DNA of 64,000 nt from Arenicola marina (lineage: Eukaryota > Annelida > Polychaeta > Arenicolidae), in contig OZ025249.1 in the NCBI GenBank assembly GCA_964019135.1, forward strand, positions 2,418,001-2,482,000. Reading direction: 5' to 3'. Under the pieces are notes generated by a model, which was not told the origin of the DNA, did not search any database, and saw only the letters and a list, made by a program, of their open reading frames with translations. A program made the position numbers and the translations under genes. Positions 1 to 64,000 of this stretch are shown here, piece by piece; within the stretch, counting starts at the first letter, position 1, and the number at the start of each line of letters is the position of its first letter.

Positions 1-367
1 GTATTCACTGAGCACTCTATGATGTCCCTGCTTACAGTGTATTAACTATGCACTCTATGATGTCCCTGCCTACAGTGTATTAACTGAGCACTCTATGATG
101 TCCCAGCCTACAGTGTATTAACTGAGCACTCTATGATGTCCCAGCCTACAGTGTATGAACTGAGCACTCTATGATGTCCCAGCCTACAGTGTATTAACTG
201 TACACTCTATGATGTCCCAGCCTACACTGTATTAACTGAGCACTCTATGATGTCCCAGCCTACAGTGTATTAACTGAGCACTCTATGATGTCCCAGCCTA
301 CACTGTATTAACTGAGCACTCTATGATGTCCCAGCCTACAGTGTATTAACTGAGCATTCTATGATGT
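1..367. repeat. 38-bp minisatellite in the intron upstream of the first visible exon
   Basis: Ten head-to-tail copies of a 38-bp unit with core GCACTCTATGATGTCCCAG, at exact 38-bp steps from position 12 to 354. Copies differ by a few substitutions (for example CCCTG for CCCAG near 28). The array runs off the left edge of the window and stops 27 bp before the exon at 394, so it fills the end of an intron whose donor is not visible. The unit contains no obvious GTAAGT donor, unlike the arrays in the next introns. Confidence 0.9.
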
Positions 368-393
368 ACTGTTGATGTTCCTGTTGTTTCCAG

Positions 394-480
394 GTCCATC
401 GAGTGCTGATGATTCTCACCCTCTTCCTGACTCTGGCTGGCTTCATCGTCATCTTTATCCATGTCAAGGGCTACAGTGGG
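394..480 (+). CDS. FRRS1: FRRS1-like exon a: b561 transmembrane helix with haem-ligand His (VHR)
   Basis: This exon encodes 29 residues beginning VHRVLMIL and ending HVKGYSG. A strongly hydrophobic run of about 20 residues (from VLMILTLF to IVIFIH) forms one transmembrane helix. In the cytochrome b561 family the His of the VHR motif at the start of this helix is a haem b ligand. The acceptor is a T/G-rich tract ending in CAG at 391-393. The donor is GTAAGT at 481, and the last exon bases (CTACAGTGGG) recur in the following intron repeats. The reading frame is open and phase 0 at both ends. It joins cleanly to the exon at 4444, giving the GYSG-HLEGFLAAHPPLG sequence expected of the family. Confidence 0.85.
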
Positions 481-1021
481 GTAAGTGGTGAGGGTGACAG
501 TGTGGTCAGTGGTGGGGGTGACTGTGGGGTAAGTGGTGGGGTGGGACTGTGGGGTAAGTGGTGGAGAATGACAGTGGGGTAAGTGCTGAGGGGCGACAGT
601 GGGGTAAATGGTGGGGGGTGAGAGTGGGGTAAGTGGTGAGGGTGACAGTGGGGTAAGTGGTGGGGGGTGACAGTGGGGTAAGTGGTGGGGATGGCAATGG
701 GTAAGTGGCGAGGGGTGACAATAGGGTAAGTGTTGGGGTGACAATGGGGTAAGTGGTGGCGGTGACAGTGGGGTAAGTAGTGTGGGTGACTGCGAGGTAA
801 GTGGGGGTGTCCGGCAGTGGGGTAAATTGGTCGGGGTGACAGTGGGGTAAGTGGTGGGGGTCAAGTGGCGTCAGTGGTGGAAGGGTCAGAGTGGGGATAA
901 GTGGTGGGGGTGACAGTTAGGTAAATGATGCGGGTGAAGTGGAGTGGGTGGTGGAAGGGTGAGAGTGGGTTACGTGATGAGGTGGGGTGAGAGTGGGGCA
1001 AGTGCTGGAGGGGTAACAGGC
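481..1021. repeat. Degenerate ~24-bp G-rich repeat at the start of intron 1, each unit a donor copy
   Basis: The intron opens with GTAAGTGGTG, and this is echoed about every 21-33 bp by near copies of ACAGTGGGGTAAGTGGTG (for example around 524, 549, 576, 623, 646, 669). The copied segment joins the last 8-10 bases of the exon (ACAGTGGG) to its splice donor, so the array is a series of degenerate duplications of the 5' splice junction. Copies diverge more here than in the following 73-bp array, which suggests an older or decaying edge. The + strand is strongly G-rich. Confidence 0.8.
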
Positions 1022-4000
1022 GGCTAGGTGGTGGGAGGTGACAGTGTGGTGAGTGGAGGGGGTGGGGTCATTGACTCCAGCATGGACTACAGGCGGGAAG
1101 TGGTGGGAGGTGACAGTGTGGTGAGTGGAGGGGGTGGATTCATTGACTCCAGCATGGACTACAGGCGGGAAGTGGTGGGAGGTGACAGTGTGGTGAGTGG
1201 CGGGGGCGGGGTCATTGACTACAGCATGGACTACAGTCGGGTAGGTGGTGGGAGGTGACTGTGTGGTGAGTGGTGGGGGCGGGGTCATTGACTCCAGCAT
1301 GGACTACAGTCGGGTAGGTGGTGGGAGGTGTCAGTGTGGTGAGTGGTGGGGGCGGTGTCATTGACTACAGCATGGACTACAGTCGGGTAGGTGGTGGGAG
1401 GTGACAGTGTGGTGAGTGGCGGGGGCGGGGTCATTGACTCCAGCATGGACTACAGTCGGGTAGGTGGTGGGAGGTGACAGTGTGGTGAGTGGCGGGGGCG
1501 GGGTCATTGACTACAGCATGGACTACAGTCGGGTAGGTGGTGGGAGGTGACAGTGTGGTGAGTGGCGGGGGCGGGGTCATTGACTCCAGCATGGACTACA
1601 GTCGGGTAGGTGGTGGGAGGTGACAGTGTGGTGAGTGGCGGGGGCGGGGTCATTGACTCCAGCATGGACTACAGTCGGGTAGGTGGTGGGAGGTGACAGT
1701 GTGGTGAGTGGTGGGGGCGGGGTCATTGACTCCAGCATGGACTACAGGCGGGTAGGTGGTGGGAGGTGACAGTGTGGTGAGTGGTGGGGGCGGGGTCATT
1801 GACTCCAGCATGGACTACAGGCGGGTAGGTGGTGGGAGGTGACAGTGTGGTGAGTGGCGGGGGCGGGGTCATTGACTACAGCATGGACTACAGTCGGGTA
1901 GGTGGTGGGAGGTGACAGTGTGGTGAGTGGCGGGGGCGGGGTCATTGACTACAGCATGGACTACAGGCGGGTAGGTGATGGGAGGTGACAGTGTGGTGAG
2001 TGGTGGGGGCGGGGTCATTGACTCCAGCATGGACTACAGTCGGGTAGGTGGTGGGAGGTGACAGTGTGGTGAGTGGTGGGGGCGGGGTCATTGACTACAG
2101 CATGGACTACAGTCGGGTAAGTGGTGGGAGGTGACAGTGTGGTGAGTGGTGCGGGCGGGGTCATTGACTCCAGCATGGACTACAGGCGGGTAGGTGGTGG
2201 GAGGTGACAGTGTGGTGAGTGGCGGGGGCGGGGTCATTGACTACAGCATGGACTACAGGCGGGTAGGTGGTGGGAGGTGACTGTGTGGTGAGTGGTGGGG
2301 GCGGGGTCATTGACTGCAGCATGGACTACAGTCGGTTAGGTGGTGGGAGGTGACAGTGTGGTGAGTGGTGGGGGCGGGGTCATTGACTCTAGCATGGACT
2401 ACAGGCGGGTAGGAGGTGGGAGGTGACAGTGTGGTGAGTGGTGGGGGCGGGGTCATTGACTGCAGCATGGACTACACTCGGGTAGGTGGTGGGAGGTGAC
2501 AGTGTGGTGAGTGGTGGGGGCGGGGTCATTGACTACAGCATGGACTACAGGCGGGTAGGTGGTGGGAGGTGACAGTGTGGTGAGTGGTGGGGGCGGGGTC
2601 ATTGACTCCAGCATGGACTACAGGCGGGTAAGTGGTGGGAGGTGAAAGTGTGGTCAGTGGCGGGGGCGGGGTCATTGACTCCAGCATGGATTACAGGCGG
2701 GTAGGTGGTGGGAGGTGACAGTGTGGTGAGTGGTGGCGGCGGGGTCATTGACTACAGCATGGACTACAGGCGGGTAGGTGGTGGGAGGTGACAGTGTGGT
2801 GAGTGGTGGGGGCGGGGTCATTGACTCTAGCATGGACTACAGGCGGGTAGGAGGTGGGAGGTGACAGTGTGGTGAGTGGTGGGGGCGGGGTCATTGACTA
2901 CAGCATGGACTACACTCGGGTAGGTGGTGGGAGGTGACAGTGTGGTGAGTGGTGGGGGCGGGGTCATTGACTACAGCATGGACTACAGGCGGGTAGGTGG
3001 TGGGAGGTGACAGTGTGGTGAGTGGTGGGGGCGGGGTCATTGACTCCAGCATGGACTACAGGCGGGTAAGTGGTGGGAGGTGAAAGTGTGGTCAGTGGCG
3101 GGGGCGGGGTCATTGACTCCAGCATGGATTACAGGCGGGTAGGTGGTGGGAGGTGACAGTGTGGTGAGTGGTGGCGGCGGGGTCATTGACTACAGCATGG
3201 ACTACAGGCGGGTAGGTGGTGGGAGGTGACAGTGTGGTGAGTGGTGGGGGCGGGGTCATTCACTCCAGCATGGACTACAGTCGGGTAGGTGGTGGGAGGT
3301 GACAGTGTGGTTAGTGGTGGGGGCGGGGTCATTGACTACAGCATGGACTACAGTCGGGTAGGTGGTGGGAGGTGACAGTGTGGTGAGTGGTGGGGGCGGG
3401 GTCATTCACTCCAGCATGGACTACAGTCGGGTAGATGGTGGGAGGTGACAGTGTGGTTAGTGGTGGGGGCGGGGTCATTGACTACAGCATGGACTACAGT
3501 CGGGTAGGTGGTGGGAGGTGACAGTGTGGTGAGTGGTGTGGGCGGGGTCATTGACTCCAGCATGGACTACAGGCGGGTAGGTGGTGGGAGGTGACAGTGT
3601 GGGGAGTGGTGGGGGCGGGGTCATTGACTACAGCATGGACTACAGGCGGGTAGGTGGTGGGAGGTGACAGTGTGGGGAGTGGCGGGGGCGGGGTCATTGA
3701 CTACAGCATGGACTACAGTCGGGTAGGTGGTGGGAGGTGACAGTGTGGTGAGTGGTGGGGGCGGGGTCATTGACTGCAGCATGGACTACAGGCGGGTAGG
3801 AGGTGGGAGGTGACAGTGTGATGAGTGGTGGGGGCGGGGTCATTGACTCCAGCATGGACTACAGGCGGGTAGGAGGTGGGAGGTGACAGTGTGGTGAGTG
3901 GTGGGGGCGGGGTCATTGACTCCAGCATGGACTACAGGCGGGTTGGATGGTTGGAGGTGAAAGTGTGGTGAGTGGTGGGGGCGGGGTCATTGACTACAGC

Positions 4001-4317
4001 ATAGACTACAGTCGGGTAGATGGTGGGAGGTGATAGTTTGGTGAGTGGTGTGGGCGGGGTCATTGACTACAGCATGGACTACAGTCGGGTAGATGGTGGG
4101 AGGTGACTGTGTGTTGAGTGGTGGGGGCGGGGTCATTGAGTCCAGCATGGACTACAGTCGGGTAGGTGGTGGGAGGTGACAGTGTGGTGAGTGGCGGGGG
4201 CGGGGTCATTGACTCCAGCATGGACTACAGGCGGGTAGGTTGTGGGAGGTGGTAGTGTGGTGAGTGGTGGGGGCGGGGTCATTGAGTCCAGCATGGACTA
4301 CAGTCGGGCAAGTGATG
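1022..4317. repeat. 73-bp G-rich minisatellite of intron 1 (about 45 copies)
   Basis: About 45 copies run from the CATGGACTACAG at 1081 to the one at 4292. Spacing is 72 bp for the first copies and 73 bp afterwards. Each unit combines a ~25-bp half (GTAGGTGGTGGGAGGTGACA...) with a ~48-bp half (GTGAGTGGTGGGGGCGGGG... then TCATTGACTCCAGCATGG). Both halves start with a donor-like motif (GTAGGT, GTGAGT) preceded by exon-end-like bases such as CTACAGTCGG. The unit therefore looks built from two of the shorter repeats upstream plus extra sequence. G runs lie on the + (non-template) strand throughout. Larger blocks are duplicated inside the array: the stretch around 2370-2760 closely resembles 2810-3190. 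Confidence 0.88.
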
Positions 4318-4443
4318 AAAATGGATGGAGGAGTAGTTGCGATTGCAGGCGTAGGAGGAGTCACACTTGATCACGTCACGTGACCATGCCAGGTTTCAAT
4401 GGGGTAACCTATACCTGACTCTATTTGTTCCCCCCCCCCCCAG
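4318..4443 (+). other. Unique 3' end of intron 1 with poly-C splice acceptor
   Basis: The 73-bp repeat ends here and about 126 bp of single-copy sequence leads to the acceptor. The polypyrimidine tract is CTATTTGTT followed by a run of 12 C (4430-4441), with AG at 4442-4443. The next exon starts at 4444. A possible branch site lies in ACCTGACTC near 4412-4422, which is inference. Confidence 0.7.
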
Positions 4444-4512
4444 CACTTGGAGGGATTCCTAGCCGCCCACCCTCCCCTTGGCATCGTGGTCACAGCCTTG
4501 GTCATCATCAAT
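4444..4512 (+). CDS. FRRS1: FRRS1-like exon b: HPPLG haem-ligand motif and start of next helix
   Basis: This exon encodes 23 residues, HLEGFLAAHPPLG then IVVTALVIIN. The His of HPPLG is a conserved haem ligand of the b561 family, and the following hydrophobic stretch begins a transmembrane helix completed by the next exon (PIMAAC). The donor is GTAAGT at 4513. The exon's last ~21 bases (ACAGCCTTGGTCATCATCAAT, written here in full only to 4512) are repeated with the donor in 48 further copies downstream. Because the repeat is 48 bp, the exon frame stays open through the whole array to a TGA at 6904-6906. The gapless extension is best read as intron, since splicing at 4513 restores the family sequence directly in the exon at 6995. 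Confidence 0.85.
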
Positions 4513-6830
4513 GTAAGTCTCTTCATGTTTAACATTAACACAGCCTTGGTCATCATCAATGTAAGTCCCTTCATGTTTAACATTGACACAGCCTTGGTCA
4601 TCATCAATGTAAGTCCCTTCATGTTTAACATTGACACAGCCTTGGTCATCATCAATGTAAATCCCTTCATGTTTAACATTGACACAGCCTTGGTCATAAT
4701 CAATGTAAGTCCCTTCATGTTTAACATTGACACAGCCTTGGTCATCATCAATGTAAGTCCCTACATGTTTAACATTGACACAGCCTTGGTCATCATCAAT
4801 GTAAGTCTCTTCATGTTTAGCATTAACACAGCCTTGGTCATCATCAATGTAAGTCCCTTCATGTTTAACATTGACACAGCCTTGGTCATCATCAATGTAA
4901 GTCCCTTCATGTTTAACATTGACACAGCCTTGGTCATCATCAATGTGAGTCCCTTCATGTTTAACATTGACACAGCCTTGGTCATCATCAATGTAAGTCC
5001 CTTCATGTTTAACATTGACACAGCCTTGGTCATCATCAATGTAAGTCCCTTCATGTTTAACATTGACACAGCCTTGGTCATCATCAATGTGAGTCCCTTC
5101 ATGTTTAACATTGACACAGCCTTGGTCATCATCAATGTAAGTCCCTTCATGTTTAACATTGACACAGCCTTGGTCATCATCAATGTAAGTCCCTTCATGT
5201 TTAACATTGACACAGCCTTGGTCATCATCAATGTAAGTCTCTTCATGTTTAACATTGACACAGCCTTGGTCATCATCAATGTAAGTCCCTACATGTTTAA
5301 CATTGACACAGCCTTGGTCATCATCAATGTAAGTCCCTTCATGTTTAACATTGACACAGCCTTGGTCATAATCAATGTAAGTCTCTTCATGTTTAACATT
5401 AACACAGCCTTGGTCATCATCAATGTAAGTCCCTTCATGTTTAACATTGACACAGCCTTGGTCATCATCGATGTAAGTCCCTTCATGTTTAACATTGACA
5501 CAGCCTTGGTCATCATCAATGTAAGTCCCTTCATGTTGAACATTGACACAGCCTTGGTCATAATCAATGTAAGTCCCTTCATGTTTAACATTGACACAGC
5601 CTTGGTCATCATCAATGTAAGTCCCTTCATGTTTAACATTGACACAGCCTTGGTCATCATTAATGTAAGTCCCTACATGTTTAACATTGACACAGCCTTG
5701 GTCATAATCAATGTAAGTCCCTTCATTATTAACATTGACACAGCCTTGGTCATCATCAATGTAAGTCCCTTCATGTTTAACATTGACACAGCCTTGGTCA
5801 TCAATGTAAGTCCCTTCATGTTTAACATTGACACAGCCTTGGTCATCATCATTGTAATTCCCTTCATGCTTAACATTGACACAGCCTTGGTCATCATCAA
5901 TGTAAGTCCCTTCATGTTTAACATTGACACAGCCTTGGTCATCATCAATGTAAGTCCCTTCATGTTTAACATTGACACAGCCTTGGTCATTAATGTAAGA
6001 CCCTTCATGTTTAACAATGACACAGCCTTGGTCATCATCAATGTAAATCTCTCCATGTTTAACATTGACACAGCCTTGGTCATCATCAATGTAAGTCTCT
6101 TCATGTTTAACATTGACACAGCCTTGGTTATCATCAATGTAAGTCCCTTCATGTTTAACATTGACACAGCCTTGGTCATCATCAATGTAAGTCCCTTCAT
6201 GTTTAACATTGACACAGCCTTGGTCATCATCACTGTAAGTCCCTTCATGTTTAACATTGACACAGCCTTGGTCATCATCAATGTAAGTCCCTTCATGTTT
6301 AACATTGACACAGCCTTGGTCATCATCACTGTAAGTCCCTTCATGTTTAACATTGACACAGCCTTGGTCATCATCGATGTAAGTCCCTCCATATTTAACA
6401 TTGACACAGCCTTGGTCATCATCGATGTAAGTCCCTCCATGTTTAACATTGACACAGCCTTGGTCATCATCGATGTAAGTCCCTTCATGTTTAACATTGA
6501 CACAGCCTTGGTCACCATCAATGTTAGTCTCTTCATGTTTAACATTGACACAGCCTTGGTCATCATCAATGTAAGTCCCTTCATGTTTAACATTGACACA
6601 GCCTTGGTCATCATCAATGTAAGTCCCTTCATGTTGAACATTGACACAGCCTTGGTCATCATCAATGTAAGTCCCTTCATGTTTAACATTGACACAGCCT
6701 TGGTCATCATCAATGTAAGTCCCTTCATGTTTAACATTGACACAGCCTTGGTCATCATCACTGTAAGTCCCTCCATGTTTAACATTGACACAGCCTTGGT
6801 CATCATCAATGTAAGTTACTTCAATGACGT
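4490..6830. repeat. 48-bp minisatellite spanning the exon b 3' end and donor (49 copies)
   Basis: Counting ACAGCC from 4492 to 6790 gives 2298 bp, or 48 steps of 48 bp less two 3-bp deletions (near 5797 and 5985). That makes 49 copies including the authentic exon end. Each unit has ~24 exon-derived bases (ending ATCATCAAT) and ~24 intron bases (GTAAGTCCCTTCATG...). Nearly every copy keeps GTAAGT; exceptions include GTGAGT (4945, 5089), GTAAAT (4657, 6051), GTAAGA (5995), GTAATT (5850) and GTTAGT (6522). The first copy is half exon and half intron, so the array grew from the splice junction itself. In the exon frame each unit reads TALVIINVSPFMFNID. Other frames and the opposite strand are also open, so openness alone is not evidence of coding. 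Confidence 0.95.
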
Positions 6831-6994
6831 ACACAACTGTTATAAACAGGAGTGGAATGACAAATACAACTGGCATAAACATGCCCTGAATTATACTGTT
6901 AAATGAACCTTAACTTATTTCTGATGATGAACCGCAAACTAGTGCTGGCAATGAGTCATGAATGAATACTGACAACACACCTTTTACCCTTCAG
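6831..6994 (+). other. Unique 3' end of intron 2 with splice acceptor
   Basis: About 165 bp of single-copy, AT-richer sequence follows the last degenerate 48-bp unit. The pyrimidine tract CTTTTACCCTTCAG (6981-6994) gives the acceptor. Reading through from exon b would stop at TGA 6904-6906 inside this stretch. Confidence 0.7.
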
Positions 6995-7094
6995 CCCATC
7001 ATGGCGGCCTGCCGGCCACATCCGGGCACTTCAAAGAGGACCATGTTTAACTGGGCGCATTGGGCAGTGGCCAACCTGGCCCTCATACTGGCCG
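6995..7094 (+). CDS. FRRS1: FRRS1-like exon c: NWAHW haem-ligand helix
   Basis: The exon is 100 bp, entering in phase 0 and leaving one base for the next exon. It encodes PIMAACRPHPG, then TSKRTMFNWAHWAV and NLALILAG (the last residue is split by the intron). The short basic loop RPHPGTSKR, followed by FNWAHW, is the most diagnostic FRRS1-type motif in the window; the His of NWAHW is a haem ligand. The donor is GTAAGT at 7095. As with exon b, the last 19 exon bases and the donor form the unit of the following 36-bp minisatellite. Confidence 0.87.
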
Positions 7095-10000
7095 GTAAGT
7101 GTGTCTACCACCTGGCCCTCATACTGGCCGGTAAGTGTGTCTACCACCTGGCCCTCATACTGGCCGGTAAGTGTATCTACCACCTGGCCCTCATACTGGC
7201 CGGTAAGTGTGTCTACCTCCTGGCCCTCATACTGGCCGGTAAGTGTATCTACCACCTGGCCCTCATACTGGCCGGTAAGTGTGTCTACCACCTGGCTCCC
7301 ATACTGGCCGGTAAGTGAGTCTACCACCTGGCTCCCATACTGGCCGGTAAGTGTGTCTACCACCTGGCCCTCATGCTGGCCGGTAAGTGTGTCTACCACC
7401 TGGCCCCCATACTGGCCGGTAAGTGAGTCTACCACCTGGCCCCCATACTGGCCGGTAAGTGTGTCTACCACCTGGCCCTCATACTGGCCGGTAAGTGTCT
7501 CTACCGCCTGGCCCTCATACTGGCCGGTAAGTGTGTCTACCACCGGTCCTCATACTGGCCGGTAAGTGTGTCTACCACCTGGCCCTCATACTGGCCGATA
7601 AGTGTGTCTACCACCTGGCCCTCATACTGGCCGGTAAGTGTCTCTACCACCTGGCCCCCATACTGGCCGGTAAGTGTGTCTACCACCTGGCTCCCATACT
7701 GGCCGGTAAGTGAGTCTACCACCTGGCTCCCATACTGGCCGGTAAGTGTGTCTACCACCTGGCCCTCATGCTGGCCGGTAAGTGTGTCTACCACCTGGCC
7801 CCCATACTGGCCGGTAAGTGAGTCTACCACCTGGCCCCCATACTGGCCGGTAAGTGTGTCTACCACCTGGCCCTCATACTGGCCGGTAAGTGTCTCTACC
7901 GCCTGGCCCTCATACTGGCCGGTAAGTGTCTCTACCGCCTGGCCTTCATACTGGCCGGTAAGTGTATCTACCACCTGTCCCCCATACTGGCCGGTAAGTG
8001 TGTCTACCACCTGGCCGGTAAGTGTGTGTACCAACTGGCCCTCATACTGGCCGGTAAGTGTGTCTACCACCGGTCCTCATACTGGCCGGTAAGTGTGTCT
8101 ACCACCTGGCCCTCATACTGGCCGGTAAGTGTATCTACCACCTGGCCCTCATACTGGCCGGTAAGTGTCTCTACCACCTGGCCCCCATACTGGCCGGTAA
8201 GTGTGTCTACCACCTGGCCCCCATACTGGGCTGTAAGTGTGTCTACCACCTGTCCCTCATACTGGCCGGTAAGTGTGTCTACCACCTGGCTCCCATACTG
8301 GCCGGTAAGTGTGTCTACCACCTGGCTCCCATACTGGGCGGTAAGTGTGTCTACCACCTGTCCTTCATACTGGCCGGTAAGTGTGTCTACCACCCGGCCC
8401 CCATACTGGCCGGTAGGTGAGTCTACCACCTGGCCCCCATACTGGCCGGTAAGTGTGTCTACCACCTGGCCCTCATACTGGCCGGTAAGTGTCTCTACCG
8501 CCTGGCCTTCATACTGGCCGGTAAGTGCATCTACCACCTGGCCCCCATACTGGCCGGTAAGTGTGTCTACCACCTGGCCGGTAAGTGTGTGTACCAACTG
8601 GCCCTCATACTGGCCGGTAAGTGTGTCTACCACCGGTTCTCATACTGGCCGGTAAGTGTGTCTACCACCGGCTCTCATACTGGCCGGTAAGTGTATCTAC
8701 CACCTGGCCCTCATACTGGCCGGTAAGTGTGTGTACCACCTGATCCTCATACTGGCCGGTAAGTGTATCTACCACCCGGCCCCCATACTGACCGGTAAGT
8801 GTGTCTACCACCGTCCCTCATACTGGCCGGTAAGTGTGTCTACCACCTGGCCCTCATGCTGGCCGGTAAGTGTGTCTACCACCTAGCCCTCATACTGGCC
8901 GGTAAGTGTGTCTACCACCTGACCCCATACTAGCCGGTAAGTGTGTCTACCACCTGGCCCCCATACTGGCCGGTAAGTGTGTCTACCACCTGGTCCCCAT
9001 ACTGGCCGGTAAGTGTGTCTACCACCTGGCCCCCATACTGGCCGGTAAGTGTATCTACCACCTGGCCCTCATACTGGCCGGTAAGTGTATCTACCACCTG
9101 GCCCCCATACTGGCCGGTAAGTGTGTCTACCACCTGGCTTCCATACTGGCCGGTAAGTGTGTCTACCACCGCCCCTCATACTGGCCGGTAAGTGTGTCTA
9201 CCACCGGCCCTCATACTGGCCGGTAAGTGTATCTACCACCTGGCCCTCATACTGGCCGGTAAGTGTGTCTACCACCTGGCCCTCATACTGGCCGGTAAGT
9301 GTGTCTACCACCCGGCCCCCATACTGGCCGGTAAGTGTGTCTACCACCTGGCCCTCATGCTGGCCGGTAAGTGTGTCTACCACCTAGCCCTCATACTGGC
9401 CGGTAAGTGTGTCTACCACCTGGCCCCCATACTGGCCGGTAGGTGTGTCTACCACCTGGCCCCCATACCGGCCGGTAAGTGTGTCTACCACCTGGCCCCC
9501 ATACTGGCCGGTAAGTGTGTCTACCACCTGGCCCTCATACTGGCCGGTAAGTGTATCTACCACCCGGCCCCCATACTGGCCGGTAAGTGTGTCTACCACC
9601 TGGCTCCCATACTGGGCGGTAAGTGTGTCTACCACCTGGCCCCCATACTAGCCGGTAAGTGTGTCTACCACCTGGCCCCCATACTGGCCGGTAAGTGTGT
9701 CTACCACCTGGCCCCCATACTGGCCGGTAAGTGTGTCTACCACGTGGCCCCCATACTGGCCGGTAAGTGTGTCTACCACCGCCCCTCATACTGGCCGGTA
9801 AGTGTGTCTACCACCGGCCCTCATGCTGGCCGGTAAGTGTGTCTACCACCTAGCCCTCATACTGGCCGGTAAGTGTGTCTACCACCTGGCCCTCATACTG
9901 GCCGGTAAGTGTATCTACCACCCGGCCCCCATACTGGCCGGTAGGTGTGTCTACCACCTGGCCCCCATACCGGCCGGTAAGTGTGTCTACCACCTGGCCC

Positions 10001-10808
10001 TCATACTGGCCGGTAAGTGTGTCTACCACCGCCCCTCATACTGGCCGGTAAGTGTGTCTACCACCGGCCCTCATGCTGGCCGGTAAGTGTGTCTACCACC
10101 TAGCCCTCATACTGGCCGGTAAGTGTGTCTACCACCTGGCCCTCATACTGGCCGGTAAGTGTGTCTACCACCTGGCCCCCATACTGGCCGGTAAGTGTAT
10201 CTACCACCCGGCCCCCATACTGGCCGGTAGGTGTGTCTACCACCTGGCCCCCATACCGGCCGGTAAGTGTGTCTACCACCTGGCCCCCATACTGGCCGGT
10301 AAGTGTGTCTACCACCTGGCCCTCATACTGGCCGGTAAGTGTATCTACCACCCGGCCCCCATACTGGCCGGTAAGTGTGTCTACCACCTGGCCCCCATAC
10401 GGGCCGGTAAGTGTGTCTACCACCTGGCCCCCATACTGGCCGGTAAGTGTGTCTACCACCTGGCCCCATACTGGCCGGTAAGTGTGTCTACCACCTGGCC
10501 CTCACACTGGCCGGTAATTGTGTCTGCCACCTGGCCCTCATACTGGCCGGTAGGTGTGTCTACCACCCGGCCCCCATACTGGCCGGTAGGTGAGTCTACC
10601 ACCTGGCCCCCATACTGGCCGGTAAGTGTGTCTACCACCTGGCCGGTAAGTGTGTCTACCACCTGGCCCCCATACTGGCCGGTAAGTGTGTCTACCACCT
10701 GGCCCTCATACTGGCCGGTAAGTGTGTCTACCACCTGGCCCCCATGCTGGCCGGTAAGTGTGTCTACCACCTGTCCCTCATACTGGCCGGTAAGTGTGTC
10801 TCCCACAT
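7076..10808. repeat. 36-bp minisatellite spanning the exon c 3' end and donor (about 100 copies)
   Basis: The unit is CTGGCCCTCATACTGGCCG plus GTAAGTGTGTCTACCAC, 19 exon-derived and 17 intron-derived bases. The first copy is the real exon-intron junction. The array spans 7076 to about 10808, roughly 103 copies, with recurring variants: CTCC or CCCC for CCTC, a GTAAGTGAGTC form, 1-bp-shorter CACCGGCCC and CACCGCCCC forms, and truncated units (near 8000, 8570, 10640). GTAAGT is kept in the great majority, with occasional GTAGGT. In the exon frame units read HLALILAGKCVY until the first GTGAGTC variant creates a stop at 7316-7318. Multi-unit blocks recur: 7273-7560 resembles 7680-7950, and 9780-10000 resembles 10030-10290. 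Confidence 0.94.
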
Positions 10809-10942
10809 TACTCTGAGAAATAAATCTTCCAGATCTCCTACATAAGTTCAGCTCGCTGTTCGCCTTAGTGTAACCGCCAGAACGCCATGGTTGTCATGGA
10901 TACTTTGAGCCTGGGATGACAAGGCGTGTGTTTCCGTTCCAG
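10809..10942 (+). other. Unique 3' end of intron 3 with splice acceptor
   Basis: About 135 bp of single-copy sequence separates the last 36-bp unit from exon d. The acceptor is GTTTCCGTTCCAG (AG at 10941-10942), a short pyrimidine-rich tract. Confidence 0.7.
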
Positions 10943-11098
10943 TTATCTGCATTGGCTTCGGTTTCTACATCCCGACGGTCGCGGCATTCGCTCCTGGATA
11001 TCTCTTCTGGATCTTCATCGGCATGATAGTCTTCCAGGCGCTCGTCTGGATCGTTCTGGACATCCACCGGTGTATGTCTAACAGCAGGACAAAGAAAG
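10943..11098 (+). CDS. FRRS1: FRRS1-like exon d: last b561-core helix and cytosolic basic tail
   Basis: The exon is 156 bp, entering and leaving in phase 1. It encodes VICIGFGFYIPTVAAFAPGY, then the hydrophobic helix LFWIFIGMIVFQALVWIVL and a polar end DIHRCMSNSRTKK. The first residues complete the helix begun in exon c. The spacing (haem helix, short loop with Pro/Gly, long helix, basic tail) matches the end of the b561 core in FRRS1-type proteins. The donor is GTGAGT at 11099. Unlike exons b and c, the exon end is not part of the following repeat. Confidence 0.83.
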
Positions 11099-11119
11099 GT
11101 GAGTCCGGATAACTGGCTG
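11099..11119 (+). promoter_or_regulatory. Intron 4 splice donor and short unique lead-in
   Basis: GTGAGT at 11099-11104 is the donor of exon d. About 20 unique bases follow before the 61-bp array begins with a diverged first unit (CTTAGCAGGGACATG). Confidence 0.7.
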
Positions 11120-14100
11120 GCCTTAGCAGGGACATGTGTTGGGGGCAATGAGGCCAGACACCCACCGAGATGTAACCTCGGCCATGGCAGGGACATGTGT
11201 TAGGGGCAATGAGGCCAGACACCCACCGAGATGTAACCTCGGCCATGACAGGGACATGTGTTAGGAGCAATGAAGCCAGACACCCACCAAGATGTAACCT
11301 CGGCCATGACAGGGACATGTGTTAGGGGCAATGAGGCCAGACACCCACCGAGATGCAACCTCGGCCATGACAGGGACATGTGTTAGGGGCAATGAGGCCA
11401 GACACCCACCGAGATGTAACCTCGGCCATGGCAGGGACATGTGTTAGTGGCAATGAGGCCAGACACCCACCGAGATGTAACCTCGGCCATGGCAGGGACA
11501 TGTGTTAGTGGCAATGAGGCCAGACACCCACCAAGATGTAACCTCAACCATGGCAGGGACATGTGTTAGTGGCAATGAGGCCAGACACCCACCAAGATGT
11601 AACCTCGGCCATGGCAGGGACATGTGTTGGGGGCAATGAGACCAGACACCCACCAAGATGTAACCTCGGCCATGGCAGGGACATGTGTTAGTGGCAATGA
11701 GGCCAGACACCCACCAAGATGTAACCTCAGCCATGGCAGGGACATGTGTTAGTGGCAATGAGGCCAGACACCCACCAAGATGTAACCTCGGCCATGGCAG
11801 GGACATGTGTTAGGGGCAATGAGGCCAGACACCCACCGAGATGTAACCTCGGCCATGGCAGGGACATGTGTTAGTGGCAATGAGGCCAGACACCCACCAA
11901 GATGTAACCTCAGCCATGGCAGGGACATGTGTTAGGGGCAATGAGGCCAGACACCCACCGAGATGTAACCTCGGCCATGGCAGGGACATGTGTTAGGGGC
12001 AATGAGACCAGACACCCATGGAGATGTAACCTCGGCCATGACAGGGACATGTGTTAGGGGCAATGAGGCCAGACACACGCCGAGATGTAACCTCGGCCAT
12101 GACAGGGACATGTGTTAGGGGCAATGAAGCCAGACACCCACCAAGATGTAACCTCGGCCATGGCAGGGACATGTGTTAGGGGCAATGAGGCTAGACACAC
12201 ACCAAGATGTAACCTCGGCCATGGCAGGGACATGTGTTAGGGGCAATGAAGCCAGACACCCACCAAGATGTAACCTCGGCCATGACAGGGACATGTGTTA
12301 GTGGCAATGAGGCCAGACACCCACCAAGATGTAACCTCGGCCATGACAGGGACATGTGTTAGGAGCAATGAGGCCAGGCACCCACCGAGATGTAACCTCG
12401 GCCATGGCAGGGACATGTGTTAGGGGCAATGAGGCTAGACACCCACCGAGATGTAACCTCGGCCATGGCAGGGACATGTGTTAGGGGCAATGAGACCAGA
12501 CACCCACCAAGATGTAACCTCGGCCATGGCAGGGACATGTGTTAGTGGCAATGAGGCCAGACACCCACCAAGATGTAACCTCGGCCATGGCAGGGACATG
12601 TGTCAGGGGCAATGAGGCTAGACACACACCAAGATGTAACCTCGGCCATGGCAGGGACATGTGTTAGGGGCAATGAAGCCAGACACCCACCAAGATGTAA
12701 CCTCGGCCATGACAGGGACATGTGTTAGTGGCAATGAGGCCAGACACCCACCAAGATGTAACCTCGGCCATGGCAGGGACATGGGTTAGGGGCAATGAAG
12801 CCAGACACCCACCAAGATGTAACCTCGGCCATGGCAGGGACATGTGTTAGGGGCAATGAGGCTAGACACACACCAAGATGTAACCTCGGCCATGGCAGGG
12901 ACATGTGTTAGGGGCAATGAAGCCAGACACCCACCAAGATGTAACCTCGGCCATGACAGGGACATGTGTTAGTGGCAATGAGGCCAGACACCCACCAAGA
13001 TGTAACCTCGGCCATGGCAGGGACATGTGTTAGGGGCAATGAAGCCAGACACCCACCAAGATGTAACCTCGGCCTTGACAGGGACATGTGTTAGGGCAAT
13101 GAGGCCAGACACCCACCGAGATGTAACCTCGGCCATCGCAGGGACATGTGTTAGTGGCAATGAGGCCAGACACCCACCAAGATGTAACCTCGGCCATGAC
13201 AGGAACATGTGTTAGGGGCAATGAGGCCAGACACCCAGCGAGATGTAACCTCGGCCATGGCAGGGACATGTGTTACAGGCAATGAGGCCAGACACCCACC
13301 AAGATGTAACCTCGGCCATGGCAGGGACATGTGTTAGGGCAATGAGGCCAGACACCCACCGAGATGTAACCTCGGCCATCGCAGGGACATGTGTTAGAGG
13401 CAATGAGGCCAGACACCCACCGAGATGTAACCTCGGCCATAGCAGGGACATGTGTTAGTGGCAATGAGGCCAGACACCCACCAAGATGTAATCTCGGCCA
13501 TGGCGGGGACATGTGTTAGGGGCAATGAGGCCAGACACCCACCGAGATGTAACCTCGGCCATGGCAGGGACATGTGTTAGGGGCAATGAGGCCAGACACC
13601 CACCAAGATGTAATCTCGGCCATGGCGGGGACATGTGTTAGGGGCAATGAGGCCAGACACCCACCAAGATGTAACCTCGGCCATGACAGGGACATGTGTT
13701 AGGGGCAATGAGGCCAGACACCCACCGAGATGTAACCTCGGCCATGACAGGGACATGTATTAAGGGCAATGAGGCCAGACACCCACCGAGATGTAACCTC
13801 GGCCATGACAGGGACATGTGTTAGAGGCAATGAGGCCAGACACACACCAAGATGTAACCACGACCATGACAGGGACATGTGTTAGGGGCAATGAGGCCAG
13901 ACACCCACCGAGATGTAACCTCGGCCATGACAGGGACATGTGTTAGGGGCAATGAGGCCAGACACCCACCGAGATGTAACCTCGGCCATGACAGGGACAT
14001 GTGTTAGGGGCAATGCGGCCAGACACCCACCGAGATGTAACCTCGGCCATGACAGGGACATGTGTTAGAGGCAATGAGGCCAGACACCCAGCAAGATGTA

Positions 14101-17100
14101 ATCTCGGCCATGGCGGGGACATGTGTTAGGGGCAATGAGGCCAGACACCCACCAAGATGTAACCTCGACCATGACAGGGACATGTGTTAGGGGCAATGAG
14201 GCCAGACACCCACCGAGATGTAACCTCGGCCATGGCAGGGACATGTGTTACAGGCAATGAGGCCAGACACCCACCAAGATGTAACCTCGGCCATGGCAGG
14301 GACATGTGTTAGTGGCAATGAGGCCAGACACCCACCAAGATGTAACCTCGGCCATGACAGGGACATGTGTTAGGGGCAATGAGGCCAGACACCCACCGAG
14401 ATGTAACCTCGGCCATGACAGGGACATGTGTTAGGGGCAATGAGGCCAGACACCCACCGAGATGTAACCTCGGCCATGGCAGGGACATGTGTTAGTGGCA
14501 ATGAGGCCAGACACCCACCGAGATGTAACCTCGGCCATGGCAGGGACATGTGTTAGTGGCAATGAGGCCAGACACCCACCAAGATGTAACCTCAGCCATG
14601 GCAGGGACATGTGTTAGTGGCAATGAGGCCAGACACCCACCAAGATGTAACCTCGGCCATGGCAGGGACATGTGTTAGGGGCAATGAGACCAGACACCCA
14701 CCAAGATGTAACCTCGGCCATGGCAGGGACATGTGTTAGGGGCAATGAGGCCAGACACCCACCGAGATGTAACCTCGGCCATGACAGGGACATGTGTTAG
14801 GGGCAATGAGGCCAGACACCCACCGAGATGTAACCTCGGCCATGACAGGGACATGTGTTAGGGGCAATGCGGCCAGACACCCACCGAGATGTAACCTCGG
14901 CCATGACAGGGACATGTGTTAGAGGCAATGAGGCCAGACACCCACCGAGATGTAATCTCGGCCATGGCGGGGACATGTGTTAGGGGCAATGAGGCCAGAC
15001 ACCCACCAAGATGTAACCTCGACCATGACAGGGACATGTGTTAGGGGCAATGAGGCCAGACACCCACCGAGATGTAACCTCGGCCATGGCAGGGACATGT
15101 GTTAGGGGCAATGAGGCCAGACACCCACCGAGATGTAACCTCGGCCATGGCAGGGACATGTGTTACAGGCAATGAGGCCAGACACCCACCAAGATGTAAC
15201 CTCGGCCATGGCAGGGACATGTGTTAGGGGCAATGAGGCAAGACACCCACCGAGATGTAACCGCGGCCATGGCAGGGACATGTGTTAGTGGCAATGAGGC
15301 CAGACACCCACCAAGATGTAACCTCGGCCATAGCAGGGACATGTGACAAGGGCAATGAGGCCAGACCCCCACCAGGATGTTACCTCGGTCATGGCAGGGA
15401 CATGTGTTAGGGGCAATGAGGCCAGACACCCACCGAGATGTAGCCTCGGCCATGACAGGGACATGCGTTAGGGCAATGAGGCCAGACACCCACCAAGATG
15501 CAACATCGGCCATGGCAGGGACATGTGTTGGGGGCAATGAGGCCAGACACACACCGAGATGTAACCTCGGCCATGGCAGGGACATGTGTTAGGGGCAATG
15601 AGGCCAGACACCCACCGAGATGTAACCTCGGCCATGACAGGGACATGTGTTAGAGGCAATGAGGCCAGACACCCACCGAGATGTAACCTCGGCCATGGCA
15701 GGGACATGTGTTAGTGGCAATGAGGCCAGACACCCACCGAGATGTAACCTCGGCCATGGCAGGGACATGTGTTAGTGGCAATGAAGCCAGACACCCACCA
15801 AGATGTAACCTCAGCCATGGCAGGGACATGTGTTAGTGGCAATGAGGCCAGACACCCACCAAGATGTAACCTCGGCCATGGCAGGGACATGTGTTAGGGG
15901 CAATGAGACCAGACACCCACCAAGATGTAACCTCGGCCATGGCAGGGACATGTGTTAGGGGCAATGAGGCCAGACACCCACCGAGATGTAACCTCGGCCA
16001 TGACAGGGACATGTGTTAGGGGCAATGAGGCCAGACACCCACCGAGATGTAACCTCGGCCATGACAGGGACATGTGTTAGGGGCAATGCGGCCAGACACC
16101 CACCGAGATGTAACCTCGGCCATGACAGGGACATGTGTTAGAGGCAATGAGGCCAGACACCCACCAAGATGTAACCTCGGCCATGGCAGGGACATGTGTT
16201 AGAGGCAATGAGGCCAGACACCCACCGAGATGTAACCTCGGCCATGGCAGGGACATGTGTTAGGGGCAATGAGGCCAGACACCCACCGAGATGTAACCTC
16301 GGCCATGGCAGGGACATGTGTTCGGGGCAATGAGACCAGACACCCACCAAGATGTAACCTCGGCCATGGCAGGGACATGTGTTAGTGGCAATGAGGCCAG
16401 ACACCCACCAAGATGTAACCTCGGCCATAGCAGGGACATGTGATAAGGGCAATGAGGCCAGACCCCCACCAGGATGTTACCTCGGTCATGGCAGGGACAT
16501 GTGTTAGGGGCAATGAGGCCAGACACCCACCGAGATGTAGCCTCGGCCATGACAGGGACATGTGTTAGGGGCAATGAGGCCAGACACCCACCAAGATGTA
16601 ACATCGGCCATGGCAGGGACATGTGTTGGGGGCAATGAGGCCAGACACACACCGAGATGTAACCTCGGCCATGGCAGGGACATGTGTTAGGGGCAATGAG
16701 GCCAGACACCCACCGAGATGTAACCTCGGCCATGACAGGGACATGTGTTAGTGGCAATGAGGCCAGACACCCACCAAGATGTAACCTCGACCATGACATG
16801 GACATGTGTTAAGGGCAATGAGGCCAGACACCCACCGAGATGTAACCTCGGCCATGGCAGGGACATGTGTTACAGGCAATGAGGCCAGACACCCACCAAG
16901 ATGTAACCTCGGCCATGGCAGGGACATGTGTTAGGGGCAATGAAGCCAGACACCCACCGAGATGTAACCTCGGCCATGACAGGGACATGTGTTAGGGGCA
17001 ATGAAGCCAGACACCCACCGAGATGTAACCTCGGCCATGGCAGGGACATGTGTTAGGGGCAATGAGACCAGACACCCACCGAGATGTAACCTCGGCCATG

Positions 17101-17272
17101 ACAGGGACATGTGTTACAGGCAATGAGGCCAGACACCCACCAAGATGTAACCTCGGCCATGACAGGGACATGTGTTAGGGGCAATGAAGCCAGACACCCA
17201 CCGAGATGTAACCTCGGCCATGGCAGGGACATGTGTTAGGGGCAATGAGACCAGACACCCACCAAGATGTAA
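11120..17272. repeat. 61-bp minisatellite of intron 4 (about 101 copies)
   Basis: GACATGTG recurs from 11131 to 17228, a distance of 6097 bp or 100 steps of 61 bp less 3 bases, so about 101 copies. The unit runs GGACATGTGTTAGGGGCAAT, then GAGGCCAGACACCCACCGAG, then ATGTAACCTCGGCCATGGCAG. Variants are limited (GTGG/GGGG, CAAG/CGAG, GACAGG/GGCAGG). Blocks of many units are duplicated: the segment with ACAAGGGCAATG, GACCCCCACCAGGATG and TAGCCTCGG near 15345-15445 recurs near 16440-16540. No canonical donor lies in the unit, but TGTAAC...GGCAG resembles a branch site plus acceptor. Confidence 0.94.
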
Positions 17273-17397
17273 CCAATCGCTCGTATCCTCGCCAATAACA
17301 CCTTCGCGTCGCAGGTCCTATACTCTGTCTGATGCTAGTTCTCACCCGAGCATAACCGATGTCCTGACTTAAGTCTCCCGCTTTCCGTGACTTGCAG
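17273..17397 (+). other. Unique 3' end of intron 4 with splice acceptor
   Basis: The last 61-bp unit breaks off at GATGTAACC (17266-17274). About 125 bp of single-copy sequence follows, ending CTTTCCGTGACTTGCAG (17381-17397). CCTGACTTAAG near 17363 could be the branch region. Confidence 0.7.
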
Positions 17398-17465
17398 AGA
17401 ACAACCTTCAGCTGAAGGACCGACAGGACATGGGCGAGCAGGTGCCACCCGCACCGACAAACACG
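17398..17465 (+). CDS. FRRS1: FRRS1-like exon e: hydrophilic linker
   Basis: The exon is 68 bp, entering in phase 1 and leaving in phase 0. It encodes ENNLQLKDRQDMGEQ, then VPPAPTNT: charged, then Pro/Thr-rich, with no membrane segment. It links the b561 core to the last helix. Recognition rests on flanking splice signals (CAG at 17395-17397, GTAAGG at 17466) and on phase agreement with both neighbours. This linker is poorly conserved in the family, so it adds little to the family call. Confidence 0.72.
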
Positions 17466-17682
17466 GTAAGGTTCGCCACGGCTCTAGGTAAAGTGGGTTA
17501 TGTCATGCGCTCTTTCCATTCTCGTTTTGTCTGGGTGCCGTAAACTGTATTATGGAGCTTGGCGTATTCAGATCAGTTCCAATTCACACTATGGCGGACT
17601 CAAGGCCATGTTTCGCTTCATGCTCAATTAAAACGAAACAAATCGACATGAAGGTAATGGTTGCGATATGTGTCTGTTGCAG
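17466..17682 (+). other. Short intron 5, no repeats
   Basis: A 217-bp intron from GTAAGG (17466) to TGTCTGTTGCAG (17671-17682). It is the only complete intron here without a minisatellite. Confidence 0.75.
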
Positions 17683-17772
17683 GGATCCACATTCCGCTAC
17701 TTCATGTTGGCAATCTTCATCCTGGGTACGCTGGGGTTCTTCCTGGCTATCGCCGTCCTCCTCTGTATCTGA
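17683..17772 (+). CDS. FRRS1: FRRS1-like final exon: C-terminal transmembrane helix and stop
   Basis: This exon encodes 29 residues, GSTFRYFMLAIFILG then TLGFFLAIAVLLCI, with TGA at 17770-17772. The run from YFMLAIF to AVLLCI is a single strongly hydrophobic helix that ends the protein almost immediately; FRRS1-type proteins also finish with an extra helix after the b561 core. The last ~58 coding bases, the stop and the first ~25 bases of 3'UTR form the unit of an 83-bp tandem block that continues downstream. The copies lie beyond the stop and out of frame with each other (83 is not a multiple of three), so they should be 3'UTR. Confidence 0.8.
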   Translation, partial: GSTFRYFMLAIFILGTLGFFLAIAVLLCI

Positions 17773-18030
17773 GGAGCACATCAATTGGTGACGTCATCTT
17801 CATCCTGGATACGCCCGGTTTCTTCCTGGCCATCACCGTCCTCCTCTGTATCTGAGGAGCACATCAATTGGTGACGTCATCTTCATCCTGGGTACGCCCG
17901 GTTTCTTCCTGGCCATCACCGTCCTCCTCTGTATCTGAGGAGCACATCAATTGGTGACGTCATCTTCATCCTGGGTACGCCCGGTTTCTTCCTGGCCATC
18001 ACCGTCCTCCTCTGTATCTGAGGAGCACAT
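17714..18030. repeat. 83-bp tandem quadruplication of the terminal coding segment and stop codon
   Basis: CTCTGTATCTGAGG occurs at 17761, 17844, 17927 and 18010, exactly 83 bp apart. The first copy is the real end of the gene. The three downstream copies are nearly identical to one another (ACGCCCGGTTTCTTCCTGGC) and differ from the exon copy (ACGCTGGGGTTCTTCCTGGC) at several positions. The unit carries CTTCATCCTGG, the helix-coding segment, TGA, then GAGCACATCAATTGGTGACG. The copies encode an FFLAITVLLCI version of the same helix end. Confidence 0.93.
17789..17962. promoter_or_regulatory. Three TGACGTCA palindromes at 83-bp spacing
   Basis: The 83-bp block carries a perfect TGACGTCA (CRE/ATF-type palindrome) at 17789-17796, 17872-17879 and 17955-17962. 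A degenerate TGACATCA follows at 18043. The sites sit in the presumed 3'UTR. Their presence is directly seen; any role in CREB/ATF binding is inference, and they may simply have been carried along with the duplication. Confidence 0.45.
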
Positions 18031-18479
18031 TTGCACAATTGGTGACATCATCAATGTTGAGCGTGATACCGGTAGAGAAACTAAAACGGTTGCACCAATT
18101 GCGTACCACCTTCAAGCCATCAACCTTGAGCATTGCCGAAGTTACACCCAGAACTCATTGCTGTTTGTTAGGGAATAGGAGACTAACTTTACTGAACATC
18201 TGTAATCGCCATCTAGCTCACAGATGTCCCATAGCATATCAAACCTTCAGAGCTTTATATACTTAAATATTGTTGCATGTCTATTGTGGGGATTAGTCGC
18301 TCACCACGGCCTAACTTTGGCTCTATGCATTCTCTATACATAGCTTTGCACAGTTTTCGTCCGTACATTTTACGTGTAACCTGGATTTCGTCAACTTCGA
18401 TCAACTCCAAGGATATAAAACCATTTATTACATTGCGTAGATGTTATATGTAGGTTGTTATGTTGAAATCATTTGTGCT
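18031..18479. other. Unique 3'UTR/3' flank
   Basis: About 450 bp of single-copy, moderately AT-rich sequence follows the 83-bp block. I see no long open frame supported by any motif and no AATAAA or ATTAAA, so a transcript ending here would need a variant signal. Confidence 0.5.
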
Positions 18480-19305
18480 GGTAATATCCTTGATTGGTTG
18501 TCAAGATGGCACAGACAACAAAAGTTACATATAGTAATATTCTTGATTGGTTGTCAAGCTGACACAGACAACAATAGTGACATAGTAATATACTTGATTG
18601 GTTGTCAATATGACACAGACAACAATAGTGACATAGTAATATCCTTGATTGCTTGTCAATATGACACAGACAACAACAGTGACATAGTAATATCCTTGAT
18701 TGGTTGTCAATATGACACAGACAACAATAGTGACATAGTAATATCCTTGATTGGTTGTCAATATGACACAGACAACAATAGTGACATAGTAATATCCTTG
18801 ATTGGTTGTCAATATGACACAGACAACAATAGTGGCATAGTAATATCCTTGATTGGTTGTCAATATGACACAGACAACAATAGTGACATAGTAATATCCT
18901 TGATTGGTTGTCAATATGACACAGACAACAATAGTGACATAGTAATATCCTTGATTGGTTGTCAATATGACACAGACAACAATAGTGACATAGTAATATC
19001 CTTGATTGGTTGTCAATATGACACAGACAACAATAGTGACATAGTAATATCCTTGATTGCTTGTCAATATGACACAGAAAACAATAGTGACATAGCAATA
19101 TCCTTGATTGGTTGTCAATATGACACAGACAACAAAAGTGACATAGTAATATACTTGATTGGTTGCCAATATGACACAGACAACAATAGTGACATAGTAA
19201 TATCCTTGATTGGTTGTCAATATGACACAGACAACAATAGTGACATAGTAATATCCTTGATTGCATGTCAATATGACACAGACAACAATAGTGACATATC
19301 ATGGT
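18480..19305. repeat. 51-bp minisatellite in the 3' flank (16 copies)
   Basis: TTGATTG recurs from 18490 to 19257 (one 53-bp step, then 14 steps of 51 bp), giving 16 copies. The unit is TTGATTGGTTGTCAATATGA, then CACAGACAACAATAGTGACA, then TAGTAATATCC. Since 51 is 17 codons, several frames on both strands stay open (a 288-residue + frame, 286- and 248-residue - frames). None shows a non-repeat domain. Each unit contains ATTGG, the reverse of CCAAT. Confidence 0.93.
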
Positions 19306-19720
19306 AACGATGAATGGAAAGTATGACAAATGTTTGCATTCTACTGTTTGTATAAGTATGATGTGTGTAGCACTTTGCCTGGTTGGTTAGACGTTGTATG
19401 CTTCGGTTCCTGTGTTTTGTGGTGATTCTACTCCCGACAACGCCGTGTGTAGTACCTCTTACCAAGCTATTGAAATTCATAGCGTGCAAAGTGGAGATTG
19501 CCTTGTACAAGCGGAGTCACAAGCAGTAAGAAGCTGCGGGAACTGGTGATGCACAAAATTAACATGTTGCTGATGTAATATAACATATATAGAGCCTAGG
19601 TGTTGGTCCCTTACATAATCTGTCTGCGAATGCTATTTAACCGAATGCTTTACATACGGACATGGTCAATGTTAACACATGTAACAGAACCCCGATGATA
19701 GGTTACATGATGAAGATACG

Positions 19721-19726
19721 AATAAA
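19721..19726 (+). terminator. Candidate poly(A) signal AATAAA
   Basis: AATAAA followed by a T-rich stretch about 25-40 bp later (GTTTACATGTTGTTTTTATTG, near 19741-19761), which resembles a downstream element. It is the first canonical hexamer after the stop at 17770, which would imply a ~1.95-kb 3'UTR containing the 83-bp and 51-bp repeats. Confidence 0.4.
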
Positions 19727-20094
19727 CGAGAGCTGCACATGTTTACATGTTGTTTTTATTGTTATCAGTACGCGTGACTTTCTCGAGCCACAGGAGACCG
19801 AAGGAGAGCTTCATAACACCGGTAACGACCAACGGGAGCTCCAGTGCATCACCAACTGCAATCCGACTCTCTGGAGAGCTCTGTTCGTAGTATAGGCTCT
19901 ACACATGGCGTTTTCTATATTCGTTTATTTCTTATAAAACATTGATTACATCACAAACTGACCGGAAGCAGTGCTTATATGCGTGCATAACTAAAATAAC
20001 AAAATGCCGTATAAAAAACTACTTTCGGATCACTCCAATAATGTTATACTATAAAAGGTATGCATTCAATTGCAAATGCCTTTCCTCAACTATC

Positions 20095-20100
20095 AATAAA
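20095..20100 (+). terminator. Second candidate poly(A) signal AATAAA
   Basis: AATAAAGATT at 20095, followed by TTTTTCCGGTTTTCTTG (near 20117). This is an alternative 3' end for the same gene, just before the 52-bp satellite begins. Confidence 0.3.
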
Positions 20101-21349
20101 GATTCTACAACATACTTTTTCCGGTTTTCTTGAAAATATGTATATAACACAAAAAGTTAATCTAATCAAACCGATTGTTAAATATACGTGCTGCCATATT
20201 TATTTCTATATTTAGGGGCACGCAATTTATTGGATAAACATCGTCACCAAGATAAAATTAACATCTTGGAAAAACATTTTCTTTATCTTTGTTCACCAGA
20301 TAATTCAAATCTATAGGTTCCGCCTTTGTCTTTTTTTGACCAGAGAAATAAAATCGCCATGTTGTACCTTTGTTTAACCAGAGCAATAACATCTCCAGGT
20401 TCTACCTTTCTACCAACGTCTTTCTTTTACCGGATAAGTAACATCTTCAGGTTCTACCTTTCTACCAACGTCTTTGTTTAACCAGAGTAGTCACATCTCC
20501 AGGTTCTACCTTTCTACCAACGTCTTTGTTTAACCAGAGTAGTAACATCTCCAGGTTCAACCTCTCTACCAACGTCTTTGTTTAACCAGAGTAGTAACAT
20601 CTCCAGGTTCTACCTTTCTACCAACGTCTTTGTTTAACCAGAGTAGTAACATCTCCAGGTTCTACCATTCTACCAACGTCTTTGTTTAACCAGAGTAGTA
20701 ACATCTCCAGGTTCTACCTTTCTCCCTTTGTCTTTGTTTAACCAGAGTAGCAACATCTCCAGGTTCTACCTTTCTACCAACGTCTTTGTTTAACCAGAGT
20801 AGTAACATCTTCAGGTTCTACCTTTCTACCAACGTCTTTGTTTAACCAGAGTAGTAACATCTCCAGGTTCTACCTTTCTCCCTTTGTCTTTGTTTAATCA
20901 GAGTAGTAACATCTCCAGGTTCTACCTTTCTACCAACGTCTTTGTTTAACCTGAGTAGTAACATCTCCAGGTTCTACCTTTCTCCCTTTGTCTTTGTTTA
21001 ACCAGAGTAGCAACATCTTCAGGTTCTACCTTTCTACCAACGTCTTTGTTTAACCAGAGTAGTAACATCTCCAGGTTCTGCCTTTCTCCCTTTGCCTTTG
21101 TTTAACCAGAGTAGCAACATCTCCAGGTTCTACCTTTCTACCAAAGTCTTTGTTTAACCAGAGTAGTAACATCTCCAGGTTCTACCTTTCTCCCTTTGTC
21201 TTTGTTTAACCAGAGTAGTAACATCTCCAGGTTCTACCTTTCTCCCTTTGCCTTTGTTTAACCAGAGTAGTAACATCTCCAGGTTCTACCTTTCTACCAA
21301 AGTCTTTGTTTAACCAGAGTAGTAACATCTCCAGGTTCTACCTTTCTAC

Positions 21350-24300
21350 CAACGTCTTTGTTTAACCAGAGTAGTAACATCTCCAGGTTCTACCTTTCTC
21401 CCTTTGCCTTTGTTTACCCAGAGTAGTAACATCTCCAGGTTCTACCTTTCTACCAACGTCTTTGTTTAACCAGAGTAGTCACATCTCCAGGTTCTACCTT
21501 TCTACCAACGTCTTTGTTTAACCAGAGTAGTCACATCTCCAGGTTCTACCTTTCTACCAACGTCTTTGTTTAACCAGAGTAGTAACATCTCCAGGTTCTA
21601 CCTTTCTACCAACGTCTTTGTTTAACCAGAGTAGTAACATCTCCAGGTTCAACCTTTCTACCAACGTCTTTGTTTAACCAGAGTAGTAACATCTCCAGGT
21701 TCTACCTTTCTCCCTTTGCCTTTGTTTAACCAGAGTAGTAACATCTCCAGGTTCTACCTTTCTACCAACGTCTTTGTTTAACCAGAGTAGTCACATCTCC
21801 AGGTTCTACCTTTCTACCAACGTCTTTGTTTAACCAGAGTAGTCACATCTCCAGGTTCTACCTTTCTCCCTTTGTCTTTGTTTAACCAGAGTAGTAACAT
21901 CTCCAGGTTCTACCTTTCTCCCTTTGTCTTTGTTTAACCAGCGTAGTAACATCTCCAGGTTGAACCTTTCTACCAACGTCTTTGTTTAACCAGAGTAGCA
22001 ACATCTCCAGGTTCTATCTTTCTACCAACGTCTTTGTTTAACCAGAGTAGTAACATCTCCAGGTTCTATCTTTCTCCCTTTGCCTTGGTTTAACCAGAGT
22101 AGCAACATATCCAGGTTCTATCTTTCTACCAACGTCTTTGTTTAACCAGAGTAGTCACATCTCCAGGTTCTACCTTTCTACCAACGTCTTTGTTTAACCA
22201 GAGTAGTAACATCTCCAGGTTCTACCTTTCTCCCTTTGTCTTTGTTTAACCAGAGTAGTAACATCTCCAGGTTCTACCTTTCTACCAACGTCTTTGTTTA
22301 ACCAGAGTAGTAACATCTCCAGGTTCTACCTTTCTCCCTTTGTCTTTGTTTAACCAGAGTAGTAACATCTCCAGGTTCTACCTTTCTCCCTTTGTCTTTG
22401 TTTAACCAGAGTAGTAACATCTCCAGGTTTTACCTTTCTACCAACGTCTTTGTTTAACCAGAGTAGTCACATCTCCAGGTTCTACCTTTCTCCCTTTGCC
22501 TTTGTTTAACCAGAGTAGTAACATCTCCAGGTTCTACCTTTCTACCAACGTCTTTGTTTAACCAGAGTAGTAACATCTCCAGGTTCTACCTTGCTACCAA
22601 CGTCTTTGTTTAACCAGAGTAGTAACATCTTCAGGTTCTACCTTTCTACCAACGTCTTTGTTTAACCAGAGTAGTAACATCTCCAGGTTCTACCTTTCTC
22701 CCTTTGTCTTTGTTTAACCAGAGTAGTAACATCTCCAGGTTCTACCTTTCTACCAACGTCTTTGTTTAACCAGAGTAGTAACATCTCCAGGTTCTACCTT
22801 TCTCCCTTTGTCTTTCTTTAACCAGAGTAGTAACATTTCCAGGTTCTACCTTTCTACCAACGCCTTTGTTTAACCAGAGTAGTAACATTTCCAGGTTCTA
22901 CCTTTCTCCCTTTGTCTTTGTTTAACCAGAGTAGTAACATCTCCAGGTTCTACCTTTCTCCCTTTGCCTTTGTTTAACCAGAGTAGTAACATTTCCAGGT
23001 TCTACCTTTCTACCAACGTCTTTGTTTAACCAGAGTAGTCACATCTCCAGGTTCTACCTTTCTACCAACGTCTTTGTTTAACCAGGGTAGTCACATCTCC
23101 AGGTTCTACCTTTCTACCAACGTCTTTGTTTAACCAGAGTAGTAACATCTCCAGGTTCTACCTTTCTACCAACGTCTTTGTTTAACCAGAGTAGTAACAT
23201 CTCCAGGTTCAACCTTTCTACCAACGTCTTTGTTTAACCAGAGTAGTAACATCTCCAGGCTCTACCTTCCTCCCTTTGCCTTTGTTTAACCAGAGTAGTA
23301 ACATCTCCAGGTTCTACCTTTCTACCAACGTCTTTGTTTAACCAGAGTAGTCACATCTCCAGGTTCTACCTTTCTACCAACGTCTTTGTTTAACCAGAGT
23401 AGTCACATCTCCAGGTTCTACCTTTCTCCCTTTGTCTTTGTTTAACCAGAGTAGTAACATCTCCAGGTTCTACCTTTCTCCCTTTGTCTTTGTTTAACCA
23501 GCGTAGTAACATCTCCAGGTTGAACCTTTCTACCAACGTCTTTGTTTAACCAGAGTAGTCACATCGCCAGGTTCTATCTTTCTACCAAAGTCTTTGTTTA
23601 ACCAGAGTAGTAACATCTCCAGGTTCTATCTTTCTCCCTTTGCCTTTGTTTAACCAGAGTAGCAACATATCCAGGTTCTATCTTTCTACCAACGTCTTTG
23701 TTTAACCAGAGTAGTCACATCTCCAGGTTCTACCTTTCTACCAACGTCTTTGTTTAACCAGAGTAGTAACATCTCCAGGTTCTACCTTTCTCCCTTTGTC
23801 TTTGTTTAACCAGAGTAGTAACATCTCCAGGTTCTACCTTTCTACCAACGTCTTTGTTTAACCAGAGTAGTAACATCTCCAGGTTCTACCTTTCTCCCTT
23901 TGTCTTTGTTTAACCAGAGTAGTAACATCTCCAGGTTCTACCTTTCTCCCTTTGTCTTTGTTTAACCAGAGTAGTAACATCTCCAGGTTTTACCTTTCTA
24001 CCAACGTCTTTGTTTAACCAGAGTAGTCACATCTCCAGGTTCTACCTTTCTCCCTTTGCCTTTGTTTAACCAGAGTAGTAACATCTCCAGGTTCTACCTT
24101 TCTACCAACGTCTTTGTTTAACCAGAGTAGTAACATCTCCAGGTTCTACCTTTCTACCAACGTCTTTGTTTAACCAGAGTAGTAACATCTTCAGGTTCTA
24201 CCTTTCTACCAACGTCTTTGTTTAACCAGAGTAGTAACATCTCCAGGTTCTACCTTTCTCCTTTTGTCTTTGTTTAACCAGAGTAGTAACATCTCCAGGT
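21350..24300. repeat. 1560-bp-period duplication (30 units) in the satellite
   Basis: The block ~21350-22740 is repeated at ~22910-24300. The rare GCGTAGTAAC variant at 21941 recurs at 23501, 1560 bp or 30 x 52 later, and the order of subtypes around it is the same. Confidence 0.75.
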
Positions 24301-24659
24301 TCTACCTTTCTCCCTTTGTCTTTGTTTAACCAGAGTAGTAACATCTTCAGGTTCTACCTTTCTACCAACGTCTTTGTTTAACCAGAGTAGTAACATCTCC
24401 AGGTTCTACCCTTCTCCCTCTGCCTTTGTTTAACCAGAGTAGCAACATCTCCAGGTTCTACCTTTCTACCAACGTCTTTGTTTAACCAGAGTAGTAACAT
24501 CTCCAGGTTCTACCTTTCTCCCTCTGCCTTTGTTTAACCAGAGTAGCAACATCTCCAGGTTCTACCTTTCTACCAACGTCTTTGTTTAACCAGAGTAGTA
24601 ACATCTTCAGGTTCTACCTTTCTACCAACGTCTTTGTTTAACCAGAGTAGTAACATCTC

Positions 24660-26060
24660 CAGGTTCTACCTTTCTCCCTTTGCCTTTGCTTAACCAGAGT
24701 AGCAACATCTCCAGGTTCTATCTTTCTACCAACGTCTTTGTTTAACCAGAGTAGTAACATCTCCAGGTTCTATCCTTCTCCCTTTGCCTTTGTTTAACCA
24801 GAGTAGCAACATCTCCAGGTTCTATCTTTCTACCAACGTCTTTGTTTAACCAGAGTAGTAACATCTCCAGGTTCTACCTTTCTACCAACGTCTTTGTTTA
24901 ACCAGAGTAGTAACATCTCCAGGTTCTACCTTTCCCCCTTTTGTCTTTCTTTAACCAGAGTAGTAACATTTCCAGGTTCTACCTTTCTACCAACGTCTTT
25001 GTTTAACCAGAGTAGTAACATTTCCAGGTTCTACCTTTCTCCCTTTGTCTTTGTTTAACCAGAGTAGTAACATCTCCAGGTTCTACCTTTCTCCCTTTGC
25101 CTTTGTTTAACCACAGTAGGAACATTTCCAGGTTCTACCTTTCTACCAACGTCTTTGTTTAACCAGAGTAGTAACATCTCCAGGTTCTACCTTACTACCA
25201 ACGTCTTTGTTTAACCAGAGTAGTAACATCTCCAGGTTCTACCTTTCTACCAACGTCTTTGTTTAACCAGAGTAGTCACATCTCCAGGTTCTACCTTTCT
25301 CCCTTTGCCTTTGTTTAACCAGAGTAGTAACATCTCCAGGTTCTACCTTTCTCCCTTTGTCTTTGTTTAACCAGAGTAGTAACATCTCCAGGTTCTACCT
25401 TTCTCGCTTTGTCTTTGTTTAACCAGAGTAGTAACATCTTCAGGTTCTACCTTTCTACCAACGTCTTTGTTTAACCAGAGTAGTAACATCTCCAGGTTCT
25501 ACCTTTCTCCCTTTGCCTTTGTTTAACCAGAGTAGCAACATCTCCAGGTTCTATCTTTCTACCAACGTCTTTGTTTAACCAGAGTAGTAACATCTCCAGG
25601 TTCTATCCTTCTCCCTTTGCCTTTGTTTAACCAGAGTAGCAACATCTCCAGGTTCTATCTTTCTACCAACGTCTTTGTTTAACCAGAGTAGTAACATCTC
25701 CAGGTTCTACCTTTCTACCAACGTCTTTGTTTAACCAGAGTAGTAACATCTCCAGGTTCTACCTTTCTCCCTTTGTCTTTCTTTAACCAGAGTAGTGACA
25801 TTTCCAGGTTCTACTTTTCTACCAACGTCTTTGTTTAACCAGAGTAGTAACATTTCCAGGTTCTCCCTTTCTCCCTTTGTCTTTGTTTAACCAGAGTAGT
25901 AACATCTCCAGGTTCTACCTTTCTCCCTTTCCCTTTGTTTAACCAGAGTAGGAACATTTCCAGGTTCTACCTTTCTACCAACGTCTTTGTTTAACCAGAG
26001 TAGTAACATCTCCAGGTTCTACCTTACTACCAACGTCTTTGTTTAACCAGAGTAGTAACA
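24660..26060. repeat. 832-bp-period duplication (16 units) in the satellite
   Basis: CTTACTA at 25191 recurs at 26023 (832 = 16 x 52). TATCCTTCTC at 24771 recurs at 25604 (833). The extra base is the TTCCCCCTTTTGTC insertion near 24935, present only in the first copy. Confidence 0.7.
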
Positions 26061-27079
26061 TCTCCAGGTTCTACCTTTCTCCCTTTGTCTTTGTTTAACT
26101 AGAGTAGTAACATCTCCAGGTTCAACCTTTCTACCAACGTCTTTGTTTAACCAGAGTAGTAACATCTCCAGGTTCTACCTTTCTCCCTTTGCCTTTGTTT
26201 AACCAGAGTAGTAACATCTCCAGGTTCAACCTTTCTACCAACGTCTTTGTTTAACCAGAGTAGTAACATCTCCAGGTTCTACCTTTCTACCAACGTCTTT
26301 GTTTAACCAGAGTAGTCACATCTCCAGGTTCTACCTTTCTCCCTTTGTCTTTGTTTAACCAGAGTAGTAACATCTCCAGGTTCTACCTTTCTACCAACGT
26401 CTTTGTTTAACTAGAGTAGTAACATCTCCAGGTTCTACCTTTCTACCAACGTCTTTGTTTAACCAGAGTAGTAACATCTCCAGGTTCTACTTTTCTCCCT
26501 TTGCCTTTGTTTAACCAGAGTAGTAACATCTCCAGGTTCTACCTTTCTACCAACGTCTTTGTTTCACCAGAGTAGTAACATCTCCAGGTTCTACCTTTCT
26601 CCCTTGGTCTTTGTTTAACCAGAGTAGTCACATCTCCAGGTTCTACCTTTCCACCAACGTCTTTGTTTAACCAGAGTAGTAACATCTCCAGGTTCTACCT
26701 TTCTCCCTTTGTCTTTGTTTAACCAGAGTAGTCACATCTCCAGGTTCTACCTTTCTACCAACGTCTTTGTTTAACCAGAGTAGTAACATCTCCAGGTTCT
26801 ACCTTTCTCCCATTGTCTTTGTTTAACCAGAGTAGTCACATCTCCAGGTTCTACCTTTCCACCAACGTCTTTGTTTAACCAGAGTAGTAACATCTCCAGG
26901 TTCTACCTTTCTCCCTTTGTCTTTGTTTGACCAGAGTAGTAACATCTCCAGGTTCTACCTTTCTCCCTTTGTCTTTGTTTAACCAGAGTAGTCACATCTC
27001 CAGGTTCTACCTTTCTACCAACGTCTTTGTTTAACCAGAGTAGTAACATCTCCAGGTTCTACCTTTCTCCCTTTGTCTT

Positions 27080-30000
27080 TGTTTAACCAGAGTAGTCACA
27101 TCGCCAGGTTCTACCTTTCTCCCTTTGTCTTTGTTTCACCAGAGTAGTCACATCTCCAGGTTCTACCTTTGCACCAACGTCTTTGTTTAACCAGAGTAGT
27201 AACATCTCCAGGTTCTACCTTTCTACCAACGTCTTTGTTTAACCAGAGTAGTGACATATCCAGGTTCTATCTTTCTACCAACGTCTTTGTTTAACCAGAG
27301 TAGTAACATCTCCAGGTTCTACCTTTCTCCCTTTGCCTTTGTTTAACCAGAGTAGTAACATCTCCAGGTTCTACCTTTCTCCCTTTGCCTTTGTTTAACC
27401 AGAGTAGTAACATCTCCAGGTTCTACCTTTCTACCAACGTCTTTGTTTAACCAGAGTAGTAACATCTCCAGGTTCTACCTTTCTACCAACGTCTTTGTTT
27501 AACCAGAGTAGTAACATCTCCAGGTTCTACCTTTCTCCCTTTGCCTTTGTTTAACCAGAGTAGTAACATCTTCAGGTTCTACCTTTCTACCAACGTCTTT
27601 GTTTAACCAGAGTAGTAACATCTTCAGGTTCGACCTTTCTACCAACGTCTTTGTTGAACCAGAGTAGTCACGTCTCCAGGTTCTACCTTTCTACCAACGT
27701 CTTTGTTTAACCAGAGTAGTAACATCTCCAGGTTCTACCTTTCTTCCAACGTCTTTGTTTAACCAGAGTAGTCACATCTCTAGGTTCTACCTTTCTACCA
27801 ACGTCTTTGTTTAACCAGAGGAGTAACATCTCCAGGTTCAACCTTTCTACCAACGTCTTTGTTTAACCAGAGTAGTAACATCCCCAGGTTCTACCTTTCT
27901 CCCTTTGCCTTTGTTTAACCAGAGTAGTCACATCTCCAGGTTCTACCTTTCTACCAACGACTTTGTTTAACCAGAGTAGTAACATTATCCAGGTTCAACC
28001 TTTCTACCAACGTCTTTGTTTAACCAGAGTAGTAACATTTCCAGGTTCTACCTTTCTACCAACGTCTTTGTTTAACCAGAGTAGTAACATCTCCAGGTTC
28101 TACCTTTCTCCCTTTGCCTTTGTTTAACCAGAGTAGTAACATTTCCAGGTTCTACCTTTCTACCAACGTCTTTGTTTAACCAGAGTAGTAGCATCTCCAG
28201 GTTCAACCTTTCTACCAACGTCTTTGTTTAACCAGAGTAGCAACATCTCCAGGTTCTACCTATCTCTCTTTGTCTTTGTTTAACCAGAGTAATAACATCT
28301 CCAGGTTCTACCTTTCTACCAACGTCTTTGTTTAACCAGAGTAGTAACATCTCCAGGTTCTACCTTTCTCCCTTTGCCTTTGTTTAACCAGAGTAGTAAC
28401 ATCTCCAGGTTCTACCTTTCTACCAACGTCTTTGTTTAACCAGAGTAGTAACATCTCCAGGTTCTACCTTTCTACCAACGTCTTTGTTTAACCAGAGTAG
28501 TCACATCTCCAGGTTCTACCTTTCTCCCTTTGCCTTTGTTTAACCAGAGTAGTAACATCTCCAGGTTCTAACGTTCTCCCTTTGCCTTTGTTTAACCAGA
28601 GTAGTAACATTTCCAGGTTCTACCTTTCTACCAACGTCTTTGTTTAACCAGAGTAGTAACATTTCCAGGTTCTACCTTTCTCCCTTTGTCTTTGTTTAAC
28701 CAGAGTAGTAACATCTCCAGGTTCTACCTTTCTCCCTTTGCCTTTGTTTAACCAGAGTAGGAACATTTCCAGGTTCAACCTTTCTACCAACGTCTTTGTT
28801 TAACCAGAGTAGTAACATCTCCAGGTTCTACCTTTCTCCCTTTGCCTTTGTTTAACCAGAGTAGTAACATCTCCAGGTTCAACCTTTCTACCAACGTCTT
28901 TGTTTAACCAGAGTAGTAACATCTCCAGGTTCTACCTTTCTACCAACGTCTTTGTTTAACCAGAGTAGTAACATCTCCAGGTTCTACCTTTCTCCCTTTG
29001 TCTTTGTTTAACCAGAGTAGTAACATCTCCAGGTTCTACCTTTCTACCAACGTCTTTGTTTAACCAGAGTAGTAACATCTCCAGGTTCTACCTTTCTACC
29101 AACGTCTTTGTTTAACCAGAGTAGTAACATCTCCAGGTTCTACCTTTCTACCAACGTCTTTGTTTAACCAGAGTAGTAACATCTCCAGGTTCTACCTTTC
29201 TCCCTTTGCCTTTGTTTAACCAGAGTAGTAACATCTCCAGGTTCTACCTTTCTACCAACGTCTTTGTTTAACCAGAGTAGTAACATCTCCAGGTTCTACC
29301 TTTCTCCCTTTGTCTTTGTTTAACCAGAGTAGTCACATCTCCAGGTTCTACCTTTGCACCAACGTCTTTGTTTAACCAGAGTAGTAACATCTCCAGGTTC
29401 TACCTTTCTCCCTTTGTCTTTGTTTAACCAGAGTAGTCACATCTCCAGGTTCTACCTTTCTACCAACGTCTTTGTTTAACCAGAGTAGTCACATCTCCAG
29501 GTTCTACCTTTCCACCAACGTCTTTGTTTAACCAGAGTAGTAACATCTCCAGGTTCTACCTTTCTACCAACGTCTTTGTTTAACCAGAGTAGTAACATCT
29601 CCAGGTTCTACCTTTCTCCCTTTGTCTTTGTTTAACCAGAGTAGTAACATCTCCAGGTTCTACCTTTCTCCCTTTGTCTTTGTTTAACCAGAGTAGTCAC
29701 ATCGCCAGGTTCTACCTTTCTCCCTTTGTCTTTGTTTAACCAGAGTAGTCACATCTCAAGGTTCTACCTTTGCACCAACGTCTTTGTTTAACCAGAGTAG
29801 TAACATCTCCAGGTTCTACCTTTCTACCAACGTCTTTGTTTAACCAGAGTAGTGACATATCCAGGTTCTATCTTTCTACCAACGTCTTTGTTTAACCAGA
29901 GTAGTAACATCTCCAGGTTCTACCTTTCTCCCTTTGCCTTTGTTTAACCAGAGTAGTAACATCTCCAGGTTCTACCTTTCTCCCTTTGCCTTTGTTTAAC

Positions 30001-30630
30001 CAGAGTAGTAACATTTCCAGGTTCTACCTTTCTACCAACGTCTTTGTTTAACCAGAGTAGTAACATCTCCAGGTTCTACCTTTCTACCAACGTCTTTGTT
30101 TAACCAGAGTAGTAACATCTCCAGGTTCTACCTTTCTCCCTTTGCCTTTGTTTAACCAGAGTAGTAACATCTTCAGGTTTTACCTTTCTACCAACGTCTT
30201 TGTTTAACCAGACTAGTAACATCTTCAGGTTCGACCTTTCTACCAACGTCTTTGTTTAACCAGAGTAGTCACATCTCCAGGTTCTACCTTTCTACCAACG
30301 TCTTTGTTTAACCAGAGTAGTCACATCTCCAGGTTTTACCTTTCTACCAACGTCTTTGTTTAACCAGAGTAGTCACATCTCTAGGTTCTACCTTTCCAGC
30401 AACGTCTTTGTTTAACCAGAGGAGTAACATCTCCAGGTTCAACCTTTCTACCAACGTCTTTGTTTAACCAGAGTAGTAACATCTCCAGGTTCTACCTTTC
30501 TCCCTTTGCCTTTGTTTAACCAGAGTAGTCACATCTCCAGGTTCTACCTTTCTACCAACGACTTTGTTTAACCGGAGTAGTAACATTATCCAGGTTCAAC
30601 CTTTCTACCAACGTCTTTGTTTAACCAGAG
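27080..30630. repeat. ~2600-bp-period duplication (50 units) in the satellite
   Basis: GTGACATATC at 27251 recurs at 29852, and the one-base-longer AACATTATCCAGG near 27983 recurs near 30586. The repeated blocks are about 27080-28030 and 29680-30630. The period is 50 x 52 plus the one inserted base. Confidence 0.72.
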
Positions 30631-30679
30631 TAGTAACATCTCCAGGTTCTACCTTTCTCCCTTTGCCTTTGTTTAACCA

Positions 30680-33600
30680 GAGTAGTAACATCTCCAGGTT
30701 CTACCTTTCTCCCTTTGCCTTTGTTTAACCAGAGTAGTAACATCTCCAGGTTCTACCTTTCTACCAACGTCTTTGTTTAACCAGAGTAGTAACATCTCCA
30801 GGTTCTACCTTTCTACCAACGTCTTTGTTTAACCAGAGTAGTCACATCTCCAGGTTCTACCTTTCTCCCTTTGCCTTTGTTTAACCAGAGTAGTAACATC
30901 TCCAGGTTCTACCTTTCTCCCTTTGCCTTTGTTTAACCAGAGTAGTAACATCTCCAGGTTCTACCTTTCTCCCTTTGCCTTTGTTTAACCAGAGTAGTAG
31001 CATTTCCAGGTTCTACCTTTCTCCCTTTTTCTTTGTTTAACCAGAGTAGTAACATCTCCAGGTTCTACCTTTCTACCAACGTCTTTGTTTAACCAGAGTA
31101 GTCACATCTCCAGGTTCTACCTTTCTCCCTTTGCCTTTGTTTAACCAGAGTAGTAACATCTCCAGGTTCTACCTTTCTCCCCTTGTCTTTGTTTAACCAG
31201 AGTAGTAACATCTCCAGGTTCTACCTTTCTACCAACGTCTTTGTTTAACCAGAGTAGTAACATCTCCAAGTTCTACCTTTCTCCCTTTGCCTTTGTTTAA
31301 CCAGAGTAGTAACATCTCCAGGTTCTACCTTTCTACCAACGTCCCTTGTTTAACCAGATTAGTAACATCTTCAGGTTCAACCTTTCTACCAACGTCTTTG
31401 TTTAACCAGAGTAGTCACATCTCCAGGTTCTACCTTTCTACCAACGTCTTTGTTTAACCAGAGTAGTCACATCTCCAGGTTCTACCTTTCTACCAACGTC
31501 TTTGTTTAACCAGAGTAGTAACATCTCCAGGTTCTACCTTTCTACCAACGTCTTTGTTTAACCAGAGTAGTAACATCTCCAGGTTCAACCTTTCTACCAA
31601 CGTCTTTGTTGAACCAGAGTAGTAACATCTCCAGGTTCTACCTTTCTCCCTTTGCCTTTGTTTAACCAGAGTAGTAACATCTCCAGGTTCTACCTTTCTA
31701 CCAACGTCTTTGTTTAACCAGAGTAGTAACATCTACAGGTTCAACCTTTCTACCAACGTCTTTGTTTAACCAGAGTAGTAATATCTCCAGGTTCTACCTT
31801 TCTACCAACGTCTTTGTTTAACCAGAGTAGTCACATCTCCAGGTTCTACCTTTCTACAAACGTCTTTGTTTAACCAGAGCAGTAACATCTCCAGGTTCAA
31901 CCTTTCTACCAACGTCTTTGTTTAACCAGAGTAGTCACATCTCCTGGTTCTCCCTTTCTACCAACGTCTTTGTTTAACCAGAGTAGTAACATCTCCAGGT
32001 TCTACCTTTCTACCAACGTCTTTGTTTAACCAGAGTAGTCACATCTCCAGGTTCTACCTTTCTCCCTTTGCCTTTGTTTAACCAGAGTAGTAACATCTCC
32101 AGGTTCTACCTTTCTACCAACGTCTTTGTTTAACCAGAGTAGTAACATCTCCAGGTTCTACCTTTCTCCCTTTGTCTTTGTTTAACCAGAGTAGTCACAT
32201 CTCCAGGTTCTACCTTTCCACCAACGTCTTTGTTTAACCAGAGTAGTAACATCTCCAGGTTCTACCTTTCTCCCTTTGTCTTTGTTTAACCAGAGTAGTC
32301 ACATCTCCAGGTTCTACCTTTCCACCAACGTCTTTGTTTAACCAGAGTAGTAACATCTCCAGGTTCTACCTTTCTCCCTTTGTCTTTGTGTAACCAGAGA
32401 AGTAACATCTCCAGGTACTACCTTTCTCCCTTTGTCTTTGTTTAACCAGAGTAGTCACATCGCCAGGTTCTACCTTTCTCCCTTTGTCTTTGTTTAACCA
32501 GAGTAGTCACATCTCCAGCTTCTACCTTTGCACCAACGTCTTTGTTTAACCAGAGTAGTAACATCTCCAGGTTCTACCTTTCTACCAACGTCTTTGTTTA
32601 ACCAGAGTAGTAACATCTCCAGGTTCTACCTTTCTACCAACGTCTTTGTTTAACCAGAGTAGTAACATCTCCAGGTTCTACCATTCTCCCTTTGTCTTTG
32701 TTTAACCAGAGTAGTCACATCGCCAGGTTCAACCTTTCTCCCTTTGTCTTTGTTTAACCAGAGTAGTCACATCTCCAGGTTCTACCTTTGCACCAACGTC
32801 TTTGTTTAACAAGAGTAGTAACATCTCCAGGTTCTACCTTCGCACCAACGCCTTTGTTTAACCAGAGTAGTAACATCTCCAGGTTCTACCTTTCTCCCTT
32901 TGCCTTTGTTTAACCAGAGTAGTAACATCTCCAGGTTCTACCTTTCTACCAACGTCTTTGTTTAACCAGAGTAGTAACATCTCCAGGTTCTACCTTTCTA
33001 CCAACGTCTTTGTTTAACCAGAGTAGTCACATCTCCAGGTTCTACCTTCCTCCCTTTGCCTTTGTTTAACCAGAGTAGTAACATCTCCAGGTTCTACCTT
33101 TCTCCCTTTGCCTTTGTTTAACCAGAGTAGTAACATCTCCAGGTTCTACCTTTCTACTAACGTCTTTGTTTAATCAGAGTAGTAACATCTCCAAGTTCTA
33201 CCTTTCTCCCTTTGCCTTTGTTTAACCAGATTAGTAACATCTTCAGGTTGAACCTTTCTACCAACGTCTTTGTTTAACCAGAGTAGTCACATCTCCAGGT
33301 TCTACCTTTCTACCAACGTCTTTGTTTAACCAGAGTAGTCACATCTCCAGGTTCTACCTTTCTACCAACGTCTTTGTTTAACCAGAGTAGTAACATCTCC
33401 AGGTTCTACCTTTCTACCAACGTCTTTGTTTAACCAGAGTAGTAACATCTCCAGGTTCAACCTTTCTACCAACGTCTTTGTTTAACCAGAGTAGTAACAT
33501 CTCCAGGTTCTACCTTTCTCCCTTTGCCTTTGTTTAACCAGAGTAGTCACATCTCCAGGTTCTACCTTTCTACCAACGTCTTTGTTTAACCAGAGTAGTA

Positions 33601-36600
33601 ACATCTACAGGTTCAACCTTTCTACCAACGTCTTTGTTTAACCAGAGTAGTAACATCTCCAGGTTCTACCTTTCTACCAACGTCTTTGTTTAACCAGAGT
33701 AGTCACATCTCCAGGTTCTACCTTTCTACCAACGTCTTTGTTTAGCCAGAGTAGTAACATCTCCAGGTTCAACCATTCTACCAACGTCTTTGTTTAACCA
33801 GAGTAGTAACATCTCCAGGTTCTACCTTTCTACCAACGTCTTTGTTTAACCAGCGTAGTAACATCTCCAGGTTCTACCTTTCTACCAACGTCTTTGTTTA
33901 ACCAGAGTAGTCACATCTCCAGGTTCTACCTTTCTCCCTTTGCCTCTGTTTAACCAGAGTAGTAACATCTCCAGGTTCTACCTTTCTACCAACGTCTTTG
34001 TTTAACCAGAGTAGTAACATCTCCAGGTTCTACCTTTCTCCCTTTGTCTTTGTTTAACCAGAGTAGTCACATCTCCAGGTTCTACCTTTCCACCAACGTT
34101 TTTGTTTAACCAGAGCAGTAACATCTCCAGATTCTACCTTTCTCCCTTTGTCTTTGTTTAACCAGAGTAGTCACATCTCCAGGTTCTACCTTTCTACCAA
34201 CGTCTTTGTTTAACCAGAGCAGTAACATCTCCAGGTTCTACCTTTCTCCCTTTGTCTTTGTTTAACCAGAGTAGTCACATCTCCAGGTTCTACCTTTCCA
34301 CCAACGTCTTTGTTTAACCAGAGTAGTAACATCACCAGGTTCTACCTTTCTCCCTTTGTCTTTGTTTAACCAGAGTAGTAACATCTCCAGGTACTACCTT
34401 TCTCCCTTTGTCTTTGTTTAACCATAGTAGTCACATCGCCAGGTTCTACCTTTCTCCCTTTGTGTTTGTTTAACCAGAGTAGCCACATCTCCAGATTCTA
34501 CCTTTGCACCAACGTCTTTGTTTAACCAGAGTAGTAACATCTCCAGGTTCTACCTTTCTACCAACGTCTTTGTTTAACCAGAGTCGTAACATCTCCAGGT
34601 TCTACCTTTCTCCCTTTGTCTTTGTTTAACCAGAGTAGTCACATCGCCAGGTTCTACCTTTCTCCCTTTGTCTTTGTTTAACCAGAGTAGTCACATCTCC
34701 AGGTTCTACCTTTGCACCAACGTCTTTGTTTAACAAGAGTAGTAACATCTCCAGGTTCTACCTTTGTACCAACGTCTTTGCTTAACCAGAGTGGTAACAT
34801 CTCCAGGTTCTACCTTTCTACCAACGTCTTTGTTTAACCAGAGTAGTGACATATCCAGGTTCTATCTTTCTACCAACGTCTTTGTTTAACCAGAGTAGTA
34901 ACATCTCCAGGTTCTACCTTTCTCCCTTTGCCTTTGTTTAACCAGAGTAGCAACATCTCCAGGTTCTACCTTTCTCCCTTTGCCTTTGTTTAACCAGAGT
35001 AGTAACATTTCCAGGTTCTACCTTTCTACCAACGTCTTTGTTTAACCAGAGTAGTAACATCTCCAGGTTCTACCTTTCTACCAACGTCTTTGTTTAACCA
35101 GAGTAGTAACATCTCCAGGTTCTACCTTTCTCCCTTTGCCTTTGTTTAACCAGAGTAGTAACATCTTTAGGTTCTACCTTTCTACCAACGTCTTTGTTTA
35201 ACCAGAGTAGTAACATCTTCAGGTTCAACCTTTCTACCAACGTCTTTGTTTAACCAGAGTAGTCACATCTCCAGGTTCTACCTTTCTACCAACGTCTTTG
35301 TTTAACCAGAGTAGTCACATCTCCAGGTTCTACCTTTCTACCAACGTCTTTGTTTAACCAGAGTAGTCACATCTCTAGGTTCTACCTTTCTACCAACGTC
35401 TTTGTTTAACCAGAGTAGTAACATCTCCAGGTTCAACCTTTCTACCAACGTCATTGTTTAACCAGAGTAGTAACATCTCCAGGTTCTACCGTTCCCCCTT
35501 TGTCTTTGTTTAACCAGAGCAGGAACATCTCCAGGTTCAACCTTTCTACCAACGCCTTTGTTGAACCAGAGTAGTCACATCCCCAGGTTCTACCTTTCTA
35601 CCAACGTCTTTGTTTAGCCAGAGTAGTAACATCTCCAGGTTCTACCTTTCTACCAACGTCTTTGTTTAACCAGAGTAGCAACATCTTCAGATTCTACTTT
35701 TCTACCAGCGTCTTTGTTTAACCAGAGTAGTAACATCTCCAGGTTCTACCTTTCTACCAATGTCTTTGTTTAACCAGAGTAGTAACATCTCCATGTTCTA
35801 CCTTTCTACCAACGTTTTTGTTTGACCAGAGTAGTAACATCTCCAGGTTCTACCTGTCTACCAACGTCTTTGTTTAACCAGAGTAGTAACATCTCCAGGT
35901 TCTACCTTTCACCCTTTGCCTTTGTTTAACGAGAGTAGTAACATCTCCAGGTTCAACCTTTCTACCAACGTCTTTGTTTAACCAGAGTAGTAACATCTCC
36001 AGGTTCTACCTTTCTACCAACGTCTTTGTTTAACCAGAGTAGTAACATCTCCAGGTTCTACCTTTCTCCCTTTGTCTTTGTTTAACCAGAGTAGTGACAT
36101 CTCCAGGTTCTACCTTTCTCCCTTTGTCTTTGTTTAACCAGAGTAGTAACATCTCCAGGTTCTACCTTTCTACCAACGTCTTTGTTTAACCAGAGTAGTA
36201 ACATCTCCAGGTTCTACCTTTCTCCCTTTGTCTTTGTTTAACCAGAGTAGTAACATATCCAGGTTCTACCTTTCTACCAACGTCTTTGTTTAACCAGAGT
36301 AGTCACATCTCCAGGTTCTACCTTTCTCCCTTTGCCTTTGTTTAACCAGAGTAGTAACATCTCCAGGTTCTACCTTTCTACCAACGTCTTTGTTTAACCA
36401 GAGTAGTAACATCTCCAGGTTCTACCTTTCTACCAACGTCTTTGTTTAACCAGAGTAGTAACATCTCCAGGTTCTACCTTTCTCCTTTTGTCTTTGTTTA
36501 ACCAGAGTAGTCACATCTCCAGGTTCTACCTTTCCACCAACGTCTTTGTTTAACCAGAGTAGTAACATCTCCAGGTTCTACCTTTCTCCCTTTGTCTTTG

Positions 36601-39000
36601 TTTAACCAGAGTAGTCACATTTCCAGGTTCTACCTTTCTACCAACGGCTTTGTTTAACCAGAGTAGTAACATCTCCAGGTTCTACCTTTCTCCCTTTGTC
36701 TTTGTTTAACCAGAGTAGTCACATCGCCAGGTTCTACCTTTCTCCCTTTGTCTTTGTTTAACCAGAGTGGTCACATCTCCAGGTTCTACCTTTCTACCAA
36801 TGTCTTTGTTTAACCAGAGTAGTAACATCTCCATGTTCTACCTTTCTACCAACGTTTTTGTTTGACCAGAGTAGTAACATCTCCAGGTTCTACCTGTCTA
36901 CCAACGTCTTTGTTTAACCAGAGTAGTAACATCTCCAGGTTCTACCTTTCTCCCTTTGTCTTTGTTTAACCAGAGTAGTAACATCTCCAGGTTCAACCTT
37001 TCTACCAACGTCTTTGTTTAACCAGAGTAGTAACATCTCCAGGTTCTACCTTTCTCCCTTTGCCTTTGTTTAACCAGAGTAGTAACATCTCCAGGTTCAA
37101 CCTTTCTACCAACGTCTTTGTTTAACCAGAGTAGTAACATCTCCAGGTTCTACCTTTCTACCAACGTCTTTGTTTAACCAGAGTAGTAACATCTCCAGGT
37201 TCTACCTTTCTCCCTTTGTCTTTGTTTAACCAGAGTAGTAACATCTCCAGGTTCTACCTTTCTACCAACGTCTTTGTTTAACCAGAGTAGTAACATCTCC
37301 AGGTTCTACCTTTCTCCCTTTGCCTTTGTTTAACCAGAGTAGTAACATATCCAGGTTCTACCTTTCTACCAACGTCTTTGTTTAACCAGAGTAGTAACAT
37401 CTCCAGGTTCTACCTTTCTCCCTTTGTCTTTGTTTAACCAGAGTAGTCACATCTCCAGGTTCTACCTTTCTACCAACGTCTTTGTTTAACCAGAGTAGTA
37501 ACATCGCCAGGTTCTACCTTTCTCCCTTTGTCTTTGTTTAACCAGAGTAGTCACATTTCCAGGTTCTACCTTTCTACCAACGGCTTTGTTTAACCAGAGT
37601 AGTAACATCTCCAGGTTCTACCTTTCTCCCTTTGTCTTTGTTTAACCAGAGTAGTCACATCGCCAGGTTCTACCTTTCTCCCTTTGTCTTTGTTTAACCA
37701 GAGTGGTCACATCTCCAGGTTCTACCTTTGCACCAACGTCTTTGTTTAACCAGAGTAGTAACATCTCCAGGTTCTACCTTTCTACCAACGTCTTTGTTTA
37801 ACCAGAGTAGTGACATATCCAGGTTCTATCTTTCTACCAACGTCTTTGTTTAACCAGAGTAGTAACATCTCCAGGTTCTACCTTTCTCCCTTTGCCTTTG
37901 TTCAACCAGAGTAGTAACATCTCCAGGTTCTACCTTTCTCCCTTTGCCTTTGTTTAACCAGAGTAGTAACATTTCCAGGTTCTCCCTTTCTACCAACGTC
38001 TTTGTTTAACCAGAGTAGTAACATCTCCAGGTTCTACCTTTCTACCAACGTCTTTGTTTAACCAGAGTAGTAACATCTCCAGGTTCTACCTTTCTCCCTT
38101 TGCCTTTGTTTAACCAGAGTAGTAACATCTTCAGGTTCTACCTTTCTACCAACGTCTTTGTTTAACCAGAGTAGTAACATCTTAAGGTTCAACCTTTCTA
38201 CCAACGTCTTTGTTTAACCAGAGTAGTCACATCTCCAGGTTCTACCTTTCTACCAACGTCTTTGTTTAGCCAGAGTAGTAAAATCTCTAGGTTCTACCTT
38301 TCTACCAACGTCTTTGTTTAACCAGAGTAGCAACATCTTCCGGGACCACCTTTCTACCAACGTCTTTGTTTAACCGGAGTAGCAACATCTTCAGGTTCTA
38401 CTTTTCTACCAGCGTCTTTGTTTAACCAGAGTAGTAACATCTGTAGGTTCTACTTTTCTACCAACGTCTTTGTTTAACCAGAGTAGTAGCATCTTCAGTT
38501 TCTACCTTTCTACCAACGTCTTTGTTTAACCTGAGTAGTAACATCTCCAGGTTCTACCGTTCCCACTTTGTCTTTGTTTAACCAGAGCAGGAACATCTCC
38601 AGGTTCAACCTTTCTACCAACCCCTTTGTTGAACCAGAGTAGTCACATCTCCAGGTTCTACCTTTCTACCAACGTCTTTGTTTAGCCAGAGTAGTAACAT
38701 CTCCAGGTTCTACCTTTCTACCAACGTCTTTGTTTAACCAGAGTAGCAACATCTTCAGGTTCTACTTTTCTACCAGCGTCTTTGTTTAACCAGAGTAGTA
38801 ACATCTCCAGGTTCTACCTTTCTACCAATGTCTTTGTTTAACCAGAGTAGTAACATCTCCATGTTCAACCTTTCTACCAACGTTTTTGTTTGACCAGAGT
38901 AGTAACATCTCCAGGTTCTACCTGTCTACCAACGTCTTTGTTTAACCAGAGTAGTAACATCTCCAGGGTCTACCTTTCTCTCTTTGTCTTTGTTTAACCA
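30680..39000. repeat. Higher-order repeat copy 1 (~8321 bp, 160 units of 52 bp + 1)
   Basis: This is the first of three successive ~8.3-kb blocks. Rare variants anchor the alignment: the 243-bp stretch 31490-31732 recurs at 39811 and 48132, exactly 8321 bp apart each time, and CGGGACCACC at 38341 recurs at 46662. Left of about 30680 the pattern of variants stops matching. Borders are approximate to one unit. Confidence 0.88.
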
Positions 39001-42000
39001 GAGTAGTAACATCTCCAGGTTCTACCTTTCTCCCTTTGCCTTTGTTTAACCAGAGTAGTAACATCTCCAGGTTCTACCTTTCTACCAACGTCTTTGTTTA
39101 ACCAGAGTAGTAACATCTCCAGGTTCTACCTTTCTACCAACGTCTTTGTTTAACCAGAGTAGTCACATCTCCAGGTTCTACCTTTCTCCCTTTGCCTTTG
39201 TTTAACCAGAGTAGTAACATCTCCAGGTTCTACCTTTCTCCCTTTGCCTTTGTTTAACCAGAGTAGTAACATCTCCAGGTTCTACCTTTCTCCCTTTGCC
39301 TTTGTTTAACCAGAGTAGTAACATCTCCAGGTTCTACCTTTCTACCAACGTCTTTGTTTAACCAGAGTAGTAACATCTCCAGGTTCTACCTTTCTACCAA
39401 CGTCTTTGTTTAACCAGAGTAGTCACATCTCCAGGTTCTACCTTTCTCCCTTTGCCTTTGTTTAACCAGAGTAGTAACATCTCCAGGTTCTACCTTTCTC
39501 CCCTTGTCTTTGTTTAACCAGAGTAGTAACATCTCCAGGTTCTACCTTTCTACCAACGTCTTTGTTTAACCAGAGTAGTAACATCTCCAAGTTCTACCTT
39601 TCTCCCTTTGCCTTTGTTTAACCAGAGTAGTAACATCTCCAGGTTCTACCTTTCTACCAACGTCCCTTGTTTAACCAGATTAGTAACATCTTCAGGTTCA
39701 ACCTTTCTACCAACGTGTTTGTTAAACCAGAGTAGTCACATCTCCAGGTTCTACCTTTCTACCAACGTCTTTGTTTAACCAGAGTAGTCACATCTCCAGG
39801 TTCTACCTTTCTACCAACGTCTTTGTTTAACCAGAGTAGTAACATCTCCAGGTTCTACCTTTCTACCAACGTCTTTGTTTAACCAGAGTAGTAACATCTC
39901 CAGGTTCAACCTTTCTACCAACGTCTTTGTTGAACCAGAGTAGTAACATCTCCAGGTTCTACCTTTCTCCCTTTGCCTTTGTTTAACCAGAGTAGTAACA
40001 TCTCCAGGTTCTACCTTTCTACCAACGTCTTTGTTTAACCAGAGTAGTAACATCTACAGGTTCAACCTTTCTACCAACGTCTTTGTTTAACCAGAGTAGT
40101 AATATCTCCAGGTTCTACCTTTCTACCAACGTCTTTGTTTAACCAGAGTAGTCACATCTCCAGGTTCTACCTTTCTACAAACGTCTTTGTTTAACCAGAG
40201 CAGTAACATCTCCAGGTTCAACCTTTCTACCAACGTCTTTGTTTAACCAGAGTAGTCACATCTCCTGGTTCTCCCTTTCTACCAACGTCTTTGTTTAACC
40301 AGAGTAGTAACATCTCCAGGTTCTACCTTTCTACCAACGTCTTTGTTTAACCAGAGTAGTCACATCTCCAGGTTCTACCTTTCTCCCTTTGCCTTTGTTT
40401 AACCAGAGTAGTAACATCTCCAGGTTCTACCTTTCTACCAACGTCTTTGTTTAACCAGAGTAGTAACATCTCCAGGTTCTACCTTTCTCCCTTTGTCTTT
40501 GTTTAACCAGAGTAGTCACATCTCCAGGTTCTACCTTTCCACCAACGTCTTTGTTTAACCAGAGTAGTAACATCTCCAGGTTCTACCTTTCTCCCTTTGT
40601 CTTTGTTTAACCAGAGTAGTCACATCTCCAGGTTCTACCTTTCCACCAACGTCTTTGTTTAACCAGAGTAGTAACATCTCCAGGTTCTACCTTTCTCCCT
40701 TTGTCTTTGTGTAACCAGAGAAGTAACATCTCCTGGTACTACCTTTCTCCCTTTGTCTTTGTTTAACCAGAGTAGTCACATCGCCAGGTTCTACCTTTCT
40801 CCCTTTGTCTTTGTTTAACCAGAGTAGTCACATCTCCAGCTTCTACCTTTGCACCAACGTCTTTGTTTAACCAGAGTAGTAACATCTCCAGGTTCTACCT
40901 TTCTACCAACGTCTTTGTTTAACCAGAGTAGTAACATCTCCAGGTTCTACCTTTCTACCAACGTCTTTGTTTAACCAGAGTAGTAACATCTCCAGGTTCT
41001 ACCTTTCTCCCTTTGTCTTTGTTTAACCAGAGTAGTCACATCGCCAGGTTCAACCTTTCTCCCTTTGTCTTTGTTTAACCAGAGTAGTCACATCTCCAGG
41101 TTCTACCTTTGCACCAACGTCTTTGTTTAACAAGAGTAGTAACATCTCCAGGTTCTACCTTTGCACCAACGCCTTTGTTTAACCAGAGTAGTAACATCTC
41201 CAGGTTCTACCTTTCTCCCTTTGCCTTTGTTTAACCAGAGTAGTAACATCTCCAGGTTCTACCTTTCTACCAACGTCTTTGTTTAACCAGAGTAGTAACA
41301 TCTCCAGGTTCTACCTTTCTACCAACGTCTTTGTTTAACCAGAGTAGTCACATCTCCAGGTTCTACCTTCCTCCCTTTGCCTTTGTTTAACCAGAGTAGT
41401 AACATCTCCAGGTTCTACCTTTCTCCCTTTGCCTTTGTTTAACCAGAGTAGTAACATCTCCAGGTTCTACCTTTCTACTAACGTCTTTGTTTAACCAGAG
41501 TAGTAACATCTCCAAGTTCTACCTTTCTCCCTTTGCCTTTGTTTAACCAGATTAGTAACATCTTCAGGTTCAACCTTTCTACCAACGTCTTTGTTTAACC
41601 AGAGTAGTCACATCTCCAGGTTCTACCTTTCTACCAACGTCTTTGTTTAACCAGAGTAGTCACATCTCCAGGTTCTACCTTTCTACCAACGTCTTTGTTT
41701 AACCAGAGTAGTAACATCTCCAGGTTCTACCTTTCTACCAACGTCTTTGTTTAACCAGAGTAGTAACATCTCCAGGTTCAACCTTTCTACCAACGTCTTT
41801 GTTTAACCAGAGTAGTAACATCTCCAGGTTCTACCTTTCTCCCTTTGCCTTTGTTTAACCAGAGTAGTCACATCTCCAGGTTCTACCTTTCTACCAACGT
41901 CTTTGTTTAACCAGAGTAGTAACATCTACAGGTTCAACCTTTCTACCAACGTCTTTGTTTAACCAGAGTAGTAACATCTCCAGGTTCTACCTTTCTACCA

Positions 42001-45000
42001 ACGTCTTTGTTTAACCAGAGTAGTCACATCTCCAGGTTCTACCTTTCTACCAACGTCTTTGTTTAGCCAGAGTAGTAACATCTCCAGGTTCAACCATTCT
42101 ACCAACGTCTTTGTTTAACCAGAGTAGTAACATCTCCAGGTTCTACCTTTCTACCAACGTCTTTGTTTAACCAGCGTAGTAACATCTCCAGGTTCTACCT
42201 TTCTACCAACGTCTTTGTTTAACCAGAGTAGTCACATCTCCAGGTTCTACCTTTCTCCCTTTGCCTCTGTTTAACCAGAGTAGTAACATCTCCAGGTTCT
42301 ACCTTTCTACCAACGTCTTTGTTTAACCAGAGTAGTAACATCTCCAGGTTCTACCTTTCTCCCTTTGTCTTTGTTTAACCAGAGTAGTCACATCTCCAGG
42401 TTCTACCTTTCCACCAACGTTTTTGTTTAACCAGAGCAGTAACATCTCCAGATTCTACCTTTCTCCCTTTGTCTTTGTTTAACCAGAGTAGTCACATCTC
42501 CAGGTTCTACCTTTCTACCAACGTCTTTGTTTAACCAGAGCAGTAACATCTCCAGGTTCTACCTTTCTCCCTTTGTCTTTGTTTAACCAGAGTAGTCACA
42601 TCTCCAGGTTCTACCTTTCCACCAACGTCTTTGTTTAACCAGAGTAGTAACATCACCAGGTTCTACCTTTCTCCCTTTGTCTTTGTTTAACCAGAGTAGT
42701 AACATCTCCAGGTACTACCTTTCTCCCTTTGTCTTTGTTTAACCATAGTAGTCACATCGCCAGGTTCTACCTTTCTCCCTTTGTGTTTGTTTAACCAGAG
42801 TAGCCACATCTCCAGATTCTACCTTTGCACCAACGTCTTTGTTTAACCAGAGTAGTAACATCTCCAGGTTCTACCTTTCTACCAACGTCTTTGTTTAACC
42901 AGAGTAGTAACATCTCCAGGTTCTACCTTTCTCCCTTTGTCTTTGTTTAACCAGAGTAGTCACATCGCCAGGTTCTACCTTTCTCCCTTTGTCTTTGTTT
43001 AACCAGAGTAGTCACATCTCCAGGTTCTACCTTTGCACCAACGTCTTTGTTTAACAAGAGTAGTAACATCTCCAGGTTCTACCTTTGTACCAACGTCTTT
43101 GCTTAACCAGAGTGGTAACATCTCCAGGTTCTACCTTTCTACCAACGTCTTTGTTTAACCAGAGTAGTGACATATCCAGGTTCTATCTTTCTACCAACGT
43201 CTTTGTTTAACCAGAGTAGTAACATCTCCAGGTTCTACCTTTCTCCCTTTGCCTTTGTTTAACCAGAGTAGCAACATCTCCAGGTTCTACCTTTCTCCCT
43301 TTGCCTTTGTTTAACCAGAGTAGTAACATTTCCAGGTTCTACCTTTCTACCAACGTCTTTGTTTAACCAGAGTAGTAACATCTCCAGGTTCTACCTTTCT
43401 ACCAACGTCTTTGTTTAACCAGAGTAGTAACATCTCCAGGTTCTACCTTTCTCCCTTTGCCTTTGTTTAACCAGAGTAGTAACATCTTTAGGTTCTACCT
43501 TTCTACCAACGTCTTTCTTTAACCAGAGTAGTAACATCTTCAGGTTCAACCTTTCTACCAACGTCTTTGTTTAACCAGAGTAGTCACATCTCCAGGTTCT
43601 ACCTTTCTACCAACGTCTTTGTTTAACCAGAGTAGTCACATCTCCAGGTTCTACCTTTCTACCAACGTCTTTGTTTAACCAGAGTAGTCACATCTCTAGG
43701 TTCTACCTTTCTACCAACGTCTTTGTTTAACCAGAGTAGTAACATCTCCAGGTTCAACCTTTCTACCAACGTCATTGTTTAACCAGAGTAGTAACATCTC
43801 CAGGTTCTACCGTTCCCCCTTTGTCTTTGTTTAACCAGAGCAGGAACATCTCCAGGTTCAACCTTTCTACCAACGCCTTTGTTGAACCAGAGTAGTCACA
43901 TCCCCAGGTTCTACCTTTCTACCAACGTCTTTGTTTAGCCAGAGTAGTAACATCTCCAGGTTCTACCTTTCTACCAACGTCTTTGTTTAACCAGAGTAGC
44001 AACATCTTCAGATTCTACTTTTCTACCAGCGTCTTTGTTTAACCAGAGTAGTAACATCTCCAGGTTCTACCTTTCTACCAATGTCTTTGTTTAACCAGAG
44101 TAGTAACATCTCCATGTTCTACCTTTCTACCAACGTTTTTGTTTGACCAGAGTAGTAACATCTCCAGGTTCTACCTGTCTACCAACGTCTTTGTTTAACC
44201 AGAGTAGTAACATCTCCAGGTTCTACCTTTCACCCTTTGCCTTTGTTTAACCAGAGTAGTAACATCTCCAGGTTCAACCTTTCTACCAACGTCTTTGTTT
44301 AACCAGAGTAGTAACATCTCCAGGTTCTACCTTTCTACCAACGTCTTTGTTTAACCAGAGTAGTAACATCTCCAGGTTCTACCTTTCTCCCTTTGTCTTT
44401 GTTTAACCAGAGTAGTGACATCTCCAGGTTCTACCTTTCTCCCTTTGTCTTTGTTTAACCAGAGTAGTAACATCTCCAGGTTCTACCTTTCTACCAACGT
44501 CTTTGTTTAACCAGAGTAGTAACATCTCCAGGTTCTACCTTTCTCCCTTTGTCTTTGTTTAACCAGAGTAGTAACATATCCAGGTTCTACCTTTCTGCCA
44601 ACGTCTTTGTTTAACCAGAGTAGTCACATCTCCAGGTTCTACCTTTCTCCCTTTGCCTTTGTTTAACCAGAGTAGTAACATCTCCAGGTTCTACCTTTCT
44701 ACCAACGTCTTTGTTTAACCAGAGTAGTAACATCTCCAGGTTCTACCTTTCTACCAACGTCTTTGTTTAACCAGAGTAGTAACATCTCCAGGTTCTACCT
44801 TTCTCCTTTTGTCTTTGTTTAACCAGAGTAGTCACATCTCCAGGTTCTACCTTTCCACCAACGTCTTTGTTTAACCAGAGTAGTAACATCTCCAGGTTCT
44901 ACCTTTCTCCCTTTGTCTTTGTTTAACCAGAGTAGTCACATTTCCAGGTTCTACCTTTCTACCAACGGCTTTGTTTAACCAGAGTAGTAACATCTCCAGG

Positions 45001-47321
45001 TTCTACCTTTCTCCCTTTGTCTTTGTTTAACCAGAGTAGTCACATCGCCAGGTTCTACCTTTCTCCCTTTGTCTTTGTTTAACCAGAGTGGTCACATCTC
45101 CAGGTTCTACCTTTCTACCAATGTCTTTGTTTAACCAGAGTAGTAACATCTCCATGTTCTACCTTTCTACCAACGTTTTTGTTTGACCAGAGTAGTAACA
45201 TCTCCAGGTTCTACCTGTCTACCAACGTCTTTGTTTAACCAGAGTAGTAACATATCCAGGTTCTACCTTTCTACCAACGTCTTTGTTTAACCAGAGTAGT
45301 AACATCTCCAGGTTCAACCTTTCTACCAACGTCTTTGTTTAACCAGAGTAGTAACATCTCCAGGTTCTACCTTTCTCCCTTTGCCTTTGTTTAACCAGAG
45401 TAGTAACATCTCCAGGTTCAACCTTTCTACCAACGTCTTTGTTTAACCAGAGTAGTAACATCTCCAGGTTCTACCTTTCTACCAACGTCTTTGTTTAACC
45501 AGAGTAGTAACATCTCCAGGTTCTACCTTTCTCCCTTTGTCTTTGTTTAACCAGAGTAGTAACATCTCCAGGTTCTACCTTTCTACCAACGTCTTTGTTT
45601 AACCAGAGTAGTAACATCTCCAGGTTCTACCTTTCTCCCTTTGTCTTTGTTTAACCAGAGTAGTAACATATCCAGGTTCTACCTTTCTACCAACGTCTTT
45701 GTTTAACCAGAGTAGTAACATCTCCAGGTTCTACCTTTCTCCCTTTGTCTTTGTTTAACCAGAGTAGTCACATCTCCAGGTTCTACCTTTCCACCAACGT
45801 CTTTGTTTAACCAGAGTAGTAACATCTCCAGGTTCTACCTTTCTCCCTTTGTCTTTGTTTAACCAGAGTAGTCACATTTCCAGGTTCTACCTTTCTACCA
45901 ACGGCTTTGTTTAACCAGAGTAGTAACATCTCCAGGTTCTACCTTTCTCCCTTTGTCTTTGTTTAACCAGAGTAGTCACATCGCCAGGTTCTACCTTTCT
46001 CCCTTTGTCTTTGTTTAACCAGAGTGGTCACATCTCCAGGTTCTACCTTTGCACCAACGTCTTTGTTTAACCAGAGTAGTAACATCTCCAGGTTCTACCT
46101 TTCTACCAACGTCTTTGTTTAACCAGAGTAGTGACATATCCAGGTTCTATCTTTCTACCAACGTCTTTGTTTAACCAGAGTAGTAACATCTCCAGGTTCT
46201 ACCTTTCTCCCTTTGCCTTTGTTCAACCAGAGTAGTAACATCTCCAGGTTCTACCTTTCTCCCTTTGCCTTTGTTTAACCAGAGTAGTAACATTTCCAGG
46301 TTCTCCCTTTCTACCAACGTCTTTGTTTAACCAGAGTAGTAACATCTCCAGGTTCTACCTTTCTACCAACGTCTTTGTTTAACCAGAGTAGTAACATCTC
46401 CAGGTTCTACCTTTCTCCCTTTGCCTTTGTTTAACCAGAGTAGTAACATCTTCAGGTTCTACCTTTCTACCAACGTCTTTGTTTAACCAGAGTAGTAACA
46501 TCTTAAGGTTCAACCTTTCTACCAACGTCTTTGTTTAACCAGAGTAGTCACATCTCCAGGTTCTACCTTTCTACCAACGTCTTTGTTTAGCCAGAGTAGT
46601 AAAATCTCTAGGTTCTACCTTTCTACCAACGTCTTTGTTTAACCAGAGTAGCAACATCTTCCGGGACCACCTTTCTACCAACGTCTTTGTTTAACCAGAG
46701 TAGCAACATCTTCAGGTTCTACTTTTCTACCAGCGTCTTTGTTTAACCAGAGTAGTAACATCTGTAGGTTCTACTTTTCTACCAACGTCTTTGTTTAACC
46801 AGAGTAGTAGCATCTTCAGTTTCTACCTTTCTACCAACGTCTTTGTTTAACCTGAGTAGTAACATCTCCAGGTTCTACCGTTCCCACTTTGTCTTTGTTT
46901 AACCAGAGCAGGAACATCTCCAGGTTCAACCTTTCTACCAACGCCTTTGTTGAACCAGAGTAGTCACATCTCTAGGTTCTACCTTTCTACCAACGTCTTT
47001 GTTTAGCCAGAGTAGTAACATCTCCAGGTTCTACCTTTCTACCAACGTCTTTGTTTAACCAGAGTAGCAACATCTTCAGGTTCTACTTTTCTACCAGCGT
47101 CTTTGTTTAACCAGAGTAGTAACATCTCCAGGTTCTACCTTTCTACCAATGTCTTTGTTTAACCAGAGTAGTAACATCTCCATGTTCAACCTTTCTACCA
47201 ACGTTTTTGTTTGACCAGAGTAGTAACATCTCCAGGTTCTACCTGTCTACCAACGTCTTTGTTTAACCAGAGTAGTAACATCTCCAGGGTCTACCTTTCT
47301 CTCTTTGTCTTTGTTTAACCA
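39001..47321. repeat. Higher-order repeat copy 2 (~8321 bp)
   Basis: Aligned to copy 1 by 39811-40053 and 46662. It differs from copy 1 only by scattered substitutions, for example CCTGGTACTACC near 40733 against CCAGGTACTACC near 32411, and TTTAACC near 41490 against TTTAATC near 33170. A few unit-level swaps occur, for example around 45250. Confidence 0.88.
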
Positions 47322-50300
47322 GAGTAGTAACATCTCCAGGTTCTACCTTTCTCCCTTTGCCTTTGTTTAACCAGAGTAGTAACATCTCCAGGTTCTACCT
47401 TTCTACCAACGTCTTTGTTTAACCAGAGTAGTAACATCTCCAGGTTCTACCTTTCTACCAACGTCTTTGTTTAACCAGAGTAGTCACATCTCCAGGTTCT
47501 ACCTTTCTCCCTTTGCCTTTGTTTAACCAGAGTAGTAACATCTCCAGGTTCTACCTTTCTCCCTTTGCCTTTGTTTAACCAGAGTAGTAACATCTCCAGG
47601 TTCTACCTTTCTCCCTTTGCCTTTGTTTAACCAGAGTAGTAACATCTCCAGGTTCTACCTTTCTACCAACGTCTTTGTTTAACCAGAGTAGTAACATCTC
47701 CAGGTTCTACCTTTCTACCAACGTCTTTGTTTAACCAGAGTAGTCACATCTCCAGGTTCTACCTTTCTCCCTTTGCCTTTGTTTAACCAGAGTAGTAACA
47801 TCTCCAGGTTCTACCTTTCTCCCCTTGTCTTTGTTTAACCAGAGTAGTAACATCTCCAGGTTCTACCTTTCTACCAACGTCTTTGTTTAACCAGAGTAGT
47901 AACATCTCCAAGTTCTACCTTTCTCCCTTTGCCTTTGTTTAACCAGAGTAGTAACATCTCCAGGTTCTACCTTTCTACCAACGTCCCTTGTTTAACCAGA
48001 TTAGTAACATCTTCAGGTTCAACCTTTCTACCAACGTCTTTGTTTAACCAGAGTAGTCACATCTCCAGGTTCTACCTTTCTACCAACGTCTTTGTTTAAC
48101 CAGAGTAGTCACATCTCCAGGTTCTACCTTTCTACCAACGTCTTTGTTTAACCAGAGTAGTAACATCTCCAGGTTCTACCTTTCTACCAACGTCTTTGTT
48201 TAACCAGAGTAGTAACATCTCCAGGTTCAACCTTTCTACCAACGTCTTTGTTGAACCAGAGTAGTAACATCTCCAGGTTCTACCTTTCTCCCTTTGCCTT
48301 TGTTTAACCAGAGTAGTAACATCTCCAGGTTCTACCTTTCTACCAACGTCTTTGTTTAACCAGAGTAGTAACATCTACAGGTTCAACCTTTCTACCAACG
48401 TCTTTGTTTAACCAGAGTAGTAATATCTCCAGGTTCTACCTTTCTACCAACGTCTTTGTTTAACCAGAGTAGTCACATCTCCAGGTTCTACCTTTCTACA
48501 AACGTCTTTGTTTAACCAGAGCAGTAACATCTCCAGGTTCAACCTTTCTACCAACGTCTTTGTTTAACCAGAGTAGTCACATCTCCTGGTTCTCCCTTTC
48601 TACCAACGTCTTTGTTTAACCAGAGTAGTAACATCTCCAGGTTCTACCTTTCTACCAACGTCTTTGTTTAACCAGAGTAGTCACATCTCCAGGTTCTACA
48701 TTTCTCCCTTTGCCTTTGTTTAACCAGAGTAGTAACATCTCCAGGTTCTACCTTTCTACCAACGTCTTTGTTTAACCAGAGTAGTAACATCTCCAGGTTC
48801 TACCTTTCTCCCTTTGTCTTTGTTTAACCAGAGTAGTCACATCTCCAGGTTCTACCTTTCCACCAACGTCTTTGTTTAACCAGAGTAGTAACATCTCCAG
48901 GTTCTACCTTTCTCCCTTTGTCTTTGTTTAACCAGAGTAGTCACATCTCCAGGTTCTACCTTTCCACCAACGTCTTTGTTTAACCAGAGTAGTAACATCT
49001 CCAGGTTCTACCTTTCTCCCTTTGTCTTTGTGTAACCAGAGAAGTAACATCTCCTGGTACTACCTTTCTCCCTTTGTCTTTGTTTAACCAGAGTAGTCAC
49101 ATCGCCAGGTTCTACCTTTCTCCCTTTGTCTTTGTTTAACCAGAGTAGTCACATCTCCAGCTTCTACCTTTGCACCAACGTCTTTGTTTAACCAGAGTAG
49201 TAACATCTCCAGGTTCTACCTTTCTACCAACGTCTTTGTTTAACCAGAGTAGTAACATCTCCAGGTTCTACCTTTCTACCAACGTCTTTGTTTAACCAGA
49301 GTAGTAACATCTCCAGGTTCTACCTTTCTCCCTTTGTCTTTGTTTAACCAGAGTAGTCACATCGCCAGGTTCAACCTTTCTCCCCTTGTCTTTGTTTAAC
49401 CAGAGTAGTCACATCTCCAGGTTCTACCTTTGCACCAACGTCTTTGTTTAACAAGAGTAGTAACATCTCCAGGTTCTACCTTTGCACCAACGCCTTTGTT
49501 TAACCAGAGTAGTAACATCTCCAGGTTCTACCTTTCTCCCTTTGCCTTTGTTTAACCAGAGTAGTAACATCTCCAGGTTCTACCTTTCTACCAACGTCTT
49601 TGTTTAACCAGAGTAGTAACATCTCCAGGTTCTACCTTTCTACCAACGTCTTTGTTTAACCAGAGTAGTCACATCTCCAGGTTCTACCTTCCTCCCTTTG
49701 CCTTTGTTTAACCAGAGTAGTAACATCTCCAGGTTCTACCTTTCTCCCTTTGCCTTTGTTTAACCAGAGTAGTAACATCTCCAGGTTCTACCTTTCTACT
49801 AACGTCTTTGTTTAACCAGAGTAGTAACATCTCCAAGTTCTACCTTTCTCCCTTTGCCTTTGTTTAACCAGATTAGTAACATCTTCAGGTTCAACCTTTC
49901 TACCAACGTCTTTGTTTAACCAGAGTAGTCACATCTCCAGGTTCTACCTTTCTACCAACGTCTTTGTTTAACCAGAGTAGTCACATCTCCAGGTTCTACC
50001 TTTCTACCAACGTCTTTGTTTAACCAGAGTAGTAACATCTCCAGGTTCTACCTTTCTACCAACGTCTTTGTTTAACCAGAGTAGTAACATCTCCAGGTTC
50101 AACCTTTCTACCAACGTCTTTGTTTAACCAGAGTAGTAACATCTCCAGGTTCTACCTTTCTCCCTTTGCCTTTGTTTAACCAGAGTAGTCACATCTCCAG
50201 GTTCTACCTTTCTACCAACGTCTTTGTTTAACCAGAGTAGTAACATCTACAGGTTCAACCTTTCTACCAACGTCTTTGTTTAACCAGAGTAGTAACATCT

Positions 50301-53300
50301 CCAGGTTTTACCTTTCTACCAACGTCTTTGTTTAACCAGAGTAGTCACATCTCCAGGTTCTACCTTTCTACCAACGTCTTTGTTTAGCCAGAGTAGTAAC
50401 ATCTCCAGGTTCAACCATTCTACCAACGTCTTTGTTTAACCAGAGTAGTAACATCTCCAGGTTCTACCTTTCTACCAACGTCTTTGTTTAACCAGCGTAG
50501 TAACATCTCCAGGTTCTACCTTTCTACCAACGTCTTTGTTTAACCAGAGTAGTCACATCTCCAGGTTCTACCTTTCTCCCTTTGCCTCTGTTTAACCAGA
50601 GTAGTAACATCTCCAGGTTCTACCTTTCTACCAACGTCTTTGTTTAACCAGAGTAGTAACATCTCCAGGTTCTACCTTTCTCCCTTTGTCTTTGTTTAAC
50701 CAGAGTAGTCACTTCTCCAGGTTCTACCTTTCCACCAACGTTTTTGTTTAACCAGAGCAGTAACATCTCCAGATTCTACCTTTCTCCCTTTGTCTTTGTT
50801 TAACCAGAGTAGTCACATCTCCAGGTTCTACCTTTCTACCAACGTCTTTGTTTAACCAGAGCAGTAACATCTCCAGGTTCTACCTTTCTCCCTTTGTCTT
50901 TGTTTAACCAGAGTAGTCACATCTCCAGGTTCTACCTTTCCACCAACGTCTTTGTTTAACCAGAGTAGTAACATCACCAGGTTCTACCTTTCTCCCTTTG
51001 TCTTTGTTTAACCAGAGTAGTAACATCTCCAGGTACTACCTTTCTCCCTTTGTCTTTGTTTAACCATAGTAGTCACATCGCCAGGTTCTACCTTTCTCCC
51101 TTTGTGTTTGTTTAACCAGAGTAGCCACATCTCCAGATTCTACCTTTGCACCAACGTCTTTGTTTAACCAGAGTAGTAACATCTCCAGGTTCTACCTTTC
51201 TACCAACGTCTTTGTTTAACCAGAGTAGTAACATCTCCAGGTTCTACCTTTCTCCCTTTGTCTTTGTTTAACCAGAGTAGTCACATCGCCAGGTTCTACC
51301 TTTCTCCCTTTGTCTTTGTTTAACCAGAGTAGTCACATCTCCAGGTTCGACCTTTGCACCAACGTCTTTGTTTAACAAGAGTAGTAACATCTCCAGGTTC
51401 TACCTTTGTACCAACGTCTTTGCTTAACCAGAGTGGTAACATCTCCAGGTTCTACCTTTCTACCAACGTCTTTGTTTAACCAGAGTAGTGACATATCCAG
51501 GTTCTATCTTTCTACCAACGTCTTTGTTTAACCAGAGTAGTAACATCTCCAGGTTCTACCTTTCTCCCTTTGCCTTTGTTTAACCAGAGTAGCAACATCT
51601 CCAGGTTCTACCTTTCTCCCTTTGCCTTTGTTTAACCAGAGTAGTAACATTTCCAGGTTCTACCTTTCTACCAACGTCTTTGTTTAACCAGAGTAGTAAC
51701 ATCTCCAGGTTCTACCTTTCTCCTTTTGTCTTTGTTTAACCAGAGTAGTAACATCTCCAGGTTCTACCTTTCTCCCTTTGCCTTTGTTTAACCAGAGTAG
51801 TAACATCTTTAGGTTCTACCTTTCTACCAACGTCTTTGTTTAACCAGAGTAGTAACATCTTCAGGTTCAACCTTTCTACCAACGTCTTTGTTTAACCAGA
51901 GTAGTCACATCTCCAGGTTCTACCTTTCTACCAACGTCTTTGTTTAACCAGAGTAGTCACATCTCCAGGTTCTACCTTTCTACCAACGTCTTTGTTTAAC
52001 CAGAGTAGTCACATCTCTAGGTTCTACCTTTCTACCAACGTCTTTGTTTAACCAGAGTAGTAACATCTCCAGGTTCAACCTTTCTACCAACGTCATTGTT
52101 TAACCAGAGTAGTAACATCTCCAGGTTCTACCGTTCCCCCTTTGTCTTTGTTTAACCAGAGCAGGAACATCTCCAGGTTCAACCTTTCTACCAACGCCTT
52201 TGTTGAACCAGAGTAGTCACATCCCCAGGTTCTACCTTTCTACCAACGTCTTTGTTTAGCCAGAGTAGTAACATCTCCAGGTTCTACCTTTCTACCAACG
52301 TCTTTGTTTAACCAGAGTAGCAACATCTTCAGATTCTACTTTTCTACCAGCGTCTTTGTTTAACCAGAGTAGTAACATCTCCAGGTTCTACCTTTCTACC
52401 AATGTCTTTGTTTAACCAGAGTAGTAACATCTCCATGTTCTACCTTTCTACCAACGTTTTTGTTTGACCAGAGTAGTAACATCTCCAGGTTCTACCTGTC
52501 TACCAACGTCTTTGTTTAACCAGAGTAGTAACATCTCCAGGTTCTACCTTTCACCCTTTGCCTTTGTTTAACCAGAGTAGTAACATCTCCAGGTTCAACC
52601 TTTCTACCAACGTCTTTGTTTAACCAGAGTAGTAACATCTCCAGGTTCTACCTTTCTACCAACGTCTTTGTTTAACCAGAGTAGTAACATCTCCAGGTTC
52701 TACCTTTCTCCCTTTGTCTTTGTTTAACCAGAGTAGTGACATCTCCAGGTTCTACCTTTCTCCCTTTGTCTTTGTTTAACCAGAGTAGTAACATCTCCAG
52801 GTTCTACCTTTCTACCAACGTCTTTGTTTAACCAGAGTAGTAACATCTCCAGGTTCTACCTTTCTCCCTTTGTCTTTGTTTAACCAGAGTAGTAACATAT
52901 CCAGGTTCTACCTTTCTGCCAACGTCTTTGTTTAACCAGAGTAGTCACATCTCCAGGTTCTACCTTTCTCCCTTTGCCTTTGTTTAACCAGAGTAGTAAC
53001 ATCTCCAGGTTCTACCTTTCTACCAACGTCTTTGTTTAACCAGAGTAGTAACATCTCCAGGTTCTACCTTTCTACCAACGTCTTTGTTTAACCAGAGTAG
53101 TAACATCTCCAGGTTCTACCTTTCTCCTTTTGTCTTTGTTTAACCAGAGTAGTAACATCTCCAGGTTCTACCTTTCTCCCTTTGTCTTTGTTTAACCAGA
53201 GTAGTCACATTTCCAGGTTCTACCTTTCTACCAACGGCTTTGTTTAACCAGAGTAGTAACATCTCCAGGTTCTACCTTTCTCCCTTTGTCTTTGTTTAAC

Positions 53301-55590
53301 CAGAGTAGTCACATCGCCAGGTTCTACCTTTCTCCCTTTGTCTTTGTTTAACCAGAGTGGTCACATCTCCAGGTTCTACCTTTCTACCAATGTCTTTGTT
53401 TAACCAGAGTAGTAACATCTCCATGTTCTACCTTTCTACCAACGTTTTTGTTTGACCAGAGTAGTAACATCTCCAGGTTCTACCTGTCTACCAACGTCTT
53501 TGTTTAACCAGAGTAGTAACATCTCCAGGTTCTACCTTTCTCCCTTTGTCTTTGTTTAACCAGAGTAGTAACATCTCCAGGTTCAACCTTTCTACCAACG
53601 TCTTTGTTTAACCAGAGTAGTAACATCTCCAGGTTCTACCTTTCTCCCTTTGCCTTTGTTTAACCAGAGTAGTAACATCTCCAGGTTCAACCTTTCTACC
53701 AACGTCTTTGTTTAACCAGAGTAGTAACATCTCCAGGTTCTACCTTTCTACCAACGTCTTTGTTTAACCAGAGTAGTAACATCTCCAGGTTCTACCTTTC
53801 TCCCTTTGTCTTTGTTTAACCAGAGTAGTAACATCTCCAGGTTCTACCTTTCTACCAACGTCTTTGTTTAACCAGAGTAGTAACATCTCCAGGTTCTACC
53901 TTTCTCCCTTTGCCTTTGTTTAACCAGAGTAGTAACATATCCAGGTTCTACCTTTCTACCAACGTCTTTGTTTAACCAGAGTAGTAACATCTCCAGGTTC
54001 TACCTTTCTCCCTTTGTCTTTGTTTAACCAGAGTAGTCACATCTCCAGGTTCTACCTTTCCACCAACGTCTTTGTTTAACCAGAGTAGTAACATCTCCAG
54101 GTTCTACCTTTCTCCCTTTGTCTTTGTTTAACCAGAGTAGTCACATTTCCAGGTTCTACCTTTCTACCAACGGCTTTGTTTAACCAGAGTAGTAACATCT
54201 CCAGGTTCTACCTTTCTCCCTTTGTCTTTGTTTAACCAGAGTAGTCACATCGCCAGGTTCTACCTTTCTCCCTTTGTCTTTGTTTAACCAGAGTGGTCAC
54301 ATCTCCAGGTTCTACCTTTGCACCAACGTCTTTGTTTAACCAGAGTAGTAACATCTCCAGGTTCTACCTTTCTACCAACGTCTTTGTTTAACCAGAGTAG
54401 TGACATATCCAGGTTCTATCTTTCTACCAACGTCTTTGTTTAACCAGAGTAGTAACATCTCCAGGTTCTACCTTTCTCCCTTTGCCTTTGTTCAACCAGA
54501 GTAGTAACATCTCCAGGTTCTACCTTTCTCCCTTTGCCTTTGTTTAACCAGAGTAGTAACATTTCCAGGTTCTCCCTTTCTACCAACGTCTTTGTTTAAC
54601 CAGAGTAGTAACATCTCCAGGTTCTACCTTTCTACCAACGTCTTTGTTTAACCAGAGTAGTAACATCTCCAGGTTCTACCTTTCTCCCTTTGCCTTTGTT
54701 TAACCAGAGTAGTAACATCTTCAGGTTCTACCTTTCTACCAACGTCTTTGTTTAACCAGAGTAGTAACATCTTAAGGTTCAACCTTTCTACCAACGTCTT
54801 TGTTTAACCAGAGTAGTCACATCTCCAGGTTCTACCTTTCTACCAACGTCTTTGTTTAGCCAGAGTAGTAAAATCTCTAGGTTCTACCTTTCTACCAACG
54901 TCTTTGTTTAACCAGAGTAGCAACATCTTCCGGGACCACCTTTCTACCAACGTCTTTGTTTAACCAGAGTAGCAACATCTTCAGGTTCTACTTTTCTACC
55001 AGCGTCTTTGTTTAACCAGAGTAGTAACATCTGTAGGTTCTACTTTTCTACCAACGTCTTTGTTTAACCAGAGTAGTAGCATCTTCAGTTTCTACCTTTC
55101 TACCAACGTCTTTGTTTAACCTGAGTAGTAACATCTCCAGGTTCTACCGTTCCCACTTTGTCTTTGTTTAACCAGAGCAGGAACATCTCCAGGTTCAACC
55201 TTTCTACCAACGCCTTTGTTGAACCAGAGTAGTCACATCTCCAGGTTCTACCTTTCTACCAACGTCTTTGTTTAGCCAGAGTAGTAACATCTCCAGGTTC
55301 TACCTTTCTACCAACGTCTTTGTTTAACCAGAGTAGCAACATCTTCAGGTTCTACTTTTCTACCAGCGTCTTTGTTTAACCAGAGTAGTAACATCTCCAG
55401 GTTCTACCTTTCTACCAATGTCTTTGTTTAACCAGAGTAGTAACATCTCCATGTTCAACCTTTCTACCAACGTTTTTGTTTGACCAGAGTAGTAACATCT
55501 CCAGGTTCTACCTGTCTACCAACGTCTTTGTTTAACCAGAGTAGTAACATCTCCAGGGTCTACCTTTCTCTCTTTGTCTTTGTTTAACCA
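47322..55590. repeat. Higher-order repeat copy 3 (~8269 bp, one 52-bp unit shorter)
   Basis: The CGGGACCACC marker lies at 54931, 8269 bp after that of copy 2, i.e. 8321 minus 52. The missing unit is near 53140, where a GTCACATC/TCCACCAACG unit present at about 44830-44880 in copy 2 is absent. The block ends with the same CCAGGGTCTACCTTTCTCTC unit (near 55552) that ends copies 1 and 2 (near 38964 and 47286). Confidence 0.86.
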
Positions 55591-58500
55591 GAGTAGTAAC
55601 ATCTCCAGGTTCAACCTTTCTACCAACGTCTTTGTTTAACCAGAGTAGTAACATCTCCAGGTTCTACCTTTCTCCCTTTGCATTTGTTTAACCAGAGTAG
55701 TAACATCTCCAGGTTCAACCTTTCTACCAACGTCTTTGTTTAACCAGAGTAGTAACATCTCCAGGTTCTACCTTTCTACCAACGTCTTTGTTTAACCAGA
55801 GTAGTAACATCTCCAGGTTCTACCTTTCTCCCTTTGCCTTTGTTTAACCAGAGTAGTCACATCTCCAGGTTCTACCTTTCCACCAACGTCTTTGTTTAAC
55901 CAGAGTAGTAACATCTCCAGGTTCTACCTTTCTCCCTTTGTCTTTGTTTAACCAGAGTAGTCACATTTCCAGGTTCTACCTTTCTACCAACGGCTTTGTT
56001 TTACCAGAGTAGTAACATCTCCAGGTTCTACCTTTCTCCCTTTGTCTTTGTTTAACCAGAGTAGTCACATCGCCAGGTTCTACCTTTCTCCCTTTGTCTT
56101 TGTTTAACCAGAGTGGTCACATCTCCAGGTTCTACCTTTGCACCAACGTCTTTCTTTAACCAGAGTAGTAACATCTCCAGGTTCTACCTTTCTACCAACG
56201 TCTTTGTTTAACCAGAGTAGTGACATATCCAGGTTCTATCTTTCTACCAACGTCTTTGTTTAACCAGAGTAGTAACATTTCCAGGTTCTCCCTTTCTACC
56301 AACGTCTTTGTTTAACCAGAGTAGTAACATCTCCAGGTTCTACCTTTCTACCAACGTCTTTGTTTAACCAGAGTAGTAACATCTCCAGGGCCTACCTTTC
56401 TCCCTTTGCCTTTGTTTAACCAGAGTAGTAACATCTTCAGGTTCTATCTTTCTACCAACGTCTTTGTTTAACCAGAGTAGTAACATCTTAAGGTTCAACC
56501 TTTCTACCAACGTCTTTGTTTAACCAGAGTAGTCACATCTCCAGGTTCTACCTTTCTACCAACGTCTTTGTTTAACCAGAGTAGTCACATCTCCAGGTTC
56601 TACCTTTCTACCAACGTCCTTGTTTAACCAGAGTAGTCACATCTCTAGGTTCTACCTTTCTACCAACGTCTTTGTTTAACCAGAGTAGTAACATCTCCAG
56701 GTTCAACCTTTCTACCAACGTCTTTGTTTAACCAGAGTAGTAACATCTCCAGGTTCTACCTTTCTCCCTTTGCCTTTGTTTAACCAGAGTAGTCACATCT
56801 CCAGGTTCTACCTTTCTACCAACGACTTTGTTTAACCAGAGTAGTAACATCTCCAGGTTCAACCTTTCTATCAACGTCTTTGTTTAACCAGAGTAGTAAC
56901 ATTTCCGGGTTCTACCTTTCTACCAACGTTTTTGTTGAACCAGAGTAGTAACATCTCCAGGTTCTACCTTTCTACCAACGTCTTTGTTTAACCAGAGTAG
57001 TAACATCTCCAGGTTCTACCTTTCTACCAACGTCTTTGTTTAACCAGAGTAGTAACATCTCCAGGTTCAACCTTTCTACCAACGTCTTTGTTTAACCAGC
57101 GTAGTAACATTTCCAGGTTCTACCTTTCTACCAACGTCTTTGTTTAACCAGAGTAGCAACATCTCCAGGTTCTACCTTTCTCTCTTTGTCTTTGTTTAAC
57201 CAGAGTAGTAACATTTCCAGGTTCTACCTTTCTCCCTTTGCCTTTGTTTAAGCAGAGTAGTAACATCTCCAGGTTCTACCTTTCTCCCTTTGCCTTTGTT
57301 TAACCAGAGTAGTAACATCTTCAGGTTCTACCTTTCTACCAACGTCTTTGTTTAACCAGAGTAGTAACATCTCCAGGTTCTACCTTTCTACCAACGTCTT
57401 TGTTTAACCAGAGTAGTCACATCTCCAGGTTCTACCTTTCTCCCTTTGCCTTTGTTTAACCAGAGTAGTAACATCTCCAGGTTCTACCTTTCTCCCTTTG
57501 CCTTTGTTTAACCAGAGTAGTAACATCTCCAGGTTCTACCTTTCTACCAACGTCTTTGTTTAACCAGAGTAGTAACATCTCCAAGTTCTACCTTTCTCCC
57601 TTTGCCTTTGTTTAACCAGAGTAGTAACATCTCCAGGTTCTACCTTTCTACCAACGTCTTTGTTTAACCAGAGTAGTAACATCTCCAGGTTCTACCTTTC
57701 TACCAACGTCTTTGTTTAACCAGAGTAGTCACATCTCCAGGTTCTACCTTTCTACCAACGTCTTTGTTTAACCAGAGTAGTAACATCTCCAGGTTCAACC
57801 TTTCTACCAACGTCTTTGTTTAACCAGAGTAGTAACATTTCCAGGTTCTACCTTTCTCCCTTTGTCTTTGTTTAACCAGAGTAGTAACATTTCCAGGTTC
57901 TACCTTTCTACCAACGTCTTTGTTTAACCAGAGTAGTAGCATCTCCAGGTTCAACCTTTCTACCAACGTCTTTGTTTAACCAGAGTAGCAACATCTCCAG
58001 GTTCTACCTTTCTCTCTTTGTCTTTGTTTAACCAGAGTAGTAACATGTCCAGGTTCTACCTTTCTCCCTTTGCCTTTGTTTAAGCAGAGTAGTAACATCT
58101 CCAGGTTCTACCTTTCTCCCTTTGCCTTTGTTTAACCAGAGTAGTAACATCTCCAGGTTCTACCTTTCTACCAACGTCTTTGTTTAACCAGAGTAGTAAC
58201 ATCTCCAGGTTCTACCTTTCTACCAACGTCTTTGTTTAACCAGAGTAGTCACATCTCCAGGTTCTACCTTTCTCCCTTTGCCTTTGTTTAACCAGAGTAG
58301 TAACATCTCCAGGTTCTACCTTTCTCCCTTTGCCTTTGTTTAACCAGAGTAGTAACATCTCCAGGTTCTACATTTCTACCAACGTCTTTTTTTAACCAGA
58401 GTAGTAACATCTCCAAGTTCTACCTTTCTCCCTTTGCCTTTGTTTAACCAGAGTAGTAACATCTCCAGGTTCTACCTTTCTACCAACGTCCCTTGTTTAA

Positions 58501-61049
58501 CCAGAGTAGTAACATCTTCAGGTTCAACCTTTCTACCAACGTCTTTGTTTAACCAGAGTAGTCACATCTCTAGGTTCTACCTTTCTATCAACTTCTTGGT
58601 TTAACCAGAGTAGTCACATCTCCAGGTTCTACCTTTCTACCAACGTCTTTGTTTAACCAGAGTAGTCACATCTCCAGGTTCTACCTTTCTACCAACGTCT
58701 TTGTTTAACCAGAGTAGTAACATCTCCAGGTTCAACATTTCTACCAACGTCTTTGTATAACCAGAGTAGTAACATCTCCAGGTTCTACCTTTCTCCCTTT
58801 GCCTTTGTTTAACCAGAGTAGTCACATCTCCAGGTTCTACCTTTCTACCAACGTCTTTGTTTAACCAGAGTAGTAACATCTCCAGGTTCAACCTTTCTAC
58901 CAACGTCTTTGTTTGACCAGAGTAGTAACATCTCCAGGTTCTACCTTTCTACCAACGTCTTTGTTTAACCAGAGTAGTCACATCTCCAGGTTCTACCTTT
59001 CTACCAACGTCTTTGTTTAACCAGAGTAGTAACATCTCCAGGTTCAACCTTTCTACCAACGTCTTTGTTTAACCAGAGTAGTCACATCTCCAGGTTCTAC
59101 CATTCTACCAACGTCTTTGTTTAACCAGAGTAGATACATCACCAGGTTCTACCCTTCTACCAACGTCTTTGTTTAACCAGAGTAGTCACATCTCCAGGTT
59201 CTACCTTTCTACCAACGTCTTTGTTTAACCAGAGTAGTAACATCTCCAGGTTCTACCTTTCTCCCTTTGTCTTTGTTTCACCAGAGCAGTAACATCTCCA
59301 GGTTCTAGCTTTCTACCAACGTCTTTCTTTAACCAGAGTAGTAACATCTCCAGGTTCTACCTTTCTACCAACGTCTTTGTTTAACCAGAGTAGTCACATC
59401 TCCAGGTTCTACCTTTCTACCAAGGTCTTTGTTTAACCAGAGTAGTCACATCTCCAGATTCTACCCTTCTCCCTTTGTCTTTGTTTAACCAGAGTAGCAA
59501 CATCTCCAGGTTCTACCTTTCTCCCGTTGTCTTTGTTTAACCAGAGTAGTAACATCTCCAGGTTCTACCTTTGTACCAACGTCTTTGTTTAACCAGAGTA
59601 GTAGCATCTTCAGTTTCTACCTTTCTACCAACGTCTTTGTTTAACCAGAGTAGCAACATCTCCAGGTTCTACCGTTCCCCCTTTGTCTTTGTTTCACCAG
59701 AGCAGTAACATCTCCAGGTTCTACCTTTCTACCAACGTCTTTGTTTACCAGAGTAGTAACATCTCCATGTTCTACCTTTCTACAAACGTCTTTGTTTAAC
59801 CAGAGTAGTCACATCTCCAGGTTCTACCTTTCTACCAAGGTCTTTGTTTAACCAGAGTAGTAACATTTCCAGGTCCGACCATTCTCCCTTTGTCTTTGTT
59901 TAACCAGAGTAGCAACATCTCCAGGTTCTACCTTTCTCCCGTTGTCTTTGTTTAACCAGAGTAGTAACATCTCCAGGTTCTACCTTTCTACCAACGTCTT
60001 TGTTTAACCAGAGTAGTAGCATCTTCAGTTTCTACCTTTCTACCAACGTCTTTGTTTAACCTGAGTAGTAACATCTCCAGGTTCTACCGTTCCCCCTTTG
60101 TCTTTGTTTAACCAGAGCAGGAACATCTCCAGGTTCAACCTTTCTACCAACGCCTTTGTTTAACCAGAGTAGTCACATCTCCAGGTTCTACCTTTCTACC
60201 AACGTCTTTGTTTAGCCAGAGTAGTAAAATCTCCAGGTTCAACGTTTCTACCAACGTCTTTGTTTAACCAGAGTAGCAACATCTTCAGGGACTACCTTTC
60301 TACCAACGTCTTTGTTTAACCAGAGTAGCAACATCTTCAGGTTCTACTTTTCTACCAGCGTCTTTGTTTAACCAGAGTAGTAACATCTCCAGGTTCTACC
60401 TTTCTACCAACGTCTTTGTTTAACCAGAGTAGTAGCATCTTCAGTTTCTACCTTTTTACCAACGTCTTTGTTTAACCTGAGTAGTAACATCTCCAGGTTC
60501 TACCGTTCCCCCTTTGTCTTTGTTTAACCAGAGCAGGAACATCTCCAGGTTCAACCTTTCTACCAACGCCTTTGTTTAACCAGAGTAGTCACATCTCCAG
60601 GTTCTACCTTTCTACCAACGTCTTTGTTTAGCCAGAGTAGTAACATCTCCAGGTTCTACTTTTCTGCCAACGTCTTTGTTTAACCAGAGTAGCAACATCT
60701 TCAGGTTCTACTTTTCTACCAGCGTCTTTGTTTAACCAGAGTAGTAACATCTCCAGGTTCTACCTTTCTACCAATGTCTTTGTTTAACCAGAGTAGTAAC
60801 ATCTCCATGTTCTACCTTTCTACCAACGTTTTTGTTTAACCAGTGTAGTAACATCTCCAGGTTCTACCTGTCTACCAAATCTTTGTTTAACCAGAGTAGT
60901 AACATGGTCAGGTCCTAACTTTCTCCCTTTGTCTTTGTTTAACCAGAGTAGTACCATCTCCAGGTTCTACCGTTTCCCCATTGTCTTTGTTTAACCAGAG
61001 CAGTAACATCTCCAAGTTCTACCTTTCTACCAACGTCTTTGCTTAACCA

Positions 61050-63450
61050 GAGTAGTAACATCTCCAGGTTCTACCTTTCTGCCAACGTCTTTGTTTAACC
61101 AGAGTAGTAACATCTCCAGGTTCAACCTTTCTACCAACGTCTTTGTTTAACCAGAGTAGTCACATCTCCAGGTTCGACCTTTGTACCAACGTCTTTGTTT
61201 AACCAGAGTAGTAACATCTCCAGGTTCTACCTTTCTACCAACGTCTTTGTTTAACCAGAGTAGTCACATCTCCAGGTTCTACCTTTCTCCCTTTGTCTTT
61301 GTTTCACCAGAGCAGTAACATCTCCAGGTTCTACCTTTCTACCAACGTCTTTGTTTAACCAGAGTAGTAACATCTCCAGGTTCTACCTTTCTACCAACGT
61401 GTTTGTTTAGCCAGAGTAGTCACATCTCCAGGTTCTACCTTTCTACCAAGGTCTTTGTTTAACCAGAGTAGTAACATCTCCAGGTTCTACTTTCTCCCTT
61501 TGTCTTTGTTTAACCAGAGTAGCAGCATCTCCAGGTTCTACCTTTCTCCCGTTGTCTTTGTTTAACCAGAGTAGTAACATCTCCAGGTTCTACCTTTCTA
61601 CCAACGTCTTTGTTTAACCAGAGTAATAGCATCTTCAGTTTCTACCTTTCTACCAACGTCTTTGTTTAACCAGAGCAGGAACATCTCCAGGTTCAACCTT
61701 TCAAACAACGCCTTTGTTTAGCCAGAGTAGTAAAATCTCCAGGTTCTACCTTTCTACCAACGTCTTTGTTTAACCAGAGTAGCAACATCTTCAGGGACTA
61801 CCTTTCTACCAACGTCTTTGTTTAACCAGAGTAGCAACATCTTCAGGTTCTACTTTTCTACCAGCGTCTTTGTTTAACCAGAGTAGTAAAATCTCCAGGT
61901 TCTACCTTTCTACCAACGTCTTTGTTTAACCAGAGCAGTAGCCTCTTCAGTTTCTACCTTTCTGCCAACGTCTTTGTTTAACCTGAGTAGTAACATCTCC
62001 AGGTTCTACCGTTCCCCCTTTGTCTTTGTTTAACCAGAGCAGGAACATCTCCAGATTCAACCTTTCTACCCACGCCTTTGTTTAACCAGAGTAGTCACAT
62101 CTCCAGGTTCTACCTTTCTACCAACGTCTTTCTTTAGCCAGAGTGGTAACATCTCCAGGTTCTACCTTTCTACCAACGTCTTTGTTTAACCAGAGTAGCA
62201 ACATCTTCAGGTTCTACTTTTCTACCAGCGTCTTTGTTTAACCAGAGTAGTAACATCTCCAGGTTCTACCTTTCTGCCAACGTCTTTGTTTAACCAGAGT
62301 AGTAACATCTCCAGGTTCAACCTTTCTACCAACGTCTTTGTTTAACCAGAGTAGTCACATCTCCAGGTTCGACCTTTGTACCAACGTCTTTGTTTAACCA
62401 GAGTAGTAACATCTCCAGGTTCTACCTTTCTACCAACGTCTTTGTTTAACCAGAGTAGTCACATCTCCAGGTTCTACCTTTCTCCCTTTGTCTTTGTTTC
62501 ACCAGAGCAGTAACATCTCCAGGTTCTACCTTTCTACCAACGTTTTGTTTAACCAGAGTAGTAACATCTCCAGGTTCTACCTTTCTACCAACGTGTTTGT
62601 TTAGCCAGAGTAGTCACATCTCCAGGTTCTACCTTTCTACCAAGGTCTTTGTTTAACCAGAGTAGTAACATCTCCAGGTTCTACCTTTCTCCCTTTGTCT
62701 TTGTTTAACCAGAGTAGCAGCATCTCCAGGTTCTACCTTTCTCCCGTTGTCTTTGTTTAACCAGAGTAGTAACATCTCCAGGTTCTACCTTTCTACCAAC
62801 GTCTTTGTTTAACCAGAGTAATAGCATCTTCAGTTTCTACCTTTCTACCAACGTCTTTGTTTAACCAGAGCAGGAACATCTCCAGGTTCAACCTTTCAAA
62901 CAACGCCTTTGTTTAGCCAGAGTAGTAAAATCTCCAGGTTCTACCTTTCTACCAACGTCTTTGTTTAACCAGAGTAGCAACATCTTTAGGGACTACCTTT
63001 CTACCAACGTCTTTGTTTAACCAGAGTAGCAACATCTTCAGGTTCTACTTTTCTACCAGCGTCTTTGTTTAACCAGAGTAGTAACATCTCCAGGTTCTAC
63101 CTTTCTACCAACGCCTTTGTTTAACCAGAGCAGTAGCCTCTTCAGTTTCTACCTTTCTGCCAACGTCTTTGTTTAACCTGAGTAGTAACATCTCCAGGTT
63201 CTACCGTTCCCCCTTTGTCTTTGTTTAACCAGAGCAGGAACATCTCCAGATTCAACCTTTCTACCCACGCCTTTGTTTAACCAGAGTAGTCACATCTCCA
63301 GGTTCTACCTTTCTACCAACGTCTTTCTTTAGCCAGAGTGGTAACATCTCCAGGTTCTACCTTTCTACCAACGTCTTTGTTTAACCAGAGTAGCAACATC
63401 TTCAGGTTCTACTTTTCTACCAGCGTCTTTGTTTAACCAGAGTAGTAACA
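61050..63450. repeat. ~1196-bp tandem duplication (23 units) near the right end
   Basis: TCTGCCAACG at 61079 recurs at 62274, and the rare ATCTTCAGGGACTACC near 61788 recurs near 62983 (with one T change). Spacing is 1195 = 23 x 52 - 1, explained by single-base deletions in each copy (near 61488 in the first and 62543 in the second). A related block with the same rare variants occurs once more near 60240-60560. Confidence 0.75.
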
Positions 63451-64000
63451 TCTCCAGGTTCTACATTTCTACCAACGTCTTTGTTTAACCAGAGTAGTAA
63501 CATCTCCATGTTCTACCTTTCTACCAACGTTTTTGTTTAACCAGAGTAGTAACATCTCCAGGTTCCACCTGTCTACCAAAGTCTTTGTTTAACCAGAGTA
63601 GTAACATCTCCAGGTTCTACCTTTCTACCAACGTCTGTGTTTAACCAGAGTAGTAACATCTCCAGGTTCTACCTTTCTCCCTTTGCCTTTGTTTAACCTG
63701 AGTAGTAATATATCCAAGTTCTACCTTTGTACCAACGTCTTTGTTTAACCAGAGTAGTAACATCTCCAGGTTCTACCTTTCTACCAACGTCTTTGTTTAA
63801 CCAGAGTAGTAACATTTGCAGGTTCTACCTTTCTTCCCTTTGTCTTTGTTTAACCAGAGTAGTAACATCTCCAGGTTCAATCTTTCTACCAACGTCTTTG
63901 TTTAACCAGAGTAGTAACGTCTCCAGGTTCTACCTTTCTCCCTCTGTCTTTGTTTAACCAGAGTAGTAACATCTCCAGGTTCTGTCTTTCTCCCTTTGTC

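Follow-up and report, generated by a model that had tools for sequence, protein, structure and literature searches.

Coding exons of a ferric-chelate reductase 1-like gene

Six coding exons lie on the plus strand at 394-17772 and encode a ferric-chelate reductase 1-like protein, of which they cover the C-terminal cytochrome b561 part. In ferric-chelate reductase 1 an N-terminal Reeler/DOMON region precedes the b561 part; exons 5′ of position 394 fall outside the window, which is the whole 64-kb stretch of DNA that was analysed. The first of the visible coding exons (394..480), placed by homology, follows an acceptor ending in ttccag, ends in phase 0 and is followed by GTAAGT. Exon 2 (4444..4512) was placed by sequence and homology, and 11/11 homologs continue from it into exon 3 without an insert. 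Exon 3 lies at 6995..7094 and exon 4 at 10943..11098. Exon 5 (17398..17465) is followed by an intron at 17466-17682, and the last coding exon (17683..17772) ends in TGA.

The spliced exons give 189 residues. The best named match was a sea urchin "putative ferric-chelate reductase 1" (P0010; 40% over 98%, E 9.6e-35), and a near-identical protein was not found among the homolog matches of these length-limited searches. A two-sequence profile search matched relatives from molluscs and annelids. Homology was found along the b561 part, the property by which the protein was likened to ferric-chelate reductase 1. Pfam gave no match above the cut-off for the protein fragment encoded in the window; a close relative (P0001) passed for Cytochrom_B561. 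A PDB sequence search with the fragment returned 0 matches up to E = 1, and Rfam returned 0 matches at the gathering threshold.

The exon ends were placed by protein homology. The homolog set consisted of the 11 matches returned by searches restricted by candidate length and shared words, all of which were aligned. Near the exon 2/3 and exon 3/4 junctions (up to 6 residues away), 0/11 of these homologs have an indel. Because no homolog carries an insert at either junction, the arrays of introns 2 and 3 described below look intronic, and the homology fits splicing that would take them out. The exon 1/2 junction corresponds to a loop, where the homologs vary by 0-4 residues.

Tandem arrays at exon ends and at the stop codon

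Tandem Repeats Finder (TRF) detected arrays in introns 1-4 and none in intron 5; this intron and the non-array parts of introns 1-4 were non-repetitive in TRF. The earlier note had described introns 1-3 as filled by arrays that begin in the preceding exon and include its splice donor. TRF bore this out, with 8, 22 and 21 nt of the respective arrays being exonic, and the donors lie at 481, 4513 and 7095, each within the unit of copy 1 as had been claimed. All arrays are given here on the plus strand.

The donor-proximal part of intron 1 is a degenerate array of 24-bp units (473..1064; TRF period 25, consensus 24 nt, 24.0 copies, 74% matches) that starts 8 nt inside exon 1, takes in the true donor and contains 13 GTAAGT motifs. 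It is followed by a homogeneous array of 73-bp units (1016..4308; 45.1 copies, 94% matches). The 24- and 73-bp units noticed earlier are thus both present, as two arrays and not as one. By alignment against shuffles, the end of exon 1 and the donor are present in the 73-bp unit in diverged form: the match to exon 1 plus 8 intronic nt had p = 0.002-0.003, and with 40 intronic nt the score was 40 against shuffle maxima of 21-23. Exon 1 sequence alone gave no significant match to this unit (p about 0.1). Reading on from exon 1 into the intron, an in-frame stop occurs after 99 nt.

Intron 2 holds 49 copies of a 48-bp unit (4491..6823; TRF 48.7 copies, 95%) and intron 3 about 105 copies of a 36-bp unit (7074..10806; TRF 105.1 copies, 91%); in the latter, a 106th row is a leftover of 2 nt. 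Each consensus unit agrees completely with the end of the preceding exon, over 22/22 nt in intron 2 and over 21/21 nt in intron 3, with p = 0.002, which is the floor of 500 shuffles. GT is intact in 49/49 copies and GTAAGT in 42/49 copies of intron 2; the corresponding figures for intron 3 are 104/105 and 97/105. Over positions -22 to +6, 28/49 copies in intron 2 are identical to copy 1 if copy 1 is counted, so that 27/48 decoys are identical to the true donor; over -21 to +6 in intron 3 this holds for 21/106 rows, copy 1 again counted. Among all hexamer windows of the unit, the divergence of the donor hexamer ranks 28/48 in intron 2 and 7/36 in intron 3. The donor hexamer in the copies is neither unusually conserved nor unusually decayed, and selection for or against decoy donors is not supported by these ranks.

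The copies were also read in the frame of the preceding exon. Distinct variants are synonymous in 5/25 cases in intron 2 (29/144 of the possible changes) and in 5/31 cases in intron 3 (29/108 possible), where one variant creates a stop (4/108 possible). The pattern looks neutral, with no sign of translation or codon-level constraint in introns 2 and 3. Reading on from the exon, a stop is reached after 2391 nt in intron 2 and after 221 nt in intron 3. A single frame is shared by all 49 donor-like sites in intron 2; in intron 3 such sites divide 33/36/36 among the frames, with the first frame change at copy 14.

The intron 4 array (11119..17274; 61-bp unit, 101 copies) leaves the first 20 nt of the intron free and does not span the donor. 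GTAAGT and GTGAGT are absent from it, and its unit has no detectable similarity to exon 4 (p = 0.23). The suggestion of three or four donor-spanning arrays in a row therefore holds for three; intron 4 was rejected as a fourth case, having neither donor motif nor exon similarity, and serves here as a comparison.

An array of a different position lies at the 3′ end of the coding region (17713..18030; TRF, 3.8 copies of 83 bp). Its unit takes in the final 19 codons and the stop codon and extends 23 nt into the 3′ UTR, and the coding copy is the first copy. Copies 2-4 have in common a proline and a threonine that are absent from the coding copy, and copy 2 alone has an aspartate. In geometry this array matches the donor arrays, although the boundary that it spans has no donor. 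It is a single case with four copies; the region covered by the earlier note ended upstream of it.

Other repeats gave no such relation to coding sequence. The intron before exon 1 contains a 38-bp array that is cut by the window edge and showed no significant similarity to 368-480 (p = 0.10), and 51-bp and 52-bp repeats showed none to the 3′ stretches of the gene against which they were compared (p = 0.56 and 0.76).

Origin of the donor-spanning arrays

To judge how surprising the overlap with donors is, each array was collapsed to one unit, giving introns 1-4 of about 151, 196, 151 and 204 bp, and placed uniformly. The resulting probabilities are post hoc, concern four arrays and take the collapsed length as ancestral. 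At least three of four arrays span a donor with a probability of 0.021 if no filter is applied, 0.039 if positions spanning the acceptor are barred, and 0.080, 0.124 or 0.39 if the last 40, 60 or 100 nt are barred as well. For introns 1-3 only, with all three spanning, the values are 0.0048 unfiltered and 0.0085 with the acceptor barred, and 0.020, 0.034 and 0.15 with the last 40, 60 and 100 nt also barred. If both sides were equal, 3/3 arrays would fall on the donor side, and not on the acceptor side, with a chance of 0.125. With a filter of tolerance the overlap becomes much less surprising, though some surprise may remain, and an extra donor bias beyond the filter is possible.

The explanation that we favour, with a probability of about 0.7, is that these are minisatellites of the mirage type, produced by ordinary tandem duplication that was tolerated where copy 1 keeps the function and was followed by turnover of the array. 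A short tandem duplication would by chance have crossed the boundary at the 3′ end of a coding segment, either a splice donor or the stop codon. The true donor would stay attached to its exon while the extra copies fall in the intron or, at the stop codon, in the 3′ UTR. Such a duplication would be harmless because the first copy still yields the right product. Each array would then have grown and been homogenised by slippage, unequal exchange or conversion, acting on single units and on multi-unit blocks. We infer splicing at copy 1, the filter by selection and the turnover mechanism.

In introns 1-4, copies at larger lags resemble each other almost as closely as adjacent ones do. Blocks of several units recur exactly, the block size being 6 units for intron 3, 5 for intron 4 and 4 for intron 1; in intron 2 only a 3-unit block with one variant recurs. 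Since distant copies are alike and multi-unit blocks recur, turnover of the arrays seems to involve whole blocks in addition to single units. The recurring blocks, seen in one assembled haplotype, fit turnover. That the decoy donors of introns 2 and 3 have not been purged is in line with tolerance. On the opposite side, published mirages include acceptor-side cases, which a simple filter disfavours (PMC3087553, in the cases cited).

It is unlikely, though less so than the other alternatives, that a DNA process at exon-intron junctions, such as R-loops, pausing or break repair at donors, seeded the duplications. Such a process would account for the donor-spanning position of three out of the four intron arrays and for the start of the fourth just 20 nt into its intron, and it draws further support from the low unfiltered p and from intron 1 being G-rich on the coding strand (GC skew +0.79 and +0.56 in its two parts). 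The skew is opposite in introns 2 and 3, however (-0.26 and -0.16). As the skews differ in sign there is no shared R-loop-prone skew, which counts against one R-loop-type cause, and a shared R-loop or G4 cause is not supported because the donor arrays differ in this way. Together with the stop-codon array, which has the same geometry without a donor, and the tolerance filter on short introns, which raises p and takes away much of the excess, this means that a donor-targeted process is not needed. Of the mechanisms proposed in the earlier note, tolerance of duplications that preserve a donor fits better than a process acting at donors, given the stop-codon array, the skews and the filtered p of 0.08-0.12. 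In this respect the stop-codon array serves as an internal control in the same gene, separating "tolerated since copy 1 works" from "driven by donors".

A more specific filter can be imagined in which donor arrays survive only if their unit is a multiple of 3 and lacks an in-frame stop, the premise being that it would act because downstream donors are sometimes used. In the donor-spanning arrays, the unit length (24, 48 and 36 bp) is divisible by 3 in every case (chance 0.037; by Fisher's test, p = 0.071 in comparison with units of 61, 83, 51, 38 and 52 bp, and 0.048 if the 73-bp unit is added to these), and the 49/49 intron 2 donors in one frame are followed by an open frame throughout the 2391 nt past the donor. 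This concerns three units and was noticed post hoc, and the 73-bp unit has a donor yet is not divisible by 3. In intron 3 an in-frame stop lies 221 nt past the donor and the frame shifts at copy 14, no codon constraint was seen, and the published globin units, at 157 bp and 150-160 bp, do not obey the rule (PMC3087553, as far as the units cited there go). We regard such a filter as improbable; a strict multiple-of-3 rule is not supported, and the multiple-of-3 pattern is a lead only.

It is very improbable that the 48-bp array, and others with it, are not introns at all and are translated as a repetitive protein. Exon 2 does continue into the array as a single open frame (4408-6906, 832 codons) with a repeat of 16 residues. 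Against this, an insert at that position is found in 0/11 homologs, the variants are free of codon constraint, intron 3 has its in-frame stop 221 nt on, and one minus-strand frame of the 48-bp array is also open, over 816 codons. Only 1/144 single-base changes of the 48-bp unit makes a stop. Because the minus frame is open too and so few changes give a stop, the openness of the frame is a property of the unit. A coding origin of the 48-bp array was rejected on the homologs, the lack of codon constraint and the open minus frame.

An equally slight chance is given to the idea that intron 2, whose reading frame stays free of stops up to position 6904, acts as a series of 49 equivalent donors that all preserve the frame and is a natural generator of a length-variable protein. 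If it did, the b561 core would gain (k-1) x about 16 residues when donor k is used, and the transcripts would escape nonsense-mediated decay; frame-safe units would then be a broader rule for the survival of donor arrays. That a misassembly produced or inflated the long arrays is the least probable explanation: copy numbers could be wrong in one haplotype, but the copies have variants of their own (distinct units 24/49 in intron 2, 51/106 in intron 3 and 56/101 in intron 4), the window contains no N, and an inflated copy number would not make units that span donors.

The locus is a natural test of the choice of donor by the spliceosome, since more than half of the intron 2 decoys match the true donor over -22 to +6 and are intronic all the same. 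Should copy 1 be the sole donor in use, position beside a defined exon would outweigh local sequence.

Comparison with known boundary-spanning repeats

Minisatellite-like tandem duplications over exon-intron boundaries have been described in amphioxus as "mirages", in Adh3 and in the globins BflGb6 and BflGb9 (PMC3087553). They show length instability, leave regular splicing undisturbed in the cited Adh3 and globin data, and their generating mechanism is called unclear in the same source. The parallel with amphioxus in the earlier note was right as to the kind of repeat, yet there both donor and acceptor boundaries are duplicated (PMC3087553, PMC3902484, for the genes cited). The property that the unit spans the exon-intron boundary was found here in introns 2 and 3, by the complete exon match plus the donor, and in intron 1, by 8 nt plus the donor. 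As in amphioxus, splice signals are copied, units at different sites are unrelated and unit sizes overlap (10-72 bp in Adh3; PMC3087553).

Unlike the amphioxus cases presented in that paper, three consecutive introns are affected here, and the copy numbers of 49 and about 105 compare with 3 and 6 in BflGb6 haplotypes; moreover, all three arrays are on the donor side whereas the amphioxus globins show both sides (PMC3087553). The literature searched yielded no case of donor-spanning arrays in three introns in a row, and none of a counterpart at a stop codon. The arrays are of the same kind as the known mirages.

In lancelet PGBD5, 60- and 108-bp repeats lie at splice sites, and troponin C is also cited in that work (PMC3902484). 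The PGBD5 repeats resemble the present ones in abutting or overlapping splice sites at more than one place of one gene; they comprise 2-7 imperfect copies, against 49 and about 105 here, and one of them overlaps exons annotated by a gene model (PMC3902484, for the repeats described). A related event is the gain of an intron through tandem duplication in potato RdRp (PMC4974935). There, too, the duplicated segment extends over an exon-intron boundary, so that splice signals are copied; in the case reported one duplication makes a new intron (PMC4974935), whereas in the present gene existing introns seem to have been lengthened by many copies.

Open reading frame through the intron 2 array

The 48-bp minisatellite of intron 2 continues the open frame of exon 2: a single frame stays open from 4444 to 6904, through the exon and then through each of the 49 repeat copies. 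Only 1 of the 144 possible single-base changes of the 48-bp unit creates a stop codon, and the two length variants of the unit are each 3 nt shorter.

Array upstream of exon 1

The intron preceding exon 1, the first coding exon visible in the window, carries a 38-bp array (1-367) with its right end about 26 nt upstream of the exon 1 acceptor. Its left end and the donor of this intron lie outside the window, and the 9.7 copies counted inside it represent the visible part only.

Repeats at and beyond the stop codon

Most of the remaining window is occupied by a 52-bp satellite (20368-63991; about 839 copies, 43.6 kb) that starts 2.6 kb past the stop codon of the gene. The similarity of its consensus to the 3' end of the gene was not significant (p = 0.76). 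Closer to the stop codon, 16 copies of a 51-bp unit are found downstream of it at 18481-19298, possibly in the 3' UTR of the gene; no similarity was found between this unit and the stretch preceding the repeat (p = 0.56). A further array extends across the stop codon itself (17713-18030) and is the analogue, at a boundary without a donor, of the donor-spanning repeats, whose first unit starts inside the preceding exon and includes the splice donor.
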